Assembly: GCF_003260015.1 (NCBI RefSeq)
Contig: NZ_QCXS01000002.1
Coordinates: 2,542,001-2,606,000, forward strand
Origin: Nakamurella deserti
Lineage (GTDB): Bacteria > Actinomycetota > Actinomycetes > Mycobacteriales > Nakamurellaceae
Length of the DNA stretch: 64,000 nt
Reading direction: 5' to 3'
In this document: piece by piece, positions 1 through 64,000 of the stretch
Layout of the letters: each line of letters opens with the position of its first letter
Position numbering within the stretch: the first letter of the stretch is position 1
The notes under the pieces: generated by a model
Seen by the model: the letters and a program-made list of their open reading frames with translations, nothing else
Databases searched by the model: none
Told to the model about the DNA's origin: nothing
Translations under genes and position numbers: made by a program

Positions 1-188
1 CGATCCTCACCTGCGGTGACGGCGCTCCGGTCGGCCTTTCGACCGTTCGTGCCGACCGGCCGCGCGGAAGGGGTGCATCCGCCGCCGTTGCGCGGGATCG
101 CCGACGGACCCGGGATACTGGACGGGATCCGATCGATCACCGGTCACCCCGGTCGGACGACGCGCCACGTGCACAGACAGGAGCCGCG

Positions 189-701
189 ATGCACCGCCGC
201 CCGCTGTGCCCGGTGCCCCGGCGCGGGGTCGTCGGCGTCCTGCTGGCGGCGCTGACCCTGACGGCATGCGCCGCCGCCGACCGGACCGGATCGCGCTCGA
301 CCGCGTCCGCGGTGGTGACGGAGGTGCCCGCCGACGTGGCGGCGTCGGGTGGCACCGCGCCGACCGACGACGTGCAGACGTCCGGACCGGTGACGCAGTC
401 CACCGCGCTGCCGACGGGATGGCCGCCGGGGCTGACGTTCCCCGAGGGGACGACGATCACGTGGTCGACCACCGACGACACCGGTATGTCCGTCCTGTTC
501 GACGCTCCGCAGGATCTGGCCACCCTGCGGTCGTACTTCGACGGGGTGGTCACCGCGCTGGGGTACGAGCGCAAGACCGACGAGGGCTTCGTCGACATGC
601 TGTCCACGTCCTGGGCGGCCGACGGCGTCACCGTCTCGGTGACCGCGACGCCCGTCGACGGCCGCACGTCCGGCGTCCTGCAGGTGCAGCCCGACGCGTG
701 A
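189..701 (+). CDS. putative secreted lipoprotein, function unknown
   Basis: A 170-residue protein that I do not recognise. The N-terminus is a lipoprotein signal: a basic start, a hydrophobic run from about residue 13, and a lipobox LTAC with the acceptor cysteine at residue 27. A Thr/Ser/Ala/Asp-rich linker follows to about residue 75, then a small globular part of about 95 residues (motifs such as TLRSYFDGVVTALGYER) that ends in VLQVQPDA. It should be anchored on the outer face of the membrane. It starts 188 bases into the window, so its upstream partner is not visible. The next gene on the same strand begins 70 bases later, and co-transcription is possible. Confidence 0.75.
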   Translation: MHRRPLCPVPRRGVVGVLLAALTLTACAAADRTGSRSTASAVVTEVPADVAASGGTAPTDDVQTSGPVTQSTALPTGWPPGLTFPEGTTITWSTTDDTGMSVLFDAPQDLATLRSYFDGVVTALGYERKTDEGFVDMLSTSWAADGVTVSVTATPVDGRTSGVLQVQPDA

Positions 702-771
702 CCCGCGGAACCGGTGGCGGCACCCCGTCCGATCACCCCATCCGATCCGGGCGCGGCTCCGAAGGGCTCTG

Positions 772-1500
772 GTGACGTTCTCCCGGACCTCTCCCGACCA
801 CGCGCACCTCATCGGGATGCACGCGGCGGAGGGTCGCACCGCCGAGCCGTCCGCGCTGTGCCTGGTCCTGCACGGTGGCCGGTCGGTGAGTGAGGCCGAG
901 GTGCTGGCCGGTCACATCGCGGTCCTGCGGATGCGTCCCGTCGCCCGGGTGCTGGCCCGGGCGCTGCCGTCGGTGGCGGTGTACCGCCTGCAGCTGTCCA
1001 TCCGCGGTTGGAACGGCTCCGGCGCCGCCCCGGTCCGTGACGCCCGGTGGGCCGTCCGCACCCTCCGGGCGCTGCATCCGGACGTCCCGATCGTGCTGGT
1101 CGGGCACTCGATGGGCGGCCGCACGGTGCTGCGTGTCGCCGACGAGCCGGCGGTCGTCGGGGTCGTGGGACTGGCCCCGTGGCTGCCCGCCGACGAGCCG
1201 ATCGCCCACCTGGGCGCTGTCGCCGTCCGGCTGGTGCACGGTGACCGGGACCGGATCGTCCCCGAGCCGAGCACCCGCGCCGTGGTGGCCCGGCTGCTCA
1301 CCGCCGGCGTCGACGTCCGCCGCTCGGTGCTGCCCGGGACCGGTCACGGCATGGTCCGCGGATGGCGACGCTGGAACGCCGAGGTGGTCGCCGCGGTCAC
1401 CGCCCTGCTCGGCGCCGCGCGCCGCACCGGCCCGGGCTCGCCGGTCGACCCGGCGGCGGGGAACCCCGGGGACCGGGTCCGCAGCGAGCCCGAGCACTGA
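772..1500 (+). CDS. alpha/beta-hydrolase family protein
   Basis: A 242-residue cytoplasmic protein with a serine-hydrolase pattern. An oxyanion-type HGG lies at residues 34-36 and the nucleophile elbow GHSMGG puts the likely catalytic serine at residue 113. A later VHGDRDRIVP strand carries the acid, and GTGHGM carries the histidine. The order and spacing fit the dienelactone-hydrolase/lysophospholipase type of alpha/beta-hydrolase. GTG at 772 is used because it is the first start after the preceding gene and the HGG strand follows at normal distance. The substrate cannot be told. It converges on the MFS gene at 1541-2698. Confidence 0.8.
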   Translation: MTFSRTSPDHAHLIGMHAAEGRTAEPSALCLVLHGGRSVSEAEVLAGHIAVLRMRPVARVLARALPSVAVYRLQLSIRGWNGSGAAPVRDARWAVRTLRALHPDVPIVLVGHSMGGRTVLRVADEPAVVGVVGLAPWLPADEPIAHLGAVAVRLVHGDRDRIVPEPSTRAVVARLLTAGVDVRRSVLPGTGHGMVRGWRRWNAEVVAAVTALLGAARRTGPGSPVDPAAGNPGDRVRSEPEH

Positions 1501-1540
1501 GCCGCCGCCGGCCCGGACCCGTCCCGCTCTTCCGGACCGG

Positions 1541-2698
1541 TCAGGCGGCCGCGGGTCGCCGCGGCGCTCCGACCGCGGCGACCGTCGCGGCCAGCGCCGC
1601 GAGTGCCGCGACGAGCACTGCCGCGCCCCACCAGCCGGTCCGCACGTACACGGCCGCGCCGAGATAGCCGATGAGGCTGGACCCCGCGTAGTAGCCCAGC
1701 GAGTAGAGCGCGGTCGCCTGGGAGCGGGCCTGCGGGATGCGCTCACCGGCCCAGCTGGCGGCCAGCGCGTGCGCGACGAAGAAGCCGAACGTGACCAGCA
1801 CCAGCCCCACGACAATGAGCCAGAGCGGGCCGGCGAGCGTGACCAGCGCCCCGACGCTCATTCCGGACCCAGCGGTGATCAGGACGGTGTGGCGGCCCCA
1901 GCGCCCGACCAGCCGTCCCACCGCCGACGACCCGACGGTGCCGACCAGGTACGCCACGAACAGCAGGCTGACCACGGTCGGCGACAGCAGGTAGGGCGGC
2001 GCCACCAGCCGGAACGCCAGCAGGTTGTACATCGTGACGAACCCGCCCATCAGCAGGAAGCCCTGCAGGTAGAACACCCACACCACGCGGTCGGACCGCA
2101 GCGCCAGCCGGATCCGGCCGGGGGTGCGCGCGGTCGGGCGGACCGCGGAGCCCGGGAGCAGCACCACGAACACGATCGCGGCGACCGCGACCACGACGCC
2201 GGTGGCCGCCGTCCCCCACCGCCAGCCGAACGTGCCGCCGACGGTGCCGGAGACCAGCCGGCCGACGAGACCGCCGATGGTGGTGCCGGCGACGTAGATG
2301 CCGCCGACCGCGGCGGCGCGGCCCGCTCGGTCGAGCTCCACGACGTGGGCGATGGCCAACGCCGGGAGCGCCCCGAGCGCGAGACCGGAGATGCCGCGCA
2401 ACACCAGCAGCGTCCCGAACGTGGGGGCCAGCGGCAGCAGCAGACCGACGACCGCGGTCACCACGGCCGACAGCCGCATGGCCCGGGCCCGGCCGATGCG
2501 GTCCGCGACCGCCGCCCACGGCAGCACCGACAGGGCCAGCGCCCCGGTGGCGACCGAGACGGTCAGTGCGGCGGCGGACTCGCCGACCTGCCAGGAGTCG
2601 GCCAGATCCGGCAGCAGCGCCTGCGTCGTGTACAGCTCGGAGAAGGTGGCGACCCCGCCGGCGAGCAGCGCGACGGTGAGCCGGGTGGAGGCCTGCAT
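1541..2698 (-). CDS. MFS transporter, 12-helix type
   Basis: A 385-residue membrane protein with about 12 hydrophobic helices in two halves. The first helix pair is followed by a DRIGRARAM loop, the MFS motif-A position, and the start (LLAGGVATFSELYTTQALLP) resembles the YnfM/arabinose-efflux branch of the major facilitator superfamily. It is probably a proton-linked efflux carrier of the inner membrane with unknown substrate. The ATG start is 70 bases downstream of the purL stop on the same strand, so it may receive read-through from the purine operon. No regulator lies next to it. Confidence 0.85.
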   Translation of the reverse strand: MQASTRLTVALLAGGVATFSELYTTQALLPDLADSWQVGESAAALTVSVATGALALSVLPWAAVADRIGRARAMRLSAVVTAVVGLLLPLAPTFGTLLVLRGISGLALGALPALAIAHVVELDRAGRAAAVGGIYVAGTTIGGLVGRLVSGTVGGTFGWRWGTAATGVVVAVAAIVFVVLLPGSAVRPTARTPGRIRLALRSDRVVWVFYLQGFLLMGGFVTMYNLLAFRLVAPPYLLSPTVVSLLFVAYLVGTVGSSAVGRLVGRWGRHTVLITAGSGMSVGALVTLAGPLWLIVVGLVLVTFGFFVAHALAASWAGERIPQARSQATALYSLGYYAGSSLIGYLGAAVYVRTGWWGAAVLVAALAALAATVAAVGAPRRPAAA

Positions 2699-2768
2699 CA
2701 GCGGCGGACCCGGTGGCGGGACGGTCCCGCCCGCTCGGCGGACACGATCACCCGGCCACCGGGGCGGC

Positions 2769-5069
2769 TCAGCCGAACAGCGCCGGCAGCGTGCCGGACC
2801 ACGCCTCGCGCAGCTCGGCCAGGGTCAGGTCGCCGACGTCCTGGATCTCCAGGGTCGGCACCTCGCCGGGACCGGCCGGCAGCACGGCGCCGACGCGCAG
2901 CAGCGGCTGCTGCCGGGCCAGGCACATCTCGGTGAAGCGCAGCTCCTCGCTGCGCGGCACCGCGACGAGCACCCGCGCGGTCGATTCGGAGAACAGGAAC
3001 GTGAACGGGTCGATGTCGGCGGGCGGCACCAGCCGGGCACCGGTCTCGCCGGTCAGGCACATCTCGACGATCGCCGACGCCAGCCCACCCTCGGAGAGGT
3101 CGTGCGCGGCCGACACCATGCCGTCCCGGGACCCGGCGATGAGGATCTCGCCGAGTTTGCGCTCCGCCTCGAGGTCGACGACCGGCGGCTTCCCGCCGAG
3201 GTGACCGTGCACCACGTTCGCCCACTCGGAGCCGTCGAGCTCGTCGTGGGTCGCCCCGAGCAGCAGCAGGGTCTCGCCCGCCTCCTGCCCGATGCCGGGG
3301 ATCGTCCGGCGGCGCACGTCGTCGATGACGCCGAGCACCCCGACCACCGGTGTCGGCAGGATCGCCGTCGTCCCGGTCTGGTTGTAGAAGCTGACGTTGC
3401 CGCCGGTGACCGGGATGCCGAGCGTCGCGCAGCCGTCGGCCAGCCCACGGACGGCCTGCTGGAACTGCCACATCACGGCCGGGTCCTCGGGCGAGCCGAA
3501 GTTCAGGCAGTTGGTGACCGCGACCGGCTTGGCGCCGGTGGTGACGACGTTGCGGTACGACTCGGCCAGCGCGAGCTGCGCCCCGGCGTAGGGGTCCAGC
3601 GCGGTGAAGCGCGAGTTGCAGTCGGTCGCCATCGCCACGCCCAGGTACGAGTCGTCCGAGACGCGGACGATGCCGGCGTCGGCGGGCTGCGCGAGCACGG
3701 TGTTGCCGCGGACGTAGCGGTCGTACTGGTCGGTGACCCAGCCGCGGGAGCACAGGTTGGGCGACGCGATCATCGTCAGGATGAGCTCGCGGATGTCCGC
3801 CGGCGTGCCCGGCCGGGCCAGACCGGCGGTGCCGGCGGCGATCAGCGCGTCCTGGGAGTCGGGACGCTGCACGGGCCGCTGGTAGACCGGGCCGTCGTGG
3901 GCGACGGTCCGCGGCGGCACGTCGACGACGACCTCGTCGTGGAAGGTGATGACGAGCCGACCGGTCCCGGTGACCTCACCGATGACGTCGGCCTGGACCT
4001 CCCACTTGGCGCAGACGGCCAGGAAGGCGTCCACCTTGTCGGGGGTGACGACCGCGCACATGCGTTCCTGCGACTCGCTGGACAGGATCTCGGCGGGTGA
4101 CATGCCCTCGGCGCGCAGCGGCACCCGGTCGAGCTCGATGCGCATCCCGCCGTCGCCGGCGGACGCGAGCTCGGAGGTGGCACACGACAACCCGGCGCCG
4201 CCGAGGTCCTGGATGCCCACGACGAGGTCGGCCTGGTAGGCCTCCAGCGTGCACTCGATGAGGACCTTCTCGGCGAACGGGTCGCCGACCTGGACGCTGG
4301 GCAGCTTGCGGCGGCTGTTGGACCCGCCGCCCGCACCACCGTCGCCGGCGAAGGTGTCCGAGGCCAGCACGGAGACGCCGCCGATGCCGTCGAGGCCGGT
4401 GCGGGAGCCGTACAGGATGACCTTGTTGCCCTCGCCGGAGGCGTGCGCGGTGTACATGTCCGCGGCGCGCAGGACGCCGATGCAGGCCGCGTTGACCAGC
4501 GGGTTCCCGGCGAAGGAGGCGTCGAAGAAGACCTCGCCGCCGATGTTGGGCAGGCCCAGGGAGTTGCCGTAGCCGCCGACGCCGGACACGATCCCGGGGA
4601 GCACCCGCGCGGTGTCGGGGGCGTCCGCCGGACCGAACCGCAGCTGGTCCATCACCGCGACCGGACGGGCGCCCATGGCGAGGATGTCGCGGACGATGCC
4701 GCCGACACCGGTGGCCGCACCCTGGTAGGGCTCGACGTAGGACGGGTGGTTGTGCGACTCGACCTTGAAGGTGACCGCCCAGCCGTCGCCGACGTCGACG
4801 ACTCCGGCGTTCTCGCCGATGCCGGCCAGCATCACCGAGCGCATCTCGTCGGTGGTGGTCGCGCCGAAGTAGGACAGGTGCACCTTGGACGACTTGTACG
4901 AGCAGTGCTCGGACCACATCACCGAGTACATGGCGAGCTCGGCGTCGGTGGGCCGGCGGCCCAGGATCTCCTTGATGGCGGCGTACTCGTCGTCCTTGAG
5001 CCCCAGCTCGCGGTAGGGCTGCTCCTGGTCGGGAGTGGCCTCGGCGACGGTGACGGTGTCGAGCTGCAC
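2769..5069 (-). CDS. purL: phosphoribosylformylglycinamidine synthase, large subunit PurL
   Basis: Catalyses the ATP-dependent conversion of FGAR to FGAM in purine synthesis, using ammonia delivered by PurQ. The 766 residues match the small-type PurL used with separate PurS and PurQ. The N-terminus shows the [12 protein letters not shown] block; then come two AIRS-like halves with glycine-rich nucleotide loops ([21 protein letters not shown]) and the C-terminal AHDLSEGGL motif. The GTG start at 5069 gives the family N-terminus [14 protein letters not shown]. The frame is open further upstream but only inside purQ. It starts 5 bases after the purQ stop, with a GAAGG-type ribosome site, so it is the third gene of a purS-purQ-purL operon. 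Confidence 0.96.
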
Positions 5070-5074
5070 GGCGA

Positions 5075-5794
5075 TCAGACCTTCACTGCCGACGTCACGG
5101 CATCGACGATGGAGAGGAACATGCCGAGCCCGTCGTCGGTCGGCCCGGTGAGGGCGTCGATGGCGTGCTCGGGGTGCGGCATGAGGGCGGCGATGCGGCC
5201 GTCGGCGGAGCAGATGCCGGCGATGTCGTTGAGCGACCCGTTGGGGTTCGCATGGCCCTCGTCGACGACATAGCGCATCAGGACACGGTTCTCGGCCTCG
5301 AGCTCGGCGAGGACCGCGGGGTCGGCGACGTAGCGGCCCTCGGCGTTCTTCAGCGGGACGAGGATCTCCGCGCCCTTGTCGTAGCGCGTGGTCCACGGGG
5401 TCTCGGTGTTCTCCACCCGCAGCCACTGGTCGCGGCAGAGGAACCGCAGGCCGTTGTTGCGCATCACCACGCCGGGCAGCAGGTGCGCCTCGACGAGGAT
5501 CTGGAAGCCGTTGCAGATGCCCAGCACGGGCAGTCCGCCGCGGGCGGCGTCGATGACCGCGCGCATCACCGGCGCCTGCGCGGAGATCGCACCGGCCCGA
5601 AGATAATCGCCGTAGGAGAAGCCACCGGGGACGATGACCGCGTCCAGCGCGGGCAGCGCGTCGTCGGCGTGCCACAGCGGCACGGCCTCGGCGCCGGCGT
5701 ACCTCACCGCGCGGGCGGCGTCGACGTCGTCCAGGGTGCCGGGGAAGGTGATGACGCCGATCCGGGCGCCGCTCGCCGCGCCTGCCTGGGTCAT
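5075..5794 (-). CDS. purQ: phosphoribosylformylglycinamidine synthase, glutaminase subunit PurQ
   Basis: Glutamine amidotransferase subunit of the PurS-PurQ-PurL complex, which feeds ammonia to PurL. The 239 residues hold the class I triad elements: the nucleophile cysteine in GICNGFQ, and His and Glu in the terminal PHPEHA. The frame allows an ATG 36 bases earlier, but the ATG at 5794 overlaps the purS stop as ATGA and gives the usual N-terminus, reaching the RIGVITFPG strand after eleven residues. That overlap suggests translational coupling with purS. Confidence 0.96.
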
Positions 5795-6042
5795 ACGGTC
5801 TCCACCGCGTCGACCCGGCGGATGGTCCACAGCTCGATCACCGGGTTGGCCAGCAGCGTCGAGGCGATGTGCTCGAGCTCCTCGTCGGTGACGGTGTCGT
5901 CGACCTCGAGGTCGAAGTGCTTGCCCTGACGGACGGACGAGATCCCGGGGTGCCCCAACCGGCCGAGGGCGCCGAGGATGGCCTTTCCCTGGGGGTCGAG
6001 GATCTCCGGCTTGATCACCACGTCGACTTCTACGCGCGCCAC
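5791..6042 (-). CDS. purS: phosphoribosylformylglycinamidine synthase subunit PurS
   Basis: An 83-residue structural subunit needed for PurQ-PurL assembly and ammonia channelling. It shows the family pattern: a first strand ([19 protein letters not shown]), then [20 protein letters not shown] and a C-terminal helix with NPVIELW. It is the first gene of the purSQL operon; a GAGAGT ribosome site lies a few bases before the ATG. The operon promoter must sit in the 39 bases between this gene and the MarR gene stop at 6082, or transcription may come from further upstream. Confidence 0.95.
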
Positions 6043-6081
6043 AGCGACTCTCCTGAAAGTGGGGGGTAGGCAGCAGACAGC

Positions 6082-6747
6082 CTAGTCGCTGGGGGACCCC
6101 TCCCCTTTCGGATCGACGGCGGCCGTGGCCGCTCCGCCGGGCGGCACGATCGGTCGCACGGGCACGGCGACGGCACGCAGGTGCTCGGCCAGTGCCTCCA
6201 GCGCCGGCACCACGTCGACGAGGTCCTGCTGCAGGTGCGCGGGCAGCGCCGACACGTGGGCGGCGAACACGGCGGTCCGGGCCTGCTTGATCTGGGTCTG
6301 CAGCGCCGTCCCGGCGGGCGTGATGGCCACGTGCGCGACCCGCCCGTCGGCGGGGTCGGTGTAGCGCCGGATCAGGCCCATCGGTTCGAGTTTGCCCACG
6401 ACCCGGGACAGCATCGACGGGTTCAGCCCCTCGAACTCGGCCAGCTGGGCCAGCGCCATGTCCTCCTCGCGGGCGACGGTCGCCAGCACCGACAGCTGCG
6501 TCGGGGTCAGGCCGACGTCGGGGATCTGCTGGGACAGCCGGCGCGCGGTGCGGGCCAGCGCGATCCGCATCCGGCTGATCTCCTCGCCGTGCGCCGCGGC
6601 GGGGCCGGCGGCGGGGTCGACACGCTCGCCGGGTTCCCCGGGCCGGGCGGGACCCGTGGGCCCCGCCGGCACGGCGTACCCGGTGGCGCCGGCGGGGGTC
6701 GTCCCGCCGGCGGGGAGGGTGACCTCAGCGGGAGTGGTGTGGTCCAT
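6082..6747 (-). CDS. MarR-family transcriptional regulator
   Basis: A 221-residue regulator. The first 55 or so residues are a low-complexity Pro/Gly/Ala region; the winged helix-turn-helix of MarR proteins follows ([22 protein letters not shown], then [25 protein letters not shown] as recognition helix, then the [20 protein letters not shown] wing). The start at 6747 is chosen because AGGGGAGAG sits directly before the ATG; the frame is open to 6915. It is divergent from the MFS pump at 7002, with a palindrome at 6898-6911 between them, so it probably represses that pump and itself. The ligand is unknown. Confidence 0.88.
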
Positions 6748-6897
6748 CTCTCCCCTCCGGGCGCCGGATGCCGTGCCGACACCGGCGTCGGACGGCCGGG
6801 TGGCGCTCTCACGATAGGCGGCGGATCGGCGCATCCGGCTCCCTCGGGACAGGAGGACTCGACGCAGATCGTTCGCCGGAGTAACGTATCCGGAAGA

Positions 6898-6911
6898 TTG
6901 CCGGTCGGCAA
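6898..6911. promoter_or_regulatory. candidate MarR operator (TTGCCG-GT-CGGCAA)
   Basis: A perfect inverted repeat of two 6-base arms around GT in the divergent MarR/MFS promoter region. It lies in one of the few less GC-rich stretches here and is flanked by outer GTAA and TTAC arms (from about 6881 to 6920). The size fits a MarR dimer site. Assignment to the adjacent regulator is inference. Confidence 0.5.
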
Positions 6912-7001
6912 GCAAGCATTACCCGTTCCTGAGCGGGCACACGGACACGCGGCACGGCCCCGGAGGCGGACATCAGCATCACCAGTCGCAGGACACCCAC
7001 G

Positions 7002-8483
7002 TTGCCGAGCCGCACCCGCCGCCTCCCCGCGCCGCCGCCCACCCACCACGCGCCGGTCCGCCCGTCCGGGTCGTCACCGGTCCGGCGGCCACCCGCGGCA
7101 CCCCCGGTCCCGCCGGTCGCCGACACCTCCCCCGCCCGCCGGCGGCTGATCTTCGCGATCGTCGCGGTGGCACTGTTCATGTCGGCGATGGACCAGTCGA
7201 TCGTCGCGACCGCGTTGGGCTCCATCCAGACCGATCTGGGCGCCGGCATCAACTGGACGGGCTGGACGGTCACCGCCTACGCCCTCGGGCAGGTCTTCGT
7301 GATGCCGATCGCCGGCCGGATGAGCGACCAGTACGGGCGCAAGAAGATCTTCCTGGCCAGCGCGGCGCTGTTCACCGGCGCCTCGCTCGCCTGCGGCCTG
7401 GCCGGCAACATCTACCTGCTGGTTCTCTTCCGGGTGCTGCAGGCCGTCGGCGGCGGCGCGTTCATGCCGTCGGCGACCGGCATCGTCGCCGACCACTTCG
7501 GAGCCGACCGGGACCGCGCCATCGGCCTGTTCACCAGCGTCTTCCCCATCGGCGGCATGGTCGGCCCGGTCGTCGGCTCGGTCATCGTCAGCACCTGGTC
7601 GTGGCGGGAGATCTTCCTGGTCAACGTGCCGCTGGGGATCGCGCTGATCCTGCTCGGCTGGAAGTTCCTGCCCCGCTCGGACGTGCGTCGCGCGGGTACG
7701 ACCGACGTCGCCGGCATCGCGCTGTTCAGCGGGATCCTGCTGGCCGGGATGGGCGCGGTCACCCACCTCGGATCGGCGGCGGCGTCGGTGACGGACCCGC
7801 TGTTCCTGGTGCTGGTGGCGGTGGCCGTCCTCGCCGCGGTGGGGTTCCTGCGCCATATCCGCCGGCACCGCACGCCGGTCATCCCGCCGCGGTTCCTCCA
7901 CGGGCCGGGCTTCGGCGTCATCAACCTGCTCAACTTCGTCTACGGCGCCGCCGCGCTCGGCTTCGCCGTGCTGGTGCCCGTCTACGTCGAGAACCGTTAC
8001 GGGCTGGACCTGCTGCAGGCGGGTTCGCTGCTCACCGGGCGGGCCGTCGGGATGATCGCGCTGGCGGGACTGGCCGTCTGGGCGCTGCGGCGGACCGGTG
8101 TGCGACTGCCGATGACGGTGGGCTTCCTGCTGGTGGCGGCCGGACTGGGCGGGATGGCGCTGGTGCCGCCGGGAACCGCGTCGCCGTTCGTCTGGCTGGC
8201 CGTGCTGGCGGTGCTGACCGGCGTCGGTACCGGCCTCGCGGTGCCGGCCGCGAACAACGCCGGCCTGCAGCTCGCCCCGGAGAGCGTCGCCGTCATCGCG
8301 GGTCTGCGGGGGATGTTCCGGCAGGCCGGGGCGATCGTGGCGGTCAGCGTCGCCACCGCCGTGATGGCGCGCGCCGCGGTGCCGGCCGAGGCGCTGTCGA
8401 CCGTGTTCCTGGTCTCCGCCGGGTTGCTGGTCGTCGCCGCCGTGTCGGTCCGGATGATCCCGGAGCACAAGGGCGCCTGGTAG
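7002..8483 (+). CDS. MFS multidrug-type efflux transporter
   Basis: A 493-residue transporter. After a Pro/Arg-rich cytoplasmic N-terminus of about 45 residues come a series of hydrophobic helices. The first (AIVAVALFMSAMDQSIVATA) is the motif D1 of DHA2/EmrB-type drug exporters, followed by GRMSDQYGRKKIF (motif A), the RVLQAVGGGAF helix and the GGMVGPVVGSVI motif-C region. A proton-driven exporter of toxic compounds is likely; the substrate is unknown. The start is TTG at 7002. It is divergent from the MarR gene. A hairpin (8483-8509) overlaps the stop codon. Confidence 0.85.
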   Translation: MPSRTRRLPAPPPTHHAPVRPSGSSPVRRPPAAPPVPPVADTSPARRRLIFAIVAVALFMSAMDQSIVATALGSIQTDLGAGINWTGWTVTAYALGQVFVMPIAGRMSDQYGRKKIFLASAALFTGASLACGLAGNIYLLVLFRVLQAVGGGAFMPSATGIVADHFGADRDRAIGLFTSVFPIGGMVGPVVGSVIVSTWSWREIFLVNVPLGIALILLGWKFLPRSDVRRAGTTDVAGIALFSGILLAGMGAVTHLGSAAASVTDPLFLVLVAVAVLAAVGFLRHIRRHRTPVIPPRFLHGPGFGVINLLNFVYGAAALGFAVLVPVYVENRYGLDLLQAGSLLTGRAVGMIALAGLAVWALRRTGVRLPMTVGFLLVAAGLGGMALVPPGTASPFVWLAVLAVLTGVGTGLAVPAANNAGLQLAPESVAVIAGLRGMFRQAGAIVAVSVATAVMARAAVPAEALSTVFLVSAGLLVVAAVSVRMIPEHKGAW

Positions 8484-8509
8484 GCCCGGCGAACCCTGGG
8501 TTCCGGGCC
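8483..8509 (+). terminator. hairpin after the MFS gene
   Basis: GGCCCGG and CCGGGCC arms, extended by AACCC/GGGTT after a two-base bulge, begin at the last base of the TAG stop. There is no U-tract, as is common in high-GC actinobacteria. Confidence 0.4.
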
Positions 8510-8590
8510 CCGGTGCGGGCACCCGCGCATCATGTGGCGCAGCTCCGCATCACCAGTTGATGCCGCGCCTCGGTTGCCACAGGTGCGCCG

Positions 8591-9382
8591 GTGACACCTC
8601 GGATGCGACGCCGCTCACCCCGGCCCGGCACACTGGGCGGCGTGTACGTCGTCGAGGACGGTCCGCGGGACGGACCGCCGATCCTGCTGGTGCACGGATT
8701 CGCGTCCTCGTCCCACGCCTTCGACCGGCTGGTCGAGGCGCTGCCCGACCGACGCGTGATCCGGGTCGACCTGCTGGGCCACGGCCGCACCGGCGGCGGC
8801 GCCGCGGACGCGACCGTCCAGGCCGACGCGCTCGCCGCGGTGCTGCACGACCGTGACCTGCACGAGGTGACCGCGGTCGGCCACTCCTACGGCGCCGACG
8901 TGGTCCTCGCGCTCGCCGCGGTCAGCGACCGGGTGCGCCGGACGGTAATCCTGGCCCAGGGGCCCGACTACGCCGGCACCCCGGTGCCCCGGGTCGGCTT
9001 CCTGACGGACCGGCCGGCGCTGACCCGGCGGCTGCACACCGCGCTCCGGCCGGCGCTGGGCACACTCGCCCGGCGCCCGTGGAAACCGGTCGTCCGGCAG
9101 GGTCTGGACGACCTCAAGGCGACCGATCCGGCGATGCTGCGCGTCGTGCTCGCCGACCGCCGGGCCACGTTGGCCGCCACCCCGCTGGACGCGCAGCTGT
9201 CCGCGCTCGGACGGCCCGCCCTGGTCGTCCTCGGTGGTCGGGACCGGTTGTACGGCGCCCGCGCCGCCGACCGCTACCGGGCGGCCGGGGCCCGGGTCGA
9301 GGTGATCGCCGCCAGCGGACACGCGATGCCGCAGGAGCACCCGGCCGAGGTCGCCGCGCTGCTGCGCGGTTTCGCCATCTGA
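8591..9382 (+). CDS. alpha/beta-hydrolase
   Basis: A 263-residue hydrolase of the classic alpha/beta fold. It has ILLVHGF near residue 35 (oxyanion region), VIRVDLLGHGRTG, the nucleophile elbow GHSYGAD, a late acid strand (LVVLGGRDRLYG) and ASGHAMPQEHP with the histidine. The fold resembles haloperoxidase/esterase-type proteins; the substrate cannot be given. The start is the GTG at 8591, although GTG at 8642 (in front of YVVEDG) would also give a full domain. It is cytoplasmic and a single gene, ending 12 bases before the convergent RidA-like gene. Confidence 0.82.
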   Translation: MTPRMRRRSPRPGTLGGVYVVEDGPRDGPPILLVHGFASSSHAFDRLVEALPDRRVIRVDLLGHGRTGGGAADATVQADALAAVLHDRDLHEVTAVGHSYGADVVLALAAVSDRVRRTVILAQGPDYAGTPVPRVGFLTDRPALTRRLHTALRPALGTLARRPWKPVVRQGLDDLKATDPAMLRVVLADRRATLAATPLDAQLSALGRPALVVLGGRDRLYGARAADRYRAAGARVEVIAASGHAMPQEHPAEVAALLRGFAI

Positions 9383-9394
9383 CCCCGGGCCGGC

Positions 9395-9802
9395 TCAGGC
9401 CAGCACGGCGGTGACGTCCACCTCGACCAGCAGGTCCGGCTCCCCCAGCGCGACCACCCCGATCAGCGTGATCGGCGCGCCGAGTTCCTGCTCCAGCGCC
9501 TGGCAGGCCCGCCGGAAACCCGCGCCGAGCGACGGCATCTTGTCGGGCGTCCAGTCCACGACGTACACCGTCACCTTGGCGACGTCGGCGAAGGTGCCGC
9601 CGACCGCGGCGAGCGCCGCCGCGACGTTGAGACAGGCCTGCTCGACCTGCGTGGCGAGGTCGCCGGCGCCGACCGGCTCCCCGGTGGCGGTACGGGCCAC
9701 CTGACCGGCGAGGTACACGGTCCGACCGCCGGTGGCGACGGCCACTTGGTGGTAGATCTCCGACCTCGGCAGGGCCTCGGGGTGGATGAGCTCGATCGGC
9801 AT
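9395..9802 (-). CDS. RidA-family (Rid) protein lacking the usual active-site arginine
   Basis: A 135-residue protein of the YjgF/YER057c/UK114 fold, usually a trimer that deaminates reactive enamines/imines. Family features are TVYLAGQVA, the QVEQACLNVAAALAAVGG helix, DVAKVTVYVVD and the C-terminal LVEVDVTAVLA strand. The arginine that binds the substrate carboxylate in RidA (PAR-S/T context before the last strand) is not there: the corresponding stretch reads GAPITLIGV. This points to a Rid subgroup of different function. An AAGGAG site precedes the ATG. Two operator-like repeats lie immediately upstream, between it and a divergent TetR gene. Confidence 0.88.
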   Translation of the reverse strand: MPIELIHPEALPRSEIYHQVAVATGGRTVYLAGQVARTATGEPVGAGDLATQVEQACLNVAAALAAVGGTFADVAKVTVYVVDWTPDKMPSLGAGFRRACQALEQELGAPITLIGVVALGEPDLLVEVDVTAVLA

Positions 9803-9816
9803 GACGACTCTCCTTC

Positions 9817-9831
9817 CATAGCAGCGTTATG
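9817..9831. promoter_or_regulatory. operator copy 1 for the RidA/TetR pair (CATAGCAGCGTTATG)
   Basis: First of two near-identical 15-base imperfect palindromes (CATA...TATG ends) in the 64-base divergent region. It lies next to the RidA-like gene's ribosome site, so a bound protein would block that promoter or message start. It differs from copy 2 at one base. Confidence 0.6.
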
Positions 9832-9838
9832 CAACAAA

Positions 9839-9853
9839 CATAGCACCGTTATG
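9839..9853. promoter_or_regulatory. operator copy 2 for the RidA/TetR pair (CATAGCACCGTTATG)
   Basis: Second copy, starting 22 bases (about two helical turns) after copy 1 and 13 bases before the TetR GTG start. The spacing would place two dimers on the same DNA face. Confidence 0.6.
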
Positions 9854-9866
9854 TATCGTCATCAAG

Positions 9867-10475
9867 GTGCCCCGCGCCGCCCCCCGCGCCGTCCGGATGA
9901 CGCTGATCGACACCGCCGCCGCGATGCTCGCGGCCCGCGAGCCGGTGACGCTGCGCGCGCTCGCCACCCGCAGCGGCACGACCACGATGGCGGTCTACAC
10001 CCACTTCGACGGGATGCCGGGCCTGTGGCGGGCCGTCCGGCAGGAGGGCTTCGTGCGGCTCGCCGCCCGGCTCGACGCGATCGGCGAGAGCGACGATCCG
10101 GTCGCCGATCTGGCCGCTCTGAGCAGCGGCTACCAGGCGGCCGCCCTGTCCGCTCCCGACCTGTACCGGGCCATGTTCGACGCCGCCGCCGACCTCGACG
10201 ACCCGGCGGTCGCCGACCACGGCTTCGCGCTGCTGGTGACGGCCACCGCGCGCGCCGTCACCGCGCACCGCCTCGACGGCACCACCGATCCGGGCTCGCT
10301 GGCGACCCAGCTCTGGGCCGCCGGACACGGCCTGGCGATGCTGGCCGTCACGGGGGTGCTGCCACCGGCCGCGATCCCCGCGCCGGCCGTCGAGCTGGTC
10401 ATCGCGGTGTGCACGGCGGCCGGCGACGAGCCGGCCCGCTGCCGCCGGTCCGTCACCGCCGGCTGGAACCGGTAG
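9867..10475 (+). CDS. TetR-family transcriptional regulator
   Basis: A 202-residue repressor. The N-terminal helix-turn-helix is TLIDTAAAMLAAREPVTLRALATRSGTTTMAVYTHFDGMPGLWRAV, with the MAVYTHF recognition helix typical of TetR proteins. The remainder is an all-helical ligand/dimer domain (HGLAMLAVTG near the C-terminus, as in the TetR_C WHG-type domain). The GTG start at 9867 is the only one that leaves the operators outside the gene. It probably represses itself and the RidA-like gene through the repeats at 9817-9853. The effector is unknown. Confidence 0.87.
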   Translation: MPRAAPRAVRMTLIDTAAAMLAAREPVTLRALATRSGTTTMAVYTHFDGMPGLWRAVRQEGFVRLAARLDAIGESDDPVADLAALSSGYQAAALSAPDLYRAMFDAAADLDDPAVADHGFALLVTATARAVTAHRLDGTTDPGSLATQLWAAGHGLAMLAVTGVLPPAAIPAPAVELVIAVCTAAGDEPARCRRSVTAGWNR

Positions 10476-10484
10476 CGGGCCCGG

Positions 10485-11744
10485 TCAGCGGCGGCGGGCC
10501 GGCCGCCGGGGCGGGGGCAGCAGCTCGTCGCCGCCGTCGCCCACCTCGTCGTCGCGCACCGGATGCCGCGGGGTGACCGTCACCGGCGTGCTCTGGTACT
10601 TGCGGCCGAAGAAGTAGATGACGGGCAGCGTCGCCAGCAGCGGCCCGACGACCGACACCGGCCGCAGCAGCCACCAGCTGAGGTCGGGCACGGTCGCCTC
10701 CGACTCGGTGCCGAAGATCGTCCACTCGACCGCGCGGGACAGCGCCATCCCGGTGGTGTGGAACAGGAACAGCGGCAGCGCGAACCGCGTCAGCACGCCG
10801 ACGAAGCGGGCGAACAGCTTCCCCCGCCCGAGCACCCGCAGCACCGCGGGCCGCAGCAGCTCGGCCACCCCGACCTGGAACACCGTCAGTGCGATGATGC
10901 ACACCGTGGGTGGCGCCATGTTCGAGCCCTGGCCGGGCACTCCGACCATCGAACCCGGGTACAGCCCGGAGAAGACCAGCCCGACGAGCGCGAACAGACC
11001 GGTGAAGGTGAACAACCGGGCCCGCTGGCGGCTCTGCCGGGACTGGAAGTCCCACTCGAGACGGCCGTCGCGGTACCGCGGGGCGTTGTCCAGCCCGGTG
11101 ATGCGGCTGTGGAAGTAGCCGAGCTGGAAGGCGAAGCCCCAGACGAACAGCATGTTCGCCCACTCCACGCCCTCGATGCCGTACCGGAAGCGGAGGATGT
11201 CCACGATGATCGCGAACCCGCCCAGGAACACCAGCACCAGGGCGTCGTAGCGTCGGTGCAGCCAGACGGTGATCGGCAGCAGGCAGATCAGCGCGAGGTA
11301 GGCGGCCACGAACCACAGCGGGCTGATCACGAGCAACACCCCGCGGGTCATCCACGTGAGGTCGAAGACGTTGCCGACGACGATGCCCAGCACGACCCAG
11401 GTGAGCAGCAGCGCCGCGGCCGGGATGGCCAGCGAGCGGGCCTGCCGCAACGCGAAGTGCCAGACGCGCTCGCCGCGGGCCTCGCTGCGCTCCCACGCTT
11501 TCAGGTGCACGTAGGCGCCGATGTAGAAGAACACCGGCAGCACCTGGAGCAGCCAGGTGAAGATCCACAGCCCCGAGGTGAAACCCAGCGGGCTCGTGGC
11601 GTTGGGGCCGTTGTCGTCCCAGATCAGGATGGTGAAGCACCAGTGCCAGACGATGACCACCAGCAGCGAGAACGACCGGAGGAAATCGGCGTAGGGGTCG
11701 CGCGACGAACGCGCCGGGCGGGGGGTGCCGGCGGGGACGGGCAT
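10485..11744 (-). CDS. acyltransferase-3-like integral membrane protein
   Basis: A 419-residue membrane protein with about ten hydrophobic helices. It begins with a short cytoplasmic tail and then RDPYADFLRSFSLLVVIVWHW, where the charged residues before helix 1 and the His within it match the acyltransferase-3/OafB-NodX pattern. The C-terminus is a cytoplasmic tail rich in charged residues and ending in Pro/Arg repeats. Such enzymes usually O-acylate carbohydrates, lipids or peptidoglycan at the membrane. The ATG at 11744 follows a clear GGAGGTG site; the open frame further upstream overlaps other genes. It is single and transcribed towards the TetR gene. Confidence 0.78.
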   Translation of the reverse strand: MPVPAGTPRPARSSRDPYADFLRSFSLLVVIVWHWCFTILIWDDNGPNATSPLGFTSGLWIFTWLLQVLPVFFYIGAYVHLKAWERSEARGERVWHFALRQARSLAIPAAALLLTWVVLGIVVGNVFDLTWMTRGVLLVISPLWFVAAYLALICLLPITVWLHRRYDALVLVFLGGFAIIVDILRFRYGIEGVEWANMLFVWGFAFQLGYFHSRITGLDNAPRYRDGRLEWDFQSRQSRQRARLFTFTGLFALVGLVFSGLYPGSMVGVPGQGSNMAPPTVCIIALTVFQVGVAELLRPAVLRVLGRGKLFARFVGVLTRFALPLFLFHTTGMALSRAVEWTIFGTESEATVPDLSWWLLRPVSVVGPLLATLPVIYFFGRKYQSTPVTVTPRHPVRDDEVGDGGDELLPPPRRPARRR

Positions 11745-11960
11745 CGGCGCACCTCCGCTCGGATCCACCTCGGTCCCCCATCGTTCTCCGAGGGGGTTCG
11801 TCGCGGAACCAGCATATTGTCCGGCCCCGACAGTGCGGATCGGGGACGACCCTGATCCGCTGACCACTCCCCGGACGCGCACGTAGAGTGCGGACAACGG
11901 CCCGGCCGAACCCGTCCGACCGCCCGCCGCCGCGGGCCTGGAACCTCCGAAGGCAGTCGC

Positions 11961-12701
11961 GTGGGCACCCTGATCGAGGAGACGACCGAGAGCCGGACGG
12001 CGCAGCTGTCGCGGCGGCGCGGTGCCTGGCTGGCCGTCGCCCTGCTCGTGGTGTCGAACGTGATGGCCAACCGGGTGCTGCCGCCGTGGGCGTACCTGCC
12101 GTGGAACCTGCTGATGGCGGGCCTGCTGATCCTCATCGCGCGACGCGCCGGCTACGACTTCACCGGGGTGGGCCTGGCGTTCCGCCGGTGGCACCGCCCG
12201 GTCGGCGTCGGGCTGCTGCTCGTGGCCACCACCGGGTTCGTGCTCGCGATCGGGCTGGCCCTGCCGGCCACCCGGGACATCTTCCTCGACGAGCGGGTGC
12301 AGCAGACCGGCCTGGCCGGGATGTTGTTCCAGGTGCTGGTGCGCATCCCGTTGGGCACGGTGCTGCTGGAGGAGCTCGCATTCCGCGGGGTGCTGCCGTC
12401 GCTGTTCGGCGGCAACCCGGCCCAGGTGTGGCGCTGGAAACCGATCCTGCTGTCGTCGGCGCTGTTCGGTCTGTGGCACGTGCTTCCGTCGGCGGCCCTG
12501 ACCACCGGCAACTCGGCGGTCCGCGAGGCGCTCGGCGGGTCCGCGGTGCTGGTCGCGGTCCTGGCGGTCCTGTCGACGGCGCTGGTGGGCATACTGCTGT
12601 CGCTGGCCTGCTACATCGGCCGGGGGCTGAAGGCGTCCATGCTGGTGCACTGGGCGACCAACTCCCTCGGCTTCGTCGCGGCCTGGCTGATCGTCAACTG
12701 A
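11961..12701 (+). CDS. CPBP-family intramembrane glutamic endopeptidase
   Basis: A 246-residue membrane protein with about seven helices and the three CPBP/Abi signature sites: EELAFRG (Glu137-Glu138), FGLWH (His near 173) and a final HWATNS. Members include Rce1-like prenyl-CAAX proteases and bacteriocin-immunity proteins; in actinobacteria the substrate is usually unknown. The start is GTG at 11961. The MBL-fold gene starts 46 bases downstream, past a short GC hairpin at 12708-12726. Confidence 0.88.
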   Translation: MGTLIEETTESRTAQLSRRRGAWLAVALLVVSNVMANRVLPPWAYLPWNLLMAGLLILIARRAGYDFTGVGLAFRRWHRPVGVGLLLVATTGFVLAIGLALPATRDIFLDERVQQTGLAGMLFQVLVRIPLGTVLLEELAFRGVLPSLFGGNPAQVWRWKPILLSSALFGLWHVLPSAALTTGNSAVREALGGSAVLVAVLAVLSTALVGILLSLACYIGRGLKASMLVHWATNSLGFVAAWLIVN

Positions 12702-12707
12702 GCCGTT

Positions 12708-12726
12708 CCGGGGCGGCCCGCCCCGG
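12708..12726 (+). terminator. small GC hairpin between two genes
   Basis: CCGGGGC and GCCCCGG arms around GGCCC, a few bases after the CPBP stop. It may be a weak terminator or an mRNA processing boundary; there is no U-run. Confidence 0.3.
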
Positions 12727-12746
12727 CCGCACACGGAAGGTGGGCC

Positions 12747-13376
12747 ATGAAGCTCACGAAGTACGGTCACTCCTGCCTCCTCGTCGAGGTCGGCCCGGAC
12801 CGCATCCTGGTGGATCCGGGTACCTTCTCCCAGGGGTGGGAGAGCCTCACCGGGTTGACCGCGGTGCTCGTCACCCACCAGCACCCCGACCACGTCGACC
12901 CGGCCCGTCTGCCGGGGCTGCTCGCGCTGAACTCCGACGTGCAGCTGTTCGCCGATCCGGGCTCCGTCGGCACGCTCGCCGAGGCCGGCGTCACCGCGAC
13001 CCCGGTCGAGCCCGGCGACACCCTGGACCTGGCCACGCCGGTGCAGGTGTTCGGCGAGACCCATGCGGTGATCCACCGGGACCTGCCGAGCATCGCCAAC
13101 CGCGGCTACCTGATCGACGGCCGGCTGTACCTGCCGGGCGACTCGCTGCAGGTGCCCAACCAGGCGGTGGAGATCCTCGCGGTCCCCGTCGCCGCACCGT
13201 GGATGGCGGCCAAGGAAGCCGTCGAGTTCGTCCGCGCCGTCGACCCGACCGTCGCCGTCCCGATCCACGAGAAGCTCCTGGTCGACACCGGGATGGTCTA
13301 CGGGCTGCTGCAGAACCTCAAGCCGACCGACACCCAGTGGCTCGACCTGGACGACGGGCGCACCGTCGAGGTCTGA
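12747..13376 (+). CDS. MBL-fold metal-dependent hydrolase
   Basis: A 209-residue cytoplasmic protein of the small metallo-beta-lactamase (UPF0173/UlaG-like) group. It has MKLTKYGHSCLLVE at the start, VDPGTF, the metal motif THQHPDHVD, a later GETHAVI and PGDSLQ, and a final PIHEKLL. These supply the histidines and aspartates for a two-metal centre. Hydrolysis of a phosphodiester or lactone-like bond is expected; the substrate is unknown. A GGAAGGTG ribosome site precedes the ATG. Confidence 0.88.
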   Translation: MKLTKYGHSCLLVEVGPDRILVDPGTFSQGWESLTGLTAVLVTHQHPDHVDPARLPGLLALNSDVQLFADPGSVGTLAEAGVTATPVEPGDTLDLATPVQVFGETHAVIHRDLPSIANRGYLIDGRLYLPGDSLQVPNQAVEILAVPVAAPWMAAKEAVEFVRAVDPTVAVPIHEKLLVDTGMVYGLLQNLKPTDTQWLDLDDGRTVEV

Positions 13377-13401
13377 CCGCTGCGGCGCGGCCGCGCCCGG
13401 C

Positions 13402-14283
13402 TCATCCGATCCAGTCGTCGAACCGCAGTCCGGAGATCTGCTCGTAGGCGGCCACGTACCGCTCCCGGGTCACGCGCGTCACCTCGTCGGGCAGCGGCGG
13501 CGGCGGGGTGTCGGTCGCCCGGTCCCACCCGGAGTCGGCCGAGGTCAGCCAGTCCCGCACGTACTGCTTGTCGAACGACGGCTGGACGCGCCCCTCCCGG
13601 TACCGGTCGGCCGGCCAGAAGCGCGACGAGTCCGGGGTCAGCACCTCGTCCCCGAGGACCAGGGCACCGTCGCGGTGGCCGAACTCGAACTTGGTGTCGG
13701 CCAGGATGATGCCGCGGCCGGCGGCGTGGTCGGCGGCGGTGGCGTAGATGCGCAGCGTGGTGTCGCGCAGCTCCGTGGCGAGGTCGGGGCCGACCTGCGC
13801 CGCGACCACCTCGAAGCTGACGTTCTCGTCGTGGTCGCCGAGGTCGGCCTTGGTGGCGGGAGTGAAGATCGGCGACGGCAGCTTCGACGACTCGACGAGC
13901 CCGGCGGGCAGGTCCACCCCGCACACCGCCCCGGTGCGCCGGTAGTCGGAGAGACCGGAACCGGTGAGGTATCCGCGGGCGACGCACTCGACGGGCACCA
14001 TGTCCAGCCGCCGGACCAGCATGGCGCGGCCGCGGACGTCGGCCGGGATCCGGGGATCGTCGACCGCGACGACGTGGTGCGCGACGGCCGGCGCCAGCAG
14101 CTCGAACCAGAACATGCTCATCGCGGTGAGGATGCGGCCCTTGTCCGGGATGGGCGTCGGCAACACGTGGTCGTAGGCGCTGATCCGGTCGCTGGCCACC
14201 ATCAGCAGCAGCTCGTCGTCCACGGCGTAGAGGTCGCGGACCTTCCCGGAGGCGATACGGACGAGGTCGTCGACGCTGTTCAC
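13402..14283 (-). CDS. purC: phosphoribosylaminoimidazole-succinocarboxamide synthase
   Basis: Joins aspartate to CAIR with ATP to give SAICAR. The 293 residues have the family pattern: [39 protein letters not shown] at the N-terminus, [17 protein letters not shown], then LADTKFEFG and [14 protein letters not shown] in the C-terminal half. It is monofunctional and of normal length. The start codon is GTG at 14283. It is transcribed alone, with a DUF1905 gene just upstream on the same strand. Confidence 0.97.
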
Positions 14284-14305
14284 AGCGTCCGACCCTAGGC
14301 CACGG

Positions 14306-14593
14306 TCAGCGGCCCAGCGTCATCCGCAGGGCCACGACGTCACCCTCCCCGACCTTCTCGGCCGTGCGGACCTTGACCTTGAGCGGCACCAGGTAGGTGT
14401 CGTCCCGCGGGAACAGCGAGGTCGTCCAGGTGGTGCGGCCGAGGGTGACGGTCACCGGGATCACGCCCCAGCCGTAGGTGAACTGCGCGCTCACCGCCTG
14501 GATGTCGGCCCCCGGCCCGTCGGGGACAGCGACGAAGAAGAACGGTGACGGCCCGCGCCAGTGGATGATCTCGCCGCTGAACTCCAGCTCCAT
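14306..14593 (-). CDS. DUF1905 domain protein
   Basis: A 95-residue single-domain protein of the DUF1905 beta-barrel type: [24 protein letters not shown], the [21 protein letters not shown] core and a [13 protein letters not shown] end. Family function is not established. The ATG at 14593 gives exactly the domain; longer frames overlap the divergent hydrolase. It ends 22 bases before purC on the same strand, so the two may share a transcript. Confidence 0.82.
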
Positions 14594-14674
14594 CCTCAGC
14601 AGCGTAGGTCGTCCCGTACGCGACAATCGGCGGCGGCTGGGTTGTCCAGCCGACGTCCACGGACCGGAGCGACC

Positions 14675-15532
14675 ATGACGGCAGTGCAGACCCACACCCT
14701 CGACGTGCCTGGCGCGACGCTGACCTACGACGTCCACGGCGAGGCCGGCGGGACACCGTTGCTGCTGGTCGGCTCCCCGATGGACGCACGCGGCTTCGCC
14801 TACCTGGCCGGGCGCTTCGCCGACCGGACGGTGGTCACCTACGACCCACGCGGCACCGGCCGCAGTCCCCGCACCGACCCGGGCACCGAGGCCACCCCCG
14901 AGGACCACGCGGCGGACCTGGCGGCGGTGATCGACGCGGTCGCTGCCGGACCGGCCGACGTCTTCGCCACCAGCGGTGGTGCGATCAACGCGCTGGCCCT
15001 GGTCGCCGCCCGTCCCGAGTCGGTGCGCACCCTGGTCGCGCACGAGCCGCCGCTGGCCGAGGTGCTGCCGGACCGCGAGGCGGCGCTGGCCGCGATCGCC
15101 GACATCGGCCGTACGTACCGGACGTCCGGTGTCGGCCCCGCGATGGCGAAGTTCATCGTGCTGACCCAGTGGGCGGGGCCCATCCCCGACGACGCCGCCG
15201 CCGCGCCCGGTCCCGACCCGGCGGCGTTCGGGCTGCCTTCCACCGACGACGGCAGCCGCGACGACGCCCTGCTCGGCCAGAACCTGCGCACCAGCACCGG
15301 CTACCGGCCCGACGTCGACGCCCTGCGCGCCGCCCCCACCCGGATCGTCGTGGCCGCCGGCGTCGAGAGCGGCGAGCAGCTGGCGGCCCGCGCCGCCCGG
15401 GCGCTCGCCGACCGGCTGGGCATCACCGCCACGGCGTTCCCCAGCCATCACGGCGGGTTCATGGGCCCGGAGTTCGGCTTCCCCAGCGATCCCGACGGCT
15501 TCGCAGCCGCGCTCCGGGCGGCGCTGGACTGA
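14675..15532 (+). CDS. alpha/beta-hydrolase
   Basis: A 285-residue hydrolase of the short-chain esterase/peroxidase-like type. It has TPLLLVGSPMD where HG is more usual, TYDPRGTGRS, the nucleophile elbow ATSGGAINAL (Ser after FAT), an acid region near IVVAAGVES and a final PSHHGGFMGPEF with the histidine. The replacement of the oxyanion HG by VGSPMD is characteristic of a subgroup common in actinobacteria. The ATG at 14675 is the best start. It is divergent from the DUF1905 gene, 81 bases apart. The substrate is unknown. Confidence 0.82.
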   Translation: MTAVQTHTLDVPGATLTYDVHGEAGGTPLLLVGSPMDARGFAYLAGRFADRTVVTYDPRGTGRSPRTDPGTEATPEDHAADLAAVIDAVAAGPADVFATSGGAINALALVAARPESVRTLVAHEPPLAEVLPDREAALAAIADIGRTYRTSGVGPAMAKFIVLTQWAGPIPDDAAAAPGPDPAAFGLPSTDDGSRDDALLGQNLRTSTGYRPDVDALRAAPTRIVVAAGVESGEQLAARAARALADRLGITATAFPSHHGGFMGPEFGFPSDPDGFAAALRAALD

Positions 15533-15626
15533 TCCGGCGGGGCCGGACTCCCGGACCTCCCGGCCTGTCCCGGATCGTGGCCGAGCCCGTCGGCGGGGTC
15601 ACCTGCCGCCACGATCGGGGAGTCGG

Positions 15627-17681
15627 TCACCCGCCGGTCAGGCCGCGGCGCCGCAGCAGCGGCCCGATCTCCGGTTCCCGGCCGAGCACCTCGCGCACGG
15701 TGCCCATCGCGTCCCGGGCCCCGCCGGCGGACAGCAGCGCCGAGCGGAACCGGTCGCCGTTGGCCCGCTGCAACCCACCGTGGGCCTTGAACCACTCGAC
15801 GGTGTCGGCGTCGAGCACCTCGGCCCAGATGTAGAAGTAGTAGCCGGCCGCGTAGCCGGAGTTGAAGATGTGCTGGAAGTACGTCGTGCGGTACCGCGGC
15901 GGGACGAGATCCATCGCCACCCCCGCCTTCGCCAGCGCCGCCCGCTCGAAGGCCGCGGCGTCGTCGATGACGGTGTCGGGGGTGATCCGGTGCCAGGCCT
16001 GGTCGAGCAGGGTCGCGGCCAGGTACTCGACGGTGGCGAAGCCCTGTCCCCACAGTTCGGCGGCGTCGAGCCGGGCGACCGTGTCGGCCGGCAGCGGCTC
16101 GCCGGTCCGGTGGTGCCGGGCGTAACCGGTGAGGATCTCCGGCCACCACTGCCACATCTCGTTGACCTGCGACGGGAACTCGACGAAGTCGCCGGGCACG
16201 TTGGTGCCGGAGAAGCGCGGGTAGCGCACCGCCGAGAACAACCCGTGCAGCGCGTGCCCGAACTCGTGGAACATCGTCCGCACCTCGTCCGGCGTGAGCA
16301 GCGCGAGCTCGCCGGGCGCGGGCCTGTCCAGGTTGAGGTTGTTGGTGACCACCGGCCGCTGACTGAACAGCCCGTTCTGGTCGACGAAGGTGTTCATCCA
16401 GGCCCCGCCGCGCTTCTCGGCCCGGGCGTACGGGTCGAGGACGAAGAGCCCCAGTGGGCCGCCGTCGGTGTCGGTGACCTCGAAGATGCGCACGTCGGGG
16501 TGGTAGCCGACGAGGTCCGGGCGGGCGGTGAACGACAGTCCGTAGAGCAGGTTCGCGGCGCGGAACACGCCGTCCTGCAGGACCCGGTCGAAGCTCAGGT
16601 GGTCCCGGAGGGCGGCCGTGTCCACGGCGTACCGCGACGCCTGCACCTTCTCGCTGTAGAACTTCCAGTCCCACGGCTGCAGGGTGTCGATGCCGTCGGC
16701 GGCGGCCGCCTCGGCCAGCAGCGCGGCCTCCCGCTCCGCGTTGGCCACTGCGGCCGGTACCAGCTGGGCGAGCAACGCGTCGACGGCGGCGGGCGACCCG
16801 GCGGTGTTGTCGGCGGCGACGTAGGCGGCGTGGTCGGGGTAGCCGAGCAGCCGGGCCCGCTGCGCGCGGAGCCGGGCGATGCGGATGGCCAACGGACCGT
16901 TGTCGTACGGGGCGCACGACGCCCGCCCCACCGACGCCCGGTGCACCCGCTCCCGCAGGGCCCGGTCGGTCAGCCGCGCCAGCACCGGTTGGCCGGTCGG
17001 CAGCCCGAGGGCGAGCATCCAGCGCCCGGGGTGGCCGGCCTCGGCGGCGCGCTCGGCGGCGGCCGCCACGTCCTCCGGGGTCAGTCCGTCGAGTTCGGCG
17101 GCGGAGTCCACCAGCACGGCGGCGTCGCTGGTGGCGGCGAGCAGGTTCTGCCCGAACGTCGTTCCCAGCACGGAGATCTCGCGGTTGAGCTCACGGAGCT
17201 GGTCGGCCTGCGTGGGGTCCAACCGGGCGCCGGCCCTGACGAAGTCGAGGTGGTACCGCTCGACGAGCCGCCGGGACTCGGCGTCGAGGTGCTCGCGGTC
17301 GCTGTGCACGGCGTCGAGACGGGCGAACAGGGCCGGGTCGAGTGACAGTGCGTCGGCGTGCGCGGTCAGCCGGGGCGCGATGTCGGCCTCGATGGCCCGG
17401 TACTCCGCCGTGGCGTGCGCGGCGGCCAGGTTGGAGAACAGGGACGCGGTGCGGTGCAGCAGCCGACCCGACCGCTCCAGCGCTTCCACCGTGTTGGCGA
17501 AGGTGGGGGCCGCGGCCTGCCCGGTGATCGCGGCGACCTCCGCGAGCTGCTCGGCCATGCCCGCGTCGAAGGCCGCCCGGACGTGGTCCGGCGTGATGGC
17601 GGCGAACGGCGGCAGCTCGAACGGCAGCGTCGACGGGGTGCTCAGCGGGTTGGTGGACGGGTCGTGGATGACGGTGTTCAT
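15627..17681 (-). CDS. M3-family metallopeptidase (Dcp/oligopeptidase A-like)
   Basis: A 684-residue zinc peptidase that cuts short peptides in the cytoplasm. The thermolysin-like motif HEFGHALHGL lies near residue 471, the expected place for an M3 enzyme of this length, with a downstream SQVNEMWQWWPE segment providing the third zinc ligand. A long helical N-terminal half precedes it and GYYFYIWAEVLDADTVEWF lies near the end. The ATG at 17681 follows GGGAGGAA directly and is preferred to a start 63 bases upstream. Its proximity to the purine gene purC recalls mycobacteria, where peptidase genes also sit beside purC. Confidence 0.93.
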   Translation of the reverse strand: MNTVIHDPSTNPLSTPSTLPFELPPFAAITPDHVRAAFDAGMAEQLAEVAAITGQAAAPTFANTVEALERSGRLLHRTASLFSNLAAAHATAEYRAIEADIAPRLTAHADALSLDPALFARLDAVHSDREHLDAESRRLVERYHLDFVRAGARLDPTQADQLRELNREISVLGTTFGQNLLAATSDAAVLVDSAAELDGLTPEDVAAAAERAAEAGHPGRWMLALGLPTGQPVLARLTDRALRERVHRASVGRASCAPYDNGPLAIRIARLRAQRARLLGYPDHAAYVAADNTAGSPAAVDALLAQLVPAAVANAEREAALLAEAAAADGIDTLQPWDWKFYSEKVQASRYAVDTAALRDHLSFDRVLQDGVFRAANLLYGLSFTARPDLVGYHPDVRIFEVTDTDGGPLGLFVLDPYARAEKRGGAWMNTFVDQNGLFSQRPVVTNNLNLDRPAPGELALLTPDEVRTMFHEFGHALHGLFSAVRYPRFSGTNVPGDFVEFPSQVNEMWQWWPEILTGYARHHRTGEPLPADTVARLDAAELWGQGFATVEYLAATLLDQAWHRITPDTVIDDAAAFERAALAKAGVAMDLVPPRYRTTYFQHIFNSGYAAGYYFYIWAEVLDADTVEWFKAHGGLQRANGDRFRSALLSAGGARDAMGTVREVLGREPEIGPLLRRRGLTGG

Positions 17682-17717
17682 GGGTTCCTCCCGATCGCCG
17701 GGGAGGCTACCGGAACC

Positions 17718-17747
17718 GGGGTGGGCGGCGACCGGGCCGCCCACCCC
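17718..17747 (-). terminator. terminator of the azoreductase gene
   Basis: Perfect 12-base arms GGGGTGGGCGGC and GCCGCCCACCCC around a six-base loop, 9 bases after the azoreductase stop and before the M3 peptidase start. It should separate the two same-strand genes. Confidence 0.65.
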
Positions 17748-17756
17748 GCGGTGGGT

Positions 17757-18395
17757 TCAGGCCGCCAGCGCCTTGCCGGCCTCGCGGGCCGAGGAGAGCG
17801 CGCCCTCGTGCAGCTGGCTCGCGAGGTCCCGGAAGTCGTCCAGGGCCGGGTTGACCCCGACCAGGGTGAACTCGCGTTCCACGACGGTCAGGTCGGCGCC
17901 CCAGACGTCGGCGATGATGCGGCGCAGGAAGCCCGTCGAGTGGTCCCAGCCCTCGCGCGGGGTGCCGGCGCCGTAGGCGCCACCCCGGACGGTGGCCAGC
18001 ACCACCTTCCGGCCGGCCAGCAGCGGGGCGGCTCCGGGGGCGGCCCGCCGGTCGGTGATCACCAGGTCCATCCACGTCTTCACGTGCTGGGACACGCCGA
18101 AGTTGTACAGCGGCACGGCCAGCAGGATGCCGTCGGCGGCGAGCAGCTCGTCGACCAGCGCCGCCGCCAGTGCGACCGCCGACCGCTGCTCGGGCGAGCG
18201 CTGCTCCTCGGGCACGTAGGCGGCACCGACGGCGGTGCCCCAGGCGTCGGCGGGCAACGGGTCGACGCCGAGGTGCCGGCGTTCGATGGTGTCGCCGGGA
18301 TGGGCGGCCAGCCACTCGGCCTCCACGATGTCGGCGATCTCGCGGCTCGCCGAGCCGTCGGTGCGGATGCTGGCGTCCAGACGGAACAGGGTCAT
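17757..18395 (-). CDS. FMN-dependent NADH-azoreductase (AzoR-like flavoprotein)
   Basis: A 212-residue flavodoxin-like protein that reduces quinones and azo dyes by two-electron transfer. Markers are LFRLDASIRTDGSASREIAD (phosphate-binding loop, here without the usual second glycine turn), AVPLYNFGVSQHVKTWMDLV, the flavin contact region of AzoR, and ATVRGGAYG. Activity with quinones is a family inference. It is divergent from a MarR gene and two palindromes lie in between, so quinone- or electrophile-triggered derepression is a reasonable model, as known for other AzoR/MarR pairs. Confidence 0.88.
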   Translation of the reverse strand: MTLFRLDASIRTDGSASREIADIVEAEWLAAHPGDTIERRHLGVDPLPADAWGTAVGAAYVPEEQRSPEQRSAVALAAALVDELLAADGILLAVPLYNFGVSQHVKTWMDLVITDRRAAPGAAPLLAGRKVVLATVRGGAYGAGTPREGWDHSTGFLRRIIADVWGADLTVVEREFTLVGVNPALDDFRDLASQLHEGALSSAREAGKALAA

Positions 18396-18428
18396 GGGGG
18401 GTCCTCCGGGTCGCGACGGTCACCCGTC

Positions 18429-18444
18429 ACTTCAATGGTGAAGT
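18429..18444. promoter_or_regulatory. operator copy 1 for the azoreductase/MarR pair
   Basis: ACTTCA-ATGG-TGAAGT, a perfect inverted repeat with 6-base arms, 34 bases upstream of the azoreductase start. It has the size of a MarR dimer site. Confidence 0.65.
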
Positions 18445-18461
18445 CACCGTAGCAGACGCTG

Positions 18462-18477
18462 ACTTCATCGTTGAACT
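18462..18477. promoter_or_regulatory. operator copy 2 for the azoreductase/MarR pair
   Basis: ACTTCA-TCGT-TGAACT, the same motif with one arm mismatch, starting 33 bases (about three helical turns) after copy 1 and 39 bases before the MarR start. Two phased sites suggest cooperative repression of both directions. Confidence 0.62.
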
Positions 18478-18515
18478 GCTCGGCGTCTGGATCCGGGCGA
18501 CCTAGACTGCAGGCC

Positions 18516-19067
18516 ATGGCGACGACGACGCCCCCGGGGTCGGAGCAGGCGGCGGACCCGCCGTGGTTGGACGACGCGGAACAGCGCGCCTGGCTGGGGG
18601 CGGCGGCGCTGATGCTGAAGCTGCCCGGCGTCCTGGACGGCCAGTTGCAGCGGGACTCCGGGCTCGGCCTGTTCGAGTACCTGACCCTCAGCACCCTGTC
18701 AATGTCGCCGGATCGCCGGATGCGGATGAGCGAGCTGGCCGAGCTGACCAACGGCTCGCTGTCCCGGCTGTCGAACGTGGTGAAGCGCCTGGAGCAGCGG
18801 CAGTGGGTCGTCCGGCGACCGGATCCCACGGACGGCCGGTACACCGTCGCGGCACTCACCGACACCGGCTGGGACACCGTCGTGGCCGCGGCGCCCGGAC
18901 ACGTCCGCACGGTCCGGCACTTCGTCCTCGACCCGCTGTCCGCGGGCCAGGTGCGCCAGCTGGAGCAGATCGGTCAGCGCATCCGGGAGCGGACGGCGAT
19001 CGCCCTGCCGGCACCGGATCCCTGCGGACCACCCGACCCCTGCGTCCCGTCCGACCCCACCTGCTGA
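18516..19067 (+). CDS. MarR-family transcriptional regulator
   Basis: A 183-residue winged-helix regulator. A short tail is followed by GLFEYLTLSTLSMSPDRRMRMSELAELTNGSLSRLSNVVKRLEQRQWVVRRPDPTDGRYTVAALTDTGW, covering the recognition helix and the DPTDGR wing. The C-terminus ends in repeated DPC..P elements with three cysteines (PDPCGPPDPCVPSDPTC). This tail is unusual and might be redox-active, but no data support that. The ATG at 18516 is used; the frame reaches back to 18471, into operator 2. It probably represses the azoreductase gene and itself. Confidence 0.87.
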   Translation: MATTTPPGSEQAADPPWLDDAEQRAWLGAAALMLKLPGVLDGQLQRDSGLGLFEYLTLSTLSMSPDRRMRMSELAELTNGSLSRLSNVVKRLEQRQWVVRRPDPTDGRYTVAALTDTGWDTVVAAAPGHVRTVRHFVLDPLSAGQVRQLEQIGQRIRERTAIALPAPDPCGPPDPCVPSDPTC

Positions 19068-19240
19068 GCTCCGAACGAGAGGTGGGCGGGGCGGAGGCCT
19101 CTCGACCCCCACCCCGCCCGGGCAAGCCGATCACCTGCCGGGGTACGCCGCACTGATCTCCCGCCGCGGAAATCAGGGGCCCCGCCTCGGCGTGGTGGAG
19201 CCTCCGGCTGGAGGCCCACTCGGCTTCGTGCTTGCAGAGG

Positions 19241-19259
19241 TAAGGCTAGCCTAAGTTAG
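19241..19259. promoter_or_regulatory. iron-box-like site (IdeR/DtxR type) with no obvious target gene
   Basis: The 19 bases TAAGGCTAGCCTAAGTTAG match the DtxR/IdeR consensus (TTAGGTTAGSCTAACCTAA) at 14 of 19 positions, including the central AGGCTAGCCTAA-type core. The site lies between two convergent genes (MarR ending at 19067, response regulator ending at 19303), so neither has its start here. Its target, if any, would be an untranslated RNA or an unrecognised small gene. Confidence 0.5.
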
Positions 19260-19302
19260 GCGCCCCTGACAAGTCCTCCGGCACATCGGTCGAATGCGCA
19301 GG

Positions 19303-19992
19303 TCAGCGCAGTCGGTAGCGACGTTCGGGACGTCCGGTGCCGTACTTCAGCGAGACCTCCGCGGCGCCGCTCTGCTCGAGGTACTCCAGGTACCGTCGCG
19401 CGCTGACCCGGCTCAACCCGACCCGCTCGGCGCACTCGGTGGCCGAGATCGCCTCCTCCCGGCTGAGCAGGCCGCGCACCGCGTCCGCGGACTCCCGGCT
19501 CAGCCCCTTGGGCAGTTCGGCCGCCGCCGCCTTGGCGCCGGTGACGCCGAACAACTGGTCGACCTGGTGCTGCTCGACCCGGTCGGCGGTGCCGAGCATC
19601 GACCGCGTCCGGCGGAAGTGCGCCAACCGCTCGCCCAGCGAGCTGTAGTCGAACGGCTTGATCAGGTACGACACGGCACCGCCGAGCATCGCCTCGCGCA
19701 CCGTCTCCAGTTCCCGCGCCGCGGTCACGATGAGGACGTCCACCCCCGGGAACTCGGCCCGTACCCGGCGCAGCAGGTCGATCCCGGTCATGTCCGGCAG
19801 GTAGATGTCCAGCAGCATCAGATCGACCGGCTGCGCCGCGAGCACCGCCAGGGCGGCGTTCCCGGTGTGCACGGTGTCGACGACCCCGAAGCCCTCCACG
19901 CCCTCCAGGTAGCGGGTGTGGATGCGGGCCACCATGAAGTCGTCGTCGACGACGAGGACCCGGAAGGGACCCACGGGCGGCGGCGCCGTCAT
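19303..19992 (-). CDS. CitB/DcuR-type response regulator
   Basis: A 229-residue DNA-binding regulator. The receiver domain covers residues 10-125, with acidic DDD at 16-18, the phosphorylation site Asp62 in LMLLDIYLPDMTG, and YLIKPFD with the conserved lysine. The C-terminal part has a helix-turn-helix (SATECAERVGLSRVSARRYLEYLEQSGAAEV) typical of the CitB/DctR family that controls C4-dicarboxylate or citrate uptake. Its ATG overlaps the kinase stop as ATGA. Together with the kinase it faces the tctCBA operon and probably activates it. Confidence 0.92.
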   Translation of the reverse strand: MTAPPPVGPFRVLVVDDDFMVARIHTRYLEGVEGFGVVDTVHTGNAALAVLAAQPVDLMLLDIYLPDMTGIDLLRRVRAEFPGVDVLIVTAARELETVREAMLGGAVSYLIKPFDYSSLGERLAHFRRTRSMLGTADRVEQHQVDQLFGVTGAKAAAAELPKGLSRESADAVRGLLSREEAISATECAERVGLSRVSARRYLEYLEQSGAAEVSLKYGTGRPERRYRLR

Positions 19993-21644
19993 CGGTGGCT
20001 CCCCTCGACGCTCGCAGCCGCGGGCACGGCCGGCCCGGCGGTGTCGGCCGGCGACACCGGCAGCACCGCGACGAACACGGCGCCCGCGCCGGAGCGGACG
20101 GCGACACTTCCGCCGCGACTCTCGCAGATCCGCCGGACGAGCGACAACCCGACGCCACGGCCACCGACCACCGCCTCGGACTTGGTGGTGAAGCCACGCT
20201 CGAACAACCGGTCGGCGGCCTGCGGCGAGACGCCGGGTCCGGTGTCGGAGACCACCACCCGGACGGCGGGCTCCGCGATCCCGAGGTCGGCCCGGACCTC
20301 CACCGTGACGACGGCGTCAGCCACGTTGGCCACCGCGTCCAGCGCGTTGTCGACGAGGTTGCCGACCACCGTGGTGACGTCGGTGGACAGCTCCAGCGCG
20401 AGCCGCGGACACCGCGTCGACGGCGAGACCTGCAGCTCCACCGCCGATTCCGACGCCAGGCTGGCCTTGGCCACCAGCAGCGCCGCCAACGCCGGATCCT
20501 CGATGTGGGCGGTCAGGGCGAGATCCACCTCCGACCGCCGCCGGGTGAGACCCGTGACGTACTCCCGCAACTCGTCGTGCAGCCCGAGCTGCGCGAGCCC
20601 GGAGATGACGTGCAGCTGGTTGTCGAACTCGTGGGTCTGCGCCCGCAGGGTGTCGGTGGCGTTGCGGGTCGCGCCCAACTGCCGTTGCACCGCAAGCAGT
20701 TCCGAGCGATCGCGCAGGGTGGTCACGGCTCCGAGGGCGTCCCCGTTCCGTCCGGTGCGGGCCTGCCGGCGGTTGACGACCAGGACGAGATCCCGGTGGA
20801 ACACCGGCAGGTCGGTGCCCGTCCGCCGACCCAGCACGACGTCCAACAGCTCGGTCTCCAGCCCCAGGGTGGTGACGTCGCGGCCCACGCAGTCGGCCGG
20901 TAGGTCCAGCAGCTCCCGGGCGCCGTCGTTGGCCACCGTGACCACCCCGTCCGGCCCGACACCCAGCACGCCCTCACGGATGCTGTGCAGCAACGCCTCG
21001 CGGTGGTCGGCGAGGTTGGCGATCTCGGTGGGCTCGAGGCCGTGCGTCTGGTGCTTGACCCGGCGGGCCAGCAGCCACGACCCGGTGACGCCGGCCAGCG
21101 ACGCCAGTGCGAGCAGCAGCAGCAGCTCCGGCACCCCGGACGCCACGATGTCCCAGGTGCTCGGGTACTGCTCGGCGACCAACGCCAGCGCGACGACGTC
21201 GCCGTCCTCGTCCTGCACCGGCACCGTCGCCGCGATCAGCCGCTGCCCGCCGACGGTGAGGTCGCCGTCCCAGGAACGTCCCTCCCACGCCGATCCGTCC
21301 GGCAGCGTCAGGTCGTCGCCGACCAGGGTCGGATCGGTCGCGGCGATGACGGTGTGGTCGGGGTCGGCGGCGAGCACCAGGGTCGCCCCGGACTGGCTGC
21401 GGGCGCCCTCCAGCAGCGGCGCGAGCACCCGCGCCGGGACGTTCACGTCGGCGCGACCCCGCAGCAGGGGGGTGCCGGCGAGGTTCTCGGCGGCACCGAG
21501 GATGCGGTCACCGCTGCTCGCGGAGAACTGGGTGGTGGCCTGGCGCACCGAGACCAGGCCGGCGACGAGGAGCACGAGACCGACGACGACGAGCTGCAGG
21601 ACGAGGAACTGGCCGGCCAGCGAGCGCGGCCCGAACCGTCCCAT
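19989..21644 (-). CDS. CitA/DcuS-type sensor histidine kinase
   Basis: A 551-residue membrane kinase. There are two transmembrane helices (about 10-35 and 170-195) around an extracytoplasmic sensor domain of about 135 residues, then a PAS domain, then the family-specific H-box HEFDNQLHVISGLAQL with phospho-acceptor His338, NLVDNALDA (N box), DTGPGV and GRGVGLSLVRRI (G boxes). The ATG at 21644 is chosen for its GAGGAGG ribosome site; the frame extends to 21746. It should sense an external carboxylate and phosphorylate the adjacent regulator. The two genes overlap by four bases. Confidence 0.92.
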   Translation of the reverse strand: MGRFGPRSLAGQFLVLQLVVVGLVLLVAGLVSVRQATTQFSASSGDRILGAAENLAGTPLLRGRADVNVPARVLAPLLEGARSQSGATLVLAADPDHTVIAATDPTLVGDDLTLPDGSAWEGRSWDGDLTVGGQRLIAATVPVQDEDGDVVALALVAEQYPSTWDIVASGVPELLLLLALASLAGVTGSWLLARRVKHQTHGLEPTEIANLADHREALLHSIREGVLGVGPDGVVTVANDGARELLDLPADCVGRDVTTLGLETELLDVVLGRRTGTDLPVFHRDLVLVVNRRQARTGRNGDALGAVTTLRDRSELLAVQRQLGATRNATDTLRAQTHEFDNQLHVISGLAQLGLHDELREYVTGLTRRRSEVDLALTAHIEDPALAALLVAKASLASESAVELQVSPSTRCPRLALELSTDVTTVVGNLVDNALDAVANVADAVVTVEVRADLGIAEPAVRVVVSDTGPGVSPQAADRLFERGFTTKSEAVVGGRGVGLSLVRRICESRGGSVAVRSGAGAVFVAVLPVSPADTAGPAVPAAASVEGSHR

Positions 21645-21718
21645 CGCCCCGGCCTCCTCGCCTCGCGTCAGCCGTGGCGCGCCCGCTCCGGCCGTGACCA
21701 CAACGACCACAACGACCG

Positions 21719-21730
21719 TTGCGAACGCAA
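21719..21730. promoter_or_regulatory. inverted repeat between the two-component genes and tctC
   Basis: TTGCG-AA-CGCAA in the divergent region, 75 bases upstream of the kinase start and 118 before tctC. It is a candidate binding site for the response regulator. Short arms make this uncertain. Confidence 0.35.
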
Positions 21731-21847
21731 TCGTGACCTGGCTCACCCGAGTCTGTCACAGTCTCCGCGGGCCGTGATCGGGCCCGGCACCGACGCCATC
21801 CGATCACACCATCGAGAGCAACGAGGCGAAGCGATGAGGCTGCAGCG

Positions 21848-22855
21848 ATGAGACAGCAGGATCCACCGATGATCTCCCGGCGCCGGCTGTTGCGGCGGAC
21901 GGCCGCCGCGGTGCTGGTCACCGGCCTGGCCCTGACCGGCTGCGGGGTGACCCGCGAGGACGACACCGGCGTGCACCGGCTGCGGATGATGGTGCCCAAC
22001 AGTCCCGGCGGCGGCTACGACGTGACCGCCCGGACGGCGGTCAAGGTCACCGAGACCACCGGCATCACCGACCGCGTGCAGGTCTTCAACGTCATCGGCG
22101 CGGGCGGCACCGTCGCCATGGCCCGGCTGATGAACGAGGAGGGCAACGGCGACCTGGCCATGATGATGGGCCTCGGTGTCGTCGGCGCCACCTTCACCAA
22201 CAAGACCGACTCCCGGGTCTCGATGGCCACCCCGATCGCGAAGCTCATCGAGGAATCCGAGGGCGTCATGGTGCCCGCCGACTCGCCCTACCGGACCATC
22301 GACGAGCTGGTCACCGCCTGGAAGGCCGACCCCGGCGCGCTGTCGGTCGGCGGCGGCTCCTCCCCCGGCGGCCCCGACCACCTGATGCCGATGCAACTGG
22401 CGATGACCGTCGGGGTCGCCCCGACCTCGGTCAACTTCGTCTCCTACGACGGCGGCGGCGAGCTGCTGCCCGCCCTGCTCGGCAGCAAGATCGCCTTCGC
22501 CACCTCCGGTCTGGGTGAGTACACCGAGCAGATCAAGTCCGGCCAGGTCCGGGTGCTCGCGGTGTCGGGGGCCGAGCGCGTCCCCGACATCGAGGCGCCC
22601 ACGCTCACCGAGTCCGGCATCGATCTCGTCTTCACCAACTGGCGCGGCGTCCTCGCCCCGCCCGGCATCTCGACCGAGCAGCGGGACGCGCTCATCGAGG
22701 TGTTCACCGAGATGCACGGGTCGGCCGAGTGGAAGGCCGAGCTGGAGAAGAACAACTGGACCGACGCGTTCGTCACCGGCGACGAGTTCGGCCAGTTCCT
22801 CACCGAGCAGGACGAGCGCGTCAAGTCGACGCTGACCGAGTTGGGACTGGCATGA
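21848..22855 (+). CDS. tctC: tripartite tricarboxylate transporter substrate-binding lipoprotein TctC
   Basis: A 335-residue extracytoplasmic solute receptor. The N-terminus combines SRRRLLRR with a hydrophobic stretch and the lipobox LTGC (Cys32), so export as a lipoprotein, perhaps by Tat, is likely. The mature part has the family pattern: MVPNSPGGGYDVTAR, GTVAMARL, the VGGGSSPGGPDH loop, LGSKIAFATSGLGEY and a final PPGISTEQRDALIEVF. It captures a carboxylic acid (citrate-like) for TctAB. The first ATG is used; ATG at 21869 is an alternative. Its stop overlaps the tctB start. Confidence 0.93.
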   Translation: MRQQDPPMISRRRLLRRTAAAVLVTGLALTGCGVTREDDTGVHRLRMMVPNSPGGGYDVTARTAVKVTETTGITDRVQVFNVIGAGGTVAMARLMNEEGNGDLAMMMGLGVVGATFTNKTDSRVSMATPIAKLIEESEGVMVPADSPYRTIDELVTAWKADPGALSVGGGSSPGGPDHLMPMQLAMTVGVAPTSVNFVSYDGGGELLPALLGSKIAFATSGLGEYTEQIKSGQVRVLAVSGAERVPDIEAPTLTESGIDLVFTNWRGVLAPPGISTEQRDALIEVFTEMHGSAEWKAELEKNNWTDAFVTGDEFGQFLTEQDERVKSTLTELGLA

Positions 22856-23385
22856 GCACCGTCGAATCCGCCGGGAGCACCCCGGCGCCCGCGGGAGCCT
22901 CCCGCGGCCACCTCTCCGAGCTGTGGGTCAGCGTCGTCCTCGTCGTCATCGGCGCGGCCGTCCTCATCGACGCGGTGAACCTGACCGGCGCGTTCTCCAA
23001 GGTCGACCCCATCGGCCCCAAGGTCTTCCCCTACATCGTGGCCGGCGGGCTGTTCCTGACCGCCGCGCTGCTCGCGGTCAACGTCCTGCGCGGCGGCCAC
23101 GGCGAGGCCGAGGAGGGTGAGGACATCGACCTGTCCGCCCCGTCGGACTGGAAGACCGTCAGCGCCCTCGTCGCCGTCTTCGTCGCCAACATCGCGCTGG
23201 TGAACATCCTCGGCTGGGTCATCTCCGGCGGCCTGCTGTTCTTCGGCACCGCCTGGGTGCTCGGCAACCGGCACGTCGTGCGCAACCTGATCATCTCCGC
23301 GGTGCTGTCGCTCGTCACCTTCTACGGCTTCTGGTCCGGCCTGGGCATCCACCTGCCCGCCGGCATCCTGGACGGGATCCTCTGA
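22852..23385 (+). CDS. tctB: tripartite tricarboxylate transporter small membrane subunit TctB
   Basis: A 177-residue membrane protein with four hydrophobic helices (about 25-43, 61-82, 102-133, 140-165) and the [14 protein letters not shown] motif of TctB proteins. It pairs with TctA in the membrane. The ATG overlaps the tctC stop (ATGA) and its stop shares one base with the tctA start, so translation is coupled along the operon. Confidence 0.92.
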
Positions 23386-24917
23386 TGGACAACTTCGGTG
23401 CGTTGATGGACGGTTTCGCGTCCGCGTTCACCCCGGTCAACCTGCTGTTCGCCGTCATCGGCGTGCTGCTCGGCACCGCCGTCGGCGTGCTCCCGGGCAT
23501 CGGGCCGGCCATGACGGTGGCCCTGCTGCTGCCGGTCACCTACGACCTGCCCCCGGCGGGGGCGTTCATCATGTTCGCCGGCATCTACTACGGCGGCATG
23601 TACGGCGGCTCCACCACCTCGATCCTGCTCAACACCCCCGGTGAGAGTTCGTCGGTGGTCACCGCCATCGAGGGCAACAAGATGGCCAAGGGCGGACGAG
23701 CCGCCCAGGCCCTGGCCACCGCGGCCATCGGCTCCTTCATCGCCGGCGCCATCGGGACCGCACTGCTGGCACTGTTCGCGCCCATCGTGTCGACGTTCGC
23801 CGTGCAGCTCGGGGCGCCGTCCTACTTCGCGCTGATGGCGCTGGCCTTCATCGCCGTCACCGCCGTGCTCGGCACCTCCCGGCTGCGCGGCTTCGCGTCG
23901 CTGTTCCTGGGCCTGGCGTTCGGGCTGATCGGCATCGACTCGCTCACCGGGCAGTCGCGGCTCACGATGGGCATCCCGCTGCTGAGCGACGGCATCGACA
24001 TCGTCGTCATCGCGGTCGCCATCTTCGCCCTCGGTGAGGCCCTCTGGGTCGCCGCCCACCTGCGCCGCCGGCCCGTCGAGGTCATCCCGGTCGGGCGGCC
24101 GTGGATGGGCCGGCAGGACTGGAAGCGGTCGTGGAAGCCGTGGCTGCGCGGCACCGCCTACGGCTTCCCGTTCGGCGCCCTGCCCGCGGGTGGTGCGGAG
24201 ATCCCGACCTTCCTGTCGTACGCGACGGAGAAGAAGCTGTCCAAGCACCCGGAGGAGTTCGGCAAGGGCGCCATCGAGGGCGTCGCCGGTCCGGAGGCCG
24301 CCAACAACGCCTCCGCCGCGGGCACTCTCGTCCCGATGCTGTCGCTCGGGCTGCCGACCAACGCCACCGCCGCCGTCATGCTCGCCGCCTTCACCCAGTA
24401 CGGCATCCAGCCCGGCCCGAACCTGTTCACCAACCAGGCGGCGCTGATCTGGACGCTGATCGCCAGCCTGTTCATCGGCAACCTGCTGCTGCTGCTGATC
24501 AACCTGCCGCTGGCGCCGCTGTGGGCCCGGCTGTTGCGGATTCCGCGGCCCTACCTCTACGCGGGCATCCTGTTCTTCGCCACGCTGGGCGCGTTCGCCG
24601 TCAACCTGCAGTGGTTCGACCTGGCGATCCTGCTGGTGCTGGGTCTGCTCGGGCTGATGATGCGCCGCTTCGGTCTGCCGGTGCTGCCGCTGATCATCGG
24701 CGTCATCCTCGGGCCGCGCGCCGAGCGTCAGCTCCGCCAGACCCTGCAGCTGTCCGAGGGCAGCGTCAGCGGTCTGTGGAGCGAGCCGATCGCCGTCGTC
24801 ATCTACGTCGTGATCGCGATCCTGCTGGCCCTGCCGCTCATCGCCAAGCTCCGCCGGCGCCGCAACGGCTCCGGCGGTACCACCCCCACCGACCGCGTAC
24901 TGGAGAGTGCCTCGTGA
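23385..24917 (+). CDS. tctA: tripartite tricarboxylate transporter large membrane subunit TctA
   Basis: A 510-residue channel subunit with about 12 helices. Signature segments are [25 protein letters not shown] near the N-terminus, [38 protein letters not shown], and [22 protein letters not shown] with [36 protein letters not shown] in the second half. It uses an ion gradient to import the acid bound by TctC. A cytoplasmic tail of about 25 residues ends the protein. It overlaps the downstream universal stress gene by GTGA. Confidence 0.95.
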
Positions 24918-25303
24918 CCGTCCTGCTGGCCTACGTCCCCACCCCGCAGGGCGCAGCCGCCCTCGAGACGGCGATCGCGGAGGCGAAGCTCCGTGACGAG
25001 CGGCTCGTCGTGCTCAACGGCAGCAGGGGCGACGCCTACGACGATCCCCGTTTCGCCCAGCCCGGCCAGGTCACCGAGGTCCAGGGCCGGCTGACGGACG
25101 CCGGGGTGTCGTTCGACTGGCGCCAGGAGGTCGGCGAGGACGTGGTCTCGGCGGTGCTCGACGCCGTCGACGAGCTCACGCCGTCGGTGTTGGTGATCGG
25201 GCTGCGCAAGCGCTCGCCCACCGGGAAGCTGTTCCTCGGCAGCCGGGCCCAGCAGCTGCTGCTGCACGCCCCCTGCCCGGTGCTGGCCGTCAAGGCGAGC
25301 TGA
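24914..25303 (+). CDS. universal stress protein (UspA family) co-transcribed with tctCBA
   Basis: A 129-residue UspA-fold protein. It starts [20 protein letters not shown], has [36 protein letters not shown], and shows the GKLFLGS segment in the place of the ATP-binding G-2X-G-9X-G(S/T) motif of this family. The GTG start overlaps the tctA stop by four bases, so it is the fourth gene of the transporter operon. The tight coupling suggests it modulates the transporter, as shown for TRAP-linked Usp proteins in other bacteria; this remains inference. A strong hairpin follows 17 bases after the stop. Confidence 0.88.
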
Positions 25304-25311
25304 GCAGAAAG

Positions 25312-25363
25312 CTCCCCGAATCGGGGAGGGAAGTTCCCGCTCAGCGGGCACTTCCCTCCCCGA
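25312..25363. repeat. intergenic palindromic repeat, copy A (also terminator-like)
   Basis: Perfect 14-base arms TCGGGGAGGGAAGT (25321-25334) and ACTTCCCTCCCCGA (25350-25363) enclose a second inverted repeat CCCGC-TCA-GCGGG. A third copy of the arm, CTCCCCGA at 25312-25319, can pair with the left arm instead. It lies just after the tctCBA-usp operon and could end it. It shares core sequences with copies at 28.0, 28.1 and 36.0 kb. Confidence 0.75.
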
Positions 25364-25681
25364 TATCTGCGTCCCCGGGTCGGCGGCGGCGCCGCAGCTG
25401 ACGGAACGGCTCCAGCCACCAGGCGACCAGCCGCGCCTCGTCGCTGCCGCCGGCAGATCCGGAGCACCGGGTGTCGGACGTCAGCCCCACGCTCCCGATC
25501 GGGGTCGCACGATGCCGGCGCGCAACCGTCCGGCCAGTACGGCCCCCGCAGCGGCGGCGGGGCCTCGACGGCGGGGTCCGCGGGTGCGCTCGTCGGCCCC
25601 CGTGCGGGCCGTCGTGGATCGGCGCAGTCGCCGTCCGCCGGGCCTTCGTCGACTGCCCCGATCTGGCGCAAGCCGCAGACG
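25364..25681. other. 318-base spacer without a convincing gene
   Basis: The DNA between the hairpin and the TetR gene stop holds only short frames with Arg/Pro-rich translations and no ribosome site or third-position bias. A CCGATCGGGG fragment near 25496 resembles part of the palindromic repeat family. I see nothing else. Confidence 0.5.
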
Positions 25682-26323
25682 TCAGTCGCGGAACCGCGCG
25701 TAGAAGTGCTCCGACGGCGCGGCCATCGGCAGCGCGGGGGCGTCCGGCCGGGCCCGCAGGCCGTCCAGGAACACCGCCAGGTAGCGCCGCCACAGATCGG
25801 GCAGTTCGGGGTCGTGCACCGAGCTGACCATGGTGCCCATCACGCCGAGGTCGGTGATCTCGACGTCCGGCCGCAGATGCCCCTCGTCGCGCGCCCGGGC
25901 GACCAGCCGGCGCAGTGACTGCACGAGCCGGCCCTTCGCGTCCAGCGAGCACTCCGACCACTTGCCCGAGACCTCCATCAGTTCCCGCAGGCCGCGGTCC
26001 TCGATCTGCAGCGCGATGCTCGTGGTCAGGAACTCGACGAGACCCGTCCAGCTGTCCGGATTCTCGCCCGCACGCTCGGCAAGGTCGGCGACCTTCTCGA
26101 GCCGCTCGTCCAGCAACGCCTCGATGAGCTCGTCGCGGTGCGGGAACCGCCGGTAGACGGTGCCCGCCCCCACTCCGGCGCGGCGGGCGATCTCGTCGAA
26201 GCCGGCGTCCAGCCCCTTCTCGGCGAAGACCTGCGCGGCGACGGTGAGGATCAGCTTCCGGTTGCGTTCGGCATCGGCCCGCAATCGCCTCGGGCTCGCA
26301 TCGTCGCGTGCGTCAACGGTCAT
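25682..26323 (-). CDS. TetR-family transcriptional regulator of the adjacent drug pump
   Basis: A 213-residue repressor. The N-terminal DNA-binding domain is RLRADAERNRKLILTVAAQVFAEKGLDAGFDEIARRAGVGAGTVYRRFPHRDELIEALL, with GVGAGTVYRRF as recognition helix; the rest is an all-helical effector domain resembling the SbtR-like TetR C-terminal group. It is divergent from the DHA2 pump gene, and three copies of a 20-base palindrome fill the 135 bases between them. Autorepression plus repression of the pump is the natural reading. The ligand is probably a pump substrate. Confidence 0.92.
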   Translation of the reverse strand: MTVDARDDASPRRLRADAERNRKLILTVAAQVFAEKGLDAGFDEIARRAGVGAGTVYRRFPHRDELIEALLDERLEKVADLAERAGENPDSWTGLVEFLTTSIALQIEDRGLRELMEVSGKWSECSLDAKGRLVQSLRRLVARARDEGHLRPDVEITDLGVMGTMVSSVHDPELPDLWRRYLAVFLDGLRARPDAPALPMAAPSEHFYARFRD

Positions 26324-26340
26324 GACCTGCAGTTTACGGG

Positions 26341-26360
26341 AGCGGAAACATCTTTCCGCT
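26341..26360. promoter_or_regulatory. TetR operator 1 (AGCGGAAACATCTTTCCGCT)
   Basis: A perfect 8-4-8 inverted repeat, 17 bases upstream of the TetR start. It is the best-conserved of three copies. Confidence 0.75.
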
Positions 26361-26380
26361 TGTTGAGGCGTGCGTCACGA

Positions 26381-26400
26381 TCCGGAAATGTCTCTCCGCT
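26381..26400. promoter_or_regulatory. TetR operator 2 (degenerate copy)
   Basis: TCCGGAAATGTCTCTCCGCT keeps 15 of 20 positions of operator 1 and starts 40 bases after it. Confidence 0.6.
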
Positions 26401-26419
26401 TTCGGCTACCGTCAGTCGA

Positions 26420-26439
26420 AGCGGAAGCACCTTTCCGAT
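26420..26439. promoter_or_regulatory. TetR operator 3 (AGCGGAAGCACCTTTCCGAT)
   Basis: Keeps 17 of 20 positions of operator 1, 39 bases after operator 2 and 19 bases before the pump ATG, so it would cover the pump's transcription start or ribosome site. Confidence 0.7.
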
Positions 26440-26458
26440 TCCTGTCGTTGGAGGCACG

Positions 26459-27982
26459 ATGTCAACCGAAACCGCTCAGCTCGACCGTGACGGGGCGGCG
26501 GCGACCGTCGGCTCACCCCGTGACGCGGAGATCGCGGCCACCGCCCACCGCCGCCGCTGGTGGGTTCTCGGCGTCGCCGGTCTGGCCCAGCTGATCGTGG
26601 TGCTCGACGCCACCATCGTCAACATCGCGCTACCGACGGCCCAGGCGTCCCTCGGTTTCTCGAACGACAACCGGCAGTGGCTGATCACCGGCTACGCGCT
26701 GGCCTTCGGCGCCCTGCTGCTCATCGGCGGACGGCTGTCAGACCTGTTCGGCCGCCGGCTGATGTTCACCATCGGGCTGCTCGGCTTCGGTGCCGCGTCG
26801 GCGCTCGGCGGTGCCGCCGCCAGCTTCGAGGTGCTGCTCGCCGCCCGCGCCCTGCAGGGTGTCTTCGGCGCGCTGATCGCCCCGGCCGCGCTGTCGCTGC
26901 TCACCGTCACCTTCACCGACGCCAAGGAGCGCGCCCGCGCGTTCGCCGTGTTCGGTGCCGTCGCCGGCAGCGGCGGCGCGATCGGCCTCATCCTCGGTGG
27001 CGCGCTGACCGAGTACGCCTCGTGGCGCTGGTGCATGTTCGTCAACGTGCCGCTCGCCGCGCTCGCCGTCGTCGGTGCCGCGGTGCTGCTCCCCCGCCAG
27101 GTCAAGGCCGCGGTCACGCAGTCGTTCGACGTCCTCGGCAGCATCGTCATCGTGCTCGGCCTGGTGTCGCTGGTCTACGGCCTCGCGCAGGCCGAGACCG
27201 AGGGGTTCGCCAGCCCGATCACCCTCGGCTTCACCGCCGCCGGTGTGGTGCTGATCGGCATCTTCGGCCTGGTCGAGACCCGGGTGGCACACCCGCTGCT
27301 GCCCGTCCGCATCCTGGCCGACCGCACCCGTGGCGGCGCCTACGCCGCCGTCGCCGTGATCGGTGCGGGGATGTTCGCCGTCTTCCTGTTCCTGACGTAC
27401 TACATGTCCGCCACGCTGGCCTTCACCCCACTGCAGACCGGCTTCGCGTTCCTGCCGATGATCGGCGGCATCATGATCTCGGTCCAGCTGACCCCGGCCG
27501 TCGTCAGCCGGATCGGCGCCAAGGTGCCGGTGACCATCGGCATGCTGGTCGCCGCCGCGGGCATGCTCTACCTGACCCGGCTGGACCTCACCAGCAGCTA
27601 CGTCACCGACATCCTCCCCGGCCTGATCGTGATGGGCCTGGGCATCGGCGCCGTCATGGGCACCGCCTTCGGCGCCGCGACCCTCGGGGTCAACGCCGCC
27701 GACGCCGGGGTCGCGAGCGCGGTGGTCAACACCGTCCAGCAGATCGGCGGCTCCGTGGGCACCGCGGTGCTCAGCGCGGTCTCCGCCGCGGCGGCCACCA
27801 GCTACCTGTCCGCGAACGGCACGACCCCCGCGACCGCGGCCCAGGCCGCGATGGACAGCTACACCACCGCGTTCTGGTGGGCGGCGGGCATCTTCACCCT
27901 CGGCGCGGTGGTCTGTGGTCTGCTGCTGCGCCACGGCGCGGTGGCCGTCGACCCGGACGCGCCGAAGGTCGTCGCACACTGA
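26459..27982 (+). CDS. DHA2-family (14-helix) MFS drug transporter
   Basis: A 507-residue exporter. Features are the motif D1 VVLDATIVNIALPTAQASLGFS in helix 1, GGRLSDLFGRRLMF (motif A), RALQGVFGALIAPAALSLL, and GAVAGSGGAIGLILGGAL (antiporter motif C); about 14 helices in total, as in EmrB/QacA/LfrA. It should export cationic or lipophilic compounds against protons. The ATG at 26459 has GGAGG five bases before it; the open frame upstream covers the operators. It is regulated by the divergent TetR gene. A hairpin begins 17 bases after the stop. Confidence 0.93.
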   Translation: MSTETAQLDRDGAAATVGSPRDAEIAATAHRRRWWVLGVAGLAQLIVVLDATIVNIALPTAQASLGFSNDNRQWLITGYALAFGALLLIGGRLSDLFGRRLMFTIGLLGFGAASALGGAAASFEVLLAARALQGVFGALIAPAALSLLTVTFTDAKERARAFAVFGAVAGSGGAIGLILGGALTEYASWRWCMFVNVPLAALAVVGAAVLLPRQVKAAVTQSFDVLGSIVIVLGLVSLVYGLAQAETEGFASPITLGFTAAGVVLIGIFGLVETRVAHPLLPVRILADRTRGGAYAAVAVIGAGMFAVFLFLTYYMSATLAFTPLQTGFAFLPMIGGIMISVQLTPAVVSRIGAKVPVTIGMLVAAAGMLYLTRLDLTSSYVTDILPGLIVMGLGIGAVMGTAFGAATLGVNAADAGVASAVVNTVQQIGGSVGTAVLSAVSAAAATSYLSANGTTPATAAQAAMDSYTTAFWWAAGIFTLGAVVCGLLLRHGAVAVDPDAPKVVAH

Positions 27983-27998
27983 TCCCAGCACGTCCCGG

Positions 27999-28043
27999 AT
28001 CGGGGTGGTTCGCGGCCGCTCAGCGGTCGTGAACCGCCCCGAT
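27999..28043. repeat. intergenic palindromic repeat, copy B1 (terminator-like)
   Basis: A 45-base inverted repeat: the left part from ATCGGGG to CCGCT and the right part from AGCGG to CCCCGAT pair along 22 positions, the few mismatches being G-U compatible in RNA. The core CCGCTCAGCGG is that of copies A and B2. It stands directly after the pump gene and is a likely terminator on the plus strand. Confidence 0.7.
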
Positions 28044-28084
28044 TTGCGTTCCGAAGGCCGGGAGTGAGCAGGATCCGCCCGAAG

Positions 28085-28151
28085 TCGGGGAGCATCGTGC
28101 CCGCTCAGCGGGAACTCTCCTCCCCGAGTCGGGGTGGATTCCGCTCAGCGG
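28085..28151. repeat. intergenic palindromic repeat, copy B2
   Basis: TCGGGGAG (28085-28092) pairs with CTCCCCGA (28120-28127) around CCCGC-TCA-GCGGG; a further GTCGGGGTGGATTCCGCTCAGCGG stretch runs up to the purB stop codon, so the element is about one and a half units. With B1 it forms a double element between the convergent pump and purB genes. Confidence 0.65.
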
Positions 28152-29588
28152 TCAGAGGATGGCGCCCGGCCGGTAGGCCGCGGCCTCCGGGTGCTTCACG
28201 GCCACCGCCTCGACCTGGGCGACCAGCGCCGCCACCTGACGGGCGGCGTCACCGGTGAACGACAGCCGGTCGGCGAGCAGCGCGTCCAGCGCGGCGCGGT
28301 CCATCGGCAGCCGGTCGTCGGCGGCGAGCCGGTCCAGCAGGTCGTTCCCGGCCTGGCCGCTCTCCCGCATCGCCAGCGCCACCCCGACGGCGTGCTCCTT
28401 GATCGCCTCGTGCGCGGTCTCCCGGCCGACACCGGCGCGCACCGCGGCCATCAGCACCTTCGTGGTGGCCAGGAACGGCAGGTACCGGTCGAGCTCGCGA
28501 CCGATCACGGCCGGGTAGGCGCCGAAGCCGTCGAGCACCGTCAGGAACGTCTCGAACAGCCCGTCGATGGCGTAGCAGGCGTCGGGCAACGCCACGCGGC
28601 GGACGACGGAGCAGAACACGTCGCCCTCGTTCCACTGGGCGCCGGCCAGCTCACCGGCCATCGAGGCGTAGCCGCGGAGGATGACCGCCAGCCCGCAGAC
28701 CCGCTCGCACGAGCGGGCGTTCATCTTGTGCGGCATCGCCGACGAGCCGACCTGGCCGGGCAGGAAGCCCTCGGTGGCGAGCTCGGCGCCGGCCATCAGC
28801 CGCACGGTGGTGGCGAACGAGGCGGGACCGGCGGCCAGCTGCACCAGCGCGGAGATGACCTCGTAGTCCAGCGAGCGGGGGTAGACCTGACCCACGCTGG
28901 TCAGCACCCGGGACGTCCCGGAGACCTCCTGCACGACCTCGCGTTCGAGCTGGTCGAGGCCGTCGGCCGAGCCGAGCAGGTCGAGCATGTCCTGCGAGGT
29001 GCCGACCGGACCCTTGACACCGCGCATCGGGTACCGCTCGAGCAGCGCCTCGATCCGCAGGTAGGCCTGCAGCACCTCGTCGGCGGCGGACGCGAACCGC
29101 TTGCCCAGCGTGGTCGCCTGGGCCGGGACGTTGTGCGAACGGCCCGCCATCACCAGGTCGTCGTACTCGGCGGCGCGCTCGGCCAGCCGGGCCAGCACGG
29201 CCACCGCCCGGTCGCGGACCAGCGCCAGCGCCTGCAGGATCTGCGCCTGCTCGACGTTCTCGGTGAGGTCGCGGCTGGTCATGCCCTTGTGCACCTGCTC
29301 GTGGCCGGCGAGCGCGTTGAACTCCTCGATGCGCGCCTTCACGTCGTGCTTGGTGACCTGCTCGCGGGCCGCGATGGACGCGAGGTCAACGGTGTCGATC
29401 ACCGCTTCGTAGTCGCGCAGCACCTGCTCGTCCACGGTCATCCCCTGGCGCCCCTGCGCGCGCAGCACGGCCAGCCACAGCCGGCGCTCCGCGACGATCT
29501 TGTTCTCCGGCGACCAGATGGCCACCATCGCAGGCGAGGCGTAGCGGGCGGCCAGGACGTTCTGCACGGTGCTCTTCACGGCCACCAT
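28152..29588 (-). CDS. purB: adenylosuccinate lyase
   Basis: Cleaves SAICAR to AICAR and adenylosuccinate to AMP. The 478 residues belong to the fumarase/aspartase superfamily. There are AGRSHNVPAQATTLGKRFA, GVKGPVGTSQDMLDLL, the superfamily signature GSSAMPHKMNARSCERV and a helical C-terminus. The sequence style (EEFNALAGHEQVHKGMTSRDLTENVEQ) is that of the longer actinobacterial/eukaryotic-like lyase. The ATG at 29588 lies only one base after GGGGAG; the GTG at 29579, ten bases from that site, is a real alternative start. It is followed by palindromic repeat B2. Confidence 0.95.
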   Translation of the reverse strand: MVAVKSTVQNVLAARYASPAMVAIWSPENKIVAERRLWLAVLRAQGRQGMTVDEQVLRDYEAVIDTVDLASIAAREQVTKHDVKARIEEFNALAGHEQVHKGMTSRDLTENVEQAQILQALALVRDRAVAVLARLAERAAEYDDLVMAGRSHNVPAQATTLGKRFASAADEVLQAYLRIEALLERYPMRGVKGPVGTSQDMLDLLGSADGLDQLEREVVQEVSGTSRVLTSVGQVYPRSLDYEVISALVQLAAGPASFATTVRLMAGAELATEGFLPGQVGSSAMPHKMNARSCERVCGLAVILRGYASMAGELAGAQWNEGDVFCSVVRRVALPDACYAIDGLFETFLTVLDGFGAYPAVIGRELDRYLPFLATTKVLMAAVRAGVGRETAHEAIKEHAVGVALAMRESGQAGNDLLDRLAADDRLPMDRAALDALLADRLSFTGDAARQVAALVAQVEAVAVKHPEAAAYRPGAIL

Positions 29589-29634
29589 TCTCCCCGCCCG
29601 CGCGGCTGCCCCGGCACCGATCCGCGCCACACCC

Positions 29635-30480
29635 TCAGGGCGCGACGGCGGCCAGCGCTTCCGCCGCGGCGGCCAGGGTGTCGACGGGGACGGCACCGGC
29701 CGGGTCCGCGGTGAGCACGACGGACCCGTCACGCCCGCTGATCCAGACGGCACCGACCCCGCCGAGCTCGGCTGTCCGCACCCCCGGCCGACCGGGGACG
29801 TCGGTGCACGTCGCGCCGGCCGTCCCGGCGCAGGGGTCGTAGCTGCCGGCCCGTCGCTCGACCACGACCGAGCCGCCGGCCACCGCATAGCGCTGAACCC
29901 CGAGGTCGGCGTCGGCGAGCGCGCAGGAGTCGAGCCGGGTCGCCCCGCCGAGGACGCTCTCCACGGCCTGCAGCTGCGTCTCGTCCAGCGGCGCCGGCCG
30001 GCACGACGTGGTGTCGGCGCTCTCCTGGCCCCCGCCGGCGGACGCGTCGTCCGGCAGCTGTCCCGGTGCGGCGGTGGGCACACCGAACGACCCGGGCACG
30101 GAGGACCCGGCGCTCGGCGCCGCCGCTCCGCCCGAGGACGCGCCCCCCGCCGAGGACGCGGACGACGATCCGGCCGACGGCGCGGCGTTGGCCGCCGCCG
30201 AACTGGACGACGTGGACGCCATCGACGTCGACGCCGCCGAGGTGGCGTCGCCGCCCCGGCCCAGGGTGCTGACGAACAGCACCAGCACGGCGATGGCCGC
30301 GGCCGCCGCGGCGATCCCGCCGAACACCTGCCGGCGCAGCGACCGGCCGTTGTCGAGGTGGTAGCGGATCGTGGACTCGGTGAACCCCGCGGGCGGGGCG
30401 TCCTCGGTCAGCCGGGCCATGGCGGCACCGAGGGGGCCGACGGGTGACGGGCCGTCGAAGGGGTCACGGTCGTGCGTCAT
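29635..30480 (-). CDS. one-helix membrane protein coupled to a SigE-like sigma factor
   Basis: A 281-residue protein with a cytoplasmic N-terminus of about 50 residues, one transmembrane helix (about 53-73, FGGIAAAAAAIAVLVLFVSTLG), then a long Ser/Ala/Gly-rich linker of about 70 residues and an external domain with four cysteines. Its ATG overlaps the sigma-factor stop (ATGA), which is the typical position of an anti-sigma factor, and the topology fits. However, no zinc-finger HxxxCxxC motif is present, so the anti-sigma role is inference from context. Confidence 0.75.
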   Translation of the reverse strand: MTHDRDPFDGPSPVGPLGAAMARLTEDAPPAGFTESTIRYHLDNGRSLRRQVFGGIAAAAAAIAVLVLFVSTLGRGGDATSAASTSMASTSSSSAAANAAPSAGSSSASSAGGASSGGAAAPSAGSSVPGSFGVPTAAPGQLPDDASAGGGQESADTTSCRPAPLDETQLQAVESVLGGATRLDSCALADADLGVQRYAVAGGSVVVERRAGSYDPCAGTAGATCTDVPGRPGVRTAELGGVGAVWISGRDGSVVLTADPAGAVPVDTLAAAAEALAAVAP

Positions 30481-31076
30481 CGCCGCGCCCTCCCCTCGGT
30501 GTCGTCGGTGTCGTCGGTGGACGGTGGGCCGCCGGTGCCCGCCACGTCGTCATCACGCTCGTGCCGCGGCCCGGTGACCCCGAGTGCCTCCACGGCGATC
30601 CGCAGTGCGGCCAGCCCGCGCGCCGTCTGGCTCTTCACGGTGCCCGTGGTGATGCCCATCGCGGCGGCCGTCGACGCGACGTCCATCCCTTCGTAGTAGC
30701 GCAGCACCAGCACCGTGCGTTGCTTGGGCGGGACCTCGGCCAGGGCCGCGCGGAACACCTCGCGATCGGACACCAGCGCCGCGAGGTCGGGCCCGCCGTC
30801 GTCGGCGTTCTCCGGCAGGAACTCGACGACCTTCTCCCGCCGCCACGGCCGCCGGGACTCGTCCACCACCGAGCGCACCAGGCAGGAACGGACGTAGGCG
30901 TCCATCGACGAACGGTCGCGGACCCGGTCCCACGCCCCGTACAGCTTGAGGAACGCCGTCTGGGCCAGGTCGTCGGCCTTGTGCCAGTCGCCGCTCAGCA
31001 GGAAGGCCAGCCGCCGGACGGGATCGCGCCGGACGGCGAAGTACGCCGAGAACTCCTCGTCCCGCGCCGCCGTCAC
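30477..31076 (-). CDS. ECF RNA polymerase sigma factor, SigE-family
   Basis: A 199-residue group-4 sigma factor. Region 2 is EEFSAYFAVRRDPVRRLAFLLSGDWHKADDLAQTAFLKLYGAWDRV, and region 4 is ALAEVPPKQRTVLVLRYYEGMDVASTAAAMGITTGTVKSQTARGL; the DW..ADDLAQ and GTVKSQ signatures define the actinobacterial SigE/SigM-like subfamily. A charged tail of about 30 residues follows. The start is GTG at 31076. It forms an operon with the overlapping membrane protein gene. Confidence 0.9.
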   Translation of the reverse strand: MTAARDEEFSAYFAVRRDPVRRLAFLLSGDWHKADDLAQTAFLKLYGAWDRVRDRSSMDAYVRSCLVRSVVDESRRPWRREKVVEFLPENADDGGPDLAALVSDREVFRAALAEVPPKQRTVLVLRYYEGMDVASTAAAMGITTGTVKSQTARGLAALRIAVEALGVTGPRHERDDDVAGTGGPPSTDDTDDTEGRARR

Positions 31077-31235
31077 CCGCCCCGCCCCTCATGACAACCA
31101 GACGCGGACCGGCCGCGGCGCGGTTGCACGGCGGGGCGGACGCGGTGCGGGGCGGCACACATGCGACGACCCCCGCCCCCGTTCATCCTCAGGGAGGCTA
31201 CGGGAGCGGGGGTCGGGAAAAGCTGCGGGAAGGTC

Positions 31236-32072
31236 TCAGGCCGACAACGGAACGGTGATGACCGGGGTGGTGGTCGGCGTCGGTGACCCGCCGGCCGGCT
31301 CCACGGTCACCCCGAGCGCGGTGTCCCCGAGGTGGACGGCGGCCACCGTCTCGGGCATCGATCCGTCGGCGGCGGGGTTCAGGGTCGTCACCGAGCGGGT
31401 CTGGTCGCCGGAGATGACCCAGAGCTGGTACGTCTGGTCCGCGTCCAGGGCCGGCACGTCCGCGAACGACAACAGCGCGCCGCCGCAGCTGGCCGACACC
31501 ACGACGGTGGTGTCGCCGGTGGAACCGGGCGCCGTCGGCAGCTGCTCACGGTCGGCCGCGGTGCTGACGCACCGCTTCAGTGCGTCGGCGTCGTTGTCGG
31601 TGGTGCTGGTCCGGTTGACCAGGAAGAAGGACAACCCGATCAGCGCGATCGCCACCGCTGCGGCGGCGCTGAGCAGCCAGCGGGTCGGCGGCCGGCGCCG
31701 GGACGCCAGGTCGACCACCTCACCGCCCGACCGGTCACCCGCGTCCGCCGGGGCGGCGTCGCGCCACGGACCGTCGCCCCCGCCGGATCCGGCGACGGCG
31801 GAGCCGGTGCCGTCGGCGCCGGCGACGTCGTCGGTCAGCGGCGGCAGCTGCCGGGTGACGGCCACGGCGGCGAGCACCGACGACCGCATCGACGCCGGTG
31901 CCGGCTCGGACGACGCCGCGCCGAGGCGGGCGGCGGTCTCCGCGAAGCCGGACAGCTCGACCTGGCAGGTCGGGCAGTCCTCGAGGTGGCGGCGGAACTG
32001 CGCGGCCTCCAGCTCGTCGAGTGCGTTCAACGCGGCACCGCCGGCGAACAGGGACGGATCGTGCGCCATCAT
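31236..32072 (-). CDS. rskA: anti-sigma-K factor RskA
   Basis: A 278-residue anti-sigma factor. The cytoplasmic N-terminal domain carries the zinc anti-sigma motif HLEDCPTC near residues 29-36 and binds SigK. A single transmembrane helix lies at about 130-150 (RWLLSAAAAVAIALIGLSFFLV), followed by the extracytoplasmic RskA C-terminal domain (GGALLSFADVPALDADQTYQLWVI, GDTALGVTVEPAGGSPTPTTTPVI). Family members release SigK after regulated proteolysis. Its ATG overlaps the sigK stop, so the two proteins are made in a coupled way. Confidence 0.93.
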   Translation of the reverse strand: MMAHDPSLFAGGAALNALDELEAAQFRRHLEDCPTCQVELSGFAETAARLGAASSEPAPASMRSSVLAAVAVTRQLPPLTDDVAGADGTGSAVAGSGGGDGPWRDAAPADAGDRSGGEVVDLASRRRPPTRWLLSAAAAVAIALIGLSFFLVNRTSTTDNDADALKRCVSTAADREQLPTAPGSTGDTTVVVSASCGGALLSFADVPALDADQTYQLWVISGDQTRSVTTLNPAADGSMPETVAAVHLGDTALGVTVEPAGGSPTPTTTPVITVPLSA

Positions 32073-32686
32073 GACGCGACCCCCAGACAGTCACGGAGAC
32101 GGATGAGTCCGTCCCGAAGGCGAGTTTTGACGGTTCCGAGCGGAACCTTGAGTGCGGCTGCCACTTCGGCCTGCGTGTAGCCGGAGTAGTAGGCGAGGTT
32201 GATCGATTCCCGTTGCAGGGCGGTCAGGCCGCCGAGACACCGCTGCACCTGCCGTTTCTCCAGCGAGAGCTCGACGGCGTCGACGACGACGTCCACGTCG
32301 CGTTGGACGGACTGGGTGGCGTACTTCAGGTCCCGGTCGGTCGAGGACTGCTCCGAGCGGACCCGGTCGACGGCGCGGGCGTGGGCCATGGTCATCACCC
32401 AGGACAGCGCCGAGCCGCGAGCCCGGTCGAAGCGGCTGGCCCGGCGCCAGATCTCCAGCATGACCTCCTGGCCGACCTCCTCGGCCTGCGCGGGGTCACG
32501 CAGCACGCGCCGGACGAGTCCGTAGACCCGGGACGACATGAGGTCGTACAGCTGCGCGAACGCCTGCTGGTCGCCCAGGGCCACGGCGGCGAGGAGGTCC
32601 TCGGCCGTGGCTGCGGCCGGCTCGTCGGCCAGGGTCGGCGCCGGGCGTGGGGCGGCCGGACGGGACTGCGGTTCACTCGTGGTCAC
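32069..32686 (-). CDS. sigK: ECF RNA polymerase sigma factor SigK
   Basis: A 205-residue group-4 sigma factor. Region 2: AFAQLYDLMSSRVYGLVRRVLRDPAQAEEVGQEVMLEIWRRASRF with ALSWVMTMAHARAVDRVRSE; region 4: LTALQRESINLAYYSGYTQAEVAAALKVPLGTVKTRLRDGLIRLRD. Both match SigK of mycobacteria. The GTG at 32686 is chosen because GGAAGG lies eight bases upstream; the GTG two codons earlier is too close. The frame is open to 33280, but that stretch is the divergent promoter region. It is paired with rskA and faces a molybdopterin oxidoreductase and a fasciclin gene, which resemble known SigK targets. Confidence 0.92.
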   Translation of the reverse strand: MTTSEPQSRPAAPRPAPTLADEPAAATAEDLLAAVALGDQQAFAQLYDLMSSRVYGLVRRVLRDPAQAEEVGQEVMLEIWRRASRFDRARGSALSWVMTMAHARAVDRVRSEQSSTDRDLKYATQSVQRDVDVVVDAVELSLEKRQVQRCLGGLTALQRESINLAYYSGYTQAEVAAALKVPLGTVKTRLRDGLIRLRDCLGVAS

Positions 32687-33303
32687 GTGCACATCCTTCC
32701 CTGTCCGGAGTCGTCGTGGTCGGGCTACCGCACGATCGGTGGGTGGCGGGGCTGCGACGGCAGGCCGTTCGCCCGGTCCCGCGGCGACGCGGGCACCCGC
32801 CCGGACGCCCCGCGGGTCCGGACCTGTCGCACCGGGGCCGCCGGGGCCGGGATGGGATCCCGGTCGGATCGACCGCGGTGCGGACACCGTGCCGACCCGT
32901 CCTGCGGGTCGGTCGGTTTTCGGAAAGGTGTTCGGCGCGACGGCCCGGGCGGATTGCCGCCGCCGGCCACCGCGATGGCGTCTTCGGACGGTTCCGCATC
33001 CGGCACCCCGGGTGTCGCAGTACAGAGGAGGGGAAGAGGTCGGCGAGACAGGCAGGGCTCGACCTCGCCGGCCCTCGGACGGGCCGGGGCCCACCAGGGT
33101 CGATGCGTTCCACGGGATCGCGAGGCAGACGACTACACGATCCGAAAATGGGCACTGGACTGTCCGGGTAAGCGGTGCGCCGACCGTGTCGTTCCGACGC
33201 GCCGGGGAGGTCACCTTCACCCGTGAGGCGCGGTTGCCGTCACGAACAACACGAATTCGCAACGCCACCCATCCGACCAACGAGCTGTCCCGAATGGACT
33301 CAC
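32687..33303. other. 617-base divergent spacer between sigK and its presumed target
   Basis: No convincing gene is present; frames here lack ribosome sites and third-position bias. The right end (from about 33120) is less GC-rich and carries the SigK-like promoter at 33269-33295. I could not find a CCATCC/CCGAAT pair pointing to sigK itself. Confidence 0.5.
33269..33295 (+). promoter_or_regulatory. candidate SigK promoter (CCATCC N15 CCGAAT)
   Basis: CCATCC at 33269-33274 and CCGAAT at 33290-33295 match the -35 and -10 hexamers reported for mycobacterial SigK. The 15-base spacer is a base or two shorter than I recall for that consensus. The start of transcription would fall near 33302, within two bases of the GTG start at 33304, so the mRNA would be leaderless, and indeed no ribosome site is seen. 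Confidence 0.6.
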
Positions 33304-34920
33304 GTGACCATCGATACGAGAACTCCGGAGGTCCCGAGCACCGGGACCCGCTCGGGAGGCAACGGCATCAACCGTCGGCTCGCCGTGCTGGCCGGCCTCG
33401 TCGCGGTCGGTCTCACCGTCGCGGTGGCCGAGCTGCTGGCGGCGATCGGCTCGTGGGCCGGCGTCACCTCCACGGCCACGTCGTCCTCGCCGCTGTTCGG
33501 GCTGGGATCGACGTTCATCCAGTTCACCCCGGAATGGCTCAAGCACCTGGCCATCCAGATGTTCGGGGTGTACGACAAGGTCGCCCTGAAGACCGGCATG
33601 GGTCTCACCCTCGCGGCCCTCGCGGCGATCCTCGGCCTGCTGGCGCTGCGCACCCTGCGGGTCGCCCAGATCGTCTACGCCGTCCTGGGTCTCGTGGTGG
33701 CGGTGGCGGTGTACAGCCGCTCCGAGGCGTCCCTGGTGGACGTCGTCCCGACCGTGGTCGGGGTCGGTGCCGGGCTCTGGCTGCTGACCCGGATGTTCAC
33801 CGGGGCACCTGCCGGTGCTCCGGAGGCTCCGGCGGAGTCGCAAGGCAGCCGTCGTCGCTTCCTCGCCCTGGCAGGCGGCGGGGCCGGTGCGGCCGTGGTC
33901 GCCGGTGGCCTGTCACGCATCGTCCCGACCTCGGCCGGAGCGGAGAGCTCGCAGCTGCAGGCGGCGAACTCCACCGCCTCCATCGCGGTCGAGAAGATGC
34001 CGGCGCTACCCGCCGGTGCCAGCCTGGACGTCCCCGACATCAGTTCCTTCGTGACGCCCAACGCCGACTTCTACCGCATCGACACGGCTTTCACGGTGCC
34101 GCGGCTCAACGCCGACACCTGGCAGCTGCGCATCCACGGCATGGTCGACAAGGAGATCAGCCTCTCCTACGACGAGCTGCTGGCCCGCCCGCAGCTGGAG
34201 AAGATGATCACCCTGACGTGCGTGTCCAACGAGGTCGGTGGCGACCTGGTCGGCAACGCGGTCTGGCAGGGAACCCTCATCCGTGACCTGTTGGCCGAGG
34301 CCGGCCCGAGCGCCGACGCCGACATGGTGATGTCCCGTTCCGACGACGGTTTCTCGGCCGGCACCCCGCTCTCGGTCCTGACCGACGAGAACCGCGACTC
34401 GATCTTCGCCATCACCATGAACGGGTCCGTGCTGCCCTTCGAGCACGGGTTCCCGGTCCGGATGGTCGTTCCCGGTCTGTACGGGTACGTCTCCGCCACG
34501 AAGTGGGTCACCGAGCTCGAGGTCACCCGCTTCGACCGGCAGACCTCCTACTGGACCGACCGCGGCTGGTCCCCGGAAGGACCCATCAAGACCGCCAGCC
34601 GGATCGACGTTCCCAGGTCGTTCCAGAAGTTCCCGGCCGGCCAGGTCGTGATGGGCGGTGTGGCCTGGGCCCAGCACCGCGGCATCCGGTCCGTCGAGGT
34701 CCAGATCGACGGCGGCGCCTGGGAGATGGCGACGCTGTCCACCGAGGTCACCACCGATACCTGGCGTCAGTGGACCTACGTGTGGGACGCCACACCGGGT
34801 TCGCACAACGTCGCGTGCCGGGCGACCGATTCCACCGGAGCAGTCCAGGACTCGGCCATCCGCACCCCCATACCGGACGGTTCCACCGGCTACGACTCCA
34901 CGGCCTTCACGGTCGAGTAG
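33304..34920 (+). CDS. membrane-anchored molybdopterin-dependent oxidoreductase (sulfite-oxidase family)
   Basis: A 538-residue enzyme. Residues 1-180 contain about four hydrophobic helices. At 182-187 comes a twin-arginine motif SRRRFL followed by a last hydrophobic segment, so the catalytic part should be sent across by Tat after Sec inserts the first helices, as described for Streptomyces Sco3746-type proteins. The external part has the molybdopterin domain with the likely molybdenum ligand Cys306 in [25 protein letters not shown] and a C-terminal dimerisation domain ([13 protein letters not shown]...[20 protein letters not shown]). The substrate may be sulfite or an oxidised sulfur group. 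A SigK-like promoter stands just upstream, and a fasciclin gene follows after 106 bases. Confidence 0.88.
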
Positions 34921-35026
34921 CCGACAGCGCCGTCCCGCTCCACCCACCCGCAGTTCCCTTCTCCACCCACGGTTCCCACCCCGGGGTGCGCGACAGCGTG
35001 CCCCGACACCCAGAAAGGCTCCATCC

Positions 35027-35800
35027 ATGTTCTCCAAGCGCGCTTCCCTGATCGCCGTCACCGCGGCCGGTCTCGCTCTGCTCGGTGCCTGCGGCAGCAA
35101 CGCCGACAACGCCGCGTCCAGCGTCTCCTCCGCCGCCTCCAGCGTGTCCTCCAGCGCGATGAGCTCCACCACGAGCCCGTCGTCGAGCTCCTCGTCCTCG
35201 ATGAGCTCGAGCTCCGCCCCGTCGTCGTCGATGGAGTCCTCGATGGAGTCGTCGGCGCCGATGGAGTCCTCCTCGATGGAGTCCACCGGAGCGATGGGTG
35301 CCTCCACCCTGGTCGGTGCGGGCTGTGCCGCCTACGCCGAGGCCGTCCCGACCGGCGCCGGCTCCGTCGAGGGCATGGCCGCCGACCCGGTCGCCACCGC
35401 CGCGTCGAACAACCCGCTGCTGACCACGCTCGTCAAGGCCGTCTCCGGCCAGGTCAACCCCCAGGTCAACCTGGTCAGCACCCTCAACGGCGACGAGTTC
35501 ACCGTGTTCGCCCCGGTCGACGAGGCCTTCGCCAAGGTCGACGCCGCCACCATGACGACGCTGACCACCGACGCCGATCTGCTCACCAAGATCCTGACCT
35601 ACCACGTCGTGCCCGGCCAGATCGCCCCCGACGCCATCGTCGGCACCCACACGACCGTCGAGGGCCAGGACCTGACCGTCGAGGGCTCGGGCGACGACCT
35701 GACCGTCAACGGCAACGCCGCGGTCATCTGCGGTGGCGTCAAGACCGCCAACGCGACCGTCTACCTGATCGACACCGTTCTGACCCCGCCGGCTTCCTGA
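35027..35800 (+). CDS. fasciclin-domain lipoprotein with Met/Ser/Glu-rich stalk (MPT83/MPT70-like)
   Basis: A 257-residue surface lipoprotein. A signal with lipobox LGAC (Cys22) is followed by a low-complexity stalk (about 24-92) of Ser, Ala, Met and Glu in which seven methionines fall between residues 45 and 90, mostly as SMES units; the DNA there repeats GATGGAGTC. Residues 110-255 form a fasciclin domain ([57 protein letters not shown]). Fasciclin proteins MPT70/MPT83 are SigK targets in mycobacteria. An AAAGG site precedes the ATG. A strong terminator follows. It is probably co-transcribed with the oxidoreductase. Confidence 0.9.
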
Positions 35801-35898
35801 TCCGGTGATCCCGGTGTGATCGGGCTCCCCGACCGCACCGGCACCGCACGACCCGACGGTCCGGCCCAGCCCCCGACTGGTCCGGGCCGCCGGCTGTG

Positions 35899-35936
35899 AC
35901 GAAGGACCGGACCGCTTCGGCGGTCCGGTCCTTCGT
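35899..35936 (+). terminator. strong terminator after the fasciclin gene
   Basis: A perfect 17-base stem (ACGAAGGACCGGACCGC with its complement) closed by a TTCG tetraloop, about 100 bases after the fasciclin stop. It is probably bidirectional with respect to the converging acetyltransferase gene. Confidence 0.8.
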
Positions 35937-36029
35937 CGTTGTCCCGGACCCACGTGACGGCGCGACCGCCGGTTGCCGCCGGCCCGACTGTGGACCCGGC
36001 TGACCGGCCTCACGGTCCGCCGCTGACCG

Positions 36030-36116
36030 GCTGGGCACTTCCCGCCCCGAACCGGGTAGGAATGTGCCCGCTGGGCGGGCACATTCCTACCCGAATCGGG
36101 GCCTGTTGTGCCCAGC
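36030..36116. repeat. intergenic palindromic repeat, copy C (87-base nested cruciform)
   Basis: The inner hairpin has perfect 19-base arms (36053-36071 and 36075-36093) around TGG. Outside it GCCCCGA/TCGGGGC and, past a 5/5 internal loop, GCTGGGCAC/GTGCCCAGC also pair perfectly. The element ends one base before the stop codon of the acetyltransferase gene and may end its transcript. It has the same architecture as copy A with different arm sequence. Confidence 0.75.
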
Positions 36117-36117
36117 C

Positions 36118-36936
36118 TCAGGCCGGCGCGCCGGCCACGCAGGCCGTGCCGATCCTGCGGAACCCGGCCCGGGCGTAGATGCGGCCGATAGCGGGACTCC
36201 CGGCCGACAGGAAACAGGTACCGACGCCGCGACGGTAGGCGTCGGCGGTCAGCCGGGCGGTCACCGCCGCTCCGATCCCCCGCCGACGGTAGGCCGGAAG
36301 CGTGGCCACACCGGTGATCTCACTGACATCGTCGCGGGGTGAGTGACTGCCGCCGCCGACCGCGCCGCGGTCGGTGAAAGCACCGGCGAGGGCGACGTCA
36401 CCGCGCGCGATGCGCTCACGGGTACGCCGGTGCACGTCGGGGAGCGTGGCCTCCGCGGCGCTGCGCTCGCGGTCCCCCACCGCACCCACCGAGGTTCCGG
36501 GCGTGGTGAAACCGAGCCCGATCGCCGTCTGCACCGAAGGCAGGTCCGGGTCGTCGGCGGTGAGCATCCGGACCCGGACGTCCGGCGGTGCGGGCGCGGA
36601 GCCGGTGTCCACCCGGTGCACCATCAACGGCAGCCGGTACACGGCCATCCCGGTGGCCCGCACCGTGTCGACCAGGCCGGGTCGCAGCTCGTCGACCCAT
36701 TCGAACGCCTCCGGCAGACCCAGCTCGCGTTGCCGGGTGCGCACCGCCACCACGTCCGCCGGCCGGATCGCGGTGTCCGTGTCGATGGCACCCGCCGCCG
36801 GGCGGGCGTAGAACGGGAAGTCCGCGGTGGACACGAACAGGGTGAACGGGCCGATCGTCTCGACGGTCGCCGAAGCTCGGGGCACCGTGTCGTAGTACGA
36901 CTCGATGGGATACAGCTCGGCGACGGTCGTCGGCAT
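36118..36936 (-). CDS. GNAT-family N-acetyltransferase
   Basis: A 272-residue acetyltransferase. The N-terminal half is variable; the C-terminal half has the acetyl-CoA fold, with SEITGVATLPAYRRRGIGAAVTARLTADAYRRGV supplying the RRRGIGAA pyrophosphate-binding loop, and IYARAGFRRIGTACVAG at the end. The acceptor substrate is unknown. The ATG at 36936 is preferred to longer frames because the coding bias begins there. It is transcribed towards the palindromic repeat C. Confidence 0.85.
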   Translation of the reverse strand: MPTTVAELYPIESYYDTVPRASATVETIGPFTLFVSTADFPFYARPAAGAIDTDTAIRPADVVAVRTRQRELGLPEAFEWVDELRPGLVDTVRATGMAVYRLPLMVHRVDTGSAPAPPDVRVRMLTADDPDLPSVQTAIGLGFTTPGTSVGAVGDRERSAAEATLPDVHRRTRERIARGDVALAGAFTDRGAVGGGSHSPRDDVSEITGVATLPAYRRRGIGAAVTARLTADAYRRGVGTCFLSAGSPAIGRIYARAGFRRIGTACVAGAPA

Positions 36937-37130
36937 GTCGCCGATCCTGTCCGGCGACCCCGTCGCGGTCAAGGCGGGCCGCGTCAGGGCGGTCCCTGAG
37001 CCGGAATTCAGGGTGTCCACCGGAGGTGCGGGCGGCGGCGGGCGGGCAGGGTGGTGGACAACGCGGACCGACCCGGAGTACCGGCCACCCGGCCGGTCAG
37101 GTACCGCGAACGCTCGAAGGAGCCACCGCC

Positions 37131-37298
37131 GTGCACACACTGGGCAAGATCGTCGTCGTCATCCTCGCCGTCTGGCTCGCGGTCAGCGTGCTGGGATTTT
37201 TGATCAAGGGCCTGTTCTGGCTCGGTGTTCTCGGTGGGCTCGCCTTCCTGGTCACCGCCGCGCTCGGAAGCCGCGGCAAGCTCCGCCACCGGGTCTGA
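37131..37298 (+). CDS. small two-helix membrane protein, unknown
   Basis: A 55-residue protein with two hydrophobic segments (about 4-24 and 26-44; KIVVVILAVWLAVSVLGFLI and LFWLGVLGGLAFLVTAALG) and a basic tail GSRGKLRHRV. GTG at 37131 is chosen for the AAGGAG site eight bases before it. Proteins of this type are common in actinobacteria, with no known function. It is divergent from the acetyltransferase gene. Confidence 0.7.
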   Translation: MHTLGKIVVVILAVWLAVSVLGFLIKGLFWLGVLGGLAFLVTAALGSRGKLRHRV

Positions 37299-37311
37299 GC
37301 GATCGGCCGCC

Positions 37312-38445
37312 TCAGCGGAGGAACCGCTCCAGCGCGTCCAGACCGCGTTCGATGGTCGTGGTGTCCCCCGCGAAGCTGAACCGGATGGCCGGGACCCCGC
37401 CGGGGTCGAAGTCGATGCCCGGCGCGATGGCCAGGCCCTGCTCGGCCAGCAACCGGCGGCACCACACCTCGGCGTCGTCGGTGAGGTGGGCGACGTCGGC
37501 GTAGACGTAGAAGGCACCGTCGGCGGGCGCCGGCCGGTCGAAGCCGAGGCCGGCGAGCCGGTCCAGCATGAGCCGCCGGTTCACGGCGTACCGGCCGACG
37601 TGGGCATCCAGCTCGGCGTAGGCGTCGAAGGCGGCGACCGCGGCGTACTGCGCCGGGGCCGGCGGGCAGATGCTGAAGTTGCCGCCCAGCCCCAGGACGG
37701 CATCCCGGAGGTCGTCGGGCACCAGGCACCAGCCGACCCGCCAGCCGGTCATCGAGAAGTACTTGGAGAACGAGTTCATCACCAGCCCCGACCGCGACGT
37801 GGACCAGGCGCAGGCGCCCGGCTCGCCGTAGCTGATGCCGTGGTAGATCTCGTCGGACACCAGCCGGATGCCGGCCGTCTCGCAGTACGTCGCCAGCTCG
37901 GCGAGCTCGGTGGCGCTGAGCATGGTGCCGGTGGGGTTGGCCGGGCTGGCGACCACGAGACCGTCGAGCGCGAGGTCCCGGATCTGAGCCACCGTGGGCT
38001 GGAAGCGCGTCGCCGGACCGGTGCGGATCGGCACCACCTCGCACCCCAGTGCCTGCAGGATGTTGCGGTAGGCCGGGTAGCAGGGCACCGCCATGCCGAC
38101 CCGCGCGCCGGGGTCGAACGCGGCCAGGAACGCCAGCGTGAACGCTCCCGACGAACCGGTGGTCACCACCACCGCGTCGGGATCGACCGCCAGGCCGTAC
38201 CAGTCGGCGTAGTGCCCGGCGATCGCCGATCGCAACGCCGGGATCCCGGGGGTCTCGGTGTAGCCGAGCACCTCGGTGTCCAGCACCGCCCGCATCGCCC
38301 GCCGTACCGGCTCGGGTGCCGGGGTCGACGGCTGACCGGCCGACAGGTTGAACACCGGCAGCCCCGCCTCGGCGCGCCGGGCCGCCGCCGCCCACACGTG
38401 CATCACGTGGAACGGCGGGGTGCTCCCCCGCGCGGACGACTTCAC
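37312..38445 (-). CDS. class I/II PLP-dependent aminotransferase
   Basis: A 377-residue fold-type I aminotransferase. It has [18 protein letters not shown] at the N-terminus, [36 protein letters not shown] and the PLP-lysine motif [16 protein letters not shown], and ends with a typical AIRFSFAG arginine region for substrate carboxylate. Aspartate or a similar amino acid is the expected substrate. It starts with GTG overlapping the purD stop (GTGA), so the two form an operon; a link with purine synthesis through aspartate or glycine supply is only a guess. Confidence 0.9.
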
Positions 38446-39704
38446 GGGGCGGGGACCGTGACCCGTCCCTGCGCCGCGGCGAGGGCGATGTCGGTGCGAT
38501 GGTGCGAACCTCGTAGTCCGATGCCCGACACGCGTTCGTAGGCCTGCGTTCTCGCTTCGTCGAGGTCGCCCCCGAGGCCGAGCACCGACAGCACCCGGCC
38601 ACCGGCGGAGACCACCGCGCCGGTGTCGTCGGTGGCGGTGCCGGCGTGCAGCACCCCGTCGGCGTCCGCTCCGGTGATGACGTCACCCGTCACGGGGGCG
38701 CCCGGGTAGTTCTCGGCGGCGACGACCACGGTGACCGCCGACCCGTCCCGCCAGACCAGGTCGGTGTGGTCCGACAGGTCGCCGGCGGCCGATGCAGCCA
38801 GCAGCCCGGCCAGCGGGGTCTCGAGCAGCTCCAGGACCACCTGGGTCTCGGGATCGCCGAAGCGGCAGTTGAACTCGATGACCTGCGGGCCGGTGGGGGT
38901 GAGCACCAGCCCGGCGTACAGCAACCCGCTGAACGGGCTGCCGCGGCGGGCCATCTCGGCGATCACCGGATCCAGCACGGTCGCCCGGACGGTGGCGACG
39001 AGGTCGGCCGGCGCCCACGGCAGCGGCGCGTAGGCACCCATTCCGCCCGTGTTGGGCCCGGTGTCGCCGTCGCCGACGCGCTTGAAGTCCTGGGCGGGCA
39101 GCAGCGGCACCGCGCGGGTGCCGTCGCAGATCGCGAACAGCGACACCTCCGGCCCGGACAGGAAGCTCTCGATCAGCACCGGGTGCCCGCCGGCCAGGAC
39201 GTCCAGGGCGTGGTCGCGGGCGGTGGTCAGGTCCTCGGTGACGACGACGCCCTTGCCGGCGGCCAGCCCGTCGTCCTTGACCACGTAGGGCGCCCCGGTG
39301 GCGGCCAGCGCGGCGTCGACCTCGGCGGCCGCGGTGACCGGGAACGCCGCTGCGGTCGGCACTCCCGCTTGTGCCATGACGTCCTTGGCGAACGCCTTCG
39401 AACCCTCGATCCGGGCGGCGGCCGCGGACGGACCGAAGGCGGCGATCCCGGCGGCACGGACCGCGTCGGCGACCCCGGCGACCAGCGGCACCTCGGGACC
39501 GATCACCACCAGGTCGACTCCGATACCCCGGGCCAGCGCGGTGACGGCGGCGGGGTCGGCCACGGCGACGGGATGCGTGGTGGCCAGCGCCGCGGTACCG
39601 GCGTTGCCCGGGGCGACGTGCAGGGCGGTGACGGCGGGGTCGCGGTGCAGGGCACGCAGCAGGGCGTGCTCGCGGGCACCGGAGCCGATGACCAGGATCT
39701 TCAC
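38442..39704 (-). CDS. purD: phosphoribosylamine-glycine ligase
   Basis: Joins glycine to phosphoribosylamine, using ATP. The 420 residues show the ATP-grasp pattern: [19 protein letters not shown] (N-domain), [77 protein letters not shown] and [17 protein letters not shown] with metal ligands. The length is normal. The ATG at 39704 follows a short GGAG-type site. It overlaps the downstream aminotransferase by four bases. Confidence 0.97.
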
Positions 39705-39814
39705 GAGGAGTCAGGCTATCGGTCCGCGGCCCGGCGGCTCGACCGTCGGCACCCCGGCGGACATGACATCGTCGGGGGTCGGGGCGTCGGTCGGGACGCC
39801 CACGGGGGGCGGCC

Positions 39815-40045
39815 ATGGCATCAGCGGGGACGATGAGCCTCGGGGTCGATCCGTCGACCCCGCCGCGGCGGCTGCGCCTGGGGCTCACGGTGAACGCGCT
39901 GGCGGGCGTCGTCGCGGCCGTGGTCATGGGCTCGCCGCGGCCGGTGTCGGACGGCCTGTGGTTCTTCGCCTGCATGTCGGTGATGACGGTGGTCGACTAC
40001 CGCGACGAGGCCCGTCGGGCCGGACGGGCCGCCTGGTCAGTGTGA
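39815..40045 (+). CDS. small hypothetical membrane protein
   Basis: A 76-residue protein with strong third-position GC bias and no recognised domain. Two moderately hydrophobic segments are visible (LGLTVNALAGVVAAVVMGS, about 23-41, and LWFFACMSVMTVV, about 48-60), followed by a short charged tail. It is divergent from purD and converges on psuG, ending 31 bases before that gene's stop. Confidence 0.6.
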   Translation: MASAGTMSLGVDPSTPPRRLRLGLTVNALAGVVAAVVMGSPRPVSDGLWFFACMSVMTVVDYRDEARRAGRAAWSV

Positions 40046-40075
40046 CGGGCGGCGATCCGTCGGCCGGCGCGGCGG

Positions 40076-41005
40076 TCAGCCCAGTCGGGCGCGTTCGGCG
40101 AGGACCGACGCGACCTGGCCGCCGAGGGCCACGTTGCCGCGGTAGACGTTGACGTTCACCTCGAGGCTCTCGCCACCGGTGGCGCGCTGTACGTAGTCGA
40201 GCAGGAACGGCGTGGTGTCGTTGCCGGCGATCCCCAGCGCCGCGGCCTCCGCGAGCGCCTCGACGAGGACGGTCTGGTGGGTGCGCGGGTCGAGTTGGAG
40301 CTCCTCGGCGACCGGGTTGGCCAACAGCACCGCCGACGGCAACCGGAGGCGGTCGCGCATGGTGACGACGTCGGCGGCCTCCTCCGGGGTGTCGACCCGG
40401 TACTCGATCCGGAAGCCGGAGTCGCGGACGTAGAACCCGGGGAAGGCGTGCGTGCGGTAGCCCAGGACGCCGATGTTCAGCGTCTCCATCCGCTCCAGGG
40501 TGGCCCCCACGTCGAGGATGGACTTGACGCCGGCGCTGACCACCAGGATCGGCGTCGTCGACAGCGCGAGCAGATCGGCCGACTCGTCGAAGGTCACCGA
40601 CGCCTCGCGGTGGACGCCGCCCAGGCCGCCGGTGGAGAACACCTGGATGCCGGCCGCGTGCGCGAGCAGCGCGGTGGCCGCGACCGTGGTGCCGCCGGAC
40701 AGCCCGCGGGCCATCGCGATGGGCAGGTCGCGGATGCTGATCTTGACGTTGTCGTCGGCCGCGGCGAGCCGCTCGATCTCGGACTCGGACAGGCCGACGA
40801 CGGCCTCGCCGTCCACGACGCCGATGGTGGCCGGCTGGACGCCCGCCTCCCGCAGCGACACCTCGGCCTCCATGGCCACCGCGAGGTTGCGGGGTCGCGG
40901 CAGGCCGTGGGTGAAGATGGTCGACTCCAGGGCCAGCACCGGCCGCTGCTCGCGGAGCGCGTCCTGCACCTGCGCCGAGATCCTGATGGCCGAGAAGTCC
41001 GTCAC
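40076..41005 (-). CDS. psuG: pseudouridine-5'-phosphate glycosidase
   Basis: Cleaves pseudouridine 5'-phosphate into uracil and ribose 5-phosphate. The 309 residues match the family closely: PVLALESTIFTHGLPRPRN, GVVDGEAVVGLSESEIE, RDLPIAMARGLSGGTTVAATALLAHAAGI, FSTGGLGGVHR (metal and phosphate site), VSAGVKSILDVG and GNDTTPFLLDYVQRATGGESLEVNV. No pseudouridine kinase (PsuK) is adjacent, although one usually is. Its place 146 bases downstream of the LacI/nucleoside-hydrolase operon, with a palindrome in the gap, suggests joint control of nucleoside breakdown. Confidence 0.95.
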   Translation of the reverse strand: MTDFSAIRISAQVQDALREQRPVLALESTIFTHGLPRPRNLAVAMEAEVSLREAGVQPATIGVVDGEAVVGLSESEIERLAAADDNVKISIRDLPIAMARGLSGGTTVAATALLAHAAGIQVFSTGGLGGVHREASVTFDESADLLALSTTPILVVSAGVKSILDVGATLERMETLNIGVLGYRTHAFPGFYVRDSGFRIEYRVDTPEEAADVVTMRDRLRLPSAVLLANPVAEELQLDPRTHQTVLVEALAEAAALGIAGNDTTPFLLDYVQRATGGESLEVNVNVYRGNVALGGQVASVLAERARLG

Positions 41006-41130
41006 GTTCTGCCTTTCCGGGGTCGGGCGGGACTGTCGTGCACGGCGCCACCGGTCGTCCCCGGGGCGGTCGCGACACTCGCGCCGAGCCGCGCTCGCGG
41101 CCGCCGGAGACTATCACGGACTGGCATTAT

Positions 41131-41141
41131 GCGTTTAACGC
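41131..41141. promoter_or_regulatory. candidate LacI-family operator (GCGTT-T-AACGC)
   Basis: A perfect 5-1-5 inverted repeat with the AACG/CGTT half-sites favoured by LacI-type proteins, in the AT-richest part of the gap between the nucleoside hydrolase stop and the psuG start. It probably places psuG under the upstream LacI regulator. Confidence 0.5.
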
Positions 41142-41151
41142 CCGGGCATCC

Positions 41152-42096
41152 TCATTTGCCGTCGAGACGGGCCAGAGCGGCCATGACCAGGTCCCAGAAC
41201 CGGTCCCGGTCCAGCCCGAGGCCGATGCGGTGCCGGCAGTCCAGGGGCGCCGGCCCGCGTAGGTCGACGACGGTGCGGCCGGCGGTCAGCGCGCCGGCGG
41301 TCTCCACGGCGATCGGCGCGTCCGTGACGGTGAACACCGTCGGGTCCACCAGGTACACGACCGGGCACAGGTCGTGCACCGGCGGGTGCTCGAACCCCTG
41401 CTCGACGAGGTACCGCTCGGCGAAGAAGTCGAGCAGGTCGGCACTGAAGCGGCCCACACGCGTTCCGAGGCCGCTGAGTCGCGCCCGGACCTCCGCGGTC
41501 GCCAGCGCCTGGTGCGTGACCTTGAGGCCCATCATCGTGACCGGCCAGCCGGCGTCGAACACCGCGGCCGCCGCCTCCGGGTCGACGTGGATGTTGAACT
41601 CCGCCGACGGCGTGATGTTGCCCTGGGTGGCCGCCCCGCCCATGATCACCACCTCGGCGACGAGGTCGGCGATCGCCGGTTCCCGCCGCAGGGCAAGCGC
41701 CAGGTTCGTCAGCGGGCCGGTGGCGACCAGCGTGACGGCGCCGGCTCCGGCGGCGGTGACCAGGTCGACGATGACCTGGTCGGCGGGCCGCGGATCGATC
41801 TCCCCCGGCGCCACCGGCAGCGCCGGTCCGTCGAGCCCGCTCGGTCCGTGGATGCCGGTCGCGGGCACGTGCTCCCGGGTCAGCGGGCGCTGGGCACCGC
41901 GGGCGACGACGACGCTGCCGGTGCGCCCGGCGACCTCCACCACGGCCAGCGCGTTGCGGGTGACCAGGTCCACGGTCTGGTTGCCGCAGACGGTCGTGAC
42001 CGCCGCGACCTCGAGTTCCGGGCTGCCGAACGCCGCGAACAGCGCGAGGGCGTCGTCGTGGCCGGGGTCGCAGTCGATGATCACGGTGCGGGTCAT
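41152..42096 (-). CDS. inosine/uridine-preferring nucleoside hydrolase
   Basis: A 314-residue enzyme that hydrolyses ribonucleosides to ribose and base. The N-terminal TVIIDCDPGHDDALALFAAF carries the calcium-binding aspartates of the family; then come VAAVTTVCGNQTVDLVTRNAL, LVATGPLTNLALALRR, VVIMGGAATQGNITPSAEFNIHVDPEAAAAVF and HDLCPVVYLVDPTVF with the last metal ligand. Purine versus pyrimidine preference cannot be told. A GGGAGG site precedes the ATG, which overlaps the LacI stop (ATGA). Confidence 0.94.
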   Translation of the reverse strand: MTRTVIIDCDPGHDDALALFAAFGSPELEVAAVTTVCGNQTVDLVTRNALAVVEVAGRTGSVVVARGAQRPLTREHVPATGIHGPSGLDGPALPVAPGEIDPRPADQVIVDLVTAAGAGAVTLVATGPLTNLALALRREPAIADLVAEVVIMGGAATQGNITPSAEFNIHVDPEAAAAVFDAGWPVTMMGLKVTHQALATAEVRARLSGLGTRVGRFSADLLDFFAERYLVEQGFEHPPVHDLCPVVYLVDPTVFTVTDAPIAVETAGALTAGRTVVDLRGPAPLDCRHRIGLGLDRDRFWDLVMAALARLDGK

Positions 42097-43073
42097 GATG
42101 GGTCCTCCCGGGGGGCGGCGGTCGACGACCGGATGACGAGCGAACTGGGCAACACCACGGACCGGCCGGCCGGCGCGCTGCCCCGGATCTCCTCGAGCAG
42201 CAGCGTCACGGCGCGGCGGCCCAGCTCGGCGGCGTCCATCGCCACCGTGGTCAAGGGTGGCGCGGTGATCGAGGAGAGGGCGTTGTCGTCGAAGGAGGCG
42301 ACCGAGAAGTCGTGTGGGACGGACAGTCCGACCGCGGCGAGGGCGGCCAGCACGCCGTAGGCCTGCACGTCGGTGGCCGTCACGATCGCGGTGATCCCCG
42401 AACGGCGCCACCCCGCGAGCGCGTCCGTGGTCAGCTCCCGGGCGAGGGCGAGGTCCAGCCCGCAACCGGTGGTCGACACCTCGCCGCCGAACGCGGCGGC
42501 GAAGACCTCCCGTCGGAGGGTGAAGCTCGTGCGTGACCGGGCGGAGTCGACGTAGGCCACCCGCCGGTGGCCGATCCCCGCCAGGTGGGCACCCAGCGCG
42601 GCGGCCCCCCGGCCGACGTCGAAGTGGACGCCCGTGGGCCCGCCGGGCACGCCGGGCTCGTCCAGGACGACCACCGGCACCGGACCACCGCCGACGGCCT
42701 GACCGTCCGGCTCGTCGCGGTGCACCAGCATCCCGTCGACCCCCATCGACGCCAGCGTGGCGTGATCCGGCCGCGACCCGGTGGCCAGTAGCAGCGCGGT
42801 GTCGGCGCCCGACGCCGTACTGACCCCGGAGGCGATGGCGGCGATGAACGGGTTCACGAGATCGTCGGTGAGCAGGGCGATCCGGCCGTGGGTTCCGGTG
42901 ACCAACGAGCGCGCCGCCGGGTTGACCACGTAACCCAGCTCGCGGACGGCCTGCTCGACGCGGGTCCGGGTGTCGGCGGAGACCCGTCCCGCGCCCTTGC
43001 CGTTCACGACCAGCGAGACCGTCGCGATCGACACGCCGGCGCGGGCGGCGACGTCGGTGGCCTTGACCGCCAT
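42093..43073 (-). CDS. LacI-family transcriptional regulator of nucleoside use
   Basis: A 326-residue repressor. The N-terminal headpiece is VKATDVAARAGVSIATVSLVVNGKGAGRVSADTRTRVEQAVRELGYVVNPAARSL, and the sugar-binding-like core ends with TAIVTATDVQAYGVLAALAAVGLSVPHDFSVASFDDNALSSITAPPLTTVAMDAAELGRRAV. The ATG at 43073 starts exactly at the headpiece. It is first in an operon with the nucleoside hydrolase; a nucleoside or ribose-type effector is likely, and the palindrome at 41131 is a candidate site for the downstream psuG. Confidence 0.93.
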   Translation of the reverse strand: MAVKATDVAARAGVSIATVSLVVNGKGAGRVSADTRTRVEQAVRELGYVVNPAARSLVTGTHGRIALLTDDLVNPFIAAIASGVSTASGADTALLLATGSRPDHATLASMGVDGMLVHRDEPDGQAVGGGPVPVVVLDEPGVPGGPTGVHFDVGRGAAALGAHLAGIGHRRVAYVDSARSRTSFTLRREVFAAAFGGEVSTTGCGLDLALARELTTDALAGWRRSGITAIVTATDVQAYGVLAALAAVGLSVPHDFSVASFDDNALSSITAPPLTTVAMDAAELGRRAVTLLLEEIRGSAPAGRSVVLPSSLVIRSSTAAPREDPS

Positions 43074-43218
43074 CCCGCACCTCCGTCGCCGTGGTCCCGT
43101 GGTCCCGGTCGGAGCATAGGACGGGGGACGGGGCCCGGGCCGCCGCCGTGCAACCCCACGGGCGGTCCGCACCGTCCCGGCCGTGCCGCGACCGCGGCGA
43201 CGACCGAAGGGTGTCCCG

Positions 43219-44435
43219 ATGATGCTCCGCTCCCCGTCCGGCTCCGCGCGTTCCCGGACGCGATGGCGGGCGGTGGCTGCGCTCGCCGCGGTGGGGGTTC
43301 TCGGCGGTGGTGTCGCCCTGGTGGGGTGCGGCGGCACCACGGCGACGTCCAGGGGTGGGGCGACCCGGGCGGCCGTTCGGCGTCGGCCTTCCCCGGCACC
43401 GACACCGGGGTACGGCAGCGCTTCGTGGACGGCGGCGTGACCGGAGCGGCCGCCACCGCACCGGCGTGGGCCTACGACGCGAGCGGGGTCGTCGATGCGG
43501 CGACGGCCGAGAGGCCGGCCACCGCGTTGGGGGTGAGCGGTGCGGCGACCCCGGGTGACCATGAATGGGTCGTGGGTTCCACCGACGGCACCGGGCCGCG
43601 TTTCGCCCTGCGGGCGGACGGCTGGGCGAGCTTCGGCTTCGACGATCCGACCTCGCAACCCGGTGCCTGCACCTACTACGTCCCCGAGGACCCGGTCGTG
43701 AGCACCTGGTCGTTCCCCGATCAACAGGTCACCGACGTGGTCACGGCCGCGGACGGGGCGGTGTCCTCGGCGACGCGCCGGGACGACCAGGTCAGCATCG
43801 TGACGTCGCAGGCGCAGCGGTGCACCCCGCAGGGCGGGGTGGGACTGTCGCCGGACGAGGCCGCCCGGCGGGCCACCGCCGTCATCGTCGCGCTGGGCGC
43901 CGACCCGGCCGACTTCCGGTTCGGCACCCCGGGCACGGGCGGCGGGACGGCGGCGGCGGCGGGTTCCCTGACGGTGGACGTGTCGGCGACGCACCTGCAC
44001 GACGGCGTCGACACCGCCCAGGTGTGGACCTTCCGGTTCCTCGCCGACCGGCTGGCGGGGATGAGCGGGGCCGCGGCGACCTTCGTCGACCTCGGCACCG
44101 TGCCGACGATCAGCGCGGCGGCGGCGGTGCAGCGGCTGAACGACCCGGCGTCCGGGCCGGTCGTGCGCGCCGGTATCCCGATGCCCGCCGACAGCTCCGG
44201 TTCCCGGTTCGCCTCCGGGACGGAGCCGGTGGCACCGGCTCCACCGACGCTGGACGACCGGATCCGCTGGCCGGTCGACACCGTCGCGATCACCGCAGCG
44301 ACGATCACGACGGTTCAGCAGGTCTCGTCCGACGGTGGTGTGCTCCTGGTCCCCAGTTGGACCTTGATCGACGACGACGACCGTTCGTGGTCGGTGATCG
44401 CCGTCGCCGAGGAAGCCCTGGACCTCGAGCCCTGA
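43219..44435 (+). pseudogene. lipoprotein gene interrupted by a single-base frameshift
   Basis: The first part (43219 to about 43360) encodes a lipoprotein signal with basic start and lipobox LVGC (Cys37); this frame stops at 43440. The body of the protein, from about WGDPGGRSASAFPGTDTG to the stop at 44435, continues in the frame one base back, with strong coding bias and about 360 residues. One extra G in the GGGG run near 43353-43356 would join them. Either the sequence has an error, the gene is broken in this strain, or ribosomes slip. The protein itself is not recognised; it has a Thr/Ala/Ser-rich character and an external location is expected. Confidence 0.7.
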
Positions 44436-44689
44436 CGGCCCGACCCCGGGTCCGTGACCGTGACCTGCTCAGCCGGTGGCGGTCCGCCGCGCCGCGGCCC
44501 ACCGGTCGAGCGTCCGCACCGCCACCGCGTCGACGCCGAGGTCGCCCGGGTGCTCCCGGGTCCGGCGGGGTGAGCGAGGCGGCAGGCAGTGCGGGTCGGG
44601 TCGACCCCGGCGGACAGCGTCCGGTCGGCGCCACCGGTTGACGGCTACCGCGGCGGAAACCGGGTTCCCCCGCACGGAAGGATGGGCTC

Positions 44690-45232
44690 ATGGGCACCGT
44701 GCGGATCGTCGGCATCACCGAGCAGGACTGGCGGCAGATGCGGGACCTGCGCCTGCAGGCGCTGGCCGACACACCGTTCGCCTACCTGGAGACCTTCGTG
44801 CACGCCGTCCAGCAGACCGAACAGGACTGGCGGCAGCGGGCCCGGCGCTGCGCGGAGCCGGGACAGGTCGGCTTCGCCGCGATCGACGGGACCCGCTGGG
44901 TCGCGACGATGCGCGCGGTGATCGAGGACGGCACGGCCACGCTGCTCAGCGTCTTCGTGGCGCCGTCACACCGCGGCCGACCCGCCGGTGTCGCCGACGC
45001 CCTGCTCGACGCGATCGAGACGTGGGTGTCCGCCGAGGGTCTCACCGAGCTCTTCCTCGACGTGCACGCCGACAACGCCCGCGCGCAGGCGCTGTACCGG
45101 CGCCGCGGGTACGCCTTCACCGGGCGACGCAAGCCCTATCCGCTGAACCCGGCGCAGCAGGAGCTCGAGATGCGGCGCGATCTCACGGTGCCCGTCCCGC
45201 CCCGGCCGGGCGTCGACGGCCCGGGCGGCTGA
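44690..45232 (+). CDS. GNAT-family N-acetyltransferase
   Basis: A 180-residue single-domain acetyltransferase. LRLQALADTPFAYLETF is the N-terminal helix-strand typical of many GNAT proteins. The acetyl-CoA region is LLSVFVAPSHRGRPAGVADALLDAIETWVSAEG, where R-G-R-P-A-G takes the place of the usual Q/RxxGxG/A loop, and DVHADNARAQALYRRRGYAFTG is the C-terminal alpha4-beta6 unit. The acceptor is unknown. The ATG follows GGAAGG. It converges on purA. Confidence 0.88.
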   Translation: MGTVRIVGITEQDWRQMRDLRLQALADTPFAYLETFVHAVQQTEQDWRQRARRCAEPGQVGFAAIDGTRWVATMRAVIEDGTATLLSVFVAPSHRGRPAGVADALLDAIETWVSAEGLTELFLDVHADNARAQALYRRRGYAFTGRRKPYPLNPAQQELEMRRDLTVPVPPRPGVDGPGG

Positions 45233-45280
45233 GCGGCACGGGCCGGCACCGGGACCGACCCCGGTCCGACGTCGGTCCTC

Positions 45281-47443
<2,163 letters not shown>

Positions 47444-47851
47444 TCAGGGCAGGAGTTCCGTCGGGATGGCCGGGTCCGCGTCGAGCAGGAAGGCGCGGAT
47501 CCGCTCGACCTCGGGAGCCTCCTCGATGGCGGCGGCCGCCTGGCCGAGCGCGGACAGGGCACGCAGGAATGCCCGGTTGGGCTCGTGCGACCACGGCACC
47601 GGACCGGCACCCTTCCATCCGCTGCGGCGCAGCCGGTCGAGACCGCGGTGGTACCCGACGCGGGCGTAGGCGTAGGCGCGGATGTCCTCGCCCTGGTCGA
47701 GGGACTCCTCGGCCAGCAGCGCCCAGGCGAGGCTCGAGTCGGGGTGGTCGCGGGCCGCGTCGGCGGGGGACGTACCGGCGGCGATGTCGGCGGCGGCCGG
47801 ATCCTCCGGCAGCAGGGTGGGCGGGGGTCCGAGGAGATTGGCACGCGTCAT
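47444..47851 (-). CDS. DUF3151 protein
   Basis: A 135-residue helical protein of the actinobacterial DUF3151 family: NLLGPPPTLLPEDPAAADIAAG, SLAWALLAEESLDQGEDIRAYAYARVGYHRGLDRLRRSGWKGAGPVPWSHEPNRAFLRALSALGQAA. Function is not established. The family is usually found near purA or fructose-bisphosphate aldolase genes, as here. The ATG at 47851 gives the family N-terminus. It converges with the purA-neighbour gene. Confidence 0.88.
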   Translation of the reverse strand: MTRANLLGPPPTLLPEDPAAADIAAGTSPADAARDHPDSSLAWALLAEESLDQGEDIRAYAYARVGYHRGLDRLRRSGWKGAGPVPWSHEPNRAFLRALSALGQAAAAIEEAPEVERIRAFLLDADPAIPTELLP

Positions 47852-47927
47852 GGCCCCATCCTCCCGCGTGGCGGCCCACCGCCGGTAATCCCCGTCCGGT
47901 CGCACCGCCGTCGGTAGGTTCGACGGG

Positions 47928-48797
47928 ATGGATCGACGCGCCGGTGGGACGCTGACTCTCGCGGTGGCCGTCACCGTGCTCGTCGCGGTACCCCGGCTGC
48001 TCAATCCCCCACTGCTCGACGGGGTCGCGAGCACCACCCCGCCCCCACCGGCGCCGGCGGTGGGCACGTGTCTGCAGAACAGCGTGACCTCCTCGTGGGG
48101 AGCGCGCGGCGTGCTGCAACCCAGCGACACGGTCTATGTGACCTGCGACCGGCCCCACCGCGCCGAGATCTTCCGGGTGGTGGACCCGCTGCCGCCGCCC
48201 GCCTCGGCGGGCACCGTGTTCGACCTGTGCGGCTCGGTCGAGGAGTTCTCGACCTATCTCGGGACGGCGGGTGGCGGCTGGCGACCCGAGCTGCAGGTCC
48301 GGATCACCGCGTCGGGGCCCGACGCCCGGCAGGTCGCGGCCGGTCAGAACTGGGCGGCCTGTGTGCTCGTCGACGACGTCGGCCCCACCCTGACCGCACC
48401 GTTGGCCGGCGCGGCGGCGGCGCACACCGTACCGCCGCAGGTCGGCGTGTGCTTCGACGGGGGCGCGACCGACCTGGCCTTCCGCGGGACGTCACCGTGC
48501 GACCGGCCGCACAGCGGTGAGCTGTTCGGCAGCCGCGTCGTCGGCACCGACGCCGACCGCGACGCCCTGACCGCCTCCTGCCGCGATCTGGCGGCGGCCG
48601 ACACCGGGCGGCCCGCCGTGCTGACCGACCCGGCGTTCACCGTGGAGGCCGTGGTGACGGACGACCGGGTGCGCGAGGGTGACGACGTCGGGGACGCGAC
48701 CGCCACCGCGCGCTGCGTCGTGCGGGCCCTCGACGGCCGGCAGCTCACCGCCTCCCTCCGCGGCATCGGCGACGGGGTGGTGCCGTGGGCGGGATGA
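47928..48797 (+). CDS. membrane-anchored protein with two septum-formation-like repeats
   Basis: A 289-residue protein with one N-terminal hydrophobic helix (about 8-25) and no lipobox. The external part has two related units, VGTCL...VYVTCDRPHRAEIFRVV (about 45-85) and VGVCF...TSPCDRPHSGELFGSRVV (about 170-205), each with paired cysteines, a pattern seen in the 'septum formation' (PF13845-like) domain of actinobacteria. The biological role is unknown. The stop overlaps the next gene's ATG (ATGA). Confidence 0.78.
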   Translation: MDRRAGGTLTLAVAVTVLVAVPRLLNPPLLDGVASTTPPPPAPAVGTCLQNSVTSSWGARGVLQPSDTVYVTCDRPHRAEIFRVVDPLPPPASAGTVFDLCGSVEEFSTYLGTAGGGWRPELQVRITASGPDARQVAAGQNWAACVLVDDVGPTLTAPLAGAAAAHTVPPQVGVCFDGGATDLAFRGTSPCDRPHSGELFGSRVVGTDADRDALTASCRDLAAADTGRPAVLTDPAFTVEAVVTDDRVREGDDVGDATATARCVVRALDGRQLTASLRGIGDGVVPWAG

Positions 48798-49108
48798 CCG
48801 GCAGCACCGTCGGCACGGTGCGGAGCTGGCACGACGACGAGGGCTGGGGGGTGGGCGACAGCGATGCCACGCCCGGCGGCTGCCGGGTGCTCTTCGCCGC
48901 GGTGCACGTCCCGTCGCCACGGGCTCTGGTGGTGGGGGCGGCGGTGCACCTGGAGTGGGAGCGCGCCGACCAGGACGGGCACGCCTTCCGGGCCACCCGG
49001 GTCTGGCCGGTCGGGCAGGCACCGGTGGACGAGGTCATCCGGGTCGAGGGCCCGTCCGCGGCGTACTCCAGCCGCCTGGAGATCCGCTTCGACCAGGACG
49101 GGCCCTGA
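48794..49108 (+). CDS. divergent cold-shock-domain-like protein
   Basis: A 104-residue protein with a recognisable cold-shock fold: TVGTVRSWHDDEGWGVGDSD matches the K/R-W-F-N-x-x-K-G-F-G-F RNP1 region in outline, then VLFAAVHVP and VVGAAVHLEWERADQDGHAFRATRV. The aromatic residues that bind nucleic acid are mostly changed (no FGFI), so activity as an RNA chaperone is doubtful. The ATG overlaps the upstream stop; the two genes form an operon. Confidence 0.75.
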   Translation: MTGSTVGTVRSWHDDEGWGVGDSDATPGGCRVLFAAVHVPSPRALVVGAAVHLEWERADQDGHAFRATRVWPVGQAPVDEVIRVEGPSAAYSSRLEIRFDQDGP

Positions 49109-49120
49109 GGCCGTTCCACC

Positions 49121-49242
49121 GTCGCCGGTCGCGACGTTCTCCGGTCGGCTCCGCGGTGCGACTGCCGGAGCCCCGGCGCCCGTCGCCGGCCGCGAAGTTC
49201 TCCGGTCGGCTCCGCGGTGCGACTGCGGGAGCCCCGGCGCCC
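49121..49242. repeat. 61-bp tandem duplication
   Basis: Two adjacent 61-base units (49121-49181 and 49182-49242) differ at only three positions. A third unit may begin at 49243 (GTCGTCGGCC) but decays at once. In unit 1 GGCTCCG and CGGAGCC can form a hairpin, which unit 2 has lost by one change. Confidence 0.85.
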
Positions 49243-49419
49243 GTCGTCGGCCTGCGGGGCACGGTGTGGACGGCGCGGTCGACGCCAGGCTCGGCACGGC
49301 ACCCCCGCAGGCGCGACCATCCCCGGCGGAGCGGGCGCACCGACGTCGGTGATCCCGTCGAGTCGGGCCGAGACCGGCTCGGGGCCGGGGTCGGCGGCCA
49401 CCGGCGCCGTCGCCGATGC

Positions 49420-49468
49420 CCCCGACGACCCCGACCACCCCGACGACCCCGACGACCCCGACGACCTC
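49420..49468. repeat. 9-bp tandem array (CCCCGACGA)n
   Basis: About five copies of a CCCCGACGA-type unit, one with a CAC variant. It has the character of a slippage-prone minisatellite. Confidence 0.7.
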
Positions 49469-49671
49469 GCTCAGGGCGCCGCGACGACGCGGTCGCCGTG
49501 ACGCGCTCGGCGTGACGCGCGCCGGCGGTCAGCCGGGCCGGTCCGCAGGGTTCGTCACACCGCGGCCCGCTGTCCCGCCGGCGGTCCGCCCGGTAGGCTC
49601 ACCCGTGGTGCGCCGGGAAGTCTGGTCGGCAACGTCTGTGCCGTACCCCCGAACCCCCGGAAGAGCCGCCC

Positions 49672-50964
49672 GTGTCGCACCCCGCCCGCACCTCCCTGTT
49701 CAGCCGAGGCAGCTGGGCGGAGGACAGCCGGATCGCCGCCATCCTCCGCAAGGAGACGGTGGGCGGCGCCCTGCTGCTGATCGGCACCGTGATCGCCCTG
49801 GTCTGGGCCAACTCCGGCTGGTCGAACAGCTACTTCGCACTCCGCGACGTCCGGTTCGGGCCCGCCGCACTGCACCTGGACCTCACGCTCGGCCAGTGGG
49901 CGGCCGACGGGCTCCTCGCGCTGTTCTTCTTCGTCGCCGGCCTGGAGCTCAAGCGCGAATTCGTGGCCGGTGATCTGCGGGACCCGCGGCGGGCCGCGGT
50001 CCCGGTGGCCGCCGCGTTCGGCGGCGTCGTCACACCCGCGCTGATCTACGTCGCCTTCAACGCCCGCACCGACGATGTCGCGGGATGGGCGATCCCCACC
50101 GCGACCGACATCGCGTTCGCGTTGGCCGTGCTCGCCATGATCGCCACCCATCTGCCGGCCGCACTGCGGACGTTCCTGCTCACGCTCGCGGTCGTCGACG
50201 ACCTGATGGCGATCACCATCATCGCGGTGTTCTACACCGACGACCTGGCGATCGTCCCGCTGCTGCTCGCGCTCGTGCCGCTGGGGTTGTTCACCGTGCT
50301 CGTGCAGCGCCGGGTGCGCTCGTTCTGGCTGCTGGTGCCGCTGGCAACCGTGACCTGGGCGTTGGTGCACGCCTCCGGCGTGCACGCGACGGTGGCCGGC
50401 GTGCTGCTGGGCTTCGCGGTGCCGGTGATCCGCAGCGCGAAGAACGGCGGTCCGGACGCCGGTCCGGGCCTGGCCGAGCACTTCGAGCACGTCTGGCGGC
50501 CGCTGTCGTCGGGCTTCGCCGTTCCGGTGTTCGCGTTCTTCTCGGCCGGGGTGGCCATCGGCGGGCTCAGCGGACTCGGTTCCGCGCTGTCCGACCGGGT
50601 GGCCCTCGGCGTGGTCGTCGGTCTCGTCGCCGGCAAGGCGATCGGCGTCCTCGGGGCCACGTGGCTGGTCGCCCGCTTCACGAGGGCGGAGCTGGACGCC
50701 GACCTCGCCTGGGTCGACGTCTTCGGCCTGGCCCTGCTGGCCGGGGTCGGCTTCACGGTGTCGCTGCTGATCGGCGAGCTCGCCTTCGGTGCGGGTTCCC
50801 CGGCCGACGACCACGTCAAGGTCGCGGTGCTGACCGGATCGATCCTGGCGTCGCTGCTGGCCGCCGTCGTGCTGCGGCTGCGCAACCGCGTCTACCGGCG
50901 GCTCTGCGAGGAGGAGTCGGTGGACACCGACCGGGACTCCATTCCCGACGTCTACCAGCGCTGA
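49672..50964 (+). CDS. nhaA: Na+/H+ antiporter NhaA
   Basis: A 430-residue antiporter of about 12 helices that expels sodium in exchange for protons. Family hallmarks: [77 protein letters not shown], and the ion-binding pair in [20 protein letters not shown], with the [15 protein letters not shown] region near the end. A short acidic tail ends the protein. The start is GTG at 49672. It is a single gene. Confidence 0.95.
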
Positions 50965-51102
50965 CACCGACGGGCGAGCCGCACCGCACGCAACCGCGTC
51001 CTCGTCCGCCGGACGGCTCACCACCGTCGTCCGACCCGGCCCGGGGCCCGGCGACGCGACCCCCGATCGGCGTAGCACCGACACGCTGAGTAGCGCTTCG
51101 GA

Positions 51103-51131
51103 TTGACTTCGTAGAGCACAGGGAATATGCC
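51103..51131 (+). promoter_or_regulatory. sigma-A-type promoter of the carbohydrate ABC operon
   Basis: TTGACT (51103-51108), a 17-base spacer and TATGCC (51126-51131) form the clearest housekeeping promoter in the window. Transcription would start near 51138, inside the palindrome at 51131-51148. Confidence 0.65.
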
Positions 51132-51148
51132 TGTTCAGGGTTGAACAG
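51131..51148. promoter_or_regulatory. candidate operator over the transcription start (CTGTTCAGGGTTGAACAG)
   Basis: Perfect 7-base arms CTGTTCA/TGAACAG with a 4-base centre. It begins at the last -10 base and covers the predicted start point, the ideal place for a repressor. No regulator gene is adjacent, so the binding protein would be encoded elsewhere. Confidence 0.6.
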
Positions 51149-51184
51149 CAGCCTTTTCCCATCCGGAACCCACGGAGGAAGAAG

Positions 51185-52579
51185 ATGGCTTCTCCCCTGC
51201 TGCGCTGGTGCGGGTCGGCCCTCGGGGTCGCCATGGTGGTCGGCTGCGCCACCGGTACCGCCACCACCACCTCGTCGAGCAGTGCGACCGCGTCCTACGG
51301 CCCGTCGCAGGCCGTGAGCGGCACCCTGACCGTGATGGGCTTCGGCGGCGACGACGAGATCGGTTCCACCCGCCTGGATCTGGCCAAGGCCGCGCTGCCC
51401 GGTGTCACTGTCTCTCAGATCGAGGGCGACCTCGACATCCAGGCGTTCCTGTCGGCCGTCGCGTCGGGCAAGCCGCCGGAGATCATCTACGCCAACCGCG
51501 ACCAGATCGGCACCTTCGCCTCGCGCGGCGCCATCATGCCGCTGACGGACTGCATCAGCGGTGAGGGTATCGACACCGGGCAGTTCCTCGAGCCGGCGGT
51601 GCGGCAGGTGACGTTCAACGACCAGGTCTGGGCCATTCCGGAGTTCAACTCCGTGCAGATCACGATGGCCAACCAGAAGCTGCTGGACGCGGCGGGTCTC
51701 ACTCTCGCCGACGTCGACGGATCGGACTGGCAGGCGGTCAGCGCCGCCGACGACGCGCTCAAGGTGACCGACGGCGGCGCGCTCAGCGTCATCGGTTACG
51801 ACAGCAAGCTCCCCGAGTTCCTGCCGCTGTGGGCGAAGTCCAACGGCGTCGAGCTGCTCTCCGCCGACGGCCGCAAGGCGCAGCTGGACGATCCGAAGGT
51901 CGTCGAGGCGCTGACCTGGGCGGTGTCGATCTACGACGCGCAGGGCGGGTTCGCCGCGGTGAAGGCGTTCCGCGACTCCGCGGACTTCTTCGGTTCCGGT
52001 AACCAGTTCGCCACCGACACCCTCGGTGCGATGCCGATGGAGCAGTGGTACCTCAACGTCCTCAACGACGTCTCCCCCGACGCCCCGGTCGCCTTCGACA
52101 CCGTCAAGGGCAAGGACGGCCAGCCCCTGGCCTACGCGTCCGGCTCGGCGTGGGCGATCCCGAAGGGCAGCGCGAACCCGGTGGCCGCGTGCCGGTTCGC
52201 CAAGACCATGACCGCGACCGACAGCTGGATGAAGGCCGCCGCGGCACGTGTCGAGGCGCGCAAGGCGGAGGGCGGCATCTTCACGGGGCTGCTGACCGGC
52301 AACAAGACCGCCGACGAGCAGATCCGCGAGACCTACGTGACCACGTCCGGTGACCCGAAGTGGGACGCCGGCATCGAGGCTTTCTACACCGCCAACGACC
52401 ACACCTTCTCGCTGCCGGCCAATCCCGCCGACACCGAGTTCAAGACCGCCTGGCAGGACGCGGTCAACCGGGTCCTCAACGGCCAGCAGGAGCCGCAGGC
52501 CGCACTCACCCAGGCCCAGCAGGAGGCCCAGTCCGCGCTGGACAAGGCGTGGGCGTCCTGGGACAGCCAGCCCAAGTGA
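51185..52579 (+). CDS. ABC transporter extracellular sugar-binding lipoprotein
   Basis: A 464-residue family-1 (MalE-like) solute receptor. The signal has a hydrophobic run and lipobox VVGC (Cys21), then a Thr/Ser linker. The mature protein has GTLTVMGFGG (strand 1), KPPEIIYANRDQIGTFASRGAIMPL, VWAIPEFNSVQITMANQKLLDAAGL and GSAWAIPKGSANPVAACRFAKTM, all standard for carbohydrate-binding proteins. The ligand is unknown. A GGAGGAAG site precedes the ATG. It is first in an operon of three with a strong promoter and an overlapping palindrome upstream. Confidence 0.92.
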   Translation: MASPLLRWCGSALGVAMVVGCATGTATTTSSSSATASYGPSQAVSGTLTVMGFGGDDEIGSTRLDLAKAALPGVTVSQIEGDLDIQAFLSAVASGKPPEIIYANRDQIGTFASRGAIMPLTDCISGEGIDTGQFLEPAVRQVTFNDQVWAIPEFNSVQITMANQKLLDAAGLTLADVDGSDWQAVSAADDALKVTDGGALSVIGYDSKLPEFLPLWAKSNGVELLSADGRKAQLDDPKVVEALTWAVSIYDAQGGFAAVKAFRDSADFFGSGNQFATDTLGAMPMEQWYLNVLNDVSPDAPVAFDTVKGKDGQPLAYASGSAWAIPKGSANPVAACRFAKTMTATDSWMKAAAARVEARKAEGGIFTGLLTGNKTADEQIRETYVTTSGDPKWDAGIEAFYTANDHTFSLPANPADTEFKTAWQDAVNRVLNGQQEPQAALTQAQQEAQSALDKAWASWDSQPK

Positions 52580-53553
52580 GCACCACCGCGAACGACGGTT
52601 CCACTCCGGTCGTCGCGGCGGGACGACCGGGTACACCGGCGGAGGTGCCGCTGAACCGTCCGCGCCGAAGTGAGGTGTGGCCGGCGCTGGCGTTCATCAG
52701 CCCGTGGATCATCGGTTTCGCCGTCTTCACGCTGTGGCCGGTGATCTACAGCGGGTACCTGTCGCTGACCGACTACGACGTCATCAACCCGCCGACGTTC
52801 GTCGGGTTCGCCAACTACGAGCAGCTCTGGAACGACCCCAAGATCGCGCTGTCCCTGAAGAACACGCTGTACTACACGGCGTTGTCGGTGCCGCTGCACC
52901 TGCTCGGCGCCCTGTTCCTGGCGATGCTGCTGAACCAGGCGGGCAAGGCGACCGGCTTCTTCCGGACCGCCTTCTTCCTGCCCAAGATGACGCCGCCGGT
53001 CGCCGTCGGTGTGCTGCTGCTGCTGCTGCTCAACGGGCAGAGTGGTCTGGTCAACCAGGTTCTCGGCTGGTTCGGGGTCGACGGCCCGTCGTGGACCACC
53101 GATCCGTCGTGGGTGAAGCCCGGTCTGATCCTGATGAGCATGTGGACCATCGGTTCGACGGTGATCATCATCCTGGCCGCGCTGCGGGACGTACCGCAGG
53201 AGATGTACGACGCGGCCATGGTTGACGGCGCCGGCCCGTGGCAGCGCACCTGGCGGATCACGGTGCCGCTGATCAGCCCGACGCTGTTCTTCGTGCTGAT
53301 CGTCAACACGATTGCGGCGTTCCAAATGTTCACCGAGGCCTACACGGCCTACTTCGGGTCCGGTAACAGCACCTACTCCAACGACGCCGCGCTGTTCTAC
53401 GTGGTCTACCTGTTCCGGCAGGGCTTCGAGTTCCTCTACATGGGCTACGCCTCGGCGATGGCGTGGGTCCTGTTCGTCATCATCATGGCGGTCACGGCGA
53501 TCCAGTTCTGGGGCTCGAAGAAGTTCGTCTTCTACCAGGGGGACCAGCGATGA
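52576..53553 (+). CDS. carbohydrate ABC transporter permease (MalF-type)
   Basis: A 325-residue inner-membrane permease. Six helices follow a cytoplasmic tail of about 30 residues; FISPWIIGFAVFTLWPVIYSGYLSLTDYD is the first helix region. The EAA loop, EMYDAAMVDGAGPWQRTWRITVPLISP, that contacts the ATPase lies at about 215-240. GTG overlaps the receptor stop (GTGA). It pairs with the next permease. Confidence 0.93.
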   Translation: MSTTANDGSTPVVAAGRPGTPAEVPLNRPRRSEVWPALAFISPWIIGFAVFTLWPVIYSGYLSLTDYDVINPPTFVGFANYEQLWNDPKIALSLKNTLYYTALSVPLHLLGALFLAMLLNQAGKATGFFRTAFFLPKMTPPVAVGVLLLLLLNGQSGLVNQVLGWFGVDGPSWTTDPSWVKPGLILMSMWTIGSTVIIILAALRDVPQEMYDAAMVDGAGPWQRTWRITVPLISPTLFFVLIVNTIAAFQMFTEAYTAYFGSGNSTYSNDAALFYVVYLFRQGFEFLYMGYASAMAWVLFVIIMAVTAIQFWGSKKFVFYQGDQR

Positions 53554-54524
53554 CCGCGCTCGAGCCGAAGGCGATTCCCGCGGCGGCACCCGAGATCGTC
53601 GACGGGGCCGCGGGTCCGGACGACCTGCGCACCGGGGACGCGGACCACCGGGACCCCCAGCCGGGACGCGCCCGCCCCGCCGGCCAGAACCGGAACCGGC
53701 GACTGGCCTGGCAGATCGCCGTGTCGGTGCTGCTGCTGCTGTTCTCGGTGCTGTTCATCTATCCGTTCATCTGGCTGCTGAGTGCGTCGTTCAAACCCCG
53801 CGGCGAGGTCTTCGACAACCGGCTGATCCCCAGGACGTTCACCTTCGAGAACTACCTGACGGTGTGGGACCAGGCGCCGATGGCGGCGTGGCTGGTCAAC
53901 ACGGTGATCGTCACGGTGCTCGCGACGGTCACGGTCACCGTGTCCAGCGCGATGGTGGCGTGGGGCTTCGCCTATTTCCGCTTCAAGGGCCGCAACGCCC
54001 TCTTCGGGCTGGTGCTGGCGACGATGATGCTGCCCGGTGCGGTCACCATGATCCCGACGTTCCTGATCTGGAACGCCCTCGGCCAGGTGGGGACGCTGAC
54101 CCCACTCTGGGCCGGCAACCTGTTCGGCAGCGCGTTCTACATCTTCCTGCTGCGGCAGTTCTTCCTGGGGTTGCCCCGGGACCTGTTCGACGCGGCCAAG
54201 GTCGACGGCGCCAACAACTGGACGATCTTCCGGCGGGTGGCGATGCCGCTCTGCAAGCCGGCGCTGGTGGTGACGTTCCTGTTCGAGTTCCAGGCGTCCT
54301 GGACGGACCTGATGCGGCCGCTGATCTATCTGCGCGACTCCGAGGACTTCACCGTCCCGCGCGGGTTGAAGGCGCTGCTGGACCAGTACGGCTTCGGCGG
54401 TGAGTGGCACTGGGAGATCGTCGTGACGGCCAGCGTCATCACCACGATCCCGGTGATCATCTTGTTCTTCATCGGCCAGAAGCAGTTCGTGGCCGGGATC
54501 GCCACCACCGGGTCGAAGGGCTGA
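53550..54524 (+). CDS. carbohydrate ABC transporter permease (MalG-type)
   Basis: A 324-residue permease with a long charged cytoplasmic tail of about 48 residues, then six helices. It has PFIWLLSASFKPRGEVF after helix 1 and the EAA loop DLFDAAKVDGANNWTIFRRVAMPLCKPAL. The ATG overlaps the preceding stop (ATGA). No ATPase gene follows; in actinobacteria such importers are commonly energised by a shared MsiK-like ATPase encoded elsewhere. A GC-rich hairpin follows the stop. Confidence 0.93.
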   Translation: MTALEPKAIPAAAPEIVDGAAGPDDLRTGDADHRDPQPGRARPAGQNRNRRLAWQIAVSVLLLLFSVLFIYPFIWLLSASFKPRGEVFDNRLIPRTFTFENYLTVWDQAPMAAWLVNTVIVTVLATVTVTVSSAMVAWGFAYFRFKGRNALFGLVLATMMLPGAVTMIPTFLIWNALGQVGTLTPLWAGNLFGSAFYIFLLRQFFLGLPRDLFDAAKVDGANNWTIFRRVAMPLCKPALVVTFLFEFQASWTDLMRPLIYLRDSEDFTVPRGLKALLDQYGFGGEWHWEIVVTASVITTIPVIILFFIGQKQFVAGIATTGSKG

Positions 54525-54540
54525 CCCGCCGCTGATCCGC

Positions 54541-54577
54541 CGCGGCGAGGCCCCGACCACGGACGGGGCCCGCCGCG
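54541..54577 (+). terminator. hairpin after the ABC operon
   Basis: CGCGGCG(A)GGCCCCG and CGGGGCCCGCCGCG pair with one bulged A, 16 bases after the stop. There is no U-run. It probably ends or attenuates transcription before the Kelch gene. Confidence 0.5.
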
Positions 54578-54706
54578 TGCCGGGCACGGTCCATCGGTTG
54601 CCCCGTGTTCAGGGGGCGCCGGACCGGCGGGCCCGGTGTTAGAACTGCCTGGCCGTGCCGGGCTCCACGCGCCGGCGACAGCGGCGCACACGGACGGAGC
54701 ACTTCC

Positions 54707-57463
54707 ATGGGTCCTGCCATCGGAGGGCGACGGTCGGCGGCGGCCGTCGCCCTGGCCGCCTTCGCCGGACTCGTCCTCGGGGTGGCCCCGGCGTCGGCCC
54801 ACGAGGGGGACGCCCCCGCCCTGCAGGTCAGCGGCAGCGCGGGTCGCTCCCCGTCGTCGACCCTGAGCGGGGCGACGGTGCGAGGCCCGGTCCACGTCTT
54901 CCTGCCCGCGACCGCGGGGGTCACCGCCGTCCGGTTCTGGCTGGACGACCCCGCGATGGCCGGCGCTCCGCGGCAGATCGAGCGCACCGCGCCCTACGAC
55001 CTGGCCGGTGGCACCGACACGGCGGCGACCCCGCTGAGCACCACGTCGTTGACCGAGGGCAGCCACACCGTCTCGTACACGGTCACCTACAGCGACGCCG
55101 ACGTCGTCTCCGGCGCGGCCACCTTCACCGTCGACAACGTGCCCGACCAGCCTGCACCGGCCCCGAGCGGTCCGACGACCCGGATCAATGCGGGCGGGCC
55201 TGCGGTGACCGTCTCCGGGCGGGCGTTCGCCGCCGACAGCTACGCGACCGGCGGCAAGTCCTACCGCAACCCGTCGGTGACCGCGATCGCCGGGACCACC
55301 GACGACGCCCTGTACCTCGACGAACGCAGCGCCACCACCAGTCCCGGATCGTTCGCGTACGCGATCCCGGCCGGCGTCCCGGGCGATCACACGGTGACGC
55401 TGCACTTCGCCGAGCTCTACCACGGGGCGCCCGGCGGTGGCCCCGGTGGCGCCGGACGCCGCGTGTTCAGCGTCAACGCCGAGGGTGGCGCGGCCGAGGT
55501 GGTCGATCTGGACCTGTTCGCCACGGTCGGCGCGATGACCGCCACCACCCGCAGCTTCACGGTCCCGGTCACCGACGGTCGGCTCGACCTCGCCTTCACC
55601 GCGACGGTCGATCAGCCGACCGTCGCCGCCATCGAGGTCACCGCTCCGGCCGGCAGTCCGGCCCTCGGCGACCCGACTCCCTTCACCTGGGAGACCAGGA
55701 TGCCGTCACCCATCGGCCGCTCCGAGGGACAGGGCGCCGCGGTCGGGAGCAAGGTGTACGTCTTCGGCGGCTTCGCCACCGGCACCATCACCACCGCGCG
55801 CAGCGACGTCTACGACACCGTCACCGACACCTGGACCCGGCTGCCCGACATGCCCGAGGAGATCACCCACTCGGCGACGGTCGTCGACGGCACCACCGTG
55901 TGGATCGTCGGTGGGTACGTCGACGACCACCCCGGGCCGGCCACCCGCCACGTCTGGAAGTTCGACACCGTGCGGCGCACCTTCAGTGCGGGCCCGCAAC
56001 TGCCCGCCCCGCGCGGCGCCGGAGCGGCCGCGATCGTCGGCCGCGAACTGCACTTCTACGGCGGTACCAACCGGGTCGCCGGCTCGACCGCCGACCCCGA
56101 CCAGCCCGACCACTGGGTGCTCAACCTCGACGGCGGCACCACCTGGACGGCCCGGGCCCCGCTGCCGAACCCCCGCAACCACCTCACCGGGGCGACGCTG
56201 GACGGCAAGGTCTACGCCATCGGCGGCCAGTACAACGAGAACGAGAACACCGGCCTGCAGACCGACGTGCACCGCTACGACCCGGCCACCGACGCCTGGA
56301 CGAAGGTCGCTTCGCTGCCCCGGGCCCGCAGTCACCTCGTCGCCGTCGTCCGTGACGGGCAGATCCTCGCGCTCGGCGGTACCAACCCCGGCAACGTCGC
56401 CAGCAGCGACGTGACCGCCTACGACCCCGCGAGCAACACGTGGTCGCAGCTGCCGTCGCTGCCGGGCGGCCGCAAGACGCCCGTGGTGGCGACGGTCGGC
56501 GACACGGTCGTGGTCAGCGGAGGCAGCCACGCCACCGCCACCTACCGCGGCCGTCTCGCCGCCAGGTGGGCCACCGGTCCCGCCATGCCGGTGGCGCTGG
56601 GCGAGGTCGCCGGCGGGGTCGTCGGCGGCTCGCTGTACCTGGTCGGCGAGGGCAACAGCGCGACGCTGGCGCTGAACCTCGGGACCGGCGTGTGGCGCCG
56701 CGACCTGCCCGTGCGGCCCTTCGTCGGGCACCACCACACCGCCGAGGTGGTCAACGGCCGGCTCTACCTGTTCGGCGGTCTCGGCGCCGGGGCGGGCAAG
56801 GTGCAGATCTTCGATCCGGTCACCAACCGCTGGACGCTCGGTCCCGACATGCCCTTCGCCGCCGGGTCGTCGTCGTCGGCGGTGATCAACGGCCGGGTCT
56901 ACGTGGCGGGCGGCATCATCGGATCCACCACGACCGACCGGGTGGCCCGCTTCGACCCGGCGACCAACACCTGGGCCGCCATGGCGTCGATGCCGCAGGG
57001 CCGCAACCATGCCGCCGCGACCACCGACGGATCCCTGCTGTACGTCGCCGGCGGCCGGGGCGCGGGCAGCGGGGACGGCAATGTGGTGGCCAACGGCTTC
57101 GACACCCTGCAGGTGTACGACCCCGCCGCGAACAGCTGGCGCTCGAGCGCCTACCCGGCTTCCGGGCTGCCCGCGTTGCCGCAGGCTCGCGGAGGGACCG
57201 GCCGGGCCGTGTTCTCCGGCGGAGAGATCTACGTGATGGGCGGCGAGACCGACACCGGCGCCGGCGCGACGAGCCGGAAGGTCTACCAGCGGGTCGACGT
57301 CTACAACCCGCAGACGCGGACGTGGCGCTTGGGCACCCCGATGCCCACCGGCCGGCACGGCATCTACCCCGTGCTCGTCGGCAACCGGATCACGGTGGCC
57401 GGCGGCGGTGTGCAGGCGGCGAACTCGTCGTCGAGCGTGGTCGAGGTCTACACCGTCCGGTGA
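54707..57463 (+). CDS. secreted malectin/Kelch-repeat protein
   Basis: A 918-residue exported protein. The signal peptide ends with ASA-HEGD near residue 31. A beta-sandwich of Ig type follows (about 38-150). Then comes a malectin-like carbohydrate-binding domain (about 160-320; INAGGPAVTVSGRAFAADSYATGG, FAYAIPAGVPGDHTVTLHFAELY, VAAIEVTA). The rest, about 335-918, is a series of Kelch units (VYVFGGF, WIVGGYV, LHFYGGT, VYAIGGQ, ILALGGT, VVVSGGS, LYLFGGL, VYVAGGI and so on), about two propellers' worth. It has no wall-anchor motif, so it may be released. It follows the carbohydrate importer by about 180 bases, so it may help capture the same polysaccharide. Confidence 0.88.
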   Translation: MGPAIGGRRSAAAVALAAFAGLVLGVAPASAHEGDAPALQVSGSAGRSPSSTLSGATVRGPVHVFLPATAGVTAVRFWLDDPAMAGAPRQIERTAPYDLAGGTDTAATPLSTTSLTEGSHTVSYTVTYSDADVVSGAATFTVDNVPDQPAPAPSGPTTRINAGGPAVTVSGRAFAADSYATGGKSYRNPSVTAIAGTTDDALYLDERSATTSPGSFAYAIPAGVPGDHTVTLHFAELYHGAPGGGPGGAGRRVFSVNAEGGAAEVVDLDLFATVGAMTATTRSFTVPVTDGRLDLAFTATVDQPTVAAIEVTAPAGSPALGDPTPFTWETRMPSPIGRSEGQGAAVGSKVYVFGGFATGTITTARSDVYDTVTDTWTRLPDMPEEITHSATVVDGTTVWIVGGYVDDHPGPATRHVWKFDTVRRTFSAGPQLPAPRGAGAAAIVGRELHFYGGTNRVAGSTADPDQPDHWVLNLDGGTTWTARAPLPNPRNHLTGATLDGKVYAIGGQYNENENTGLQTDVHRYDPATDAWTKVASLPRARSHLVAVVRDGQILALGGTNPGNVASSDVTAYDPASNTWSQLPSLPGGRKTPVVATVGDTVVVSGGSHATATYRGRLAARWATGPAMPVALGEVAGGVVGGSLYLVGEGNSATLALNLGTGVWRRDLPVRPFVGHHHTAEVVNGRLYLFGGLGAGAGKVQIFDPVTNRWTLGPDMPFAAGSSSSAVINGRVYVAGGIIGSTTTDRVARFDPATNTWAAMASMPQGRNHAAATTDGSLLYVAGGRGAGSGDGNVVANGFDTLQVYDPAANSWRSSAYPASGLPALPQARGGTGRAVFSGGEIYVMGGETDTGAGATSRKVYQRVDVYNPQTRTWRLGTPMPTGRHGIYPVLVGNRITVAGGGVQAANSSSSVVEVYTVR

Positions 57464-57813
57464 CCGTCGCCCGGCCGGAACCTGCGGCCGTCCGTAGTGC
57501 GTCCGGCCGCAGCGCGTCCGGCCACAGGGGCGTCCGGCCTGGGTGTGTCCTCTTCGAGGGGGTCCGGCCACGGGCTTGCTCGCCGGCGGACGTGCGGCCG
57601 TTCGGCCCGCCGGAGCCGTCGACCCGGGGAAGTTCGGAGCCCGGAACAGCGAAAGGCCCGGAGCGGCGTGCTCCGGGCCTTTCGTGCTGCCACTGCTACG
57701 TGCTTCGTAACGTCGTGGTGCGGGCGGGGTGATTCCCTGTAGGGGGTATCGACTCCCGTCCCGCCGGCGTTAGCGAATCGCGGGAATTTTCTCGTATGTG
57801 GCCCGCGTCACGG
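57464..57813. other. 350-base spacer between Kelch and Rpf genes
   Basis: Contains four irregularly spaced GTCCGGCC repeats (57501-57569), a strong terminator (57651-57683), and a less GC-rich end near 57780 (GAATTTTCTCG). There is no gene. Confidence 0.5.
57651..57683. terminator. bidirectional terminator between Kelch and Rpf genes
   Basis: Perfect 14-base arms GAAAGGCCCGGAGC and GCTCCGGGCCTTTC with a five-base loop GGCGT. The A/T ends give a short U-run on both strands. It serves the convergent Kelch and transglycosylase genes. Confidence 0.85.
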
Positions 57814-58782
57814 TCAGTTGCCTTCCCAGGCGGCCGCCCAGGTCTTCGGGCCCAGGATGCCGGACGGGTTCAGACCGTTGCGCTGCTGCACCCCGATCAC
57901 CACCGCCTTGGTCGACGGGCCGTAGTACCCGGTGCCCACGAGGCCGTAGCCGCGCGAGCCCATCTGCTTCTGCCAGCACTGCAGCTGCGCCGCCGTGTCG
58001 CCCGGGTTGTACTGCACGCCCGGCCAGGCCGGGGCCGCCGTTGCGCCGACGGAGCAGTTCTCCGCGTTCGCGGGGGCGGCCGGAGCGGTCGGCGTCGCCG
58101 GTGCGGCGGGGGCCGCGGTCGGGCCGAAACTGGTCGTCCACGCCGCGTTCCAGGTGTTGCGGCCGATCTTGCCGTCGACCTCGAGCCCGGCCTGCTGCTG
58201 CAGCGAGATCACCGCCGACTTGGTCAGCGCACCGTAGAAGCCGGTTCCGGTGAGGCCGAACCCGCGGGCGCCCATCTGCTTCTGCCAGGCCACGAGCGCG
58301 TCGGAGGTGACGCCCTCGGTGAAGATGCGACCCGGGTAGGCCGGCACGCCGGCCGGCGTCGCGGGCTGGGCCGGTGTGCTGGGCGGAGCCGGCGGCGGCG
58401 TCGGCACGTTGCTGCCGCCGCCGTAGGTCGGCACGTTCTTGGACCGGGCGTCGCCGTCCTCGGACAGCCCCGCGATGCGGGCACAGGTCCACGGCTGCCA
58501 GCCGCGCATCCGGTAGAGGTACAGCGCCCGGTAGTCCTGCTCGGCCGGGCTGGCCTCGTGCGGGTAGCCGGAGCCCCCGACGCTGCGCCAGGTCGACAGG
58601 TCGAACTGGTAGGCCCCGTAGTAACCGTTGCCGGTGTTGATGTCGTAGCGACCGGTGGATTCGCACTGACGCAGTGCTTCCCAGTCCGCGGCCGACGGGT
58701 CCGCCGACGCGACCCCGCTGGTGAGCAGCAGGCCGGTCGCGGCGGTGACGAGAGTGGTGAGGAACGCGAGGGTGCGCCGCAC
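57814..58782 (-). CDS. resuscitation-promoting-factor (Rpf) type transglycosylase with two peptidoglycan-binding-like repeats
   Basis: A 322-residue secreted muralytic enzyme. The signal ends ASA-D at 27/28. The Rpf domain covers about 30-100: WEALRQCESTGRYDINTGNGYYGAYQFDLSTWRSVGG, with the catalytic Glu41 in QCEST, and a final GWQPWTC cysteine. A Pro/Ala linker follows, then two similar units (YPGRIFTEGVTSDALVAWQKQMGARGFGLTGTGFYG... and WPGVQYNPGDTAAQLQCWQKQMGSRGYGLVGTGYYG...) of peptidoglycan-binding type. GTG at 58782 is preferred because AGGAAAGG lies in front of it. A 210-base structured leader precedes it. Confidence 0.93.
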   Translation of the reverse strand: MRRTLAFLTTLVTAATGLLLTSGVASADPSAADWEALRQCESTGRYDINTGNGYYGAYQFDLSTWRSVGGSGYPHEASPAEQDYRALYLYRMRGWQPWTCARIAGLSEDGDARSKNVPTYGGGSNVPTPPPAPPSTPAQPATPAGVPAYPGRIFTEGVTSDALVAWQKQMGARGFGLTGTGFYGALTKSAVISLQQQAGLEVDGKIGRNTWNAAWTTSFGPTAAPAAPATPTAPAAPANAENCSVGATAAPAWPGVQYNPGDTAAQLQCWQKQMGSRGYGLVGTGYYGPSTKAVVIGVQQRNGLNPSGILGPKTWAAAWEGN

Positions 58783-58904
58783 GGTGTAGTCCTTTCCTGG
58801 CCCCGTCACCGTGCAAGGCGCGCGTTCGACTACAGACGCGCACCCAACTGTCGATGCCCCTTCCCCTTGTCAGGCATCTCCATCGGGTGACGATCCCGCC
58901 GTAC
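58783..58904 (-). ncRNA. 3' part of the Rpf mRNA leader
   Basis: The stretch between the 11-bp stem and the start codon. Two more hairpins are visible on the minus strand: GATGCC/GGCATC around CAAGGGGA-type sequence (near 58852-58877) and GCGCGT/ACGCGC (near 58815-58840). They may form the expression platform; the AGGAAAGG ribosome site comes last. Confidence 0.35.
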
Positions 58905-58990
58905 CGTTGATCGACTCTCGGTGAGACCGGAACTGCGGCGATCCGGACGTTTCCAGGGCGGGTGCTGGGCTGTCCGGAGGTCGATCAACG
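58905..58990 (-). ncRNA. candidate structured RNA (riboswitch-like) at the 5' end of the Rpf mRNA
   Basis: CGTTGATCGAC (58980-58990, minus strand) pairs perfectly with GTCGATCAACG (58905-58915) to close an 86-base domain. Inside, TCCGGAC pairs with GTCCGGA (7 bp), CCAG with CTGG, and CGGT with ACCG, giving a branched shape. It begins about six bases after the predicted transcription start. I do not see the conserved bases of the c-di-AMP (ydaO) riboswitch known from other rpf genes, so the class is unknown. Confidence 0.5.
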
Positions 58991-59468
58991 ACCACGCGGC
59001 AGACGGTAACCCAGTGTTCACTCGAGTCACAAGAGTCCCAACTGACACACAGTGACCGAACCGGGTCGCGAAACCCCCTGCCCGGCGGCACTTTCGGGTG
59101 CGCGAATCACACGGATGTGGTTTTCGTTCCCGCTGGTCGGAGGGGCCGATGACGCTCGGTCACCACCCGGAATCGTGCTGCGACCGGCCCGACGAGGGCC
59201 ACATCGGTGTCCGTTTCGTCCTTCCTGTGAATCTGCGGAATTTCCTCCGGACACGGTGGCCGATGTGCCGGGCACCGGCGGCCGACGCTCGGCGCACCGC
59301 TGCCGCACTGCCGTGGTGTCGTCGCCCGGACCCTGTCGGCCTGGACAACCGGCGGCCGGCAATTGTCTGGGCCGGATGATCGCGGACCGATAGGTTACGC
59401 AGGCGGCCGATCGCCGGTCTCGACGATTCCGACGCCGCCGTCCCCGTAGTGAGAGAGGTCCTCCGTCG
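58991..59468. other. 478-base divergent spacer between Rpf and EamA genes
   Basis: The left end holds the Rpf promoter. The rest holds the EamA promoter, not resolvable by eye. A frame of 113 codons (59052-59393) exists, but its third positions are not GC-biased and it is not accepted as a gene. Confidence 0.5.
59003..59032 (-). promoter_or_regulatory. candidate promoter of the Rpf gene
   Basis: On the minus strand TTGTGA (59027-59032), an 18-base spacer and TACCGT (59003-59008, TANNNT type). Transcription would start near 58996, just before the structured leader. Confidence 0.45.
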
Positions 59469-60383
59469 ATGACGCGCCGCGCCTGGTTGCTGTTCAGCAC
59501 GCTGTGCCTGGTCTGGGGAGTGCCCTACCTGCTCATCCGGGTGGCGGTCACCGACCTGGACCCGGTGGTCGTGGCCTTCGGGCGGACGCTGCTCGGCGGA
59601 CTCATCCTGCTGCCGGTGGCCCTGCGGCAGAAGGCGTTGCGGCCGGTCCTGAAGCGCTGGCCGGTGCTGCTGCTCTACACGGTGGTCGAGATCAGTGGTC
59701 CGTGGTTCTTCCTGGGCCACGCCGAGCAGACCCTGACCAGTTCGACGGCGGGACTGCTGGTGGCCATGGTCCCGCTGATCTCGTTCGTCCTGGTCTGGGC
59801 GAGCGGCGGCGAGCGGGTGTCCACGCTGCGGGTCGTCGGACTGGGCATCGGCATCGCGGGCGTCGCGACCCTGGTCGGCCTGGACGTCGATTTCAGTGAC
59901 CTGACCAGCGTCGGGGCGATCCTGTTGACCGCCATCGGATACGCGGTGGGTCCGATCATCATCAACCGCCGGCTGTCCGACATCCCCGCCACCGGGGTGA
60001 TCACCGCGTCGCTGCTGCTCGCCGCCCTGCTGTACGTCCCCGTACTGCCGTTCGTCTGGCCGGCGACCGTCCCGGCCGACGCGGGGTGGGCGGTCGTGGC
60101 CCTGGCGGTGGTCTGCACCGCGACGGCCTTCCAGCTGTTCTTCGCCCTGATCAAGGAGGCCGGCCCCGCCCGGGCCACCGTCATCACCTTCATCAACCCG
60201 GCGGTGGCCATCCTGCTCGGGGTGCTGGTGCTCGACGAGCCGTTCACCGTCGGTATCGCCATCGGCTTCCCGCTGGTCATCCTGGGCGCGGCGCTGGCCA
60301 CCTCCCGCAACCGCGCGGTGGCCGAGCCGGTCGCCACCCCGGCGGCCGCCGGGCCTGCCCCGGGGTCGCCCCGCCCCCGCTGA
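59469..60383 (+). CDS. EamA/DMT-family transporter
   Basis: A 304-residue membrane protein with ten helices in two EamA units (about 5-140 and 150-285). Markers: CLVWGVPYLLIRVAV, FGRTLLGGLILLPVAL, VEISGPWFFLGHAEQTLTSSTAGLLVAMVPLI, and in the second unit ATAFQLFFALIKEAGPARATVITFINPAVAILLGVLVLDEP. It is probably a metabolite or amino-acid exporter; the substrate is unknown. A Pro/Ala tail ends it. GAGAGAGG lies upstream of the ATG. Confidence 0.9.
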   Translation: MTRRAWLLFSTLCLVWGVPYLLIRVAVTDLDPVVVAFGRTLLGGLILLPVALRQKALRPVLKRWPVLLLYTVVEISGPWFFLGHAEQTLTSSTAGLLVAMVPLISFVLVWASGGERVSTLRVVGLGIGIAGVATLVGLDVDFSDLTSVGAILLTAIGYAVGPIIINRRLSDIPATGVITASLLLAALLYVPVLPFVWPATVPADAGWAVVALAVVCTATAFQLFFALIKEAGPARATVITFINPAVAILLGVLVLDEPFTVGIAIGFPLVILGAALATSRNRAVAEPVATPAAAGPAPGSPRPR

Positions 60384-60404
60384 ACCGGGTCGTCCGGCGG
60401 CCCG

Positions 60405-61475
60405 GTGCCGTACGGTGACCCCGTGCCCACCGGAGCCGAGACCCGCACCGACGGCCCCGTCGTGTCCGCCCTCGGGGTGCGGCTGCACCTGCCCGCCTCC
60501 GTGGCCGCCCTCGACGGCGTCGAACTCGACGTCGACTTCCCGCTGCACGCCGGCACCCGTTTCGTTGCCGACGGCCGCGGTGGCTGGGAGCTGAACCTGC
60601 ACCGCCCGGCCGTGCAGCGGTTCGAGTACCGGCTGCGGATGCGCTCGAACGGGCGCACCGTCATCGACGTCGACCCGACGAACCCGCTGCAGGTGGCCGG
60701 ACCGTTCGGGCCGCTCTCGGAGATCCGGTTCCCGGCCTATGAGATGCCGAGCTGGCTGGACACGCCCGAGCGCGGCAGCACGGTCACCGTCGCCGATCCG
60801 CCGGGCGCCCTGCCCCGCCCGGTCCCCGTGCGGCTGTTCTCCCCCGCGGCCCTGGAGCCGATGGCCCCCGCCCCGCTGCTGGTGGCCCACGACGGCTCCG
60901 ACCTCGCTCGGCGCGGGTGCCTGCTGCAGTGGGCGTGCGCCCAGGAGCGACCCGTCCGCGTCGCGTTGCTCGACCCGCCGGAGGGTTTCCGGCACACCTG
61001 GTACGCCGCCGATCCCGGGTACGCCGACCACATCGGGGCCGCCCTGGTCCCGCACCTCCGGTCGCTGGTGCCGACCACCTCGGTCATCGGACTCGGCGCC
61101 AGCCTGGGCGGCCTCATCACGTTGCTGATCCACCGACGGCACCCCCGGGCGTTCGACGCGATGGCGCTGCAGTCCGGATCGTTCTTCCGGCGCGAGCTCG
61201 ACGGCCAGGAATCGCAGTGGACGGACTTCACCAGGGTCTGCACCGCCGTCGAACGCATGGCGGAGGCGCCGGCGGCGGACGTCCGTCCCGTCCCGACCCT
61301 GCTCACCGTCGGGGCGGTCGAGGAGAACCGGGCCAACAACGAACGGATGGCCGGTGCGCTGGCCTTCCAGCGCTATCCGCTCGACGCACGCATCGTCCCC
61401 GACGCCCACAACGTCATCGGCTGGCGGGACGCCTGGTCGCCCGGGCTGGACGACCTGCTGACACGGCTGCCGTGA
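60405..61475 (+). CDS. esterase of the enterochelin-esterase (Fes)/esterase-D type
   Basis: A 356-residue cytoplasmic protein. The N-terminal 120 residues form an early-set-like beta domain (FEYRLRMRSNGRTVIDVDPTNPLQV), and the rest an alpha/beta-hydrolase of esterase-D type: APLLVAHDGSDLARRG, then the elbow GLGASLGGLITLL with the serine of GASLGG, FDAMALQSGSFF, VGAVEENRANNERMAGAL (acid) and PDAHNVIGWRDAW (histidine). GTG at 60405 or at 60423 can start it. It is first gene of a tight esterase/esterase/ATP-grasp operon. The substrate is not known. Confidence 0.85.
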   Translation: MPYGDPVPTGAETRTDGPVVSALGVRLHLPASVAALDGVELDVDFPLHAGTRFVADGRGGWELNLHRPAVQRFEYRLRMRSNGRTVIDVDPTNPLQVAGPFGPLSEIRFPAYEMPSWLDTPERGSTVTVADPPGALPRPVPVRLFSPAALEPMAPAPLLVAHDGSDLARRGCLLQWACAQERPVRVALLDPPEGFRHTWYAADPGYADHIGAALVPHLRSLVPTTSVIGLGASLGGLITLLIHRRHPRAFDAMALQSGSFFRRELDGQESQWTDFTRVCTAVERMAEAPAADVRPVPTLLTVGAVEENRANNERMAGALAFQRYPLDARIVPDAHNVIGWRDAWSPGLDDLLTRLP

Positions 61476-62221
61476 CCCGCACCGAATACCACCGGCTGGA
61501 GGCTCCGAGCCTCGGCGGCGGCACCGGGGAGGTCGTCGTGCACGGTCACTGGGGTCGACCGGTCCTGTGGTTCCCCTCGGAACTGAAATCGGCTCACGAG
61601 TTCGCCGAGCAGGGCGTGCTCGACGCCGTCCGCGACGCCGTCGACGGTGGCCGGATCAAGATCTACTGCGTGTCCGGGTACGACGTCGAGTCGTGGTCGG
61701 CCGACCGGAAGCCGATGCCCCACCGCGCCGCGGCCCACCGGGCCTACGAGGACTGGATCATCTGGTCCGTGGTGCCGTTCGTGCGCGGGACGTCCGGCGG
61801 CCGTGACGACATCGCCGTGGCCGGCCCGTCGATGGGCGCCTTCCACGCCGTGCTGTTCGCGCTGCGGCACCCACACGTGTTCCGCCGTGCGGTGGCGTTC
61901 TCCGGTGCTTACGACCCGCGGGCCTGGCGCGGCTGGGGCGAGCAGGACGAACTGAGCTACCTGATGAGCCCGTTCCAGTTCCTGCCGCAGCTCGACGGCG
62001 ACCACCTGGCGTACCTGCGGTCACAGCTGTTCCTGACGCTGGTCGTCGGCAGCGGACAGTGGGAGGACACCACCGGAGCCAACGCCTCCACCCATGCGCT
62101 GGACGGGCTGCTGTCGGAGAAGCGGATCCCACACGAGTGTTTCGACTGGGGCGCGGAGTGGCCGCACGACTGGTCAAGCTGGCGGGCCCAGGCCGCGGTG
62201 TACCTGCCGGCGCTGGGCTGA
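61472..62221 (+). CDS. esterase-family (esterase D/PHB depolymerase-like) protein
   Basis: A 249-residue hydrolase. It begins with a strand pair (HGHWGRPVLWFPSELKSAHEFAEQGVLDAV), followed by IKIYCVSGYDVESW, the elbow VAGPSMGAFHAVLFALRHPHVFRRAVAFSGAYD (serine in GPSMG), and PHECFDWGAEWPHDWSSWRAQAAVYLPAL with the final histidine. GTG overlaps the upstream stop (GTGA). Proteins of this sort are seen together with the Fes-like esterase and an ATP-grasp enzyme in actinobacteria; function unknown. Confidence 0.88.
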   Translation: MTRTEYHRLEAPSLGGGTGEVVVHGHWGRPVLWFPSELKSAHEFAEQGVLDAVRDAVDGGRIKIYCVSGYDVESWSADRKPMPHRAAAHRAYEDWIIWSVVPFVRGTSGGRDDIAVAGPSMGAFHAVLFALRHPHVFRRAVAFSGAYDPRAWRGWGEQDELSYLMSPFQFLPQLDGDHLAYLRSQLFLTLVVGSGQWEDTTGANASTHALDGLLSEKRIPHECFDWGAEWPHDWSSWRAQAAVYLPALG

Positions 62222-62282
62222 GTCCGGCCCCGTCGCTGATCCTGCCGAGCGGGCACCCGGGGGTGGCTGTCAGGATCGAGCC

Positions 62283-63527
62283 ATGACGAACCGCGGCGAC
62301 CAGACCACCCACCTGATCGGGCTCCTGCTGGGCACCGAGAACGACTGGCCCCGGGCGTTCGAGGCGCTCGCGCGGCGGCTCGGACCGGTGCCGTACCGGG
62401 GGCGTGAGCACACGCTGAACACCGAGAGGATCACCATCGAGCCGTTCGACCTGCGCGACCCGGTCCGTCACGATCTCGTCATCGACCGGTTGGCGTGGTG
62501 GTACTTCCACCCGCGGGAGTGGCTGAAGAAGGCCGCCCTGATGAACGACACCTACCTGCTCAACAACCCTTTCACCTTCCAGGCGATGGAGAAGCACTCC
62601 GCGTACTGCGCCATCATGCGGCTCGGTTTCGACATCCCGCCGACGGTGCTGGTGCCGTACAAGAACCCGGTCGACAGCGAGAAGTGGAAGTACACCGCGT
62701 CGCAGTACAACCTGCCCTTCGACCTCGACGAGGTGGCCGGTCGCGTCGGCTTCCCGATGTTCATGAAGCCGTTCGACGGCGGCGCGTGGCGCGGAGTGAG
62801 CCGCATCGACGACACCGCCGCGCTGCACGCCGCCTACGACGCGTCCGGCCAGATGCTGATGCACCTGCAGGGCGCGGTCAACCACTACGACGCCTTCGCC
62901 CGGTCGCTGACGATCGGCCCGAACACCCAGGTGATGAAGTTCCGGCCGGAGCTGCCGATGCACGATCGCTACGAGGTCGCCCACAACTTCCTGCCGGCGT
63001 CGGCGGGCGCGGAGATCCTCACCCTGTCCAAGGTCATCAACGCGTTCTTCCGCTGGGAGTTCAACTCGTGCGAGGCGCTGGTGACCGGGGAGCGCGTGCA
63101 GCCCATCGACTACGCCAACGCCTGCCCGGACATCGCGATCACCTCGCTGCACTACTACTTCCCGTGGGCCATCCAGAACCTGCTGTCGTGGAGCGCGTTC
63201 TGCACCGTGACGGGTCGACAGCCCAAGGTGGACACCAGCACCCGAGCCTGGTTCGACGTCGCCGACGACCCCGGCCTGGATTTCCCGGCCAAGCTGCAGC
63301 GTTACTCGGCGATGGCCGACGAGTACTTCCAGGTGCAGGAGTACCGCGAATTCTGCGACACCTCACTGGCGTCGCTGCCCGCGCTGGTCCACGAGTGGGT
63401 CGGCTCGCCGGAGTTCGACGCACTGCTCGTCGAGACGGTGCGGAGCACCTACCCGGCCGCCGAGCACGACCGGTTCATCCCGCACTTCCGCGGGCTGCTG
63501 GGGGCCTGGGTTTCCGACAACGCCTGA
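62283..63527 (+). CDS. ATP-grasp enzyme of unknown substrate
   Basis: A 414-residue protein with an ATP-grasp layout: an N-terminal pre-ATP domain (HLIGLLLGTENDWPRAFEALARRLG), an ATP-binding part with VGFPMFMKPFDGGAWRGVSRI (the P-loop-like lysine of ATP-grasp is in MKPFDGG), QVMKFRPELPMHDRYEV, and a later FEFNSCEALV-like RWEFNSCEALVTGERVQPIDYANACPDIAI with the metal ligands. ATP-grasp enzymes join a carboxylate to an amine or similar. It follows two esterases by 61 bases, all on one strand. A ligase acting against the two hydrolases, or on the same ester/peptide, is inferred. Confidence 0.85.
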   Translation: MTNRGDQTTHLIGLLLGTENDWPRAFEALARRLGPVPYRGREHTLNTERITIEPFDLRDPVRHDLVIDRLAWWYFHPREWLKKAALMNDTYLLNNPFTFQAMEKHSAYCAIMRLGFDIPPTVLVPYKNPVDSEKWKYTASQYNLPFDLDEVAGRVGFPMFMKPFDGGAWRGVSRIDDTAALHAAYDASGQMLMHLQGAVNHYDAFARSLTIGPNTQVMKFRPELPMHDRYEVAHNFLPASAGAEILTLSKVINAFFRWEFNSCEALVTGERVQPIDYANACPDIAITSLHYYFPWAIQNLLSWSAFCTVTGRQPKVDTSTRAWFDVADDPGLDFPAKLQRYSAMADEYFQVQEYREFCDTSLASLPALVHEWVGSPEFDALLVETVRSTYPAAEHDRFIPHFRGLLGAWVSDNA

Positions 63528-63605
63528 GCCTCCGCGGGTTTCGGGGTGGTCGGGGCCCCGAGGGATCAGCCGCACCGCGGACAGCGGGAGGCTAGGCTTC
63601 GCGGC

Positions 63606-64000
63606 ATGGCGACGACAGGCAGGCCCGGAATCGACATCCCCGACCACCGCGGGCGTACCGGCCTCGACCGGGCCGGCCGCGACCTCGACCGCAACCCGCG
63701 GGTCCGGGTCGCCGACGTCGAGCTGGTCGGCTCCGGCTGGCACGTGTTGCGGCGCACCACGTTCGACTACCAGCACGGTGACGGCCATTGGACCCGGGAG
63801 GCCCGCGAGACCTACGACCGCGGCAACGGAGCGACCGTGCTGCTGTACGACCCCGAGCGCCGCACCGTGCTGCTCACCCGCCAGTTCCGGTATCCGGTCT
63901 ACGTCAACGACCACCCCGACGGGATGTTGATCGAGGCCGCCGCCGGGCTGCTCGACGACGACTCTCCCGAGGACGCGATCCGCCGGGAGGCCGAGGAGGA
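63606..64000 (+). CDS. nudK: Nudix hydrolase, NudK-like (cut by the window end)
   Basis: The first 131 residues of a Nudix protein. The text YDRGNGATVLLYDPERRTVLLTRQFRYPVYVN and GMLIEAAAGLLDDDSPEDAIRREAEEE matches GDP-mannose pyrophosphatase NudK closely, including the start of the Nudix box (G-x5-E-x7-REAxEE). It hydrolyses nucleotide sugars such as GDP-mannose in the family. The coding region continues beyond the window; no stop is seen. The ATG at 63606 is 78 bases after the ATP-grasp stop. Confidence 0.9.
   Translation, partial: MATTGRPGIDIPDHRGRTGLDRAGRDLDRNPRVRVADVELVGSGWHVLRRTTFDYQHGDGHWTREARETYDRGNGATVLLYDPERRTVLLTRQFRYPVYVNDHPDGMLIEAAAGLLDDDSPEDAIRREAEE

Follow-up and report, generated by a model that had tools for sequence, protein, structure and literature searches.

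In the window, the 64,000-nucleotide stretch of DNA analyzed here, sigK and rskA, a molybdoenzyme of the SUOX fold and a fasciclin lipoprotein very probably form one regulon, as the first-pass annotation of this DNA had proposed. This prediction is supported by a promoter in front of the enzyme gene, by the recurrence of sites with a 15-nucleotide spacer in two sets of loci, and by linkage of the genes despite reordering. What appears to be new is a perfect SigK-type promoter 8 nt before the GTG start codon of the enzyme gene, together with the enzyme as a linked member of the cassette. The function of the known antigens MPT70 and MPT83 is unsettled, and a linked, SigK-promoted molybdoenzyme gives a cassette of their type a biochemical partner that can be tested in harmless actinobacteria. 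The finding also assigns a molybdoenzyme family that is common in actinobacteria, and unnamed by any of the curated NCBIfam models used, to a defined stress regulon.

Table 1. Predicted features of the cassette, with positions in the window, strand and supporting evidence
Feature	Position	Strand	Evidence
rskA, membrane anti-sigma-K factor, 278 aa	31236..32072	-	PF10099, zf-HC2, NF052375
sigK, ECF sigma factor, probable GTG start at 32686	32069..32686	-	NF007228
SigK-type promoter CCATCC-N15-CCGAAT	33269..33295	+	motif match, leaderless arrangement
Membrane-anchored SUOX-fold molybdoenzyme, 538 aa	33304..34920	+	PF00174
Twin-arginine motif and hydrophobic segment behind it, residues 183-204	33850..33915	+	RR conservation, hydropathy
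Molybdopterin-binding domain, Cys306 in invariant CVSN..GG	34093..34551	+	PF00174, residues 264-416
Probable C-terminal Ig-like or divergent dimerisation-type domain, bounds approximate	34573..34860	+	reach of SoxC and SorT models, PF17957, PF03404
MPT70/MPT83-type fasciclin lipoprotein, 257 aa	35027..35800	+	PF02469, 1nyo, lipobox
Ser/Met-rich stalk, residues 45-90, seven Met	35159..35296	+	sequence, composition tests
Fasciclin domain, residues 132-254	35420..35788	+	PF02469, 93.6 bits

Gene calls and profile matches bore out the described layout of a divergent sigK-rskA pair opposite the molybdoenzyme gene, followed by the fasciclin gene, although the range given for it began at 32069 and so covered sigK, the enzyme and the fasciclin but left rskA outside. 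The sigK and enzyme genes are separated by approximately 0.6 kb, and the fasciclin gene begins 106 nt downstream of the enzyme gene. Because the two divergent genes lie this close and their linkage recurs elsewhere, we do not attribute the arrangement to chance. SigK was identified by NCBIfam NF007228 (281.7 bits, cut-off 226) and has, by inspection, two cysteines in its C-terminal half, which may correspond to the conserved cysteines 133 and 183 given for M. tuberculosis SigK in the excerpts of PMC7509140. RskA passed the cut-offs of PF10099 RskA_C (83.1 bits, cut-off 29.4), zf-HC2 (24.5 bits, cut-off 22.2) and NF052375 (155.2 bits, cut-off 100) and fell below that of RskA_N (18.9 bits, cut-off 27); it carries both the RskA_C domain and the N-terminal zinc-finger type domain of an RskA. 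The lipoprotein has a lipobox (LLGAC) at C22 and contains the only PF02469 match in the genome. Its best solved structure was MPT70 (1nyo, E 2.9e-57, residues 95-256), and it combines the fasciclin domain, MPT70-type N-terminal part and lipobox of MPT70/MPT83-type proteins.

The promoter of the enzyme gene matches what we take to be the SigK consensus (CCATCC...CCGAAT) and is the sole perfect spacer-15 copy in the genome. Consensus sites were found ahead of target genes in the window and in both locus sets, and the 15-nucleotide spacer was enriched approximately 9-fold and 14-fold in the two sets: 44 sites had this spacer at the first 48 cassette loci, compared to 2-7 for each other spacer, and 55 had it at 88 held-out loci, compared to 1-8. 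A smaller peak was also present at loci of unlinked enzymes (13 sites vs 2-7). Within cassette loci, 18 of 88 enzyme open reading frames had a site, and the start codon stood 6-8 nt past the -10 element in all 18 (exactly 7 nt in 15 of them), a leaderless arrangement. Read-through from the enzyme promoter in the window would probably also cover the fasciclin gene. Sites were not universal, as no SigK-type site with up to 1 mismatch was found at any cassette gene in 55 of the 88 held-out loci, and the majority of cassette genes had no recognizable site of their own (30/111 did, against a mean of 1.08 hits for 191 shuffled hexamer pairs). One shuffled pair scored 20 hits and the next best scored 5.

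SigK control that persists in trans over unlinked enzymes was considered as a general rule and rejected. A site was present at 1 of 28 unlinked enzymes from 20 genomes, a sample that includes two partial and hardly testable ones (L133 and L345). In the group of best relatives, 5 of 73 had a site, and one of the five sites was perfect (L018).

Co-occurrence of sigK-rskA, the enzyme and the fasciclin recurred in many other actinobacteria. Enzyme and fasciclin were linked in 27 of 41 loci with gene order shuffled, and the enzyme was linked to 51 of 92 held-out fasciclins. No widespread further partner gene was seen among the 14 neighbor clusters printed; the two most frequent each occurred in 5 of 34 cassette loci, one being an MMPL-like gene and the other a further gene of sigma-like type. 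An mpt83-sigK-rskA cassette has already been published for mycobacteria as well as other bacteria (Veyrier 2008, as described in excerpts of PMC7509140). The window resembles it in having SigK, RskA and an MPT83/MPT70-type fasciclin lipoprotein at one locus with SigK sites, and differs from it by the linked molybdoenzyme with its own leaderless SigK-type promoter. This molybdoenzyme is not described as a SigK target in the excerpts of PMC5885015, PMC8315932, PMC5449189, PMC2936551, PMC10449499, PMC9861118, PMC9909702, PMC1949818 and PMC7509140; an earlier description may exist, for instance in Veyrier 2008 or Melnyk 2015.

With regard to function, we estimate at roughly one in three the probability of the following chain as a whole, in which SigK and RskA control an envelope redox cassette whose methionine-bearing stalk is repaired by the enzyme. 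Oxidizing envelope stress would cause RskA to release SigK, and SigK would then direct expression of a lipoprotein whose flexible stalk offers oxidizable methionines and of a SUOX-fold enzyme that is anchored in the membrane and oriented to the same side as the lipoprotein. In the most speculative step, the enzyme would act as a methionine sulfoxide reductase on the stalk and on further envelope proteins, the role that has been proposed for MsrP towards MrpX or BcrX. Taken separately, a role of the cassette in envelope oxidation falls a little short of even odds. We lowered this estimate slightly, from even, because excerpts of a vanoxerine study imply that 2B8, another compound acting on membrane energetics, induces the sigK regulon (PMC9909702), so SigK may respond to something other than oxidation. 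PMC9861118 calls the stimuli of SigK obscure.

The first-pass annotation had suggested that the stalk could be an oxidation sink and the enzyme its means of repair. The methionine bias of the stalk is real and conserved; the pairing of sink and repair enzyme gained no support from the scores of the enzyme, which are sulfite dehydrogenase-like, or from a held-out test, which failed. The seven methionines reported for the stalk were confirmed at residues 45, 59, 69, 73, 79, 84 and 90. Across homologs, methionine was retained as a compositional bias that was strongest in the genus of the window and weaker elsewhere, stalks outside the genus being only mildly Met-rich. At least 2 methionines were found in 13/13 stalks of the genus, 22/34 set 1 stalks from other genera and 40/81 in set 2 (the L302 stalk of set 2 has at least 2 under either trimming). 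The ratio of Met to Leu, Ile, Val and Phe was 97:12 in the genus, 57:5 for the set 1 stalks from other genera and 150:32 for set 2, the start of the L151 stalk having been placed a few residues too early, which inflates its count of the latter four.

It is also conceivable, though rather unlikely, that the stalk is a flexible Ser/Ala/Met linker that drifts in a GC-rich genome and has no redox meaning, with the enzyme acting elsewhere. Such drift would agree with the range of 0 to 13 methionines per stalk among homologs and with the Ser-Met linkers of other lipoproteins in the genus (two or more Met within 40 residues occurred in 3 of 18 linkers from non-fasciclin proteins, a sample biased towards such linkers). 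However, methionine was enriched and Leu, Ile, Val and Phe were nearly absent in both sets (304:49 overall), the opposite of 41 control linkers (12:140), and the stalks of the genus hold 3 to 13 methionines, which in several of these stalks form regular units.

Drift would also agree with the lack of a held-out association between stalk methionine and enzyme adjacency. In set 1, stalks with at least 2 methionines made up 31/34 of those linked to the enzyme vs 4/13 of those unlinked (20/23 vs 2/11 outside the genus; Fisher p 1.8e-4), an association that comprised very few independent pairs, with median p values of 0.5 and 1. The expectation that stalk methionine tracks enzyme linkage was fixed as a test before set 2 and failed there (26/51 linked vs 15/31 unlinked, p 0.5). 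The two sets share no identical stalk or fasciclin domain, and fasciclins with no measurable lipobox stalk were left out of both comparisons, 10 of 92 in set 2 and 3 of 50 rows in set 1 (one L162 copy, L185 and L186). The association in set 1 was not replicated and was, therefore, dropped. Near unlinked enzymes there was no excess of Met-rich open reading frames (11/2619 near vs 16/3950 far), a count in which many of the frames look like antisense noise.

Repair by the enzyme is, on its own, doubtful. The enzyme scores closer to SorA and SoxC than to MsrP, with a dimerisation-type C-terminus and no conserved membrane histidine. Its MoCo domain (PF00174, 149.1 bits) is preceded by a hydrophobic N-terminal domain. 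Profile scores were 106.5 bits for SorA (cut-off 600), 105.2 for SoxC (cut-off 420) and 46.6 for MsrP NF003767 (cut-off 207), so that the enzyme belongs to none of these families by NCBIfam cut-offs. The SoxC model aligned to residue 517 and SorT to residue 519, so a divergent C-terminal Ig-like or dimerisation-type domain is probably there; PF17957 reached 20.1 of the 24.1 bits that its cut-off requires, and PF03404 gave no match in the window enzyme at E 0.01 and matched 8 of 44 aligned sequences. The earlier caveat that a C-terminal dimerisation domain would favor sulfite oxidation stands. Columns with at least 70% conservation in both groups showed no difference between linked and unlinked enzymes, which gives no sign that the enzyme is specialized for the fasciclin lipoprotein.

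These results could instead reflect an envelope oxidase or dehydrogenase of sulfite or another small molecule, co-induced with the fasciclin and not acting on the stalk, a reading we rate only slightly below the whole redox chain. The best profile and PDB matches were sulfite dehydrogenases and sulfite oxidases, R258 lies at or adjoining SorA R55 depending on the alignment, and the family is common without a fasciclin (none in the fetched flanks for 73 of the best 80 of 544 relatives). However, all 44 aligned sequences have CVSN..GG around Cys306 in place of the CSGNSR of SorA. They lack the arginine that, 5 positions past the Mo-ligand cysteine, presumably binds sulfite in sulfite oxidases, and no cytochrome c gene was recognized among the 14 neighbor clusters printed. 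The enzyme shares with SorA and SoxC a MoCo domain followed by a probable Ig-like dimerisation-type domain, but lies far under their cut-offs and differs in its cysteine motif, its added membrane domain and the lack of a recognized cytochrome subunit alongside.

The overlapping hydropathy segments of the enzyme are consistent with four transmembrane segments, the twin arginine, a fifth segment and the MoCo domain. The 12-residue twin-arginine segment (182-193) follows the hydrophobic N-terminal domain, R183 and R184 are each conserved in 95% or more of 110 sequences, and the hydropathy segment behind them spans residues 186-204. As far as hydropathy tells, this layout would match that of Sco3746-type MoCo proteins, which are inserted by Sec and Tat and have four transmembrane segments, a twin arginine, a further segment and an exported MoCo domain (excerpts of PMC5449189). 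Unlike the Sco3746 relatives described there, with a conserved b-haem histidine in TM2-4, the window family had no column with at least 30% histidine before residue 278 in the 110 sequences, and a conserved haem histidine is absent from its membrane domain.

The envelope redox reading draws on parallels from elsewhere. In Brucella, an ECF sigma factor drives a Met-rich peptide and MsrPQ under HOCl (BcrS-AbcS), and the Azospira MrpX-type system is cited alongside it (excerpts of PMC8315932). The window shares with them a sigma/anti-sigma pair of ECF type, a Met-rich exported protein and a SUOX-fold enzyme, associated here by linkage and promoter motifs. It differs in its sigma group, in its Met-rich protein, which is a fasciclin anchored as a lipoprotein where theirs is a free peptide, and in an enzyme that is not MsrP by sequence; no MsrQ-type gene was recognized beside it on inspection of the 14 neighbor clusters printed. 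Certain secreted enzymes join fasciclin and molybdopterin-dependent oxidoreductase domains in one polypeptide (excerpts of PMC1949818), which supports a functional link; by description, these are the same two domain types that the window has as two genes with sigK-rskA.

We consider it improbable that the cassette is a metal-redox system in which Cu(I), or some other soft metal, is bound by the stalk. The spacing of one methionine every 4-6 residues in several stalks would suit metal binding, as would the M..HH motifs of a Met-rich lipoprotein found in this genus (L194), but the window stalk has no MxM or MxxM motif (its methionines are 14, 10, 4, 6, 5 and 6 residues apart), and no copper gene was recognized among the 14 neighbor clusters printed.

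A broader version of the redox reading is rather unlikely. In it, SigK would switch on a methionine sink and repair module, convergent with MrpX-MsrPQ, that consists of the Met-stalked fasciclin and a haem-less, membrane-anchored SUOX-fold enzyme representing a new class of methionine sulfoxide reductase that works outside the cytoplasm; in slow-growing mycobacteria, DipZ would replace the enzyme as the redox partner of MPT83 and MPT70. The mpt83/mpt70 pair encloses dipZ in M. tuberculosis and M. kansasii, and the M. kansasii mpt83 and mpt70 homologs are light-induced (excerpts of PMC9861118), which, by our reasoning, would fit photo-oxidation.

All four genes that the first-pass annotation had placed together, sigK and rskA beside a molybdoenzyme and a fasciclin lipoprotein, were present in the window, and both sigK and rskA passed their curated cut-offs.

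Positions of the cassette genes and of the SigK-type site in the window
Feature	Position	Strand	Evidence
rskA	31236-32072	-	Family scan above curated cut-off
sigK	32069-32686	-	Family scan above curated cut-off
SigK-type site	33269-33295		Perfect CCATCC and CCGAAT, spacer 15
Molybdoenzyme gene	33304-34920	+	PF00174 match
Fasciclin lipoprotein gene	35027-35800	+	PF02469 match; MPT70-like

When compared to solved structures, the fasciclin protein matched MPT70 (1nyo) at E 2.9e-57, and it was the sole PF02469 match in the whole genome. PF00174 had two matches in the genome, the enzyme and one ORF of 203 aa in which no export signal was evident by inspection. At 29635-31076 (minus strand), adjoining sigK-rskA, lie another sigma-like gene (30477-31076, 199 aa) and a gene for a probable membrane protein of 281 aa; this sigma-like gene was also seen near the cassette elsewhere in the genus, at 5 loci in all (the window, L148, L153, L156, and L159).

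For set 1, fasciclin matches at E <= 1e-20 were collected from the window's genome and others of its genus and order (61 genomes in all). This set comprised 41 loci including the window; the second loci of genomes G022 and G047 and the one locus of G060 were left out. The enzyme and fasciclin genes were found together in 27 of the 41 loci, with sigK as well in 15 of those 27. Gene orders were sigK-rskA divergent from enzyme-fasciclin, fasciclin-sigK-rskA-enzyme, sigK-rskA-fasciclin-enzyme, and enzyme-fasciclin-sigK-rskA. A class-wide draw gave a fasciclin match in 87 of 197 genomes. The held-out set 2 consisted of 88 regions with full-length matches (E <= about 1e-17) from genomes outside set 1, without partial and weaker matches such as those in G156, G107, and G136. 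Set 2 fasciclins had the enzyme within 5 kb in 51/92 cases, sigK within 6 kb in 43/92, and both in 31/92. A fasciclin gene was present in the flanks, some of them shortened by contig ends, of just 7 among the best 80 of 544 enzyme relatives from named genomes; thus, the enzyme family is wider than the cassette. No column among those at least 70% conserved in both groups differed between linked (n = 37) and unlinked (n = 73) enzymes, that is, those with and without a nearby fasciclin gene, in a comparison limited to enzymes longer than 420 aa. The enzyme tree placed Nakamurella aerolata (L052) among the window's genus, so the window probably comes from a member of the Nakamurellaceae. Fasciclin proteins with two tandem domains were seen at L150 (9337-10623) and L154 (8832-10325), the latter with a GAMTS repeat linker in between.

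The window was searched for CCATCC and CCGAAT, the hexamers that we take to be the SigK consensus, at spacers of 13-20. One perfect site was found (0.05 expected from shuffles), 8 nt separate its end from the enzyme's GTG, and it is the sole perfect spacer-15 copy genome-wide. A peak at spacer 15 was also observed, among sites with up to 1 mismatch, in 48 fasciclin loci made up of the window, 40 from relatives, and 7 from named genomes (44 sites vs 2-7 at every other spacer between 10 and 22), in the 88 held-out loci (55 vs 1-8), and, more weakly, in 73 loci with unlinked enzymes (13 vs 2-7). Per gene, 30 of 111 upstream regions in set 1 had a site, compared to a mean of 1.08 for 191 shuffled hexamer pairs (one pair reached 20, the next 5), and 33 of the 88 held-out loci had one or more cassette genes with a site. 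These counts mean that the majority of cassette genes have no site at up to 1 mismatch. Sites were scarce at unlinked enzymes (1/28 and 5/73 in two samples).

Of the 88 enzyme ORFs in both sets, 18 had a site with an in-frame start after it, and the first such start was 7 nt from the -10 hexamer in 15, 8 nt in 2, and 6 nt in 1. The distance was at least 34 nt in 29 of the 34 fasciclin ORFs with a site (of 142), and 5-8 nt in 5 of the 12 sigK ORFs with one (of 63). From these distances we predict a leaderless message for the enzyme but, in most cases, a leader on that of the fasciclin. With no further site (up to 1 mismatch) before sigK or fasciclin in the window, and no terminator-like site found there between enzyme and fasciclin, read-through from the enzyme promoter into the fasciclin gene would be the simplest reading. 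The genome has 23 spacer-15 SigK-like sites with up to 1 mismatch compared to 1 for the reversed pattern; one is at window positions 738-764, and some are followed by a possible start codon 3-7 nt on. Candidate further SigK targets, named by inspection, are a hydrolase-like gene (L219) and a CtaA-like gene (L212).

The seven methionines noted earlier at residues 45-90 of the fasciclin lipoprotein, in the Ser/Met-rich stalk after the lipobox, were confirmed. Met outnumbered Leu, Ile, Val, and Phe combined by 97 to 12 in the genus (13 stalks, 3-13 Met each), 57 to 5 in set 1 outside the genus (34 stalks, 0-4 Met), and 150 to 32 in set 2 (81 stalks, 0-7 Met). In contrast, the ratio was 12 to 140 in 41 control linkers, similar in composition and taken from lipoproteins at the loci examined. 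Under one filter, 10/10 fasciclin linkers of the genus had at least 2 Met in their first 40 residues vs 3/18 other Ser/Ala-rich linkers; 11 of the sampled loci had been picked for stalk resemblance, yet the contrast remained. Stalk Met accompanied enzyme linkage in set 1 (31/34 linked vs 4/13 unlinked; 20/23 vs 2/11 outside the genus), but this association, fixed as a hypothesis before set 2, failed there (26/51 vs 15/31). The failure indicates that Met bias is a trait of the fasciclin family and does not mark linkage to the enzyme. Met-bearing Ser/Ala linkers also occur in further lipoproteins of the genus (L191, L194, and L197; L194 also has M..HH motifs). Some 2 kb away from an unlinked enzyme, L064 encodes a lipoprotein with MDDES-type repeats and no Pfam match (13605-14108), whose gene adjoins one for a histidine kinase.

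Hydropathy of the enzyme, in overlapping windows, is consistent with a twin arginine preceded by four segments and followed by a fifth, a predicted layout like that established by experiment for Sco3746 in an excerpt of PMC5449189. By the same excerpt, Sco3746 relatives bear His for b haems, whereas the enzyme family has no conserved His in its membrane region: no column before residue 278 was at least 30% His among 110 sequences. Profile scores of the enzyme were 106.5 bits for SorA, 105.2 for SoxC, 75.2 for SorT, and 46.6 for MsrP, all well under the cut-offs. All four models were matched by each of the 44 sequences in an alignment of the window protein with 43 of the 80 best relatives, and the Cys motif CVSN..GG was present in 44/44. 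Against solved structures, the profile of this alignment scored higher for SorA (125.7 bits) than for 1xdq (53.9 bits), which we take to be E. coli YedY/MsrP. The motif is without the arginine that SorA has 5 residues past its Cys, presumably a sulfite ligand. As the enzyme fell under the model cut-offs, we would assign it neither to MsrP nor to the sulfite dehydrogenases.

Released SigK would transcribe the enzyme and the lipoprotein together, and both should lie on the membrane's outer side. On the model of Brucella BcrS-BcrXQP, as far as the excerpt of PMC8315932 goes, the exposed Met-biased stalk, almost without other aliphatic residues, would be a plausible oxidant target, and the adjacent SUOX-fold enzyme could plausibly act as a reductase. 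No haem or MsrQ able to feed electrons to the enzyme was recognised in its membrane region or in the neighbour clusters listed, and the sequence evidence on this account leans mildly against an MsrP-like route for the putative reductase step. In M. kansasii, mpk83 and mpk70 are light-induced and dipZ between them is not light-regulated (PMC9861118, in part); the induction would fit a photo-oxidative signal. An excerpt of PMC9909702, however, contrasts vanoxerine with 2B8, a compound impacting cellular energetics, and implies that 2B8 induces the sigK regulon, which would count against an oxidative signal for SigK. Because of this case we lowered our probability for an envelope-oxidation role of the cassette, the only figure changed, from 0.5 to about 0.45, slightly under even.

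In genome G138, which had no match to the enzyme at E 1e-60, fasciclin, DipZ-type, and fasciclin genes lie in a row (L264, 4468-7717), and the DipZ-type protein combines DsbD_TM with a thioredoxin-like domain. The published mpt83-dipZ-mpt70 triad has the same arrangement, and the two together suggest, from one genome, that different redox partners may serve the lipoprotein.

The mpt83-sigK-rskA cassette is already known (PMC7509140, in an excerpt citing Veyrier 2008). Added here are the linked molybdoenzyme with its own predicted leaderless SigK-type promoter, the spacer 15 preference, and the bias of the stalk towards Met; some of these additions may be in print already. By inspection, fasciclin genes of family f7 (L162, L163, L243, L264, and L274) adjoin dxr-, site-2 protease (Rip1 type)-, and gcpE-like genes; RskA is processed by the protease Rip1, according to an excerpt of PMC10449499. 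Genes for MMPL-like membrane proteins, also recognised by inspection, lie within 5 kb of the cassette at five loci from different families (L150, L176, L179, L183, and L184).
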